This document shows, piece by piece, positions 1-42,015 of a stretch of DNA of 42,015 nucleotides. A model generated the notes under the pieces. It saw only the letters and a program-made list of their open reading frames with translations. It ran no database searches and was not told the origin of the DNA. The stretch covers positions 1 to 42,015 of the forward strand of contig NZ_JACIDE010000027.1 in NCBI RefSeq assembly GCF_014196205.1, given 5' to 3'. This DNA comes from Anoxybacteroides voinovskiense. Its GTDB lineage: Bacteria > Bacillota > Bacilli > Bacillales > Anoxybacillaceae. A program made the position numbers and the translations under genes. Position 1 is the first letter of the stretch, and each line of letters opens with the position of its first letter.

Positions 1-29
1 TCTTTTTTGCTCATCCCCCTTCTGTTCAA
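1..29 (-). CDS. 5' end of a divergent gene (possibly lipA)
   Basis: Only the first codons lie in the window. Reading leftward, a TTG at 29-27 follows a strong Shine-Dalgarno run (AAGGGGAGG) at a spacing of about 5, and the frame stays open to the edge (M-N-R-R-G-M-S-K-K). An in-frame ATG at 14-12 abuts another purine run and an ATG at 52-50 is also in frame, so the start is not certain. In B. subtilis the neighbour of lytH is the lipoyl synthase gene lipA, which makes that the best guess; the sequence here is too short to test it. Confidence 0.3.
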
Positions 30-190
30 GGAATCCTCCCCTTGAAACATATGGAAGAGGATTTAGCTTCCTCCCACAAACATTTTACTCATACGTCACG
101 TACGGTTTATTTGGCAATTTTTAATATTTATGAAAATCAGCAATCGTTCCAAACTAACGGTATGAGATTCGTCGAAAGGGGGCCAAAATT

Positions 191-1195
191 GTGCGTATCT
201 TCATTAGCTGGATTACCGCCATCTTTTTATTGATGGCTACTTCATGGACGGCTTTTAGTAAAGAGCTAGACGTCAACGACATATACGCCAAACGCATGGA
301 ACTTTATAAAAAAGCAGAGGCGGTTTCGCTTATTCCGTGGTATTATTTCGCCGCGATTGATCAATATGAACGAAACGTCCGGCTCGTCCGCCGCGACCTT
401 CCGAAAGCAACAGGAGTGCTCGGCATTTACATTCCTCCAGAACGTTGGGCAGGGCCGTTAAATAAAAATAAGCATGATACAAATCCGTTTACGATTGCTC
501 AATTTGCTGGGCTTGGAATCGATGGGAATGGAGATGGGGTTGCCAATCCGAATGATGACGACGACGTCATTTTTGCGATCGCGCGCTATTTGCAAACGTA
601 TGGCACCGAGCATGAGCATATCAAAATTGCGTTATGGGACTATTACCAACGAAGCAAAACGGTCGATTTGATTTTAGGGAAAGTGAAAATTTACAAAACA
701 TATAAGACGCTTTTGCTCGATGACCATGCATTCCCGCTCCCACTTCACACTAATTATACGTATAAAAATACATGGGGCGATGCACGCGGTTGGGGGGGAA
801 GGCGCATGCATGAAGGAACAGATATTTTCGCTCATTACGGGGTACCTGTCCGTGCGACATGCTACGGCATTGTTGAGTTAAAAGGATGGAATAAATATGG
901 TGGTTGGCGCGTCGGGATTCGTGATATTAACAATACGTACCATTACTTTGCCCATTTAAATGGGTTTGCCCGCAACTTGCAAGAAGGGCAAGTCGTCGAG
1001 CCAGGGATGGTTATCGGTTCTGTCGGCAGCTCTGGATACGGCCCACCTGGCACAGCCGGAAAATTCCCGCCGCATCTTCATTACGGCATGTATAAAGATA
1101 ACGGCTATACCGAATGGTCGTTTGATCCGTACCCGCATTTGAAAATGTGGGAACGCACAGAAAAGAGCCAGAAAAAACAAAGAGGGAGGAACTAG
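191..1195 (+). CDS. lytH: Sporulation L-Ala-D-Glu endopeptidase LytH, M23 family
   Basis: Zinc metallopeptidase that trims peptide side chains of spore cortex peptidoglycan to single L-alanine in B. subtilis. The N-terminus is a signal peptide or anchor (hydrophobic residues about 4-21). The C-terminal third is an M23/LytM domain with the metal ligands H207 and D211 (HEGTD) and the HLHY motif H295-Y298. Residues about 45-140 look like a decayed lysozyme-like (lytic transglycosylase) fold: IPWYYFAAIDQYE, then a calcium-loop-like GNGDGVANPNDDDD and an IARYL helix. The start is GTG at 191, eight bases after AAAGGGGG; 334 aa is close to the B. subtilis size. It faces the leftward yunB with 13 bp between the stop codons. 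No promoter of the expected mother-cell type was clear upstream. Confidence 0.9.
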   Translation: MRIFISWITAIFLLMATSWTAFSKELDVNDIYAKRMELYKKAEAVSLIPWYYFAAIDQYERNVRLVRRDLPKATGVLGIYIPPERWAGPLNKNKHDTNPFTIAQFAGLGIDGNGDGVANPNDDDDVIFAIARYLQTYGTEHEHIKIALWDYYQRSKTVDLILGKVKIYKTYKTLLLDDHAFPLPLHTNYTYKNTWGDARGWGGRRMHEGTDIFAHYGVPVRATCYGIVELKGWNKYGGWRVGIRDINNTYHYFAHLNGFARNLQEGQVVEPGMVIGSVGSSGYGPPGTAGKFPPHLHYGMYKDNGYTEWSFDPYPHLKMWERTEKSQKKQRGRN

Positions 1196-1208
1196 TTGCT
1201 TCCTCCTC

Positions 1209-1946
1209 TCATTGCACTGGAATTTCAAACGACGGGCCAGAGCTTGAGCCGTTATTATAAAAATTCGGCACTTGCCCTTGGATAATCCGCATCGCAACCG
1301 GAATGTTTTTCGACACAGTCGTTGGTTTCGTCGCAAATGGCATCACGACTTGCACGGTCACTTCAATGTGGATGTCGATTTCTACTAATGCGTTGTTAAT
1401 CCCAAACGGTTTAATGGTTTTTTTTACATCTGACATCACATTCCCGAGAGCGTAAAAACGAACAGGGACGCGCGGACCAAGATTGCCAAGCAACGCATTA
1501 TTCGTTGCTTGCCCAACTGGGATGTAGTAAATAATCCCATCGTTTTTCCCTCCGCCAACCTCTATATTCGGGCTTTCCAATTCGTGCAAATCCCCTTGTG
1601 AAGCGAGTTTCATTTTTTTTTGCACGTGAGTAGTCGCCTTCGCCAAAATGCGGCTGACGACTGCCCCGTTGAAGTCAATCGACGCAATTCGTCCATCTTT
1701 GTCTTGCTGAACAGTAATTAAATCTTTCACATCTAATCCTTCTTCTGTGATTTGTTCGTTAATGGCACTATCAATAACAAGGTTGGCAATTCGTTTCGTT
1801 TCTTTTTCCGCAATTCGCATGAGCGTCGGTTCAATTCCTCTATTTACTATCCAAAGACCAACAGTAGTGGACAATATAAAAAAAACAATAGTCAGCAAGA
1901 CGACGTAACGAAAGGGAAGCGGCCCCCTTTTTGGTAAACGCCCCAA
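1209..1946 (-). CDS. yunB: Sporulation protein YunB
   Basis: Homologue of B. subtilis YunB, a mother-cell-expressed sporulation protein of unknown biochemical role. The 245 aa product has a basic N-terminus followed by one transmembrane helix (about residues 12-35) and an exported domain rich in beta-type sequence ending in a Ser/Gly-rich tail, so it is probably anchored in the forespore outer membrane or cell membrane. The start is TTG at 1946, preceded by AAGGGGGG at a spacing of about 6. That Shine-Dalgarno is one arm of a long inverted repeat (separate entry), so translation may depend on which transcript is made. YunC lies upstream in the same direction. Confidence 0.85.
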   Translation of the reverse strand: MGRLPKRGPLPFRYVVLLTIVFFILSTTVGLWIVNRGIEPTLMRIAEKETKRIANLVIDSAINEQITEEGLDVKDLITVQQDKDGRIASIDFNGAVVSRILAKATTHVQKKMKLASQGDLHELESPNIEVGGGKNDGIIYYIPVGQATNNALLGNLGPRVPVRFYALGNVMSDVKKTIKPFGINNALVEIDIHIEVTVQVVMPFATKPTTVSKNIPVAMRIIQGQVPNFYNNGSSSGPSFEIPVQ

Positions 1947-1948
1947 GC

Positions 1949-1993
1949 AAATCCCCCCTTACAAGCTATATGTATGCTCATGAGGGGGGACTT
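1949..1993 (-). promoter_or_regulatory. Inverted repeat occluding the yunB ribosome binding site
   Basis: On the minus strand the arms AAGTCCCCCCT (1993-1983) and AGGGGGGATTT (1959-1949) pair over 11 positions, one of them G.U, with a 23-base loop. The second arm is the yunB Shine-Dalgarno. No U-run follows, so it does not look like a simple terminator. The loop contains GCATACATATAG, which resembles a sigma-E -10 element (CATACAnT), though no good -35 stands at the right distance. A transcript starting in or after the loop would lack the first arm and have a free ribosome binding site. Confidence 0.5.
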
Positions 1994-2003
1994 TTGTTAT
2001 TTT

Positions 2004-2306
2004 TTAACGCATTTTTAACAACGCTTCTTTTCCTTTCATGCCTGCTGTAATTCCGAGCTGTTCGGCAGCGATAGTCACAGACTCAAGCGGAGCTTCCAAT
2101 AGCTGCTCAATCGTTCGCACACCTACCGCTCTTGCAGCAATAATGCCACGGTCTTTTAGTTTTTCGTTTAACAGCGCAACATCTAGCGCTCCGCACATAA
2201 TATACCCTTTATCGCTTGTCACCATGAGCAAATTTGTTTTCGGCAACTGCACGGAAATTGCTGTAAACGGATAGTTGTCAATAATAATCGGATAGACGGT
2301 AATCAT
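2004..2306 (-). CDS. yunC: DUF1805 protein YunC
   Basis: Small 100 aa protein of the DUF1805 family, homologous to B. subtilis YunC. No enzymatic function is established that I know of. The sequence is compact and soluble-looking, with the family pattern MCGALDVALLNEKLKDRGIIAARAVGV-type core shown here only in part: a CGALD motif at about residues 38-42 followed by an R(A/I)xGV turn, and a C-terminal helix-turn region. The ATG at 2306 has AAAGGGG upstream at a spacing of 7. It sits between yunD and yunB, as in B. subtilis. Confidence 0.85.
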   Translation of the reverse strand: MITVYPIIIDNYPFTAISVQLPKTNLLMVTSDKGYIMCGALDVALLNEKLKDRGIIAARAVGVRTIEQLLEAPLESVTIAAEQLGITAGMKGKEALLKMR

Positions 2307-2357
2307 GGAAACACCCCTTTCCTTCTTTCAATGTATGAAACAAGGAAAAAAGTGTGC

Positions 2358-3731
2358 CTATTGACGTTGCGAAAGCTTCCATGCCAATACGTCGCGCAAA
2401 AACTCCGGCATGTAATAAATTTTGTTCGGTGCTCGTTGAATTTCCGGATAAAAACGGCCGAACGTGAACATGTCGATCGTCGCCACGGCGTACGTTTCAT
2501 TCGGATCAATCTCCCGGCCACCAATGAAAATATGGCGAATGTGCGTCGTTCCGTCGGCTAATTTTTCCGTCTGCAACGTTACACCGTCATACACCATTTC
2601 TCCCATCACTTTTCCACGAAAGCCAAATCCTCGGACAGAAAGATGTTTCATTTTTTCCGTATGTGCCTGTAAAATCACTTCTTTTAGTTCATCGCCTTTT
2701 AAATACACTTTACACGGGTTAATCGGATGCGGACAAATGCGGTGCAAATCTTTTTTCGTCACTACGCCCTTTGCAAGTGGCTCTAGCAGCACGCCTGCAT
2801 TGACCATTCCGACGTCGCCACCGCACCATTCTCGCAACGCAGACGCTAATAACTCGGCAAACGGAGAAGGCGCAAACCACTGTAACGGTAAGTCAGCAGA
2901 AAGTTCAGCGACGCGTTCTTGCTCGAGCTGACGCAAACTTTTTCGCTCGAGTACTTGCAATGTTCGTTTCGTTTGCTCACAAAGAGGGAGTGCTTCTGTT
3001 TCAATAAGGGTTGCTTTTGGCGCCTCATTAAGTTCGACGACGCCAATGTACTGTCCATATTTTCCTGCCCCGCATAATAGCGTATGGTTTACCCATTTTC
3101 CTTCTGGCAACACGTGATGCGTATGCCCACCAAGAATAATATCGATGCCCGGAATCGTCTGCGCAATCGTTTCATCGTCTGTGATTCCTAAATGCGAAAG
3201 CAACACGACAACGTCCGCCTGTTCTCGCACTTCTTTTACGAGTGATGGCAAAAGCTCAAACGGGGAAGCAACTGTCCAGCCAAGCAGCTCGTAAAATTTC
3301 GTAAAATGCACCGTCACCCCAATAACGCCAATGCGAAGCGTATCCGAAACAGAAATAATCGTATATGGCTTTAGCCAAGGAGGACGATCTCCGCTTTTTT
3401 CAAAGACGTTGGCGGCTAAAACAGGGAAGCGAGCCGCTTCATAAAGCGTGTCAAGCTCTTGATGGTCGAGCGTAATGCCTTCATTATTGCCAAACGTCAC
3501 TGCATCATATTCTAATTCGTTCAAAAGCTGGACGTTCGCCTTTCCGCGCGTCGCCTCCGTAATCGGGTGAAAGCGGTCGATAAAATCGCCGATGTCAAAC
3601 AAAAGCATCGTTTCTCCCTTTTGTGCATGCTCTTTTCTCTTTTGTTGCAAAAATGCCACGATTTTCGGCCAATTTTCAAAATGGCTATGCACATCGTTTG
3701 TATGATATATATAAATCGGTTGTTTCAACAA
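2358..3731 (-). CDS. yunD: Two-domain metallophosphoesterase/5'-nucleotidase YunD
   Basis: Member of the 5'-nucleotidase/2',3'-cyclic phosphodiesterase family (UshA-like), 457 aa. The N-terminal calcineurin-type domain shows all usual metal-binding blocks: D13-x-H15 in HTNDVHSH, GDFID at 48-52, GNNE at 81-84, SHLG around H180 and GGHTHH at 201-206. The C-terminal 5'-nucleotidase substrate domain covers roughly residues 285-445. There is no signal peptide, so unlike many relatives it is predicted to be cytoplasmic. The reading frame begins with two TTG codons (3731 and 3728) behind AGAGGTG; the second has the better spacing. It is 12 bp from yunE and probably cotranscribed. Confidence 0.85.
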   Translation of the reverse strand: MLKQPIYIYHTNDVHSHFENWPKIVAFLQQKRKEHAQKGETMLLFDIGDFIDRFHPITEATRGKANVQLLNELEYDAVTFGNNEGITLDHQELDTLYEAARFPVLAANVFEKSGDRPPWLKPYTIISVSDTLRIGVIGVTVHFTKFYELLGWTVASPFELLPSLVKEVREQADVVVLLSHLGITDDETIAQTIPGIDIILGGHTHHVLPEGKWVNHTLLCGAGKYGQYIGVVELNEAPKATLIETEALPLCEQTKRTLQVLERKSLRQLEQERVAELSADLPLQWFAPSPFAELLASALREWCGGDVGMVNAGVLLEPLAKGVVTKKDLHRICPHPINPCKVYLKGDELKEVILQAHTEKMKHLSVRGFGFRGKVMGEMVYDGVTLQTEKLADGTTHIRHIFIGGREIDPNETYAVATIDMFTFGRFYPEIQRAPNKIYYMPEFLRDVLAWKLSQRQ

Positions 3732-3743
3732 GCAACACCTCTT

Positions 3744-4559
3744 TTACGAAATCCCTTGAATGACGAGGCGAACACCGAGTAAAATAAGCACCATTCGCAA
3801 AATAAAGACGACGGTGTTACCTTTTAGCCGTTTGTTCAGCCACGCTCCTGTTTTCGCCCCAAACCAAACGCCTGGCACAAGCAAAAGGACAAACAACCAT
3901 TGCACATTCCCCATCACCATATGGGTCACAGAACTGACGAGTGATGATAAAAAGACGATGAGCATTGATGTCGCCACCGCAACATGCGGCGGAAAGAAAA
4001 ACAATAAGATCATGGCAGGAACCATTAACGAACCGCCGCCAATCCCGAATATTCCGCCAAAAAAGCCGACCATAAACGAAATCGCAATCGCTGTCATTGG
4101 GTGGTAGCCGTACGTCACGGTATCTCCCTCATTCGTTATATATGTACGCGTGACGCGGAAATGCTTTTGTTTCGACTGTGTCGTTGCTTTTTTCGTGAAC
4201 AGAAATAAAAAAGAAACACCAATAAGAAAAAGCCCGAAATAAAGCGAAAAATGCGACAAGCTTAACGATTGGTTGACCCACGCGCCTAACATCGCACCTG
4301 GCCCACTACCGATAAAAAAGAGCAGTCCGCTCCGATAATCGACCATTTTGTCTTTCATATACGACAATGTCGAGGAAAGTCCGTTAAAAATGATGACAAC
4401 AAGCGACGTGCCTACCGCTACTTGCGGGGAAACTTCCGGTACGAGATGTGCCACCCCTAAAAACAATAGCGACGGAACGATAATGACGCCTCCCCCTAAG
4501 CCAACTAAACTGCCAATCGTTCCTGCTAAAAAACCGACGAGTAAAAGCAATGCATACAT
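3744..4559 (-). CDS. yunE: TauE/SafE-family sulfite/anion exporter-like membrane protein YunE
   Basis: Integral membrane protein of the TauE/SafE (DUF81) family, 271 aa with about 8 hydrophobic segments. The two family repeats are visible, each opening with a glycine-rich membrane motif: GSLVGLGGGVIIVP near residues 16-29 and GGIFGIGGGSLMVP near 169-182. Characterised relatives export sulfite, sulfoacetate or other sulfur/carboxylate anions; the substrate here cannot be told. A soluble loop of about 25 residues separates the halves. ATG at 4559 follows GGAGATGGGG. In the yunC-yunD-yunE-yunF order known from B. subtilis. Confidence 0.85.
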   Translation of the reverse strand: MYALLLLVGFLAGTIGSLVGLGGGVIIVPSLLFLGVAHLVPEVSPQVAVGTSLVVIIFNGLSSTLSYMKDKMVDYRSGLLFFIGSGPGAMLGAWVNQSLSLSHFSLYFGLFLIGVSFLFLFTKKATTQSKQKHFRVTRTYITNEGDTVTYGYHPMTAIAISFMVGFFGGIFGIGGGSLMVPAMILLFFFPPHVAVATSMLIVFLSSLVSSVTHMVMGNVQWLFVLLLVPGVWFGAKTGAWLNKRLKGNTVVFILRMVLILLGVRLVIQGIS

Positions 4560-4610
4560 ATCCCCATCTCCATTACATCTATTTTTTCTCGTTCTTTCCC
4601 ACTCGTTCAG

Positions 4611-5459
4611 CTAAAATAAGTCTAATTGCCGTGGCGCTAAGCCGGTATATTCTATGCCAAGTAACTGCATGAATTGTTTCGCATTATCCGCCGCATCCCC
4701 ACCGGAGTTATTGTTAAACAAGATGTAAAGATCCGTCGTTTGCGTTTCTAATTGACGAATATGCGCCACCCATTCGCGCAACTCTTGTTCATTATATCGA
4801 TATAAATAGCGAACGGCTCGCCAATTTTCCCCGCTCGTCGCTTTGTTCCAGCCGTATACGTTGCGGCCGTGCAGCCGAATTAACGTTTTATCGCGGTCGG
4901 TCGGATGTAATACGGTCGGAATAGATCCTTCGCCAGCTTGCGGCTCGTCACAAATCGTATGAATCCACCGTTCGGCGCGCATAAATTGTAATGTTTTTTC
5001 ATAAAACGGAGGCGAGAACCACGACCGATGACGAAACTCAAGCGCAACCGGTACCTCGCCCATCCGCTCCCGACACCAGCGCAAATAAGCGACATGCTCC
5101 TTTCGGCAATCAAACCATGGCGGAAACTGAAAGAGCACCATCGCTAACTTTCCTGCTTCCATAAATGGCGCAATCGACGTTAAAAACGCAGTAAACATAT
5201 CGTCTTTGCTTTCATATGGAATTGCCCCACGTTCGTGTCCTGTCATCCCTTGGTATGCTTTCACGACAAAGCGAAACAACGCAGGCGTTTCCCGCACCCA
5301 CTTTTCAACATTTTGCTTCGGTTGAATGGCATAAAAGTACGAATCCACTTCCACCGTTGGAAAATGCGCCGCATAGTGTTGCAATTTTTCTTTCGCAGAC
5401 AACCTTGACGGATAAAGGCTGTTATGATCCCCCCAGCCAGTAAGTCCGATATAAATCAT
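4611..5459 (-). CDS. yunF: DUF72 TIM-barrel-like protein YunF
   Basis: Member of the DUF72 family, a TIM-barrel fold without an established reaction. Family landmarks include the opening IYIGLTGWGDH, LYP and VDSYFY strand, VALEFRHRSWF, and the late LIRLHGRN and YILFNNNSGGDAADNA motifs. I chose the ATG at 5459, which has AAGGTGATGAGG just upstream and gives 282 aa, the B. subtilis YunF length as I recall it. A longer open frame to 5522 would run into the suf operon terminator and lacks a ribosome binding site. It closes the yun cluster on its upstream side. Confidence 0.85.
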   Translation of the reverse strand: MIYIGLTGWGDHNSLYPSRLSAKEKLQHYAAHFPTVEVDSYFYAIQPKQNVEKWVRETPALFRFVVKAYQGMTGHERGAIPYESKDDMFTAFLTSIAPFMEAGKLAMVLFQFPPWFDCRKEHVAYLRWCRERMGEVPVALEFRHRSWFSPPFYEKTLQFMRAERWIHTICDEPQAGEGSIPTVLHPTDRDKTLIRLHGRNVYGWNKATSGENWRAVRYLYRYNEQELREWVAHIRQLETQTTDLYILFNNNSGGDAADNAKQFMQLLGIEYTGLAPRQLDLF

Positions 5460-5508
5460 CCTCATCACCTTATTTCCATCATACCATACTCGCGTGGAAA
5501 AATGATGT

Positions 5509-5542
5509 AAAAAACCGGTCATTCGCTTGCACGAATGACCGG
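5509..5542 (-). terminator. Rho-independent terminator of the suf operon
   Basis: On the minus strand an 11-bp perfect stem (CCGGTCATTCG / CGAATGACCGG, loop TGCAAG) is followed directly by six T residues. It lies 12 bp after the sufB stop. Confidence 0.92.
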
Positions 5543-5554
5543 ATGTTTAAACGA

Positions 5555-6952
5555 TTAACCGATAGAGCCTTCCATTTCAAACTTAATGAGACGGTTCATT
5601 TCCACCGCGTATTCCATCGGAAGTTCTCTTGTAAATGGCTCGATGAAGCCCATGACGATCATTTCTGTTGCTTCTTGTTCAGAAATGCCGCGGCTCATGA
5701 GATAGAATAATTGCTCTTCCGACACTTTCGACACTTTCGCTTCATGTTCGAGCGAAATGTTGTCGTTTAAAATTTCGTTATACGGGATCGTATCTGATGT
5801 TGACTGGTTATCCATAATGAGCGTATCACACTCAATGTTTGAACGTGAGCCAGATGCTTTGCGCCCGAAATGAACGATGCCGCGATACGTCACTTTTCCA
5901 CCTTGTTTAGAAATCGATTTGGAAACAATTGTCGACGACGTGTTCGGCGCTAAATGAATCATTTTCGCTCCTGCGTCTTGATGCTGTCCTTTTCCAGCAA
6001 TCGCAATTGAAAGCGTCAATCCACGAGCGCCTTCGCCTTTTAAAATGACCGCTGGATATTTCATCGTCAATTTCGAACCGATGTTTCCGTCAATCCATTC
6101 CATCGTCGCATTTTCTTCGCAAACGGCACGCTTCGTCACGAGGTTAAAGACGTTGTTCGCCCAGTTTTGAATCGTCGTATACCGGCAATACGCACCTTTT
6201 TTCACGATAATTTCAACGACCGCGCTATGGAGGGAGTTCGTTGTATACACTGGCGCCGTACAGCCTTCAACATAATGGACGTGCGCGCCTTCATCAACGA
6301 TAATTAACGTCCGTTCAAACTGCCCCATATTTTCCGAGTTAATGCGGAAATACGCTTGTAACGGCGTATCGACTTTCACGCCTTTTGGCACGTAAATAAA
6401 CGAACCGCCCGACCAAACAGCCGAGTTTAACGCCGCAAATTTATTATCGGTCGGCGGAACAACTTTCGCCCAATGTTCACGGAAAATGTCTTCGTTCTCT
6501 TTTAGTGCCGAATCCGTATCTTTAAAAATGACCCCTAATTTTTCAAGGTCTTCTTTCATGTTATGGTAAACAACTTCCGATTCGTATTGTGCCGATACCC
6601 CGGCTAAATATTTTTGCTCTGCTTCTGGAATCCCAAGTTTATCGAACGTCGCTTTAATTTCTTCTGGCACTTCGTCCCAAGAACGTCCTGATTTTTCTGA
6701 CGGTTTCACATAATACGTAATTTCGTCAAAATTTAAGCTCGACAAATCGCCGCCCCATTGCGGCATTGGCATGCTGTAAAAAATATCTAACGCTTTTAAG
6801 CGAAATTCAAGCATCCATTGCGGCTCATTTTTCATGCGCGAAATTTCTTCGACGATTTCTCGCGTCAATCCGCGTTCGGCACGGAAGACAGAAACGTCTT
6901 TATCCGCGAACCCATACTTGTATTCACCGATCTCCGGCATTTTTTTCGCCAT
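5555..6952 (-). CDS. sufB: Fe-S cluster scaffold subunit SufB
   Basis: Scaffold component of the SufBCD complex on which Fe-S clusters are built in the cytoplasm. The 465 aa product is typical of Firmicute SufB; it holds the right-handed beta-helix core with conserved stretches such as [34 protein letters not shown] and the C-terminal [15 protein letters not shown] block that contacts SufC. The ATG at 6952 follows AAGGAGG at a spacing of 8; an upstream extension in the same frame overlaps sufU and has no ribosome binding site. It is the last gene of sufCDSUB and ends just before the operon terminator. Confidence 0.95.
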
Positions 6953-6975
6953 TTCCTTCGCCTCCTTGAAGTCAT

Positions 6976-9933
<2,958 letters not shown>

Positions 9934-9948
9934 ATGTCCTCCTAACGC

Positions 9949-10728
9949 TTACACTTCTTGCTCAACAGTTTCGTCTTCAATGCCAAGTTCTTTCTTAATC
10001 CAGTCGTATCCTTCTGCTTCTAAACGGTGCGCTAACTCCGGTCCGCCGGATTTAACGATGCGTCCTTGCATCATGACGTGCACGTAGTCTGGTGTAATGT
10101 AATTGAGCAAGCGTTGGTAGTGGGTAATGATCAAACAGCCGAAGTCGCTACTACGCATTTCGTTCACGCCTTTTGATACGATTTTTAGCGCGTCGATGTC
10201 AAGACCAGAGTCGATTTCGTCCAAAATTGCAATTTTTGGCTCTAACATCATTAGCTGTAAAATTTCGTTCCGCTTTTTCTCCCCGCCGGAAAATCCTTCG
10301 TTTAAATAGCGGTGCGCCATGTCTGGATTCATTTCCAAAAACGTCATTTTTTCGTCGAGTTTACGGATAAATTTCATGAGCGAAATTTCGTTTCCTTCGC
10401 CAAGTCGAGCATTTAACGCTGCACGTAAAAAGTCAGCATTCGTTACCCCACTAATTTCGCTCGGATATTGCATCGCTAGGAAAAGTCCTGCACGAGCGCG
10501 CTCATCTACTTCCATTTCCAGTACATCTTGTCCGTCTAACGTAATGCTTCCTTTTGTCACTTCATATTTTGGATGGCCCATAATCGCCGATGATAACGTC
10601 GATTTACCAGTTCCGTTCGGTCCCATAATGGCGTGAATTTCGCCACCTTTTACCTCTAAACTTACCCCTTTTAAAATTTCTTTTCCTTCCACTGAAACGT
10701 GGAGATCTTGGATCGTCAACACTGCCAT
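9949..10728 (-). CDS. sufC: SufC ABC-type ATPase
   Basis: Cytoplasmic ATPase that drives conformational change in SufBCD during cluster assembly. The 259 aa sequence has Walker A GPNGTGKST, the ABC signature FSGGEKKR, which keeps the SufC-type EKKR ending, Walker B IAILDEIDSGLDID and the H-loop ITHYQRL. I moved the start from the longest frame to ATG 10728, which has GGAGG at a spacing of 8 and gives the family length. First gene of the suf operon; its promoter is about 60 bp upstream. Confidence 0.96.
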   Translation of the reverse strand: MAVLTIQDLHVSVEGKEILKGVSLEVKGGEIHAIMGPNGTGKSTLSSAIMGHPKYEVTKGSITLDGQDVLEMEVDERARAGLFLAMQYPSEISGVTNADFLRAALNARLGEGNEISLMKFIRKLDEKMTFLEMNPDMAHRYLNEGFSGGEKKRNEILQLMMLEPKIAILDEIDSGLDIDALKIVSKGVNEMRSSDFGCLIITHYQRLLNYITPDYVHVMMQGRIVKSGGPELAHRLEAEGYDWIKKELGIEDETVEQEV

Positions 10729-10786
10729 GAAAAATACCTCCAATTGTAAAAAGTTTGTGTATCTCATTGACTGATTTTACACACTT

Positions 10787-10815
10787 ATTGTATTCTCATT
10801 TTATTCTCATTACAA
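10787..10815 (-). promoter_or_regulatory. Sigma-A promoter of the suf operon
   Basis: Minus strand: TTGTAA at 10815-10810, 17-base spacer, TACAAT at 10792-10787, placing transcription start near 10780 and a leader of about 50 bases before sufC. The spacer holds the direct repeat ATGAGAATA-AA-ATGAGAATA, whose unit resembles a Fur/PerR half-site, so the promoter may be iron- or peroxide-responsive. Confidence 0.7.
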
Positions 10816-10992
10816 TCTTATAACAAATGAAAAGGCTAATCAACCATTTAACCTCATTACAATACTTTTTAAATAAAAAAGTTTCGAAAGTGTGTAATGA
10901 ACCAATCTTTTCCGATAATTCAAGAAAACGTAGCCCCCAATCCATGCGATTACGAATCGTTTTTTCCTTATTATATTGGCGCAATGGAAGCG

Positions 10993-11016
10993 AAAAAGAC
11001 CCCTTTCCGGAGTCTT
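10993..11016 (-). terminator. Terminator after yurZ
   Basis: Immediately after the yurZ TAG stop the minus strand reads AAGACTCC-GGAAA-GGGGTCTT followed by T residues, an 8-bp stem with one G.U pair. The 170 bp between it and the suf promoter hold no supported gene. Confidence 0.85.
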
Positions 11017-11382
11017 CTAATGCTTTGTTGCTAGTTCACTAATACATTCTTGAACAAGTGTTACCGCTTGGCTCATGGCCGCCCCTCCAGCAAATGCTGC
11101 TGCAACACCGCACGTTTCTAAAATTTCCTGCTCTGTCGCCCCTTGATCCAGACACCCCTTTGTATGATAAATGGTACAATATTCATCTTGTGTTGCTAAA
11201 CTAATGCCAAGAGCTATTAGCTGTTTTTCTTTTTTCGACAGCGCCCCTTCTTGAAAACAAACTTCCGTAAACGCATGAAATTGTTTTGCAACCTCCGGAA
11301 GCTTATTCGTAAACGCTCCTAATCCTTCCTTGTAACGCCGTAAAGCCGCTTCCGTCGAGGAACGGTGCATTTGCTTATCCAT
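11017..11382 (-). CDS. yurZ: Carboxymuconolactone decarboxylase-family protein YurZ (AhpD-like)
   Basis: Small all-helical protein of the CMD/AhpD superfamily, 121 aa. The typical motif is present with a single cysteine pattern, E67-x-C69-x3-H73, followed by a further C77; classical AhpD has a CxxC pair, so peroxidase-reductase activity is not assured. Several relatives are thiol-dependent antioxidant proteins. In B. subtilis yurZ lies next to sufC, and the same order is seen here. ATG at 11382 with a GAAAGGGG element upstream; a terminator follows directly, so it is probably a single-gene unit. Confidence 0.8.
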
Positions 11383-11458
11383 CCATATAACCCCTTTCTA
11401 ACATGAAATTCGATGTTAGTATGGCTAAAAAATCGCTTTTCTATCACGATTTTCCACT

Positions 11459-11491
11459 AAAAAAGAACAGAGGCAACATCGCCTCTGCTCT
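11459..11491 (-). terminator. Terminator of the metNPQ operon
   Basis: Minus strand: AGAGCAGAGGC-GATGTT-GCCTCTGTTCT, 11 pairs with one G.U, followed by six T residues; 16 bp after the metQ stop. Confidence 0.92.
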
Positions 11492-11507
11492 AACTTCCTC
11501 CGCTTTT

Positions 11508-12332
11508 TTATTGTGCGGCTGGAATGACAGCACCTTTATATTTTTCTTTAATAAAGTCTTGAATTTCTTTTGATTGCAATACTTCTACTAATGTTTTAAT
11601 TTCTTTACGATTTTCGTCGCCTTTGCGCACAGCAATGATGTTGACATATGGGTTATTTTTTGGCGATTCGACGGCAATTGGGTCTTTTGCTGGATTTAAT
11701 CCTGCATCTAATGCATAGTTCGCGTTAATCACGACCGCATCGCCTTCGTTATTTTTATAAATTTGCGGTAAAAGCCCTGCGTCTACATCCGTTTTAAATT
11801 TTAGTTTTTTCGGATTTTCGACAATATCATTGACCGTTGCTTTCGTTTTGTCCACGCCGTCTTTTAATTTAATTAACCCTTTTTCTTGTAACATCGATAA
11901 AATGCGGCCATGGTCAGCGACGGAGTTGCTCATAATAATCGTTGCGCCTTCTGGCAATTCCTCAAGGCTTTTATATTTTTTTGAATAAATGCCGATCGGC
12001 TCGATATGAATGCCGCCTGCGTTGACGAAATCATACCCGTATTCTTTTTTCTGCGCCTCTAAATAAGGAATATGTTGGAAATAGTTAGCGTCAATTTCTT
12101 TATCCGCCAACGCTTTGTTTGGCAAAATGTAATCTTGGAACGTCACAATTTTTAAATCAATACCTTTTTCTTTTAAAATTGGTTTTGCTTTTTCTAAAAT
12201 TTCGGCATGTGGTACATTTGAGGCGCCCACCACTAACTTTCCTGTTTCTTTTTCTTCGCTAGCGTTTTTGCCACCGCAAGCGGCAAGCGCCAGTACTAGC
12301 ACCGCGACGAATAAAACCATCCATTTTTTCAT
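11508..12332 (-). CDS. metQ: Methionine-binding lipoprotein MetQ
   Basis: Extracytoplasmic substrate-binding protein of the MetNPQ importer for L-methionine, D-methionine and derivatives. The 274 aa precursor has a type II signal peptide with lipobox LAAC and lipidated Cys19, so the mature protein is tethered to the outer face of the membrane. The body is a NlpA-family periplasmic-binding fold, with landmarks such as VGASNVPHAEIL, KEIDANYFQHIPYL and a C-terminal IKEKYKGAVIPA. ATG at 12332 follows GGAGG at 9 bases. Last gene of metNPQ. Confidence 0.95.
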   Translation of the reverse strand: MKKWMVLFVAVLVLALAACGGKNASEEKETGKLVVGASNVPHAEILEKAKPILKEKGIDLKIVTFQDYILPNKALADKEIDANYFQHIPYLEAQKKEYGYDFVNAGGIHIEPIGIYSKKYKSLEELPEGATIIMSNSVADHGRILSMLQEKGLIKLKDGVDKTKATVNDIVENPKKLKFKTDVDAGLLPQIYKNNEGDAVVINANYALDAGLNPAKDPIAVESPKNNPYVNIIAVRKGDENRKEIKTLVEVLQSKEIQDFIKEKYKGAVIPAAQ

Positions 12333-12352
12333 GCTGTTTTTCCTCCTCTTTT

Positions 12353-13018
12353 TTATCTTTTATCTATTTTAGAAGTGACAAAGTCACCAATAAACTGGAT
12401 GATAAACACAATAACTAAAATGAGCACAGTCGCAACAAATGTTACGTCGTTATGGTTGCGCTGAAAACCTTCCAAATATGCTAAATTTCCAAGACCGCCT
12501 GCGCCGACAACCCCCGCCATCGCCGTATACCCGACAAGGGCAATCGCGGTTACCGTAATACCGGAAATCAGCGCTGGCAGTGATTCTGGGATAAGCACTT
12601 TCCAAATAATTTGCGCTGTCGTGGCTCCCATCGCTTTCGCAGCCTCCATCACGCCTTTGTCAATTTCGCGAAGGGCAATTTCAACCATCCGCGCATAAAA
12701 TGGTGCTGCACCAATAATGAGTGCCGGCAATGCTGCATTCGCTCCAAGAATCGTGCCAACTATTACTTTCGTAAACGGAATGAGCAAAATAATTAAAATG
12801 ATAAACGGAATCGAGCGAAAAATGTTAACGACCGAAGAAATTACGGTGTTCGCCAGTTTATTTTCCCAAATGTTCCCTTTCGCTGTTAAAAACAACAACA
12901 ATCCGAGAATAATTCCTAATATAAACGTAGCAACGACCGCCATTCCCGTCATATAAAGCGTTTCCGATGTCGCCGCCCAAATCGTTTCCCATTGGACGTT
13001 TGGAAATAAGCTATTCAC
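12353..13018 (-). CDS. metP: Methionine ABC transporter permease MetP (MetI-type)
   Basis: Membrane channel subunit of the methionine importer, 221 aa with five predicted transmembrane helices. The EAA loop that docks on MetN is clear near residues 130-150 (EAAKAMGATTAQIIWKVLIP). The start is GTG at 13018, behind GGAGGTGATGG, and overlaps the end of metN by 8 bp, which suggests coupling. Homologous to E. coli MetI and B. subtilis MetP. Confidence 0.95.
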   Translation of the reverse strand: MNSLFPNVQWETIWAATSETLYMTGMAVVATFILGIILGLLLFLTAKGNIWENKLANTVISSVVNIFRSIPFIILIILLIPFTKVIVGTILGANAALPALIIGAAPFYARMVEIALREIDKGVMEAAKAMGATTAQIIWKVLIPESLPALISGITVTAIALVGYTAMAGVVGAGGLGNLAYLEGFQRNHNDVTFVATVLILVIVFIIQFIGDFVTSKIDKR

Positions 13019-14036
13019 TCGCCATCACCTCCACTTCGACTTGCTGCTGACGCATAAAAGCGAGCGCTCGCTCGATGGCGTCGTCTGCACCAGCTAAGTG
13101 GACAAACAGCACCCCATATGCACCGTGATGGGTTTGCGAAATTTTCCCTTGCAAAATGTTGACCGTTAAGTCGAATTGGCGGATGAGTTGCGTAATGAGC
13201 GGTTGCTCGGTAGAGTCGCCAACAAACGTAAGCTGCACTAATTTTCCGTTCGGGTATTGGTCGAATAAGTGTGCGATCGCTTCTTTCGTTTCTTCCGGCT
13301 CGGTCACTTGCTTCACAAACCGCTTTGTAATCGGCTGCTCTGGTTTACGGAATACTTGCAACACTTCGCCCATTTCGACGATTTTTCCATTTTCCATCAC
13401 TGCCACACGATCGCAAATTTTGCGAATGACGTGCATTTCGTGTGTAATGAGCACAATCGTTAGCCCGAGCCGCTGGTTAATATCGACAAGCAAATCTAAA
13501 ATCGAATCGGTCGTCTGCGGGTCGAGCGCTGATGTCGCTTCATCGCACAATAATACTTTCGGACGATTGGCTAACGCCCTTGCAATCCCGACGCGCTGCT
13601 TTTGTCCACCGCTCAATTGGGAAGGATAAGCATCCTCTCGTCCTTCTAGCCCAACGAGCTGAATCAGTTCATCCACCCGCTTTTGTCGTTCTTCTTTCGG
13701 AACGCCGGCAATTTCAAGTGGAAAGGCAATGTTTTCCCTCACCGTGCGTGACCAAAGCAAATTAAAATGTTGAAAAATCATGCCGATTTGCTGGCGTGCT
13801 TGCCGCAACTCACTGCCGCTAATTTTCCCCATATCCTTTCCATCCACAATCACTTCGCCGCTCGTCGGCTTTTCTAGCCCATTCAACAAGCGAAGGAGCG
13901 AACTTTTTCCTGCACCGCTATAGCCGATAATGCCGAAAATTTCTCCTTCTGCCACGTGCAAGTTGACGTGATCAACCGCCGTTACATTGCCGCTTGCTGC
14001 CTTATATATTTTCGTGACATTCGATAATGTAATCAT
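13011..14036 (-). CDS. metN: Methionine ABC transporter ATPase MetN
   Basis: ATP-hydrolysing subunit of the methionine importer. The 341 aa protein has Walker A at residues 38-45 (GYSGAGKS), Q-loop FQHFNLLWSRTV, signature LSGGQ at 141-145, Walker B LLCDEATSALD from 162, and a C-terminal NIL (ACT-like) domain from about residue 265 that senses methionine in homologues. I chose ATG 14036 with AAGGTGG upstream; the longer open frame to 14108 would translate through the riboswitch terminator. First gene of metNPQ under S-box control. Confidence 0.95.
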   Translation of the reverse strand: MITLSNVTKIYKAASGNVTAVDHVNLHVAEGEIFGIIGYSGAGKSSLLRLLNGLEKPTSGEVIVDGKDMGKISGSELRQARQQIGMIFQHFNLLWSRTVRENIAFPLEIAGVPKEERQKRVDELIQLVGLEGREDAYPSQLSGGQKQRVGIARALANRPKVLLCDEATSALDPQTTDSILDLLVDINQRLGLTIVLITHEMHVIRKICDRVAVMENGKIVEMGEVLQVFRKPEQPITKRFVKQVTEPEETKEAIAHLFDQYPNGKLVQLTFVGDSTEQPLITQLIRQFDLTVNILQGKISQTHHGAYGVLFVHLAGADDAIERALAFMRQQQVEVEVMASE

Positions 14037-14065
14037 GCTGCCCACCTTCCTTCTATGAAAACTAT

Positions 14066-14100
14066 GAAAAAAGCCTTTCTGCTCAAGAGAACAGAAAGGC
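14066..14100 (-). terminator. SAM riboswitch expression-platform terminator
   Basis: Minus strand stem GCCTTTCTG / GCAGAAAGGC, 28 bases across, then a T-run, lying between the S-box and the metN ribosome binding site. Its 5' arm (TTCTGTTCTC) can pair instead with GAGACAGAA at the 3' side of aptamer helix P1, the expected antiterminator. Confidence 0.93.
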
Positions 14101-14117
14101 GTCATCATCCATTCTGT

Positions 14118-14223
14118 CTCTTATCTCTCAAAGCAAATGCTTTGTGTGAATTGGCACCATTTCAGCTACGCTGACGGTTGCCGGGTTTCATCGGGCACAT
14201 CCCTCCACCTCTCTTGATAAGAG
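14118..14223 (-). ncRNA. SAM-I (S-box) riboswitch aptamer
   Basis: The minus strand carries the S-box consensus in order: CTCTTATCAAGAGAGGTGGA at the 5' side, GCCCGATGAAACCCGGCAACC, written here only as its parts GATGAAACCC and GGCAACC, then ATGGTGCCAATTC, and the closing P1 strand GAGAGATAAGAG. When SAM is high the aptamer forms and the downstream terminator stops transcription before metN; when SAM falls the operon is expressed. It sits about 80 bases upstream of the metN start. Confidence 0.97.
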
Positions 14224-14290
14224 CGCATTTCACCGCTTTATTCAGTTAACGTTTTAACACGTTTAAGGACTTTTTGAAACTACGAATGTG

Positions 14291-14320
14291 ATTGTATCAC
14301 CAGAAGAAGGAAGGTGTCAA
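14291..14320 (-). promoter_or_regulatory. Sigma-A promoter of the metNPQ operon
   Basis: Minus strand: TTGACA (14320-14315), 18-base spacer, TACAAT (14296-14291). Start near 14284, leaving about 60 bases of leader before the S-box aptamer. Confidence 0.8.
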
Positions 14321-14343
14321 TAAAAATTTTCTAAACTATTTTT

Positions 14344-15651
14344 CTACACCCGCGAATACATCGACCGCACACCTGTTGCGGCTTCGATCGCCTGTTCTAA
14401 GTCTTCGATTAAATCGTCCACGTTTTCAATTCCGACCGATAAACGAATCATATCTTCTGTCACGCCGGATGCTTTTAAGTCTTCTAGGCTTAGTTGTTGA
14501 TGGGTTGTGCTTGCTGGATGAATAATTAAACTTTTCGCGTCGCCGACGTTCGCCACATGCGACCAAAGCTTGACGTAGTTAATCAACGTAGCCCCTGCTT
14601 CTCGCCCGCCTTGAATGCCAAAGACAACGACCGCCCCAGCTCCTTTTGGCATATATTTTTCCGCCAACTCTTTCGCTGGATGATTGTCGTGTTCCGGATA
14701 TAACACCCAATTAACTGCTGGATGATTGTCTAAATACTCGACGATTTTTCTCGTATTGGCAATATGCTCTTTCATGCGCACATGCAATGTTTCTAGTCCT
14801 AAATTAAATTGGAAGGCATTAAACGGGCTAATCGCTGGTCCTAAATCGCGCAACAATTGAACACGCGCTTTCACAATATAGGCAGCCGCGCCTAAATCGG
14901 CATATACAAGCCCGTGGTAGCTTTCGTCAGGCGTCGTAAACCCTGGAAACTTCGGTGAATTCCAGTTAAATTTCCCTCCATCGACAATAATGCCGCCAAG
15001 CGTCGTTCCATTCCCAAGCAGCCATTTTGTCGCCGAGTGAACGACGATGTCTGCCCCATGCTCAATTGGTCGGCAAAGGTATGGCGTCGCAAACGTGTTG
15101 TCAATAATTAACGGGATACCTGCTTCGTGCGCAATTTCCGCCACCGCTTCAATGTCTAGCACGTGCAAGCTCGGATTGCCGATCGTTTCCGCAAAAATCG
15201 CCTTCGTTTTTGGCGTAATTGCCGCACGGAAATTTTCCGGATCAGACGGGTCGACAAAATGGGTCGTAATCCCATATTTCGGCAACGTATTCGCGAACAA
15301 ATTGTACGTGCCCCCGTACAATGTCGAAGCAGAAACGATGTCGTCCCCTGCGTGTGCAATATTTAAAATCGCTAACGTAATCGCCGCCATCCCGCTCGCA
15401 ACGGCAAGGCTGCCAACCCCACCTTCTAGCTGTGCGACCCGTTCTTCAAACACCGTTGCCGTCGGGTTATGAATACGCGTATAAATATAGCCCGCTTCTT
15501 TCAATGCAAAAAGATTGGCCGCATGCTCGGTATTCGCAAACTGATACGCATTCGACTGATAAATCGGCACTGCTCGTGCCCCGGTCACCTGGTCTGGCTG
15601 CAATCCCCCATGAACCGCAATCGTTTCTAGCCGATAAGATGTGTCGCTCAC
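14344..15651 (-). CDS. metY: O-acetylhomoserine sulfhydrylase MetY
   Basis: PLP enzyme of the Cys/Met metabolism (gamma family) that joins O-acetylhomoserine with sulfide (or methanethiol) to give homocysteine (or methionine). The 435 aa length and the long insert after the PLP lysine are those of O-acetylhomoserine sulfhydrylases rather than of cystathionine enzymes of about 380 aa. Key features: Y57-x-R59 (YTRIHNPT), SGMAA at 86-90, D184 in IIDNTFATP, and K209 in HSATKW. GTG start at 15651 behind GGGGGAGAGG. It has its own promoter and no S-box, although it stands next to the S-box-controlled metNPQ. Confidence 0.9.
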
Positions 15652-15669
15652 GTGTATCCTCTCCCCCGT

Positions 15670-15711
15670 CCTTCTCGGAAAGCATATGCCGAAAATACTT
15701 CCACGAGAAGG
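15670..15711 (-). repeat. Inverted repeat in the metY leader
   Basis: Perfect 8-bp arms CCTTCTCG / CGAGAAGG separated by 26 bp, between the metY promoter and its ribosome binding site. No T-run follows. It could be an RNA hairpin or a repressor site; no known element was recognised. Confidence 0.5.
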
Positions 15712-15738
15712 TAAATTATTTAACTTTTCTGAATAATA

Positions 15739-15767
15739 ATACTATCATTCTTGTTCTATGGATTCAA
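15739..15767 (-). promoter_or_regulatory. Candidate sigma-A promoter of metY
   Basis: Minus strand: TTGAAT (15767-15762), 17-base spacer, TAGTAT (15744-15739). The -35 touches the stop codon of yusD. It gives a leader of about 80 bases containing the inverted repeat. Confidence 0.6.
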
Positions 15768-16105
15768 GAGGCATGTCGGTACGGTTTTGCTAAATGAAAT
15801 AACGATTCTAGCAATAAAATATGACGAAAGCTTCCGAAAACTGCTATTTCTTTTAGACGGAGCTGTTGTTGCAGTTTGAGCTCTCCATCAACTAGACTTT
15901 TTAACGCTTCTTTTGTGCCGTAAATGGTTACTGCTTTTTGTTCATCTACTTCCCATTTTCGATGCATTCCTTGTTTGGAGATGGAAAAAATCATCTCCTC
16001 CTCCTCCCATTGAAAACAAACATATAACGCTTCTTCCGGCAAAATCGGCAACAAATGTTTCAACGCATTCACCCGTTCCACAAACTGCTTGACTAATTCG
16101 TCCAT
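15764..16105 (-). CDS. yusD: YusD-like protein with SCP2-type fold
   Basis: Protein of 113 aa in the position of B. subtilis yusD. The C-terminal half resembles the sterol-carrier-protein-2 (SCP2) pattern: a strand with AVTIYGTKEALKSLVDGELK followed by LKEIAVFGSFRHILLLESLF. SCP2-type domains bind lipids or acyl chains, which would fit the nearby beta-oxidation genes, but this is inference from a short resemblance. ATG 16105 has a GGCGGGG element upstream. It is separated from yusE by 169 bp that include the yusE terminator. Confidence 0.65.
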   Translation of the reverse strand: MDELVKQFVERVNALKHLLPILPEEALYVCFQWEEEEMIFSISKQGMHRKWEVDEQKAVTIYGTKEALKSLVDGELKLQQQLRLKEIAVFGSFRHILLLESLFHLAKPYRHAS

Positions 16106-16260
16106 ACTCAGTTCCCCGCCTCTCTATTTTCCTTCTCCCTTTACTCATTCCATTTGGCGTGCGGGAACTCCTTTTACAACTTCTCGACAAATCCCCACGA
16201 AAACATACAAAATGTTGCCCATTTCCCGAGAAATATGTCAAAAAACGTCTGTTTATGCGA

Positions 16261-16287
16261 AAACCACCGCTCTTTTAGCGGTGGTTT
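16261..16287 (-). terminator. Terminator at the end of yusE
   Basis: Minus strand: AAACCACCGCT-AAAAG-AGCGGTGGTTT, an 11-bp perfect stem that includes the yusE stop codon. The T-run is short (TTTTCG), so efficiency may be modest. Confidence 0.7.
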
Positions 16288-16592
16288 CGGGCCATTTGGA
16301 TTGTTTCATACAGATGAAGAACGGAATGAAACGCATATAGTTTTTGGCGTATCGTTCCATGATGAAATACAAGCAAGCATGGAACGCTTTCGATTTTCCA
16401 TTCAATCGCACGTTCAGGCATATAATTAATATCCGCTTGGTAAAAAGGGAGGTGGGGGAATAGTTGCTCTACTACATCTAACATTCGCTTCGCCAGCTGG
16501 CACGTCCCGCACATCGGCGTATACAAATATACACAGGTTATCGCCTCTTGTTTCAGCTGTTCGTCCAATTGCTCGATTGTGATTGCTTGCAT
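16275..16592 (-). CDS. yusE: Thioredoxin-like protein YusE
   Basis: Thioredoxin-fold protein with a CGTC active site in YTPMCGTCQLAKRML and the cis-proline block SVPCLLVF. The pair CxxC makes it a likely thiol-disulfide oxidoreductase in the cytoplasm; its partner is unknown. I prefer ATG at 16592 (105 aa) over the GTG at 16598, because GGACGGGG then lies at a normal distance. It is 14 bp after yusF and matches the yusF-yusE order of B. subtilis. Confidence 0.82.
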   Translation of the reverse strand: MQAITIEQLDEQLKQEAITCVYLYTPMCGTCQLAKRMLDVVEQLFPHLPFYQADINYMPERAIEWKIESVPCLLVFHHGTIRQKLYAFHSVLHLYETIQMARNHR

Positions 16593-16606
16593 CTTCACCC
16601 CGTCCT

Positions 16607-16948
16607 TTATAAATCATCGACATGCACATCAATATTGGCACCTAATAACACCATCGCAATATGTTGTTTCGGTGCAGCGGCAACTTCTCGATACGTTCGG
16701 TCAATATATAAATGCTCCGCTTCTGGAAACTCACGGCGCAATTGTTTCCTTAGTCGCTCTCCCGCTTCGTCCGCATCGACTAAAATGAACACTTCTTTAT
16801 TATACAGTGCTTCACTCCACTCGTCTAATTTGGCGCGGCTAATCGTTCCATTCGTGCAAATAATTTCGATCGGTTCTTTCACTAAATGTTCTATTTTTTT
16901 CTTGTCAGAGCGTCCTTCGACAATAATCACTTTTCCACTATCCGTCAT
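16607..16948 (-). CDS. yusF: TOPRIM-domain protein YusF
   Basis: Stand-alone TOPRIM domain of about 113 aa, related to primase/RNase M5-type nucleotidyl transferases or hydrolases. The invariant Glu is in VIIVEGRSDKKKIE near the N-terminus and the acidic DxD pair is in ILVDADEAGERLRKQL, so the metal site looks intact. The biological target is unknown. Three starts are possible; ATG 16948 is preferred because AGGTGAGG stands 6 bases upstream. Upstream neighbour gcvH has its own terminator. Confidence 0.8.
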   Translation of the reverse strand: MTDSGKVIIVEGRSDKKKIEHLVKEPIEIICTNGTISRAKLDEWSEALYNKEVFILVDADEAGERLRKQLRREFPEAEHLYIDRTYREVAAAPKQHIAMVLLGANIDVHVDDL

Positions 16949-17016
16949 AAACATCCTCACCTAAGTTAAAATGACTTATTGTATTATTCTATGCATTTTC
17001 TTGCATTTCCTCTATA

Positions 17017-17050
17017 ACAAACAAAGCAATGACACTAACGGCCATTGCTT
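17017..17050 (-). terminator. Terminator of gcvH
   Basis: Minus strand: AAGCAATG-GCCGTTAGTGT-CATTGCTT, 8-bp stem followed by TGTTTGTT; 10 bp after the gcvH stop. Confidence 0.75.
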
Positions 17051-17059
17051 CGTACAAGT

Positions 17060-17443
17060 TTATGCTTCGTTAATCATTGCTTCGTATTGTTCCGCTGTCA
17101 ACAAGTTGTCCACTTCGCTTATATCGGACGGCTCAATCACGATCATCCACGCTTTTTCATACGGAGATTCGTTGACAAATTCAGGGCTATCGTTTAACAC
17201 TTCGTTCACTTCCACCACTTTTCCACTAATTGGCGCATACAGTTCCGAAACCGTTTTCACCGATTCCACGCTACCAAACGGCTCGTTTGCTGTTACTTCT
17301 GTTCCAACTTCCGGAAGCTCTACGAAAACGATGTCGCCTAATTCTGCTTGGGCAAAATCGGTAATGCCGACGCGCACTTTGTCGCCTTCGACGCGCACCC
17401 ATTCATGCTCTTCTGAATAACGTAATTCTTTTGGTGTGTTCAT
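17060..17443 (-). CDS. gcvH: Glycine cleavage system H protein
   Basis: Lipoyl-carrying shuttle protein of the glycine cleavage system; in Bacillus it is also the entry point for lipoate assembly, from which octanoyl/lipoyl groups are moved to the E2 subunits. The 127 aa sequence is the family length, with the modified lysine K63 in [17 protein letters not shown] 17443 has GGAGG at a spacing of 8; the longer frame overlaps yusI and was discarded. The other gcv genes are not in the window. Confidence 0.95.
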
Positions 17444-17507
17444 GTCAAGTCCCTCCAACTGCAAATGTATTCTTTTTAATAATAACTGATTTTTTTGAAA
17501 AACTCGA

Positions 17508-17876
17508 CTACCTTCCGTTTGCTTGTCCAAAAAATTTTTCGTATTGCTGTTCATCAAAACCGACGACAACGTTCGTTCCGTCTGTTAGAAGCGGCCGTTT
17601 CACTAACATGCCGTCCGATGCTAAAAGGTCGAGCAGCTCGTCGTCAGAAGCTGCCGCGATTCGCTCTTTTAATCCTAGCTCCCGATATTTTTGCCCGCTT
17701 GTGTTAAAAAATTTTTTCAGCGGCAACCCACTTTTCGCATAAAGCGTTGCTAGTAGCTCTTTCGATGGTGGCTCCTCCACTATATGTACTACATTCGCTT
17801 GTATGCCGCGTTCATCCAACCACTTTTTCGCTTTTCGGCACGTGCCGCACTTTGGATACCAATAAAACGTTACCAT
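17508..17876 (-). CDS. yusI: ArsC/Spx-family thioredoxin-fold protein YusI
   Basis: Protein of 122 aa in the arsenate reductase/Spx family. It keeps a CxxC pair (CGTC at residues 10-13 in [16 protein letters not shown]) and the family blocks [17 protein letters not shown] and [10 protein letters not shown]. Homologues include Spx-type RNA polymerase regulators and arsenate reductases; the length and the YusI-like position argue for a redox protein of unknown target rather than Spx itself. ATG 17876 with GAGGTGAT upstream. It lies between gcvH and fadE, as in B. subtilis. Confidence 0.82.
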
Positions 17877-17898
17877 CTCATCACCTCAAAAATAACGA

Positions 17899-17924
17899 AA
17901 GTACCAGACCGCAGCCTGGTACTT
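17899..17924 (-). terminator. Probable terminator after fadE
   Basis: Minus strand: AAGTACCAG / CTGGTACTT, 9-bp perfect stem, loop of 8, then TTCGTTATTTTT. Six bases after the fadE stop. Confidence 0.75.
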
Positions 17925-17930
17925 CCATTA

Positions 17931-19715
17931 TTACACAATATAACGTTCTGCTTCAATTAACGCCGCCGCTGCTTCACGTTTTTTCGCAATGACGTTAATT
18001 GGCGTATGACGAGTGAGTTTGCGCAATGCCGATAACATCATACGCAACATATCGCCTTGTTCGACCGCAACAATCGTTTCTTTGGCGTGTGCTTCAATTT
18101 CGTTAAACGCCTCTTGGCAGAAAATTTCTGTGTAAAGAATTTTTTGTTTGTTTTTCTCGACGCCGGATTTTTGAATCGCTTTTTCCGTACGAAGAAGCGC
18201 AGATTCCATCGCGTAAATGTTGCTGACGATATCGGCGATATTCACTAAAACTTCTTGTTCTTTTTCTAGCTTTGGACCAAATTTTTGCGCTGCTAATCCC
18301 GCCGTTAACAACGCAATTTTTTTCGCGTTGCGCACTAAATATTTCTCTTGCTCAAGCACGCCGTCTCCCACTTCTTCCGGCATTACCATCATCAACTCTT
18401 CTTGTAATTGCTGCGCTTTTTGTAAAAGCGGAAGCTCCCCTTTCATCGCCTTGCGCAAATACGTGCCTGGCACAAGCAAGCGGTTAATTTCGTTTGTTCC
18501 TTCAAAAATGCGGTTAATGCGCGAATCGCGGTATGCCCGTTCAATTTCGTATTCTTGCATAAAGCCGTAGCCACCGTGAATTTGCACACCTTCATCGACG
18601 ATGTAATCCAATACTTCCGTCGAGAAAAATTTGTTCAACGAACATTCAATCGCATATTCCGCAATTGATTTCGCAATTTCTTTCCCGTCTTTTGCTTGCT
18701 CTGCATCCAACTGGCTCATCCGCTCTTCAAATAAGCCGACCGTACGATAAACAGAGCTTTCCGCTGCATATAATTTCGCCGCCATTGTCGCAAATTTTTC
18801 TTGTGTGAGCGTAAATTTGGAAATTGGTGTTTTAAATTGTTGGCGTTGGTTCGCATATTGGATCGTAACTTCAAGCGCACGTTTCGCTCCACCAACAGCG
18901 CCAACCCCTAATTTATAACGGCCGATGTTTAAAATATTAAACGCGATAACATGGCCTTTGCCAATTTCGCCGAGCAAGTTTTCTTTCGGAACGAGCGCAT
19001 CTTGTAAAATTAATGTACGTGTCGATGAGCTTTTAATCCCCATTTTCTTTTCTTCTGCGCCCGTCGACACCCCTGGGAAATCACGCTCCACGATAAACGC
19101 GGAGAAATGCTCACCGTCTACTTTTGCATAAACAACGAATACGTCCGCAAACCCAGCGTTTGTAATCCATTGTTTTTCCCCGTTTAAAATGTAGTGTGTG
19201 CCTTCTGCGTTCAATTTTGCCGTCGTTTTTGCCCCTAACGCGTCAGAGCCGGAACCTGGCTCGGTTAATGCGTACGCTGCAATTTTTTCGCCTGTTGCTA
19301 GCGCTGGCAAATATTTTTGTTTTTGTTCTTCCGTACCGAACAATACGATTGGAAGCGAACCGATGCCGACGTGCGCGCCGTGTGAAATCGAGAATCCGCC
19401 TGCACGTGACATTTTTTCGGCGATGAGCGCGGAACTGATTTTATCCAGCCCTAATCCACCGTACTCTTCTGGAACGTCCGCCCCTAACAATCCAAGCTCG
19501 CCTGCTTGTTTTAATAGTTTCACCGACCGGTCAAATTCGTGGTTTTCTAAATGTTCTAATTGTGGAAGCACTTCGTTGACGACAAACTCTTCTGTCGTTT
19601 TCGCAATCATTTTTTGTTCATCGGTAAAATCTTCTGGCGTAAATACACGCTCACAAGAAACATCTTCAATCAAAAAGCTACCACCTTTGATTGCTTGCTC
19701 TGTTGCTTTTGTCAT
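17931..19715 (-). CDS. fadE: Acyl-CoA dehydrogenase FadE
   Basis: Flavoprotein that makes the first, FAD-dependent oxidation of fatty acyl-CoA to trans-2-enoyl-CoA. At 594 aa it is the long Bacillus type, with the acyl-CoA dehydrogenase core up to about residue 425 and an extra C-terminal helical domain. Visible motifs: [14 protein letters not shown] (150-163), FAD-binding RRQQF-like region at 290-294 (NQRQQFKTP), [12 protein letters not shown] (379-390), and the catalytic base E405 in [14 protein letters not shown] 19715 follows GGGGGAGG. Third gene of fadN-fadA-fadE, 112 bp after fadA. Confidence 0.94.
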
Positions 19716-19827
19716 TGTTATTCCTCCCCCTTATGGTTGAACCGGTGAGGCGGACGATACCGCCTGCACCGCTTATTAAATACTATTTCATTCGCCTTTA
19801 TTTTACTTGTTAAAGAACCATTCCTTG

Positions 19828-21003
19828 TTAGTCGATTAATTCAAACACACCTGCGGCACCCATTCCACCGCCGATGCACATCGTGACGATACCAAATTGT
19901 TCGTTGCGGCGGCGCATTTCATATAGAAGCGACAATGTTAACTTCGCCCCTGTGCATCCGAGCGGATGGCCGAGCGCAATCGCTCCACCGTTGACGTTCA
20001 CTTTCTCTTCGTCTAAACCAAGTTCGCGGATGACTTGAATCGATTGGGAAGCAAACGCTTCGTTCAATTCAAACAATCCGATGTCGGAAAGTTCAAGTCC
20101 TGCTAGCTTTAACGCTTTTGGAATCGCTGCTACCGGACCGATGCCCATCACTTCCGGCGGCACCCCAGCTACCGCGAACGAACGGAACTTACCAAGCGGT
20201 TTTAGTCCTAATGATTCTGCTTTTTCACGTTCCATCACCATGACCGCTGCCGCTCCATCGCTCGTTTGCGAAGCGTTTCCTGCCGTGACTGTTCCGTTCA
20301 CCGCAAAGGCTGGACGAAGCTTTGCCAATGTTTCCATATTCGTATCTGGACGTACCCCTTCATCTTCTGAAAAGAGCACGGTTTTTTCTACTAATTTATT
20401 GTTTTCGAGCTTGCGAATAGTTACTTCCACCGGAACAATTTCATCGACAAATTTCCCTTCTTGAATCGCTTTCGCTGCCCGTTGATGGCTGCGCACCGCA
20501 AATGCGTCTTGGTCTTCGCGCGTAACGCCGTATTTCATCGCGACTTGCTCCGCTGTATGTCCCATCGACATATAATATTCTGGTGCATTTTCTGCGAGCT
20601 TCACATTCGGACGTACGACGTGCCCCATCATCGGCACAAGGCTCATCGACTCGACCCCGCCTGCGATGATGGTGTCCGAATGCCCGAGCATAATCCGCTC
20701 TGCTGCGTAAGCAATCGCTTGTAACCCAGATGAGCAATAGCGATTGATCGTAATGGCTGGAACCGTATACGGAAGCCCTGCTAATGCCCCGACGTTGCGG
20801 GCGATGTTTAATCCTTGTTCTGCTTCCGGCATCGCACAACCGATAATTAAATCGTCAATATTTCCTTCATAGTTTCCTGCCCGTTTTAACGTTTCTTTCA
20901 CAACGAGCGCCCCTAAGTCATCTGGACGCACGTGGGCAAGCGTTCCTTTCTTTGCTTTTCCGACAGGTGTACGCGCTCCCGCTACAATGACCGCTTCTCT
21001 CAC
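19828..21003 (-). CDS. fadA: Acetyl-CoA acyltransferase (thiolase) FadA
   Basis: Degradative thiolase that cleaves 3-ketoacyl-CoA to acetyl-CoA and a shortened acyl-CoA. The 391 aa protein shows the complete catalytic set: nucleophile C90 in [19 protein letters not shown] near 316, H346 in [13 protein letters not shown] and C376 in CIGGGMGAA. The start is GTG 21003, six bases after a GGGGGG Shine-Dalgarno. It is 15 bp downstream of fadN and clearly cotranscribed. Confidence 0.95.
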
Positions 21004-21018
21004 GATATTCCCCCCTTT

Positions 21019-23403
21019 TTAGTTACGCAACGGCTTCCCTTTCACAAGCATATGCTGCATTCTTGCTTGTGATTTTGGTTCGCCTACTAAACTTAAAAAT
21101 GCTTCCCGCTCTAAATCTAACAAATATTGTTCATCCACTTCAGTTCCATACGGCACTTTTCCACCAGCAATGACGTAAGCGAGCTTTTTCGCAATCGTTA
21201 AGTCATGGTCGGTAATATAACCAGAAAGATGCATCGATTGCGCTGCCAATAATAGTGTTGCATAACCCGTTTCGCCGACTACCGGCACTTTTTTGCGTAC
21301 TGGCGGTTGGTAGCCGTTGTCATAAAGCGTAAGGACAGCTTGTTTTGCATCGTGCAACAAATGGTAGCCGTTCAGCGAAATGCCGTCCGTCTTGCCTAAA
21401 AAGTTCAATTCGCGTGCTTCCATCGCGGATGTCGATACTTTTGCCATCGCAATCGTTTCAAATACTTTGTTGGCGACCTTTTGCAAATCGAAATCAACAC
21501 CGTTTGGCATGCTGTTTAAATGTTTGATATACAATTCTTTGTTTCCACCGCCGCCAGGGATTAAGCCGACGCCGACTTCCACAAGCCCCATATACGTTTC
21601 CGCAGCTGCTTGAATGCGGGCAGATGGCAAACAAATTTCCGTTCCGCCACCGAGCGTCATCGCAAACGGAGCGGCAACGACTGGCTTCGGGCTATACTTA
21701 ATATTCATCATCGCTTGCTGGAACTGCCGAACGACAAATTCAATTTCCAAATAGTTATCATCTTGCGCTTCCATTAAAATCATCGCAAGGTTTGCACCGA
21801 CACAGAAATTTTTTCCTTGGTTCCCAATGACAAGCCCTTTGTAGTTGCGATCCACTTCCTCTAGCGCATAGTTAATCATTTGCACAATATCTAGTCCAAT
21901 CGCGTTATTAGGGGAATGAAACTCTAATAGCGCGACATCGTCGCCAAGGTCGATGAGACTTGCACCGCTATTTTTCTTAATGACACCTTTTTTGTCTTTC
22001 AGCCGTTGGATATGAATGACTTTCGCGTTTTCTTCTACCGCTTTATATTCGCCGCGATCGTAAAAGAGCACGTTTCCGTTTTCTGTTTTGTAAAACGATG
22101 TATGCCCTTTTTCGAGCATTTCCGTCACCCAAGCCGGTATTTCGCGGCCCTCTTCCTGCATTTTCCGAACGGATTGCTCGAAGCCAATGGCATCCCACGT
22201 TTCAAACGGTCCTAATTCCCAACCGAATCCCCATTTCATCGCGCGGTCAATCGCGACAATGTCATCCGCAATTTCGCCGAGCAATTTCGCTGAGTAAAGC
22301 AATACAGAACTTAAAATATTCCAAAGCAACGTGCCAGCGCGGTCATCTGCATATACAAGCGCTTTCAACTTATTAGCTACGCCTTTTGCTTGTTTGCTCG
22401 CTTCCGTTGCTGGCGTTTTCAATTTTTTGCTCGGCTCATATTCGAGTGTTTCATAGTTTAATTCCAAAATTTCTTTTCCTTTTTTCAAGAAAAAGCCTTG
22501 ACCAGACTTGCTACCGAGCCAACCTTTTTCTAACATTGCTTTCATAAAATCCGGAACGCGAAACGCTTCTTTTTCTTCCCCTTCTACTTTCTCAAAGACG
22601 TTATTGGCGACATGCACGAACGTATCCAATCCGACGACGTCAAGCGTCCGGAACGTCGCACTTTTCGGGCGCCCGATGAGCGGTCCTGTGACGGAGTCGA
22701 CTTCGCCGACACTATAGCCGCCGTTCACCATTTCTTTGACGGTCGCTAACAATCCATACGTCCCGATACGGTTAGCGATAAAGTTCGGCGTATCTTTCGC
22801 CATGACGACGCCTTTGCCGAGCACTTCTTCGCCAAACGTTTTCATAAACGAAACGACTGCTGGGTCGGTATCTTTTGTCGGGATGATTTCAAGCAGTTTT
22901 AAATAGCGCGGTGGGTTGAAAAAGTGCGTGCCTAAAAAATGCTTTTTGAAATCTTCCGAACGACCTTCTGCCATCGCTTCAATCGAAATTCCTGACGTAT
23001 TGGAGCTGACGATACTTCCCGGTTTTCTCACTTCATCGACTTTAGCAAAGACGCTCTGCTTGACATCGAGCCGCTCAACGACGACTTCGATGATCCAATC
23101 CGCTTCTTTCAACCGATGGAAATCGTCTTCAAAATTTCCGACTTCAATAAGCGCAAGTTTTTCTTTCGACATAAGCGGTGCTGGCTTTTGTTTGACTAGC
23201 TTTTGCAACGCTTGATTAACGAAACGATTGCGCACTTCTTTATGTTCGAGCGTAAGTCCTTTTGCTTCTTCTTCTTTTGTCAGTTCGCGCGGCACGATAT
23301 CTAATAGCAATGTCGGAATGCCGACGTTCGCTAAGTGTGCGGCAATGCCAGAGCCCATCACACCAGAGCCGAGAACCGCTGCCCGTTTAATTCGTTTGAC
23401 CAT
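21019..23403 (-). CDS. fadN: 3-hydroxyacyl-CoA dehydrogenase/enoyl-CoA hydratase FadN
   Basis: Bifunctional beta-oxidation enzyme with the Bacillus domain order, dehydrogenase first and hydratase last, opposite to E. coli FadB. The N-terminal Rossmann domain opens with GSGVMG (G12-G17), followed by NTSGISI and the HFFNPP block; a second dehydrogenase C-terminal segment lies around 340-400. The crotonase domain covers about 485-690, with FCVGANL and GLVEVGVGLIPGGGG, which carries the catalytic Glu. Length 794 aa. ATG 23403 behind a purine-rich GAGGTGAGGGGGAAGG. A FadR operator stands just upstream. Confidence 0.95.
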   Translation of the reverse strand: MVKRIKRAAVLGSGVMGSGIAAHLANVGIPTLLLDIVPRELTKEEEAKGLTLEHKEVRNRFVNQALQKLVKQKPAPLMSKEKLALIEVGNFEDDFHRLKEADWIIEVVVERLDVKQSVFAKVDEVRKPGSIVSSNTSGISIEAMAEGRSEDFKKHFLGTHFFNPPRYLKLLEIIPTKDTDPAVVSFMKTFGEEVLGKGVVMAKDTPNFIANRIGTYGLLATVKEMVNGGYSVGEVDSVTGPLIGRPKSATFRTLDVVGLDTFVHVANNVFEKVEGEEKEAFRVPDFMKAMLEKGWLGSKSGQGFFLKKGKEILELNYETLEYEPSKKLKTPATEASKQAKGVANKLKALVYADDRAGTLLWNILSSVLLYSAKLLGEIADDIVAIDRAMKWGFGWELGPFETWDAIGFEQSVRKMQEEGREIPAWVTEMLEKGHTSFYKTENGNVLFYDRGEYKAVEENAKVIHIQRLKDKKGVIKKNSGASLIDLGDDVALLEFHSPNNAIGLDIVQMINYALEEVDRNYKGLVIGNQGKNFCVGANLAMILMEAQDDNYLEIEFVVRQFQQAMMNIKYSPKPVVAAPFAMTLGGGTEICLPSARIQAAAETYMGLVEVGVGLIPGGGGNKELYIKHLNSMPNGVDFDLQKVANKVFETIAMAKVSTSAMEARELNFLGKTDGISLNGYHLLHDAKQAVLTLYDNGYQPPVRKKVPVVGETGYATLLLAAQSMHLSGYITDHDLTIAKKLAYVIAGGKVPYGTEVDEQYLLDLEREAFLSLVGEPKSQARMQHMLVKGKPLRN

Positions 23404-23425
23404 ATTCCTTCCCCCTCACCTCTAT

Positions 23426-23443
23426 TGAATGAATAGTCATTCA
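23426..23443 (-). promoter_or_regulatory. FadR operator upstream of fadN
   Basis: TGAATGAATAGTCATTCA is an almost perfect palindrome matching the Bacillus FadR consensus TGAATGAnTAnTCATTCA. It is 23 bp upstream of the fadN start, between the likely promoter and the ribosome binding site. FadR should repress fadN-fadA-fadE until long-chain acyl-CoA releases it. I could not assign clean -35/-10 elements. Confidence 0.92.
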
Positions 23444-23588
23444 TTTTTTGTCGAAAAAAAATTTCGCAACAACTTTCCTTTATCTTAAATATAAAGTATG
23501 TTACAAATTTTCGCAATATATAAACTTAACATTTTTTGACTCGCATATCCCCATTTTTTTGGAGATGCTAATAATGGAGGTGACAAAC

Positions 23589-23738
23589 ATGGCAAAAATG
23601 CAAAAACATCCGTCCAAAAACGGCGTCAGTGCGGCGAGTGTCAAAGGGAACGCTGGACCGACAGTGGAAATGGACGGCGGCGGGAAAAAAACGAGCCAAA
23701 ACCAGCAATATAAAAAACAAAACATGCAAGCCGACTAA
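23589..23738 (+). CDS. yuzL: YuzL-family small protein
   Basis: Basic 49 aa protein with the YuzL-like pattern KHPSKNGVSAASVKGNAG followed by a Gly/Lys-rich stretch and a Gln/Lys tail. The function is not known; the composition (Lys, Gln, Asn, Gly, no Cys or Trp) resembles small spore-associated proteins. The ATG at 23589 has GGAGGTGA seven bases upstream. It is the only rightward gene between fadN and fadM and shares a bidirectional terminator with fadM. Confidence 0.75.
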   Translation: MAKMQKHPSKNGVSAASVKGNAGPTVEMDGGGKKTSQNQQYKKQNMQAD

Positions 23739-23770
23739 AAGGGCGCTCGTTTTTTCGAGCACCCTTTTTA
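23738..23770. terminator. Bidirectional terminator between yuzL and fadM
   Basis: GGGcGCTCG-TTTTTT-CGAGCaCCC with A residues before and T residues after on both strands; a 9-position stem with one mismatch. It overlaps the end of the fadM stop region. Confidence 0.8.
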
Positions 23771-24685
23771 TTTCCGGAACATTCCTTTTAGCACAAACGC
23801 GACGTTCGCTGGACGTTCGGCAAGACGGCGCATAAAGTAGCCGTACCAGTCCGTTCCGTACGGGACGTAGACGCGCATCGTATACCCTTCGCGCGCCAAT
23901 TGTTCTTGCCGCTCTGGACGAATGCCGTACAGCATTTGAAACTCAAATTGGGTGTTTGGAATGTTATATTCTTTTACGAGTTGTTTCGTGTACTCGATAA
24001 TGGCGTCATCATGCGTCGCAACTGCCGTATAGTTGCCGTTTAACAAATGCATTTTAATAATTTTTTTAAAGTTTTCATCGACGTCTTTTTTCTCGGGAAA
24101 CGCCACTTCCTCGGATTCTTTATACGCTCCTTTTACTAATCGCAAGTTCGGATGGTATTCTTTTAAGTCTTCGATGTCCGATTCCGTGCGGTATAAATAC
24201 GCTTGTAACACCGTGCCGACGTTATCGTATTCGGTTTTTAACTGTTTAAAAATATCGATTGTTTTTTGGCAGCGCGAATAGTCTTCCATATCAATCGTCA
24301 CAAATACATCGTTAGCCTTTGCTGTGTCTAAAATGCGGCGCATATTCCGCATGACAAGTTCATCGGAAATATCAAGCCCCATCGACGTCATTTTTAACGA
24401 TAGTTGCGAGTTTAACTGTTCGCGACCGATTGCTTCAATCGCTTCAATACAATGGTTCGCCATTTCGTTCGCTTCTTTCTCGTTATCGACAAATTCCCCT
24501 AAATAGTCGACCGTGACGGCAAGCCCTTTTTGATTTAATGAGCGAATCACTTCTACCGCTTGCCCGATTGTTTCCCCTGCGACAAAGCTGGAAGCGCCAA
24601 AACGTAAGCCATATTGTTTCGCTAATTTCGTTAACGTTTTATTTTTCGATAAAAATAAAAAAAAGTCGCGCATTACTTGTTCCAT
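23768..24685 (-). CDS. fadM: Proline dehydrogenase (FadM/PutB type)
   Basis: Monofunctional FAD-dependent proline dehydrogenase that oxidises proline to pyrroline-5-carboxylate at the membrane. At 305 aa it is the Gram-positive single-domain form, with a beta/alpha barrel; motifs include FVTIDMEDYSRCQKT, AYLYRTESD, LRLVKGAYKE and the C-terminal YGTDWYGYFMRRLAERPAN, which holds the two Arg residues that bind the proline carboxylate. It lies beside the fad genes as yusM does in B. subtilis. The AAAGGAG element is 12 bases before the ATG, a rather long spacing. A cre-like sequence lies in the leader. Confidence 0.88.
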   Translation of the reverse strand: MEQVMRDFFLFLSKNKTLTKLAKQYGLRFGASSFVAGETIGQAVEVIRSLNQKGLAVTVDYLGEFVDNEKEANEMANHCIEAIEAIGREQLNSQLSLKMTSMGLDISDELVMRNMRRILDTAKANDVFVTIDMEDYSRCQKTIDIFKQLKTEYDNVGTVLQAYLYRTESDIEDLKEYHPNLRLVKGAYKESEEVAFPEKKDVDENFKKIIKMHLLNGNYTAVATHDDAIIEYTKQLVKEYNIPNTQFEFQMLYGIRPERQEQLAREGYTMRVYVPYGTDWYGYFMRRLAERPANVAFVLKGMFRK

Positions 24686-24709
24686 CGTGTGCTACTACTC
24701 CTTTCTTTT

Positions 24710-24723
24710 TGTAAGCGCATTCA
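24710..24723 (-). promoter_or_regulatory. Candidate cre (CcpA) site upstream of fadM
   Basis: TGAATGCGCTTACA on the minus strand matches the cre consensus TGWNANCGNTNWCA with one mismatch. It is 25 bp before the fadM start. A single match with one error can arise by chance. Confidence 0.4.
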
Positions 24724-24858
24724 AAATAACCCTATCATGATTGTACCACGTTTTCTTATTGCTGAATACGTTTTTTCGACAAAATTCGGCATATGTATAT
24801 TTTGCCCTAAAACGGATAATCTACAAGCGAATCATGAACCTAGAAAGGAGATAGACGT

Positions 24859-25122
24859 ATGCAAATGCAACAACGAACAACAACGCAACAGACGACAATG
24901 CCACAGCCACCACAAGTCATTTCGACAAAAGATGCGCTCTATTTAACAGACATGATGTCATGGAACTTGTTAGCAATGAAAAAAGCGCACTTTTTTGCGT
25001 CGCAATGCCAAGACGGAGAAATCGTTGCTGCGATTGAGCGAGCGGGGCAAATGCACCAGCGCCATTATGAGCGCCTGTTGCAACATTTGCAGCAAAACCA
25101 ACCAACTATACCGCTACAATAA
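24859..25122 (+). CDS. yusN: CotF-family spore coat-like protein YusN
   Basis: Protein of 87 aa matching B. subtilis YusN in position and pattern. A Gln/Thr/Pro-rich head (about 1-20) precedes a helical CotF-type segment with KDALYLTDMMSWNLLAMKK and a second helix MHQRHYERLLQHL. CotF-like proteins are ferritin-like helical bundles found in the spore coat. ATG 24859 has AGAAAGGAG upstream. The next gene follows after 14 bp. CATATGTATA at 24790-24799 may be part of the promoter (see findings). Confidence 0.75.
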   Translation: MQMQQRTTTQQTTMPQPPQVISTKDALYLTDMMSWNLLAMKKAHFFASQCQDGEIVAAIERAGQMHQRHYERLLQHLQQNQPTIPLQ

Positions 25123-25136
25123 AGGAGGGAAGCAAA

Positions 25137-25460
25137 ATGGCGATTCAAAATCAAGAAACGCAAGTGCCGAAAACACCGCAAATGAACGAACGTGATTTTT
25201 TGAACGATATGTTGACGACAGAAAAATATATGACCTCTTCTTATAGCACGTTTTTGCATGAAGCAAGCCATCAACAATTGTATCAAGACGCACTGCAAAT
25301 TTTTACGGAAACACAAAACTGTCAGCGAGAACTGTACAATCTTATGTTCCGCAAAGGTTGGTATAAGCTTGAACCAGCGAATGGACAACAGTTGCAACAA
25401 ACATACGAACAATTTCAAGGGTATACGAATCAATTTCCGTATCAACATAACTTGCAATAG
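25137..25460 (+). CDS. CotF-family spore coat-like protein
   Basis: Protein of 107 aa of the CotF family. The segment NERDFLNDMLTTEKYMTSSY followed by a second helix with LYQDALQIFTETQNCQRELYNLM is characteristic, and the region after residue 70 (RKGWYKLEPAN) is also typical of CotF relatives. It probably forms a helical bundle in the spore coat. ATG 25137 follows AAAGGAGGG. It is the second gene of an operon with yusN and ends before a hairpin at 25467-25491. Confidence 0.75.
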   Translation: MAIQNQETQVPKTPQMNERDFLNDMLTTEKYMTSSYSTFLHEASHQQLYQDALQIFTETQNCQRELYNLMFRKGWYKLEPANGQQLQQTYEQFQGYTNQFPYQHNLQ

Positions 25461-25466
25461 ACATCT

Positions 25467-25491
25467 TTCCCCGTACAAATCGTACGGGGAA
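25467..25491. terminator. Hairpin between convergent coat-like genes
   Basis: TTCCCCGTAC-AAATC-GTACGGGGAA, a perfect 10-bp stem six bases after a rightward stop and five before a leftward stop. T-runs are weak on both sides, but position suggests a shared terminator. Confidence 0.65.
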
Positions 25492-25496
25492 GCTTG

Positions 25497-25691
25497 TTAA
25501 TACCCGTATCCTCCATACGGATAATACGGAGGGTACACAGGATATGGCGGATATGGAGGGTATGGCCTTGGAATCCCGTAAAAGAGCGGAGGGATTAACG
25601 CACTGCCGAGCAACCCGCCTAATAACCCACCGACAAATGGACCGCCAAAAAACCAGCGCGTGTCATATGGGTGCTGCCGAATCATAGGCAT
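25497..25691 (-). CDS. Small Gly/Pro/Tyr-rich protein, paralogue A
   Basis: Protein of 64 aa. A short polar head is followed by a glycine-rich hydrophobic segment (GGPFVGGLLGGLLGSALIPP, residues about 16-35) and a tail made of Pro-Tyr and Gly-Tyr repeats. The middle segment is shared with the next gene upstream, so the two arose by duplication. The function is not recognised; the composition is like spore coat or exosporium proteins, and the genes sit next to CotF-type genes. A clear AAAGGAG lies before the ATG at 25691. It is 24 bp after paralogue B. Confidence 0.7.
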   Translation of the reverse strand: MPMIRQHPYDTRWFFGGPFVGGLLGGLLGSALIPPLFYGIPRPYPPYPPYPVYPPYYPYGGYGY

Positions 25692-25715
25692 TCTCCTTTC
25701 ATCTTTTCATCTTCC

Positions 25716-25919
25716 TTACCAAATTGGGTAGTACGGGTAATATGGATAACCGTAATACGGTGGAATTAACGCACTGCCAAGCAAGCCGCCTAAAAAGCCA
25801 CCGAAAAATGGACCGCCAAAAAATGGACGCGGACGCCAAAAGCCAAACCCCCATGGACGCCCGAAACCAAACCCCCACGGCCGCCAAATTCGCTCCTCTT
25901 GAAGTAAATGATCATTCAT
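25716..25919 (-). CDS. Small Gly/Trp/Tyr-rich protein, paralogue B
   Basis: Protein of 67 aa from ATG 25919, which has GAGGAGG nine bases upstream; a longer open frame would run into the bioA terminator. It has a Trp/Arg/Gly/Phe repeat region (RPWGFGF occurs twice in near-identical form), then FFGGPFFGGFLGGLLGSALI, nearly the same as in paralogue A, and a Tyr/Pro tail. No enzymatic features are seen. Probable structural protein of the spore surface by context only. CATATGTATA at 25965-25956 precedes it, as before yusN. Confidence 0.7.
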   Translation of the reverse strand: MNDHLLQEERIWRPWGFGFGRPWGFGFWRPRPFFGGPFFGGFLGGLLGSALIPPYYGYPYYPYYPIW

Positions 25920-25994
25920 CGTTGCATGCCTCCTCGTATTGTCGTTGTTACACTTTATACATATGTAGGACAAACGCGGAGGGCGTGGGCGAAT

Positions 25995-26043
25995 GTCCAA
26001 TAAAAAGAAAAACCGTTGCCAAAATAGGCAACGATTATTGGAC
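25995..26043 (-). terminator. Terminator of the bioDA operon, nested inverted repeat
   Basis: Minus strand: core stem CGTTGCC-TATTTT-GGCAACG followed by GTTTTTCTTTTT. A perfect outer repeat, GTCCAATAA (25995-26003) and TTATTGGAC (26035-26043), encloses the core; its inner copy includes the bioA stop. Confidence 0.85.
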
Positions 26044-27396
26044 AATCATATGGGCAATCGAGTCAAACAAAATATCGACCGCTGTTTCCAACTGTTCGTC
26101 CGTCATCGCCAAGACCGGAATAAACGTCAATACCGGACCAAGCGGGCGAATGATAAGCCCGCGTTTTCGCGCTTCTAAAATTGTCCGATGCTCAAACTGC
26201 TCTACGCGAGCGAACGTTTCTTTCGTCCGGCGGTCTTTGACGATTTCAATGCCAACCATCAACCCTTTTTGCCGAATGTCGCCAACGACCGGTAACTCAT
26301 ATAGCGTTTGCAATTTTTTCGCAAGTTTCTTCGCTTTTCGCTCGACATCCGCAACGAGCTTGCGTTTTTCCATTAGCTCAATGTTTTTGAGCGCGACCGA
26401 ACAGGAAAGTTGGTTTCCCGTATATGTATGGCCGTGATAAAACGTTTTGTTTTCGGTAATATCGCCTAAAAACGCTTCATAAATCGCTTCCGTCGTGAGC
26501 GTCGCTGCAAGCGGCATATATCCGCCCGTAATCCCTTTGCCAAGGCAAACGATGTCGGGAAGCACGTTTTCTTGCTCGCATGCAAACATCGTCCCCGTCC
26601 GCCCAAAGCCGACCGCTACTTCGTCGCAAATAAGCAATACCCCATATTTTCGGCAAAGCGTTTCGATCCCTTTTAAAAAGCCTGCCGGATGGGTAATAAT
26701 GCCTGCTGCCCCTTGCACGAGCGGTTCAACAATCATTGCAGCGATGTACTCATGTTGTTCGGCAAGTACGTTTTCTAGTTGCTGTAAACAATAACGGACG
26801 ATTTCTTCTTCACTTCCATATTCGTCCATTCGATAGACGTACGGAGCCGGCACTTCGATTCGTTCAAATAAGAGCGGCTGAAAGATGCGATGGAATAACT
26901 CCATGCCGCCAACGCTGACCGCACCGACCGTATCGCCATGGTATGCTTCTTTTAGCGACACAAATTTCGTTTTCTTCGCATATCGAACCGGATCAATGTT
27001 TTGCCAATATTGATACGCCATTTTGAGCGCGATTTCAACCGCTGCTGCCCCTGTATCTGAGTAAAACACTTTTGCCATCCCCGGCCATAATTCCACTAAC
27101 TTTTTTGCCAATAAAATGGACGGCACGTTCGCTGAGCCGAGCAACGTCGAGTGGGCAATCGTTTCGACTTGTTTATGAAGCGCTTCGTTCAACTCAGGGT
27201 CGTTATGCCCATGAACGTTTACCCAGAGGGAGGCATAGCCGTCTAAATAGCGGTTGCCTTCGACATCAAACAAATAGCTACCTTCCCCGCGTTCGATAAT
27301 CAGTGGTTTTTCTTCGACATACGTTTTCATTTGCGTAAACGGATGCCATACGTATTGTTTATCCCATTGTTCTAATTGTTCGTAACGATACGTCAC
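26035..27396 (-). CDS. bioA: Adenosylmethionine-8-amino-7-oxononanoate aminotransferase BioA
   Basis: Class III aminotransferase that makes 7,8-diaminopelargonic acid from KAPA in biotin synthesis. From GTG 27396 it is 453 aa. Features: W17-x3 context [10 protein letters not shown] that contributes to substrate binding, [14 protein letters not shown] at 112-125, D258 in [13 protein letters not shown] and the PLP lysine K287 in [12 protein letters not shown]. The GTG overlaps the bioD stop (GTGA) and has AAGGAGG eight bases upstream, which decides the start over a longer frame. It is the last gene of a bioD-bioA operon. Confidence 0.93.
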
Positions 27397-28097
27397 TCGA
27401 CTAACCTCCTTAACCATTCGGTTTGCTCTCCTTCTTCTAGCCACGCTTTCGCAAGTGCTTGCAGCGATTGGCGCGAAAGGTCGACGACAGGGAGCGTTGT
27501 CAGCAGCGGTACATCCAGTAGCCGCTGAAGCGTTCGAACGTTATCGACATGAATGTCGTTTTGGCTGTCCAATTGATTAACAACAAGCCCGATGATCGGC
27601 AATGCGTGGTGCTTTGCATACAAAACAGTAGTCGTCGCGTGATGAATCGCTCCTAGCCCAGCTAACGACACAATCACAATCGGAAGCCCGCAGTCGTGAA
27701 TTAAATCTTTTGTCATATAAAATCCTTCTTCTGTTTCGATCAGCGGCACGGCAAGCCCTCCTGCTCCTTCGACAAACACGACGTCATATTGCGCCGTCAG
27801 CTTCGCTAATTCCGCTTGAATGGTCGCTGGCTCGATCGTCGTATTCGTTAAACGAGAAGCAAAATGCGGCGACACCGCCGGCTCCATACAATACAAACTT
27901 GCTGCTTTCTGTCCCATTTTCGTTTCATACCAGTAACGCTCCGCAAACGAACGCCCATCTTCCGCCAAACCGGTTTGAATTGGTTTATAAATGATTGCTT
28001 TCTTTCCCATTTGTTCGACCGCAAACGTTAAAAACGACGTGACGACCGTTTTACCGATGTCCGTTCCTGTGCCAGTAATAAATATCGCCTTTCCCAC
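27393..28097 (-). CDS. bioD: Dethiobiotin synthetase BioD
   Basis: ATP-dependent carboxylase that closes the ureido ring of dethiobiotin. From GTG 28097 the protein is 234 aa, a normal length. The P-loop is at residues 9-17 (GTGTDIGKT), followed by K-type catalytic region YKPIQTGL and the EGAGGLAVPL strand. GTG is preceded by AAGGGGGGAG. A longer frame beginning with TTG at 28151 would include the promoter and was not used. The other biotin genes (bioB, bioF or bioW, bioI) are absent from the window. Confidence 0.93.
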   Translation of the reverse strand: MGKAIFITGTGTDIGKTVVTSFLTFAVEQMGKKAIIYKPIQTGLAEDGRSFAERYWYETKMGQKAASLYCMEPAVSPHFASRLTNTTIEPATIQAELAKLTAQYDVVFVEGAGGLAVPLIETEEGFYMTKDLIHDCGLPIVIVSLAGLGAIHHATTTVLYAKHHALPIIGLVVNQLDSQNDIHVDNVRTLQRLLDVPLLTTLPVVDLSRQSLQALAKAWLEEGEQTEWLRRLVE

Positions 28098-28122
28098 GCG
28101 CTCTCCCCCCTTATTGTTTTCT

Positions 28123-28151
28123 ATTTTGCCCGACAGATGTTTTATTGTCAA
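28123..28151 (-). promoter_or_regulatory. Promoter of the bioDA operon
   Basis: Minus strand: TTGACA (28151-28146), 17-base spacer, CAAAAT (28128-28123). It gives a leader of about 20 bases before the bioD start. The -35 lies within the BirA-type operator. Confidence 0.65.
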
Positions 28152-28175
28152 CTATTTTAAATTAATGGTTAACAT
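28145..28175. promoter_or_regulatory. BirA-type biotin operator
   Basis: Arms ATGTTAACC and AGTTGACAA (minus strand) with a 13-base AT-rich centre match the Firmicute BirA consensus (TTGTTAACC-n-GGTTAACAA) with two departures. Holo-BirA loaded with biotinyl-AMP should bind here and block the promoter when biotin is plentiful. Confidence 0.72.
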
Positions 28176-28202
28176 AAAAGAGAACGCCCCCAATGGAGCG
28201 TT
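28176..28202 (-). terminator. Terminator of the HD-GYP-like gene
   Basis: Minus strand: AACGCTCC-ATTG-GGGGCGTT followed by CTCTTTT; 8-bp stem with one G.U, directly after the stop codon. Confidence 0.75.
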
Positions 28203-28203
28203 T

Positions 28204-29382
28204 TTATAGTCGAGTCGATAAGTCATAAATATCGCCATTGCGTTTTTTGACGATCGGATGGAGCGGAAAATGCACGTAATCTTTAAAACCGATGACTTCC
28301 GCCAGTTCATGGTTTGGCAGCTGAATCCATTCGCCGACTTTATAGACGCGCGATTTGTCGATAAAAATGCGTAAAATGTTCGGATCGATTTTTTTGCCGC
28401 TTTGCTTCCACACTTCTTCGACCGCTTCAAACGATAGGCGGCTTTCCTCTTTGACATAGCCCCCCACTAATTCGTCGTATAGTTGGGCAAGCGCAATAAT
28501 GCGGCCAAATAAGTGGATTTGCTCTTTTTGCTTTTGGCTCGGAAGCCCTGTACCGGCATATTCTTCATGATGGTCGAGAATGCCGAAAATAATGTTTTTT
28601 CGCCGGCAGTGTGGGGAAGCCGCAATCATTTCCACCGCTAAGCGTAAATGATCTTTGATTAGCTCTTCATCGCGTTTGCCGCTATTTAAATAATGAATGA
28701 ACTGCTCTTTTGGCACTCCTGTAAACCCGATATCGGCAAACAGCGTCGCCAATGCTAGGTCAAGCAGTTCTTCATCGCTTAGTTCGAGCGCCGTGCCAAT
28801 CATAACGGAAAGGCACATCGTATTGACACTATGAACGACAAGCACATCGTGGTATTGGTACATTCGTTGAAAAAGCGATAAAATCGTTTCATCGCTGGCA
28901 ATCACGCGGTTCAATTGCTCATTTAGTTGCTTCATTCGATTTAACATTCGCGGCGAATCAAATGTTTGGATACACACGTTCCACATCGGCATCAATACGT
29001 TCGGATGAAACGCCTGAAAAAAGCGGTCTTGCCCGCCATCGGTGACGCGCTTTCGTTTGGCAAGCTGGTCATCGTACATTTCCATCGAGAGCGGAAGATT
29101 AGTATATCGCTGATGAATCGTTAAAAGATGACGAAACTGTTCGTAAGCTTCTTCCCCATGTTCTTCTTTCCACTGTCGAAATTGCTGTAATTTCTCTTCC
29201 GACTCGGCTACAAGCAGCGGATAGTCAACTGGAAAATGTTTACGCAAATGCCCTATGACAGATTCTGTCATTTTTTTATATTTACGGACAAACAACAATC
29301 CGTCCGGGCGGTAAATCGGATGTAATACGATATCGTTCATGCGCAGTTCACGTACTGTTTTTACTTGATATACAACGTCCAT
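28204..29382 (-). CDS. Degenerate HD-GYP domain protein
   Basis: Protein of 392 aa. Residues 1-50 form a small N-terminal module seen ahead of HD-GYP domains (VRELRMNDIVLHPIYRPDG); residues about 165-345 form the HD-GYP domain. The first His is in VVHSVNTM (H184), the later HLRLAVEMI (H245), DHHEEYAGTGLP (270-281) and QLYDEL (D303) are kept, but the HD dyad reads A216-D217 (LFADIG), and GYP is GLP-like. HD-GYP enzymes degrade c-di-GMP; loss of the dyad His suggests no or altered catalysis. I chose ATG 29382 with AAGGGG upstream rather than TTG 29403. No B. subtilis counterpart comes to mind. Confidence 0.8.
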   Translation of the reverse strand: MDVVYQVKTVRELRMNDIVLHPIYRPDGLLFVRKYKKMTESVIGHLRKHFPVDYPLLVAESEEKLQQFRQWKEEHGEEAYEQFRHLLTIHQRYTNLPLSMEMYDDQLAKRKRVTDGGQDRFFQAFHPNVLMPMWNVCIQTFDSPRMLNRMKQLNEQLNRVIASDETILSLFQRMYQYHDVLVVHSVNTMCLSVMIGTALELSDEELLDLALATLFADIGFTGVPKEQFIHYLNSGKRDEELIKDHLRLAVEMIAASPHCRRKNIIFGILDHHEEYAGTGLPSQKQKEQIHLFGRIIALAQLYDELVGGYVKEESRLSFEAVEEVWKQSGKKIDPNILRIFIDKSRVYKVGEWIQLPNHELAEVIGFKDYVHFPLHPIVKKRNGDIYDLSTRL

Positions 29383-29417
29383 ACCCGTTAGCCCCTTAAA
29401 CAACCCATTTGCTATTT

Positions 29418-29446
29418 ATTATAGCGGATGGACGCTAGAAAGAAAA
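29418..29446 (-). promoter_or_regulatory. Candidate promoter of the HD-GYP-like gene
   Basis: Minus strand: TTTTCT (29446-29441), 17-base spacer, TATAAT (29423-29418), ending at the stop of the upstream pyruvate-kinase-like gene. The -35 is poor, the -10 perfect. Confidence 0.5.
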
Positions 29447-31228
29447 CTACGTCATCCCTTGTTGGGACATATAGCGCGCAATCGTTTGTTGCCTTTTTTC
29501 GTACGCTTCTTCTTTTTCAAGAATGTGTGAAAGCATTTCGACCGCTTCTAAAATATAAGTTCCTTTGTTGAGCATAATACATTGAGCGGTTTGCCCTAAC
29601 GATACATCGGAAATTTCAGCACGTGCCGGCATCCCTTTTTTCGCTAAACTTTCTAACACTTGCGTCGCCCAAATCACCGGAATATGCGCCGCACGGCAAA
29701 GCGCCAAAATTTCTTGTTGCACGATCGACATATGTTCAAATCCTACTTCAATCGCTAAATCGCCCCTCGCAATCATGACGGCAAACGATGGCAGTTTCAG
29801 CCCTTCCAATAAAATTCGGGCAAGGTTGTGAAGGGCAGCACGCGTTTCGATTTTTGCGACGACCGTGAGATGCGGTGCGCCGTGCTCTATTAACAAGCGG
29901 TGAATTTCTGCCACATCTTTTGGAGTATGAACGAACGAAAGCCCAATCATATCGGCATGCTGGCAAATAAACGGAAGGTATGACAAGTCTTGATCTGTCA
30001 GCGAAGATACATTTAAATGAATGAGCGAATCCGGAAGATTCAGTCCCGCACCTTCTTTGAGCGTTCTCGGCTTTTTCCCAGTGGAAACAACTTTCGCTTC
30101 CACGTACTCGTCTGTCACTTGTTGAATTATCGCAAAAATTTTCCCATCATCGATATACAACCGATGTCCGACGCGAACGTTACGAAACGCTTTCGGCAAC
30201 GTCGTCGTCATTTTTACCGCATCAGCAGGCGCCGCATCTAAGTGAGTTTCCTTGAAATAAATTTTGAGAGAAGTTCCTTGTTGAACAGGAATTTTCATTG
30301 GAATTGGCATCACCGAACGCACAAATAGACGATGGCAAGGATGAGTGAACACCGTCCGCGCTTGTAAATAAGCGGTCTTTTTCAACATGACTTTTGCACA
30401 TGTTGGACTAATTGTTTCGACGACTTGTAACACTCTGCGCCGCCCACGCATATCTTGGAATGACAAGTTGTCTCCAACCGTCAACACGATTTCTTCTTTT
30501 GCAGTTGCTTCGATGACGAACGCTAACCGTCGGTCATCAACCTGTGGCGGCTTGCCGATGGAAAAGAGCCCGATGAGCGGTGCTTCTGTTTTTTTGACTG
30601 CCAGTTTCAGCGGACGTTCTTCGCCAACTAGTCGTTTTACACGAATTTTCGGGCCGGGTAAATCCATATAAATGCGGCAACGCTTCTCTCCATGTCCGTG
30701 CTGTCGCAGCCGTTCTTCCGCTTGGCGAACGCAGTCGATCATTTTTGCCCAGACAGCGGGGGTATAGTACGCGCAATTAATGCGGGCAATGTCCATGCCG
30801 CGCCGCAATAGTTCTTCCATTTTTTCTGGTTCGTGAACGATTTGTTCATCTAACGTCACCATAATGCGCGTACACCTTCCGTCCCGCGCGTTGCCTAACG
30901 CGATGGTTGCCCGCTCCTCAAGCAACTGGTGTGCTTTACGGCAAGTAATGTTACTCCCTAATGTTGGGGAAACGTGCATCCACTGCAATAAAAGCGACAG
31001 CCGAGAAAGCACGTGCGATTCGTATCCAAAAAGCGACAGCCCCTTTTCTTCCAATGCGCGGACGAGCGATTCGGAGATCGTTTCTTTTGCGTATAAATAA
31101 GCGAGTAAATTGTCGCGGCTTTCTTCATATGCAAGCGGAAATTGCTTGCTTTTGTTCATCGTGCGCTCGATGATTGTTTCATACGTGCGAATCAACGTTT
31201 CTTTTAGCTGATTATCGAACCCGTCCAC
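29447..31228 (-). CDS. Atypical pyruvate-kinase-like protein
   Basis: Protein of 593 aa, GTG start at 31228 behind GAGGTGA. Residues 1-115 are a helical extension of unknown type. From about 120 a pyruvate kinase barrel begins: RIMVTL, R149-x-N151 (ARINCAYYTP, with Ala in place of the conserved Ser and Tyr for His), D189 in MDLPGPKIR, a large B domain about 205-395, GAGLNLPD, K459 and E461 (AKIETRAAL), D490 in IARGDLAIEVGFEH, T522 in WATQVLESLAKKG and MLNKG. The usual C-terminal allosteric domain is absent: the chain ends about 35 residues after the barrel. So most catalytic residues are there, but the phosphate-binding RxNxS turn is changed. It could be a catalytically altered or metabolite-sensing paralogue. 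It is followed by the HD-GYP-like gene, 65 bp on. Confidence 0.75.
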   Translation of the reverse strand: MDGFDNQLKETLIRTYETIIERTMNKSKQFPLAYEESRDNLLAYLYAKETISESLVRALEEKGLSLFGYESHVLSRLSLLLQWMHVSPTLGSNITCRKAHQLLEERATIALGNARDGRCTRIMVTLDEQIVHEPEKMEELLRRGMDIARINCAYYTPAVWAKMIDCVRQAEERLRQHGHGEKRCRIYMDLPGPKIRVKRLVGEERPLKLAVKKTEAPLIGLFSIGKPPQVDDRRLAFVIEATAKEEIVLTVGDNLSFQDMRGRRRVLQVVETISPTCAKVMLKKTAYLQARTVFTHPCHRLFVRSVMPIPMKIPVQQGTSLKIYFKETHLDAAPADAVKMTTTLPKAFRNVRVGHRLYIDDGKIFAIIQQVTDEYVEAKVVSTGKKPRTLKEGAGLNLPDSLIHLNVSSLTDQDLSYLPFICQHADMIGLSFVHTPKDVAEIHRLLIEHGAPHLTVVAKIETRAALHNLARILLEGLKLPSFAVMIARGDLAIEVGFEHMSIVQQEILALCRAAHIPVIWATQVLESLAKKGMPARAEISDVSLGQTAQCIMLNKGTYILEAVEMLSHILEKEEAYEKRQQTIARYMSQQGMT

Positions 31229-31313
31229 TATTCTTCACCTCAGTTCGTGAAGTAGAAAAAAGATGATTATATATATTCTTCGGAAATAAAGAAAATGAGT
31301 AAATGTCAGTTTG

Positions 31314-31326
31314 TTGACAGTGTCAA
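31314..31326. promoter_or_regulatory. Palindrome with back-to-back -35-like elements
   Basis: TTGACAGTGTCAA is a perfect 13-bp palindrome between two divergent genes; each half is a consensus -35. Leftward, TTTACT follows after 17 bases. Rightward, no good -10 stands at the right distance; the nearest strong -10 (TATAAT, 31367-31372) is too far. It could also be a regulator site. Confidence 0.4.
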
Positions 31327-31417
31327 TATTTTAGGAAACACTCTATCTTTTCCGTATTATTTTTTTTATAATTTTTTTAAAGAAATATTATTTTTAGCAA
31401 TGTGGAAGTGAGGCGCC

Positions 31418-32503
31418 ATGGTTCAGTCTGTCTTATCTAATATTTGCATCTTACTGCTCGTTTATTTGTGTATTCAAACGATTTATTTTCGAAAAAACGA
31501 TTGGACATTTCTTACTCCTAGAAGAGTAAAATGGCTTCATATTTTATTTGTATCGTTCGGCACGGTTGCGATGTTTTATACACCAATTTTCATCGGTGAC
31601 TATCGCTTTGATTTACGTACGATTCCTGTCACGTTTTTGGCGTTGCTACAAGGACCTAGCTACGCGATTCCTGCGCTAGTGATTGCTTCTAGCTGGCGCT
31701 GGGTATTGGGAGGAAGTGGGGCTGTTCCCGGCATTGTCTTTGGACTTATGTTGCCAACCATTTTGGCGCTATATTTGCATCGGTGGAGCGCTATCAAACG
31801 TTTTTCGTACGTGCATTCGTTTTTTGCATTTACTGCTTTTTGGCTTCTGTCCGATTTGCCGATCATTTTTCTCGTTCCTTCCGGATGGGAAGCGTTTAAA
31901 CAAATAGCACCAATCCGTTTTTTTTCGTTTCATCTTGGGGCAGCGCTATTGTTCTTTTTCGTTCGGTTAGCCATTCACCACGTTCAGTTAATCCAAAAGT
32001 TGCGCTTTTATGCCGACCATGACCCGCTCACGCATTTATACAATATGCGAAAATTCGTGGAAGTCGTCAACGAACAGCGGACGCCTCGTTATCTTGCGAT
32101 GATTGATGTCGACTTTTTTAAACACATTAACGATACGTACGGGCATCAAAATGGGGATGAGGTGTTGAAAACGCTGGCGCAAATGATTCGGACGTTCGCC
32201 CCAGACCGCATGGTGGCTGGGCGCTATGGCGGGGAAGAGTTTATTGCCTGCCTTTCGGTGGAAAAAGAAACGGAAGCAGTGGAGTTACTCAACCGCTTGC
32301 GAACCGCGATTGAACGGCGCACTTTTTTTACGATTGACGGCCAGCCGCTCCCTCCCATCACCGTATCGATCGGCGTCGCCCCATTCAACTGCAGCAACCG
32401 CATCGAAAAAGCAATCGAACAAGCCGACCAATATTTATACATCGCCAAACAAACAGGGAGAAATAAAGTGGTGTGGGGAGAAGTCGCTGAACAAGTGAAA
32501 TAA
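31418..32503 (+). CDS. Membrane diguanylate cyclase (5TMR-LYT plus GGDEF)
   Basis: Protein of 361 aa that should make c-di-GMP from two GTP. The N-terminal 190 residues have about five to six transmembrane helices and the 5TMR-LYT signature: FDLRTIP followed by LQGPSYAIPALVIAS and WRWVLGG. The GGDEF domain starts near 205 (DHDPLTHLYN), carries the metal-binding D in AMIDVDFFKHIND and the active site G271-F275 (GGEEF). No RxxD product-inhibition site is seen in the expected place (FAPD there). ATG 31418 with GTGAGG upstream. It is divergent from the pyruvate-kinase-like gene and followed by a terminator. Confidence 0.88.
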   Translation: MVQSVLSNICILLLVYLCIQTIYFRKNDWTFLTPRRVKWLHILFVSFGTVAMFYTPIFIGDYRFDLRTIPVTFLALLQGPSYAIPALVIASSWRWVLGGSGAVPGIVFGLMLPTILALYLHRWSAIKRFSYVHSFFAFTAFWLLSDLPIIFLVPSGWEAFKQIAPIRFFSFHLGAALLFFFVRLAIHHVQLIQKLRFYADHDPLTHLYNMRKFVEVVNEQRTPRYLAMIDVDFFKHINDTYGHQNGDEVLKTLAQMIRTFAPDRMVAGRYGGEEFIACLSVEKETEAVELLNRLRTAIERRTFFTIDGQPLPPITVSIGVAPFNCSNRIEKAIEQADQYLYIAKQTGRNKVVWGEVAEQVK

Positions 32504-32548
32504 AAGGAACTAACCGCTTTCACAAAACAGGCGGTAGTTCCTTTTTTT
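32503..32548. terminator. Terminator after the diguanylate cyclase gene, probably bidirectional
   Basis: AAAGGAACTAACCGC / GCGGTAGTTCCTTT, 14 pairs with one bulged A, followed by seven T residues rightward and TTTTATTT leftward. Confidence 0.88.
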
Positions 32549-32605
32549 CTCTCGCTAAATATAGATCTCCTCTCTTTCACCTTCGGCAGAAAAGAGCGCT
32601 GTCAA

Positions 32606-32917
32606 TTATGCTTCGACAGAGAGAGCTACTTTGTATGAGAACATCTCGTTTCCAAGCACAAAATCAAGTCGTTCTCTGTCTTTTTGCTCATGCGCCTTGC
32701 GAAACGCCTCACTTTTCGTCCAAGCGATAAAAGAATCTTTATTTTCCCATGTAGTGCACACGCGCACTTCGTCATGGTCTTCAAGCCCCTCTGTTACGAG
32801 TAATTCTAAACGAATAAACCCCGTTGATTGTTCAATTCCTTTTCTTTCTTTAAACCGCTCGACTAGTTGCGGAGCATATCCTTTTTTTACGCGAATCGCA
32901 TTTGTTACTACATACAC
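32606..32917 (-). CDS. IsdG/HmoA-type heme-degrading monooxygenase
   Basis: Small ABM-fold protein of 103 aa. The catalytic triad of IsdG-type heme oxygenases is present at the right spacing: N6 in VVTNAIRV, W66 in FIAWTKSEAF and H76 in RKAHE. Such enzymes open the porphyrin ring of heme and free iron in the cytoplasm. The start is GTG 32917, seven bases after GGAGG. It is the last gene of a six-gene leftward operon with an iron/heme ABC importer, which supports heme as substrate. B. subtilis HmoA/HmoB are the nearest known relatives. Confidence 0.87.
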   Translation of the reverse strand: MYVVTNAIRVKKGYAPQLVERFKERKGIEQSTGFIRLELLVTEGLEDHDEVRVCTTWENKDSFIAWTKSEAFRKAHEQKDRERLDFVLGNEMFSYKVALSVEA

Positions 32918-32944
32918 GGTTATCCCTCCATTTCAGATGTTAGG

Positions 32945-33991
32945 TCATTGCTTAGCTACAGTAAACGCATCTGCACTGACTTTTTGTCCTTTATATGCAA
33001 CAGCGTACACAATAGATTGGTCTTCAGCAGCTGCTGTTACCAATGGAACAGTAATAGTAGCTGCTGTTTTATCCTCGCTCAACACAACGTTTAACGGAGT
33101 TACTTCTGTTTCTGTGCCGCCGTTAATTGTCATCGTAATTTTTATATCATCAACACGAAGAGAGGCAACAGGAATATCAAAATATAACGTAACCGTTCCA
33201 TTGTTTGATTCGACAAAATCTAGTTCTGCCACTGGCGGAGCAATTAATTCATTGTATACTTCTAGTAAATCGTTATATTCTTTCGTCAAATCCGTTTTAA
33301 ACACATTAGAAAGTTTATTCAATAGCGGACGCATGATATCTAACGCTTTTTTCGCCTCTGCTAGTTTCCCTTCCCCTAATGCACCTGTAGCTTGAGACAA
33401 TTGCTTATTCACTGCAACATCGTTCGCATATTGGCTATATAGCGTTTTATTGCTATTCAATTGTTGTAAAAAAACTTTTCGCACGTGTGAGCCATATACT
33501 TTGCTATACAACTTTGCCTGTTTCTCAGTTAAGTAACCGCCTAGCTTCTCATAAGCGCTTTGCAACGCATCTATATCTTCATTTGCGATCGCTTCTTGTA
33601 GTGCTGTTTTCGCTTTTTCGGATGATTCCCACGCGTTGTAAGCATTCATATATGGAACGACGCGTTCTGTAATATATACTTTATAAGCATAGTCCAGCTC
33701 TTTTAAATATTTCGCTTTCATTTTCCCACCGGATTTTTGGACTGCTTTTTTAGCATTTGCATAAAGCGTGTTCGCCTTACTATATTCAACCATAACGGCT
33801 GACTTACTTGGAAGTTTTCCTGTTTTCGCCACTGCATTAACATACGTTGTATACGCTTTTTGCATTTGCATTTTTGCATCATTGACGACTCTTGCTACAT
33901 TTGTCGCTGCTTCAACCGGATTCACGGAAAGTAAAGCAGCGAAAACCATTAGGCACAGCATTGCCAGCTTCATTCCTCGTTTCAAGTTCAT
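32945..33991 (-). CDS. Secreted SbsC-like helical protein
   Basis: Protein of 348 aa with a type I signal peptide (basic head, hydrophobic 8-21, cleavage near VEA-A at 28). Residues about 29-230 are helical and resemble the N-terminal module of the S-layer protein SbsC: NVARVVNDAKMQMQKAY, then a YSKANTLYANAKKAVQKSGG helix and a late ALGEGKLAEAKKALD. In SbsC this module binds the secondary cell wall polymer. Residues 235-348 form a beta-rich Ig-like domain as in S-layer proteins. It is much shorter than SbsC (about 1,100 aa). No transmembrane anchor or sortase motif follows. Its place in a Fur-controlled heme operon, 24 bp after the HugZ-like gene, suggests a surface role in heme or iron capture; that is inference. 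Confidence 0.75.
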   Translation of the reverse strand: MNLKRGMKLAMLCLMVFAALLSVNPVEAATNVARVVNDAKMQMQKAYTTYVNAVAKTGKLPSKSAVMVEYSKANTLYANAKKAVQKSGGKMKAKYLKELDYAYKVYITERVVPYMNAYNAWESSEKAKTALQEAIANEDIDALQSAYEKLGGYLTEKQAKLYSKVYGSHVRKVFLQQLNSNKTLYSQYANDVAVNKQLSQATGALGEGKLAEAKKALDIMRPLLNKLSNVFKTDLTKEYNDLLEVYNELIAPPVAELDFVESNNGTVTLYFDIPVASLRVDDIKITMTINGGTETEVTPLNVVLSEDKTAATITVPLVTAAAEDQSIVYAVAYKGQKVSADAFTVAKQ

Positions 33992-34015
33992 AAAGTAGCG
34001 CTTCTCCCTTCACTC

Positions 34016-34525
34016 TTATATTTTTCCGCCACTTCGGCGCTCGACAACAACATGCGTAAACTGCGTTCCTTGCACATTAACCTCAAACGCTTCGCCAAAT
34101 CCCGCCACGTAACGCCCTGCCACAGGGGTAAGTTTAAATAAATACATATCAATCGTTCGCAACAATCTCATTAGCGCAGAACCGTGAATATGTTCGAATT
34201 TCGCAAAAATGTCACCTTTTCCATCGTTTCCGACACATTCAGTGGTGCATTTAAAACGAACACGCTCTCTTGCAAATAGGTTAGGAGAGTCTTTTTCATC
34301 CGCAAGCATCATCACTGAAATGTAGCTATTGTCTTCGATATAGCGAAAATGCTCCGAAATTTTGCTAATAAAGATATAGAAGTGACCTTCATGAATCACA
34401 AAAGGAGCATAACTAATAAACGGATCGCCACTTTCATCCACTGTACTAATGACCATCGTTTTACATTGATTCAAAAATTGTAGATATTTCTCTCTTTTTG
34501 ATTCTAGACCAAGCTGCTTTTGCAT
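34016..34525 (-). CDS. HugZ-like heme-utilisation protein (PNPOx-like fold)
   Basis: Protein of 169 aa with a pyridoxamine-phosphate-oxidase-like split barrel: MVISTVDESGDPFISYAPF, then FYIFISKISEHFRYI and SPNLFARERVRF. The C-terminal LFKLTPVAGRYVAGFGEAFEV is the HugZ pattern. HugZ-type proteins bind and degrade heme in Helicobacter and Campylobacter. The ATG at 34525 has GGAGGG six bases upstream and is preferred over a longer frame. With an IsdG-type enzyme in the same operon, two heme-handling proteins are encoded together. Confidence 0.8.
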   Translation of the reverse strand: MQKQLGLESKREKYLQFLNQCKTMVISTVDESGDPFISYAPFVIHEGHFYIFISKISEHFRYIEDNSYISVMMLADEKDSPNLFARERVRFKCTTECVGNDGKGDIFAKFEHIHGSALMRLLRTIDMYLFKLTPVAGRYVAGFGEAFEVNVQGTQFTHVVVERRSGGKI

Positions 34526-34560
34526 AACCACCCTCCTCACGCATAATCCCTCTTCTTCAC

Positions 34561-35352
34561 CTATGGAGAAACAACGAAATCTTGTTTTTTTCTAATCGGG
34601 ACGAAAAATGGTTTATGCCTGTCATAATAAATTTCCACATCAATATCAAAAATTTCTTGGAACATTACTTTGCAAATAACTTTTTTCGTATCGCCATCGT
34701 AACGAATATGCCCATCTTTTAGAGCGACAATCCTATCGCTGTATTGAGCTGCTTGATTAATATCGTGAAGCACCATCACAATCGTCATCCCGAATTGTTC
34801 ATTTAACATTTGAACAAGTTCCATTACTTCTAATTGATGGGCAATGTCTAAGTAAGTCGTCGGTTCGTCCAGCAACAATATGTCCGGCCGCTGGGCAATC
34901 GCCATTGCAATCCACGCTCTTTGCCGCTCCCCACCCGATAACGACTGTAAAAATCGATACTCATACGCTTGTAAATTTGTTACTTCTAGCGCCCATTGAA
35001 TGATTCGCTCATCTTCACCATCTAGCGATTGAAACCACCTTTTATGAGGGTTTCTTCCAAACTCCACTAATTCTCTTACCGTAATGTCGATTGTATGGTT
35101 TTGAATTTGCGGAAGCATCGCTAACTTTCGAGCGAGAGCTTTTCGACCTAACGTTTGGATTTCCTTGCCGTCTAATAAAACCGTCCCGACCATCGGTTTG
35201 AGAAGATGAGAGATGATGCGAAGCAGCGTCGATTTTCCCGAACCATTCGGACCAATTAAACTAATAATTTCCCCTCTTTTAATCTCTAAATTTATCTCTT
35301 CAAGTGCAAAAGACTCTGAGTGCCTGTATGAAAGATCGTTAACTAAAAGCAC
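34561..35352 (-). CDS. Iron/heme ABC transporter ATPase (FecE/FepC family)
   Basis: Cytoplasmic ATPase of an iron-chelate or heme importer, 263 aa. Walker A is at 34-42 (GPNGSGKST), Q-loop around PQIQ (81-84), signature LSGGE at 138-142, Walker B from 159 (LLLDEPTTYLD), and the H-loop VLHDINQAAQYSD. GTG start at 35352, seven bases after AGGGGG, overlapping the permease gene by 14 bp. The substrate is not readable from the sequence; neighbours point to heme. Confidence 0.9.
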   Translation of the reverse strand: MLLVNDLSYRHSESFALEEINLEIKRGEIISLIGPNGSGKSTLLRIISHLLKPMVGTVLLDGKEIQTLGRKALARKLAMLPQIQNHTIDITVRELVEFGRNPHKRWFQSLDGEDERIIQWALEVTNLQAYEYRFLQSLSGGERQRAWIAMAIAQRPDILLLDEPTTYLDIAHQLEVMELVQMLNEQFGMTIVMVLHDINQAAQYSDRIVALKDGHIRYDGDTKKVICKVMFQEIFDIDVEIYYDRHKPFFVPIRKKQDFVVSP

Positions 35353-36388
35353 GCATTTTCCCCCTCTTATGGAGAATATATAGAAAGAACGGTCCTCCTA
35401 GAAAAGAAAGTAATAAGCCGACAGGCAATTCAATAGGATCAAACCAACTACGTGCAATCGTATCTGCTAACACAAGAAACATTCCGCCTCCTAACGCAGA
35501 CAATGGCAAAACAAAACGATCATCATTACCAACAATCATTCGCAATATATGCGGAATAACAAGCCCTATAAACCCTATTAATCCAGACACACTGACGGCA
35601 ATACCAGCTAACAACGTACTAACTACAATTAAGAAAAAACGAGAGCGTTCTACATGATGTCCTAATAATTTCGCCACATCATCTCCTAAATGGAGAATCC
35701 GAATATGCTTAATCGCAAAAAGGGATAAAATTAATGCTGGAATCCCATAGGTTAATAGCAATTTCGCTTGATCCATTGTTGCACTGCCAATGACTCCCGC
35801 CATCCACGGAAGCACTGCTTGCACACGGTCACTATAAAGTAGCATAATCGCACTCATGCTGGCGCCGATTACGGCATTGACGGCTACTCCGACTAAAATA
35901 ATTCGCTCAACAGAAGCACCCCCTTGCCATGCCAGTGCATAAATCAGCATCGCTGTCAAAAAACCACCGATAAATGCAGCGATCGGTAATAGCAAAATAT
36001 ATTTTGGCAACAAAATCGTAATAATGACCGCCATCAAAGCAGCGCCTGAAGATACCCCGATGATTCCCGGATCTGCTAGCGGGTTTTTCATTACTCCTTG
36101 CATAATCGTTCCGGAGACAGCTAAACACATCCCCACTATGATTCCTACAATCGTCCGCGGCAGACGCAAATCCCATACAATCGTATGGAGCATGGAATCT
36201 TTTGTCCCCGTAATCCCTTCCCATACTTCCTGAAGGTTTAGTTTCACACTACCGGTAATGACAGAGTATAACGAAACAAACACAATAGATATGAGTAAAA
36301 AAACGAACGCACCTATTCTCCTTTTTCGATAAGGATGTTCTTTTTCTCCTAGTATAATTTCTTCTTTGTTAAGAGGCCTTTCCGCCAT
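35339..36388 (-). CDS. Iron/heme ABC transporter permease (FecCD/BtuC family)
   Basis: Membrane channel subunit, 349 aa. A polar N-terminal stretch of about 24 residues is followed by about ten transmembrane helices. FecCD landmarks: LRLPRTIVGIIVGMCLAVSG near the N-terminus, NPLADPGIIGVSSGAAL, and late GLIGFIGLVIPHILRMIVG with D-R-RFVLP-type end (NDDRFVLPLSALGG). ATG 36388. Only one permease gene is present, so the channel is probably a homodimer, as in BtuC. It is 18 bp after the binding-protein gene. Confidence 0.9.
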   Translation of the reverse strand: MAERPLNKEEIILGEKEHPYRKRRIGAFVFLLISIVFVSLYSVITGSVKLNLQEVWEGITGTKDSMLHTIVWDLRLPRTIVGIIVGMCLAVSGTIMQGVMKNPLADPGIIGVSSGAALMAVIITILLPKYILLLPIAAFIGGFLTAMLIYALAWQGGASVERIILVGVAVNAVIGASMSAIMLLYSDRVQAVLPWMAGVIGSATMDQAKLLLTYGIPALILSLFAIKHIRILHLGDDVAKLLGHHVERSRFFLIVVSTLLAGIAVSVSGLIGFIGLVIPHILRMIVGNDDRFVLPLSALGGGMFLVLADTIARSWFDPIELPVGLLLSFLGGPFFLYILHKRGKMRAFS

Positions 36389-36406
36389 CTTTTGAACCCC
36401 TCTTGC

Positions 36407-37339
36407 TTATTTATTTAGCTTTGCTTTTACTTTTAATAATTCTTTATTCATATAATCTAGCGCTTCCCCGATTTTCGCTCCAGGACTTGCTGCGAATAAT
36501 TCGCTTGGCAAAAAGACGACGCTTTTGTTTTTTACCGCTTTCAAGTTCCGCCAAGAACTTGTAGACATGAGCTTAATCATTGCTTTTTTTGTTTCCGCTG
36601 GATTAGCATGCGTAATAATGAAAATAACATCCGGATTGCTTGCGATAATACGTTCCGTACTTAAATTGGCATACCCAGGGAATTCTTTGATTTGCGAAAA
36701 ACTTGCTGCAATATTTTCGCCGCCAGCTTTCTTCAATACATCACCAGAAAAGGATGTTGGCAACGCCACTAATGAACTGGAACCAGAGCCAAACAAAATG
36801 ACAGCGCGCACTGTTGTTTTTGCTTTACTATATTTCTTTACTTTGCTATTAATCTTTCCAATTAATACTTTCGCTCTTTGTTCTTTATCAAACAATTTTC
36901 CTAATAAAGAAATAGAAGATTTAATATCATCAATTGAACTTCCAGAAGTGATAATGACTTTCAATCCCAATGATTTTGCTTTTTCAACATGTGCTTGAAA
37001 AGCAGTGCCTGCAATGACAACATCCGGTTTAACACTCACAATTTTTTCGAAATTTGGCTGATGAATATTTCCTACTTGCGGAACATCTTTTAAACTTGGA
37101 TCAACCGGAGCCATCGAGGTCGGTCTCCCAACAATAGTAACTCCTAGTGTTTGAAGAGTGTTTAAATCCCCAGGACTTAGGACGACAACTCGCTTAGGGG
37201 CTTTCTCAAACGTCACCGTACGCCCTGCTAAATCTTTTACTGTAACCCCCTTCTCAGCCGCTTCGGTTGGGGAGCTAGAAAAAACAACTAAGCCAACCAA
37301 CAAACATAGTGATAATACCCATGAGAATAATTTTTGCAT
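36407..37339 (-). CDS. Iron/heme-type substrate-binding protein without lipobox
   Basis: Cluster-A-II binding protein (PeriplasmicBP_2, BtuF/FhuD fold), 310 aa, with FEKAPKRVVVLSPGDLNTLQTLG, VGNIHQPNFEKIVSVKPDVVI and a C-terminal helical lobe. The N-terminus is a signal peptide ending in SSSPTEAAEK; the only cysteine (C12) is inside the hydrophobic part and is preceded by LSL, not a lipobox. Gram-positive binding proteins of this class are usually lipoproteins, so this one may be released or held by another protein. ATG 37339 with AAAGGAG at 7. First gene of the operon, behind a promoter with two Fur boxes. Confidence 0.88.
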   Translation of the reverse strand: MQKLFSWVLSLCLLVGLVVFSSSPTEAAEKGVTVKDLAGRTVTFEKAPKRVVVLSPGDLNTLQTLGVTIVGRPTSMAPVDPSLKDVPQVGNIHQPNFEKIVSVKPDVVIAGTAFQAHVEKAKSLGLKVIITSGSSIDDIKSSISLLGKLFDKEQRAKVLIGKINSKVKKYSKAKTTVRAVILFGSGSSSLVALPTSFSGDVLKKAGGENIAASFSQIKEFPGYANLSTERIIASNPDVIFIITHANPAETKKAMIKLMSTSSWRNLKAVKNKSVVFLPSELFAASPGAKIGEALDYMNKELLKVKAKLNK

Positions 37340-37354
37340 ACCGCATCTCCTTTC

Positions 37355-37373
37355 TGATGATTATCATTATCAA
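37355..37373. promoter_or_regulatory. Fur box 2, just after the transcription start
   Basis: Contains TGATTATCATTATCA (37358-37372), a close match to the 19-bp Fur consensus; the minus strand reads GATAATGATAATCATCAG. It lies between the start site and the ribosome binding site of the binding-protein gene. Confidence 0.85.
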
Positions 37374-37384
37374 TTACGTTAAAA

Positions 37385-37414
37385 ATAATAAATGATAATG
37401 AGAATCTTTGTCAA
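37385..37414 (-). promoter_or_regulatory. Sigma-A promoter of the iron/heme operon
   Basis: Minus strand: TTGACA (37414-37409), 18-base spacer, TATTAT (37390-37385). Start near 37378, leader about 40 bases. Confidence 0.78.
37393..37406. promoter_or_regulatory. Fur box 1, inside the promoter spacer
   Basis: TGATAATGAGAATC lies between the -35 and -10 of the iron/heme operon. It resembles repeats of the Fur hexamer GATAAT. Binding would block RNA polymerase. Confidence 0.7.
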
Positions 37415-37459
37415 TATTTTTTAAATATATATACATTAATAATAAAAGAACTCCTAAAA

Positions 37460-37488
37460 CAAAAAACGCTAGGTTTAGTCACCTAGCG
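37460..37488 (-). terminator. Terminator of ssrA
   Basis: Minus strand: CGCTAGGT-GACTAA-ACCTAGCG, 8-bp stem, then TTTTTTGTTTT; 17 bp after the tmRNA 3' end. Confidence 0.93.
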
Positions 37489-37505
37489 CTTTTACTCACT
37501 CTGTA

Positions 37506-37855
37506 TGGAGACGGTGGGAGTCGAACCCACGTCCAGAGATATCGCCACTTAAGCATCTACGAGCGTAGTCGGTATATTTCACTTTCGCCGCTTCTTCCGC
37601 CTACCGACAGGCCTCCGAGCAGCTAGTCTGATTCGTCTCTTCCCGCATCCTCAGACGGCGGACTTGGGCGTAGCCCACTTGTTATGAACCCCTAGGCCGC
37701 CACATGGGCGATGGCGGTAGGAGCTAGCCGCATTAATTAAGCAGCTAAAGCGTAGTTTTCTTTGCCAGTTATCTTTAGGTGACGTTTTGACGAGGACGGT
37801 CCCCTCGGCTCGCAGCTTAAGCTCGATCTACCCCTGTCGAATCCGTAACGTCCCC
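37506..37855 (-). ncRNA. ssrA: tmRNA (ssrA)
   Basis: Transfer-messenger RNA that with SmpB rescues ribosomes stalled on broken mRNA. The 5' end is GGGGACGTTACGGATTCGAC and the 3' end GGACGTGGGTTCGACTCCCA followed by CCGTCTCCA; these pair as the tRNA-like acceptor and T-arm. The gene is about 350 nt. The base after the discriminator A is T, then AC, so the 3' CCA is not encoded and must be added. The internal frame gives a short tag (separate entry). Promoter and terminator are both clear, so it is its own unit next to smpB. Confidence 0.97.
37737..37766 (-). other. tmRNA proteolysis-tag reading frame
   Basis: Resume codon GGC (37766) starts G-K-E-N-Y-A-L-A-A and a TAA stop (37739-37737). With the alanine carried by tmRNA the tag is AGKENYALAA, 10 residues, shorter than the 15-residue tag of B. 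subtilis and close to the E. coli ending ENYALAA. The LAA end directs products to ClpXP. Confidence 0.9.
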
Positions 37856-37907
37856 GTAGAGAAACGTACGAAACAGCTTAAGCTTTCATAACTGGCTGAC
37901 ATCATTT

Positions 37908-37935
37908 ATTATAGCACATTTCCGCTCGTTTGCAA
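37908..37935 (-). promoter_or_regulatory. Promoter of ssrA
   Basis: Minus strand: TTGCAA (37935-37930), 16-base spacer, TATAAT (37913-37908). It lies 53 bp before the mature 5' end, so RNase P trimming of a short leader is expected. Confidence 0.78.
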
Positions 37936-37951
37936 TTGTAACATATTGTCA

Positions 37952-38419
37952 CTACAGTTTTTGCCGTTCGCGGAAAACGCGTTCGACTTCGCGTTGCGCT
38001 TCTTTCTTTTTCATATCTTCGCGCTTGTCGTATTTTTTCTTTCCTTTGCCGACGCCTAATAACAATTTCGCAAATCCATCTTTCATATATAGCTTGAGCG
38101 GCACGAGCGTATAGCCTTGTTCTTTCGTATAACCGATGAGTTTATTGATTTCGCGGCGATGAAGCAATAATTTGCGCGTCCGCAACGGGTCATGGTTGTA
38201 GCGGTTGCCTTGTTCATACGGGCTAATATGCATATTATGCAAAAACACTTCGCCTTTGTCCACTTTCGCAAATGAATCTTTTAAGTTCACTTTGCCTGCC
38301 CGAATCGACTTAATTTCCGTACCTTGGAGAACGAGACCAGCTTCGTACGTTTCTTCGATAAAATAATCATGATGCGCTTTTTTATTTTGCGCAATGACTT
38401 TCCCTTCCCCTTTTGGCAT
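37952..38419 (-). CDS. smpB: SsrA-binding protein SmpB
   Basis: Partner protein of tmRNA that binds its tRNA-like domain and fits in the ribosomal decoding and mRNA channels. The 155 aa protein has the OB-fold core ([20 protein letters not shown], then [12 protein letters not shown]) and the basic C-terminal tail [20 protein letters not shown] that forms a helix in the empty mRNA channel. ATG 38419 with GGGAGGG upstream. It is directly upstream of ssrA and downstream of rnr, the usual Firmicute order. Confidence 0.97.
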
Positions 38420-38471
38420 ACGTTTCCCTCCCTTCCGACAAGCAATATTTTAACAAAAATGAGAAGAAAGG

Positions 38472-38496
38472 AAAAGCCTCCGTTCTCGAGGCTTTT
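38472..38496 (-). terminator. Terminator between rnr and smpB
   Basis: Minus strand: AAAAGCCTC-GAGAACG-GAGGCTTTT, then CCTTTCTTC, one base after the rnr stop. The T-run is interrupted, so read-through into smpB is possible. Confidence 0.75.
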
Positions 38497-38497
38497 C

Positions 38498-40777
38498 TTA
38501 TCGTTTTTTCTTTTTCTTCTTTTTCATTTTCGGAATGTCTTCGTAAAACTTTTGCTTTTTCTTTTCCTTTTTCGTCGGCCATTTTTCGTCGCTTTTTTTC
38601 TTTTTCCGCTTTCCTTCAATGACGACTGGCGCGGCTTTTGCTTTTTGATTCCGGCGTCCTTTCATGCCGACAATTTCAAAGTCGACGATGCGCTCCTCTT
38701 TATTGACGTTAATGACACGCACCGTAATTTCGTCGCCGATGCGGTACACTTTCCCTGTCCGTTCGCCAATCATTGCATAGTGTTGCTCGTCGTAATGGTA
38801 GTAATCGTCGGTTAAATAGCTGACGTGCACAAGCCCTTCGACCGTGTTCGGCAGTTCGACAAACAAACCAAAATTCGTCACCGAGCTAATAATGCCGTCA
38901 AACTCCATGCCAATTTTGTCTTCCATAAACTCGGTTTTCTTCAAGTCGTCGGTTTCACGCTCTGCCTCTACCGCACGCCGCTCCATATTCGACGTATGCT
39001 CCGCAATTTCAGGCAGCTTTTCCGCCCATTTTTGTTGCGTTTGTTCATCCATTTGTCCATTAATTAAATACGTGCGAATAAGGCGATGAACGATTAAGTC
39101 TGGGTAGCGGCGAATCGGTGACGTAAAATGCGTATAAAATTCGGTTGATAATCCATAGTGACCGAGGCTTTCTGCATCATAGCGCGCTTGCTTCATCGAC
39201 CGAAGCATGACGGTTGATACGACCATTTCTTCCGGCTCGCCGCGCACCGCTTCCAACACTTCTTGCAACGCGCGTGGATGAATTTGATTGCCGGTTCCTT
39301 TTACAATATAGCCAAAGTTTGTAATGAACTCTAAAAAGCGTTGCAACTTCTCTGGCTTCGGATCTTCATGTACGCGATAAATAAATGGGACGTTCATCCA
39401 GTGGAAATGTTCGGCAATCGTTTCGTTTGCCGCTAGCATAAATTCTTCAATTAGTCGTTCGGCAACGGAACGTTCACGTAAGACAACGTCGTACGGCTTA
39501 CCGTTTTCATCGACAAGCACTTTCGCCTCTTTAAAATCAAAATCAATTGCCCCACGCTTCATGCGTTTGTTGCGTAAAATCTCCGCCAACTCTGCCATTA
39601 CCTCAAACATTGGGACGAGCGGGGCATATTTTTCTCGTAACGCTTCGTCTTTATCAACGAGAATGCGGTTCACATCAGAATACGTCATTCGTTCGGTCGT
39701 GCGAATGACGCTTTGGAAAATTTCATGGTGAACGACTTCGCCACGGTCGTTAATTTCCATTTCGCACGATAACGTTAACCGAGCGACTTTCGGATTAAGC
39801 GAGCAAATGCCGTTTGATAACCGGTGCGGAATCATCGGAATGACGCGGTCGACTAAATAGACGCTCGTCCCTCGTTCGTACGCTTCACGGTCAATCGGCG
39901 AACCTTCCGTGACGTAATGGCTTACGTCCGCAATATGAACGCCAAGCTTATAGTTTCCGTTTGCTAATTTCGTCACGGTCACCGCATCGTCTAAATCTTT
40001 TGCGTCTTCCCCGTCAATGGTGACAATCATTTCATTGCGCAAATCGCGCCGCCCTTGTAAATCTTCTTCGGAAATCGTATCGGGAATGCTGTTAGCATGT
40101 TCAAGGACGTCTTCTGGAAATTGTAGCGGCAATCGATGTTTATGAATGATCGATAAAATATCGACGCCCGGATCGTTTTTATGGCCGAGAATTTTAATAA
40201 CTTCCCCTTCTGCGCTAATCCGTCCTTCTGGATACGTCGTTAAACGAACGACGACTTTATGCCCTTCGACCGCGCCGTTTGCCGCATGTTTCGGAATAAA
40301 AATGTCGTTCACAATTTTTTTATCGTCTGGAATGACAAAACCGAAATTTTTGCTTTCTGTATATGTGCCGACGATTTCCGTCACGCCGCGCTCAATAATA
40401 CGGACGATCGTTCCTTCTTTGCGGGCGCCTGTCGGGTGTGCATTAACACGCACGAGCACCGTATCGCCATGCATCGCATTTTTTAATTCCGACGGCGGAA
40501 TAAAAATGTCATCGAGCGTTGGGTCTTCTGGAATGACAAATGCAAACCCTTTCGCATGCCCTGTCACTTTGCCGCGAATTAAATTCATCTTTTCCGGCAA
40601 TCCGTACCGATTGCTTCTTGTGCGGATAATCAATCCTTCTTCTTCCAGCGCAACGAGCGTTTTGACAAGCTCTTTAAACTCGGCAGCATCCGTAATGTGA
40701 AACGCTTCTTCCAATTCCTGAACAGTGAGTGGTTTATACGCTTCGTCGCGCATAAACGCTAATAATTTTTCTCTCAT
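38498..40777 (-). CDS. rnr: Ribonuclease R
   Basis: Processive 3'-5' exoribonuclease that degrades structured RNA and, with tmRNA/SmpB, the mRNA of rescued ribosomes. From ATG 40777 (AAAGGAGG at 6) it is 759 aa. Order: winged-helix region (1-65), two cold-shock domains (about 66-220), RNB catalytic domain with D255, D261, D263 and D264 in [12 protein letters not shown], an S1 domain at about 625-705, and a very lysine-rich C-terminal tail ending in a run of seven lysines. The tail is typical of RNase R. It is 20 bp after est. Confidence 0.96.
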
Positions 40778-40797
40778 ACAATTCCTCCTTTCGAGGA

Positions 40798-41538
40798 TTA
40801 CCAATCTAATGACTCTAAAAACGCATAAATGTCTTCGTGAAGCTGTTCTTTTTCTTTATCAAGCGTAATGACGTGTCCTGATTCCTCATACCACTTCATT
40901 TGTTTCACTGGAGACTCCACGCCGTTATAAATAATATTTGCACTATCTGGGTTAATCATGTCATCATGGCGCGCTTGTACAACAAAAACAGGCGCATAAA
41001 TGAAATCTAAATGATCTCGCACATCAGCAATAAGTTGTTGTAGTGCTTTCAATGTTTTCATCGGCGTTTTTGCAAACTCCGCCATTTCGCGTTCGATTTG
41101 TTCTTCACTTTTTCCTTCCCGCTTTTTATATTCGCGAGCGTACGCTAAAACTCCTTCATACATCGTCTGTTCGCTTTTGATATACATCGGCGCACACATC
41201 GGCACGATGCCAACAACAGGAACAGTATAGCCAAGTTTTAACGAAAACACACCGCCAAGCGATAATCCAACAACAGCGATTTTTTCATGGTTTTGTTTTA
41301 AATATTCGTAAGCGTTCATCACATCTTGCCACCAATCTTCCGGGCCGGTATGCACAAGTTCTTCTGGCGGCACGCCATGTCCTTTATAAATTGGGGCGTG
41401 GCACGTGTAGCCTTTTGCTTGCAAAAAACGCCCAAGCATCCGCACATCCGCCGAATTTCCGGTAAATCCATGTAACAGCAACACCGCCCGCTCACCCGCT
41501 TCAAACGTAAACGGTTGTGGGGGAATCATCTTCATCAT
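40798..41538 (-). CDS. est: Monoacylglycerol lipase/carboxylesterase (Est30 type)
   Basis: Alpha/beta hydrolase of 246 aa, very similar to the thermostable Geobacillus stearothermophilus Est30, which acts on short- to medium-chain esters. The catalytic triad is visible: S93 in GLSLGG, D192 in [12 protein letters not shown] and H222 in ESGHVITLD; the oxyanion HGFTG is at 23-27. Two ATG codons (41538, 41535) follow AAAGGAG. There is no signal peptide, so it is cytoplasmic. It stands in the conserved secG-est-rnr-smpB order. Confidence 0.93.
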
Positions 41539-41561
41539 TCATGTCTCCTTTCTTCCCAACA

Positions 41562-41596
41562 GAAAAGGCAGCCCTTTTCGAATGGACCGCCCTTTC
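41562..41596 (-). terminator. Possible terminator after secG
   Basis: Minus strand: AAAGGGCGGTCC / GGGCTGCCTTT, 11 pairs with one bulged G and two G.U, followed by TCTG; nine bases after the secG stop. Weak T-run. Confidence 0.55.
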
Positions 41597-41604
41597 CCCA
41601 TATT

Positions 41605-41838
41605 TTACAATTGGAAATACGTCACCGCAATCGCTAATACGAAAAATAATACGGCTAAAACAACGGTAATTCGATGCAGTACAGCATCTAATCCGCGCGC
41701 TTTTTGCTTGCCAAACAATTGTTCAGCACCGCCTGTAATGGCACCAGAAAGCCCTGCACTTCGACCCGATTGCAATAAAACAACCGCAATGATTCCAATA
41801 CAAACAATTACAAGTAACGTAACAAGAAACGCATGCAT
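41605..41838 (-). CDS. secG: Protein translocase subunit SecG
   Basis: Small accessory subunit of the SecYEG protein channel. The 77 aa sequence has two transmembrane helices (about 3-22 and 55-74) and the family loop [20 protein letters not shown] followed by [18 protein letters not shown] 41838 follows GGAGGTGTGAGG. In Firmicutes secG usually stands between eno and est/rnr, which is the case for the downstream side here. Confidence 0.95.
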
Positions 41839-41875
41839 ACCTCACACCTCCAACGACGCACATCACAATAGCTTT

Positions 41876-41905
41876 ATTTTAACATAACACTATTCATTTG
41901 TACAA
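41876..41905 (-). promoter_or_regulatory. Candidate promoter of secG
   Basis: Minus strand: TTGTAC (41905-41900), 18-base spacer, TAAAAT (41881-41876); start about 30 bp before the secG ATG. Confidence 0.55.
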
Positions 41906-42000
41906 CGGACGAAAAGATACGGATTGAGTCAAGAGTTTGTGGGAGATTTTTTTTGATATTTCGATTCTCTGGATATATTTGGTTTAAATAACCCAGTGTT

Positions 42001-42014
42001 TGTAAGCGTTTTCT
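42001..42014 (+). promoter_or_regulatory. Candidate cre (CcpA) site at the window edge
   Basis: TGTAAGCGTTTTCT matches the cre consensus TGWNANCGNTNWCA except for the last base, and reads AGAAAACGCTTACA on the other strand, a common natural cre form. The gene it would control lies outside the window. The 90 bp between it and the secG promoter hold nothing else I can name. Confidence 0.55.
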
Positions 42015-42015
42015 A

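Follow-up and report, generated by a model that had tools for sequence, protein, structure and literature searches.

A six-gene operon of Anoxybacteroides voinovskiense probably encodes an isd-type, iron-repressed system for heme import and degradation that lacks NEAT domains. The lipid anchor of its substrate-binding protein would be replaced by charge retention in the cell wall, and an SbsC-like secreted protein would act as a wall-bound helper. We give this reading as a whole, including descent of the operon from a locus of the isd type, a probability of about 0.6 on the basis of sequence comparisons and structural models. It rests on the gene set, the Fur-box-like sites, an IsdE-like protein whose ligand positions carry histidines, the loss of the lipobox together with a reversal of charge, and the linkage to the SbsC-like gene. 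What is known of heme import across the thick Gram-positive wall comes mainly from NEAT relays that end at a membrane-bound lipoprotein. The locus described here has neither, and it belongs to a cultivable, non-pathogenic group of thermophiles.

Operon Structure and Putative Iron Regulation

The operon lies in a stretch of 42,015 nucleotides (contig NZ_JACIDE010000027.1), referred to here as the window. Its six genes are open frames on the minus strand, and two Fur-box-like sites precede them (Table 1). The intergenic gaps are 18, −14, 35, 24, and 27 bp if the HugZ-like gene begins at ATG 34525, which has GAGGAGG in front of it and matches the MQKQ start of two homologs (L126, L127); the third gap becomes 20 bp with the upstream GTG 34540. 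Every Pfam score in Table 1 is above its cut-off. The preliminary description had proposed a leftward six-gene unit with these gaps, and the open frames, the Pfam matches, and the ATG start of the HugZ-like gene confirm it. Its assignment to heme is supported by the gene set, the Pfam families, and IsdE as the best PDB match of the binding protein. Since the gene order recurs in relatives, the operon is more than a chance arrangement.

Table 1. Features of the putative heme operon and its upstream region, in coordinates of the window.
Feature	Position	Strand	Matches
Sigma-70-like promoter, TTGACA-18-TATTAT	37385..37414	-	Consensus match 11/12, best of stretch
Fur-box-like site 1, between promoter hexamers	37394..37412	-	16/19 match
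Fur-box-like site 2, directly 5′ of ribosome binding site	37353..37371	-	16/19 match
IsdE-like substrate-binding protein, 310 aa; signal peptide without lipobox; net charge +19; His93, His244	36407..37339	-	PF01497 (Peripla_BP_2) 122 bits; IsdE 2q8p
FecCD-type permease, 349 aa	35339..36388	-	PF01032 (FecCD) 325 bits
ABC ATPase, 263 aa	34561..35352	-	PF00005 (ABC_tran) 120 bits
HugZ/HutZ-like heme-degrading or heme-handling protein, 169 aa (174 aa from GTG 34540)	34016..34525	-	PF01243 (PNPOx_N) 53 bits
SbsC-like secreted protein, 348 aa	32945..33991	-	PF22360 (SbsC_spectrin-like) 58.8 bits; PF18058 (SbsC_C) 52.5 bits; SbsC structures 2ra1, 4uj6, 4uic
Acidic Ig-like tail of SbsC-like protein; calculated pI 4.2; Tyr329-xxx-Tyr333	32948..33241	-	No Pfam family
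IsdG/IsdI-like heme monooxygenase, 103 aa; Asn6-Trp66-His76	32606..32917	-	PF03992 (ABM) 65 bits; PDB 8avh, IsdI 2zdp

Promoter-like sites in the stretch numbered 13, compared with 12.6 expected. The two Fur-box-like sites are the best two 19-bp matches in the whole window to the Fur-box consensus, and among 200 mononucleotide shuffles of the 250-bp upstream region the highest score was 14/19, against 16/19 in the real sequence. A similar pair is found in 11/11 upstream regions examined, with matches of 16–17 of 19 and best shuffles (n = 200) of 14–16. The Fur control suggested earlier thus stands at the level of motifs, as two putative sites in front of the operon.

The HugZ-like protein matches 1vl7 and HutZ (3tgv) in the PDB and scores below the cut-offs of both the HugZ and HutZ models (TIGR04109, 122 bits, cut-off 240). 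In alignment with 3swj, its His163 falls on the THV, presumably the site of the C-terminal heme ligand. In the IsdG-like protein N6, W66, and H76, presumably the Asn-Trp-His catalytic triad of IsdG/IsdI, align with IsdI, and NCBIfam equivalog cut-offs are not reached. IsdG-type genes accompany the binding protein in all relatives examined except one locus (L139).

A Non-Lipidated, Cationic Binding Protein

IsdE (E 1.4e−28) is the best PDB match of the binding protein, which scores 156 bits with the IsdE model TIGR03659, below the cut-off of 298.65. We take Met78 and His229 to be the heme ligands of IsdE. The first aligns with His93 of the window protein, a position that is His in 9/11 members of the clade, Tyr in G383, and Phe in G325; the second aligns with His244, which is His in 11/11. 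Two glutamates, E98 and E229, are invariant across the 39 rows of the alignment and presumably serve in docking on the permease, as in BtuF.

The absence of a lipid anchor, noted in the preliminary description, was confirmed by a signal peptide that carries no lipobox. The lipobox is absent from 11/11 binding proteins of the clade and present in 25/25 orthologs outside it, and in the tree the non-lipidated proteins cluster in a single supported group (100/99). The predicted lipobox loss is a single event in this class of binding protein. It is accompanied by a reversal of charge, with a net charge of +18 to +36 in all 11 clade proteins vs. −37 to −3 in all 25 lipidated orthologs; mean Glu falls from 26.2 to 7.5 and mean Lys rises from 17.3 to 34.5. 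This coupling of putative lipobox loss to charge reversal is new here. The preliminary description did not extend to the larger pattern, in which the charge is reversed and the combination recurs in two other classes of binding protein.

These two further classes, also non-lipidated and cationic, have no SbsC-like neighbor. They were found in a survey of 104 of 200 PF01497 matches, made up of all 38 matches of six genomes, the 26 best-scoring loci, and 40 hand-chosen proteins, some picked for apparent likeness to non-lipidated ones, with signal peptides and lipoboxes called by simple rules. A Mann-Whitney test gave p 2e−10, a value that ignores relatedness, and the second non-lipidated class is described by its own charge rather than by comparison with a close lipidated relative. 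One secreted lipobox-free protein, L269 in G026, lacks the cationic character (net −6); its start seems out of frame relative to its relatives L267 and L268, so a disrupted lipoprotein gene may lie behind it. Eight survey proteins have no signal, including L226 (161 aa, pI 11.8), which is probably a wrong reading frame. We rejected a genome-wide basic or thermophile bias, since other binding proteins encoded in these genomes range from acidic to near neutral and the tail of the SbsC-like protein is itself acidic.

The SbsC-Like Protein

The SbsC-like protein consists of a signal peptide (residues ~1–29), a helical SbsC module (~30–250), and an Ig-like tail (~251–348). The SbsC structures are matched by both sequence and fold, and the AlphaFold2 model has a pLDDT of 87.4. 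Pfam, the fold match, and the model together support the helical module with Ig-like tail that had been described earlier. Only ~98 residues follow the helical module, so the protein has no lattice-forming S-layer body, and a sorting signal is absent. The tail has a pI of 4.1–4.5 in 10/10 SbsC-like proteins and the helical module one of 9.0–9.5, except in G023 (5.3). Secondary cell wall polymer binding is known for SbsC (PMC12175726). From this homology and the basic module we infer that the SbsC-like protein may bind a wall polymer as well. Conservation of the gene is the lowest, or among the lowest, in the operon (42–52% outside the closest relatives), and its dN/dS of 0.15–0.29 in four pairs is above that of most neighbor genes. 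The genome of the window also encodes a separate SbsC-type protein of 1163 aa.

Two other identities for the tail were considered and set aside. A hidden NEAT domain is unsupported by Pfam, which gave no match, by profile comparison (0.5% probability, without a positive control), and by two Foldseek searches, neither with a NEAT or other heme-binding fold in its best 50 rows; the weak model of the tail alone (pLDDT 70.6) is still compatible with a distant NEAT fold relation. A common S-layer Ig repeat was rejected because, among the open frames of the fetched loci, a tail HMM matched operon proteins only, most S-layer loci there being covered for ~3.9 kb, without their ends. The nearest solved S-layer domain is that of Sap of B. 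anthracis (E 0.28).

The SbsC-like gene, on whose conservation in this place the earlier reading had depended, is indeed retained by relatives, with an ortholog in 9/41 genomes of the family, always inside this operon. In two genomes of another family (G325 and G383) the same six genes occur with the HugZ-SbsC pair divergent from the rest and a Fur-box-like site before each half. Among the 25 matches listed in a search of the family genomes for SbsC-type proteins, nine are operon proteins and the rest are long S-layer-type frames plus two shorter ones of 288 aa (G010) and 480 aa (G033). Both of these are ~34% identical, and we found no heme genes within 3.8 kb (L015) and 8 kb (L082) of them, respectively; they were not counted as orthologs. 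HugZ is missing or broken in two of the nine SbsC-carrying family genomes. A strict HugZ-SbsC partnership was rejected, given SbsC without HugZ in G023 and a HugZ gene without its middle part in G006. HugZ also occurs without SbsC in G284, G305, and G364, and a second HugZ copy is present in G383.

As the preliminary description had it, NEAT is absent: a search with PF05031 found it in 0/41 family genomes, including that of the window, and in 20/397 genomes of the order and 0/14 named control genomes. A related binding protein is encoded in 32/397 order genomes. Seven of these carry the SbsC-like gene and none of the seven has NEAT, which is present in 16 of the 25 without SbsC, in 15/16 no more than 8 kb from the gene of the binding protein. 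The remaining 9/25 have neither, which argues that a surface receptor is dispensable. The observations behind the exclusion are not independent of each other, because the seven SbsC genomes represent two families and the lipobox was lost once.

Proposed Mechanism and Alternatives

Under the preferred reading, the SbsC-like protein would sit on the secondary wall polymer by its helical module. The cationic binding protein, untethered from the membrane, would be held by charge in the anionic zone of the wall, perhaps docking on the acidic Ig-like tail. It would then dock on the permease through its two retained glutamates and deliver heme, and HugZ and IsdG would open the heme ring inside the cell.

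The SbsC-like protein could instead be the heme receptor itself, with the tail binding heme through Tyr329-xxx-Tyr333, as a NEAT-like domain on a wall-polymer anchor, and passing it to the binding protein. The mutual exclusion of the SbsC-like gene and NEAT favors this, as does the conservation of Tyr329 (10/10) and Tyr333 (9/10, Phe in G325), placed by the model on a long late strand. One study describes YXXXY on a late strand of NEAT domains, with Phe allowed for the second Tyr, and the SLH-NEAT protein BslK is a precedent (PMC4143258). We nevertheless consider such a receptor rather unlikely, given the negative NEAT comparisons of the tail, in which no SXXXXY helix motif was identified and no His is conserved. 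The tyrosines could be structural in an S-layer-type Ig domain. Alternatively, wall charge alone may hold the binding protein, and the SbsC-like protein may be an accessory of the wall or S-layer that is regulated by iron and does not take part directly in heme transfer. G016 keeps the cationic, non-lipidated binding protein, permease, ATPase, and IsdG and has neither the SbsC-like nor the HugZ gene, so whatever holds the binding protein in that genome can do without the SbsC-like protein, and the two other cationic classes likewise have no SbsC-like neighbor. Such a bystander role is unlikely, however, in view of the constant linkage of the SbsC-like gene to heme genes across both families and both gene orders, with its own Fur-box-like site in the divergent one. 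Import of something other than heme b, e.g., heme c peptides or another tetrapyrrole, appears improbable. It would fit the sub-cut-off equivalog scores of the HugZ-like and IsdE-like proteins and the heme c oxygenases found among HugZ relatives (PMC11442138), but IsdE is the closest PDB relative, the putative ligand histidines are kept, and IsdG-type genes are near-constant companions.

Beyond the heme operon, we tentatively suggest a second, lipid-free way of retaining ABC-importer binding proteins in thermophilic Bacillaceae-type bacteria and some relatives, although the odds are somewhat against it in this general form. A strong cationic charge in the anionic wall would be combined with a wall-bound secreted partner, SbsC-type for heme and, in the two siderophore-type classes, a Big_6 repeat protein or an SLH protein. 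On at least three occasions charge would have taken the place of the lipid anchor, and the heme partner would replace the NEAT relay. The sharp division into lipidated anionic and non-lipidated cationic proteins suggests a simple rule, open to testing, for lipid-free retention at the cell, with a prediction for any genome that encodes non-lipidated cationic binding proteins.

Comparison with Known Systems

We did not find a paper on this architecture in searches on SbsC/heme, NEAT/Geobacillus, Anoxybacillus heme, HugZ/IsdG, and lipid-free binding proteins, which mostly did not extend to subscription papers. The operon shares with Isd-type uptake the IsdE-like binding protein, FecCD permease, ATPase, IsdG-like enzyme, and putative Fur boxes. 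Related loci in the order adjoin NEAT genes, whereas here there is no NEAT and no sorting signal, the binding protein is non-lipidated and cationic, and a HugZ-like enzyme is added. In Hup/Hmu-type systems the receptor is a lipoprotein, unlike the secreted, cationic protein found here; as in those systems, a binding protein, permease, and ATPase suffice in relatives without a surface receptor. SbsC of Geobacillus stearothermophilus has the same helical N-terminal module of the wall-polymer type (27% identity, Foldseek E 4.7e−20), but it is a long, lattice-forming protein, while the protein described here has 348 aa, a single Ig-like tail, and a place in a heme operon preceded by Fur-box-like sites. 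The proposal of a different architecture for heme capture holds for the absence of NEAT and lipobox; a wall-polymer-anchored heme protein as such has a precedent in BslK of Bacillus anthracis, which joins SLH domains to a NEAT domain (PMC4143258, PMC7759979). Both are secreted heme-system proteins with a non-covalent wall-polymer-binding part, known or predicted. BslK combines SLH with NEAT and its heme binding is known, whereas the protein described here, a putative component of heme uptake, combines an SbsC module with an unrelated Ig-like tail.

Operon structure

The six leftward genes encode, in the order of transcription, the binding protein, the permease, the ATPase, a HugZ-like protein, the SbsC-like protein and an IsdG-like protein. 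The domain assignments of all six exceed the Pfam cut-offs, and two Fur-box-like sites, the best two matches of the whole window, precede the first gene, one of them placed between promoter hexamers. The six-gene unit with two Fur boxes claimed in the preliminary description is thus upheld. Among solved structures the binding protein is closest to IsdE (2q8p, E 1.4e-28), the HugZ-like protein to 1vl7 and HutZ, and the IsdG-like protein to 8avh and IsdI. The operon proteins do not reach the NCBIfam equivalog cut-offs of the IsdE, HugZ, HutZ and IsdG-type models, which makes them relatives rather than strict members. The operon's neighbours in the window are a tmRNA gene (see table) and a GGDEF gene on the opposite strand. 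smpB and tmRNA also precede the heme operon in several relatives.

Features in the window and in loci (L-numbers, own coordinates) fetched from other genomes
Feature	Sequence	Position	Strand	Remarks
Heme operon	window	32606-37414	-	six genes
tmRNA gene	window	37503-37855	-	directly upstream of heme operon
SAM riboswitch	window	14118-14223	-	93 bits
Second-class transporter	L079	6681-8261 and 8215-11161		non-lipidated cationic siderophore-type binding protein, two permeases, Big_6 protein
Second-class transporter	L274	7664-12144		same make-up
Second-class transporter	L204	3943-8599		same make-up
Third-class binding protein and adjoining three-SLH protein	L273	7160-9298		net charge +26
HugZ gene of genome G006	L031	9318-9524		middle part absent

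Conservation of the SbsC-like gene

An orthologous SbsC-like protein (about 350 aa) is encoded in 9/41 genomes of the family, in all nine inside the heme operon, and the gene order claimed for this architecture recurs in relatives. Eight of the nine orthologues were aligned and are 48-93% identical. Purifying selection acts on the gene (dN/dS 0.29, 0.16, 0.15 and 0.22 in four pairs), less strongly than on most other operon genes. HugZ is missing from the operon of G023, and the internal gap in the gene of G006 (L031) means that it seems dispensable there. G016 retains the binding protein, permease, ATPase and IsdG, with the HugZ and SbsC-like genes absent in place.

A search of 397 genomes of the order gave SbsC-type matches in 17, of which ten have long S-layer-type frames only and seven the short protein. 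Five of the seven belong to the family; the other two, G325 and G383, are members of a different one (f22). Both of the latter possess all six genes, with HugZ-SbsC divergent from the remaining four and a Fur-box-like site (17/19) ahead of each half. The strongest sign that the SbsC-like protein belongs to the heme system is this unchanged gene set in an altered order, each part with its own Fur site. In family f22, HugZ-like genes also stand alone, away from the heme operon (L126, L161; genomes G284, G364, G305).

The SbsC-like protein

In an AlphaFold2 model from seven sequences (mean pLDDT 87.4; below 50 for residues 1-29), some ten helices occupy the protein up to residue 250 and are followed by a beta-sandwich tail. 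SbsC structures are the top Foldseek matches (4uic, E 4.7e-20), and next come CopC and Sap Ig-like domains amid mixed weak matches; both agree with the SbsC-type module and Ig-like tail originally described. The calculated pI of the helical module is 9.0-9.5 in 9/10 orthologues (5.3 in G023), and that of the tail 4.1-4.5 in all ten. Pfam has no family for the tail, and profile comparison does not detect NEAT in it. According to PMC4143258, heme binding by NEAT domains uses a YXXXY motif. Tyr329 is present in 10/10 orthologues and Tyr333 in 9/10, and their likeness to this motif is a lead to possible heme binding by the tail.

The binding protein

We aligned 36 orthologues with three siderophore-type outgroup proteins (39 rows). 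Eleven orthologues, a count that excludes the G012 protein as a near-copy of that of G013, have no lipobox, as expected from the claim of a non-lipidated protein, nor do the near-copy or a G012 fragment; a lipobox is present in 25/25 of the others (in G389 only when read from a later start). The eleven form one supported group (100/99), next to which the tree places the second, lipidated G383 copy as sister; the program flagged long branches in this tree, and an unusual composition of the G383 and G325 sequences. His93 and His244 align with Met78 and His229 of IsdE, which we take to be its heme ligands. His93 is kept in 9/11 of the clade (Tyr in G383, Phe in G325) and 24/25 others, and His244 in 35/36 (not G162); the outgroup proteins have neither.

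Counted over the binding-protein domain, net charge is +18 to +36 in the clade (pI 9.9-10.4) and -37 to -3 in the lipidated orthologues (pI 4.1-6.1). On average the lipidated orthologues have 26.2 Glu and 17.3 Lys, the clade 7.5 Glu and 34.5 Lys. Despite this reversal E98 and E229 are Glu in all 39 rows, at positions that presumably dock BtuF-type proteins on the permease. This pattern fits a binding protein that would still work with the importer, retained differently.

To see whether the pattern holds more widely, 104 of 200 PF01497 matches were classed (all 38 from six genomes and 66 more from the family). A lipobox is found in 77 (net charge -16 to +2), eight have no signal by the rule used, and 19 carry a signal peptide but no lipobox, 18 of these at +15 to +32 and one, L269, at -6. 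The start of L269 (from G026) looks out of frame relative to lipidated relatives. The 18 comprise ten heme, six siderophore-type and two third-class proteins. The second-class transporter is found in Geobacillus and one genome of another family (G325); three of its loci were read in detail, and in each the gene for a secreted Big_6 repeat protein follows closely after the permease genes, in G325 with a single small lipoprotein gene intervening. The third class is at +24 in G016 and +26 in G011; their lipidated relatives, 64-71% identical to the G016 protein, are at -5 to +2. For the L273 protein the lipidated relatives, with about 65-70% identity, are acidic or near neutral. A three-SLH protein is encoded immediately downstream in G011. 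No wall protein is near the G016 gene, and in neither genome was a permease observed close to the binding-protein gene. Across the three classes lipid loss and charge gain appear to go together, with a wall-bound neighbour frequent, not constant.

Comparison with NEAT-based systems

NEAT was found in 0/41 family genomes and in 0/14 of the named controls of that search; the order search, with NEAT in 20/397, is the positive control. The binding protein (E 1e-40) occurs in 32/397 order genomes. In this count of related genomes, which are not independent trials, the seven that carry the short SbsC-like gene all encode the binding protein as well, and NEAT is absent from every one of them; 16 of the other 25 have NEAT, by listed coordinates within 8 kb of the binding-protein gene in 15 and about 110 kb away in G305. 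The remaining nine have neither, and no obvious surface receptor was found in the operon among their listed loci, except that G016 has an adjoining Big_6 gene, part of another transporter.

We read the operon as functioning in the manner of an isd-type heme importer; the heme import steps read from gene content rest on family knowledge and are well supported. The most likely mechanism is that the cationic binding protein would be held by charge in the anionic wall, a retention that we infer, and that the SbsC-like protein would be its wall-bound partner. That this partner docks the binding protein or binds heme, acting as docking site or heme relay, is a proposal. The operon should not be filed as Isd, because NEAT and lipoprotein features were sought and not found: Isd has both, whereas this operon has a lipid-free binding protein and no NEAT domain.
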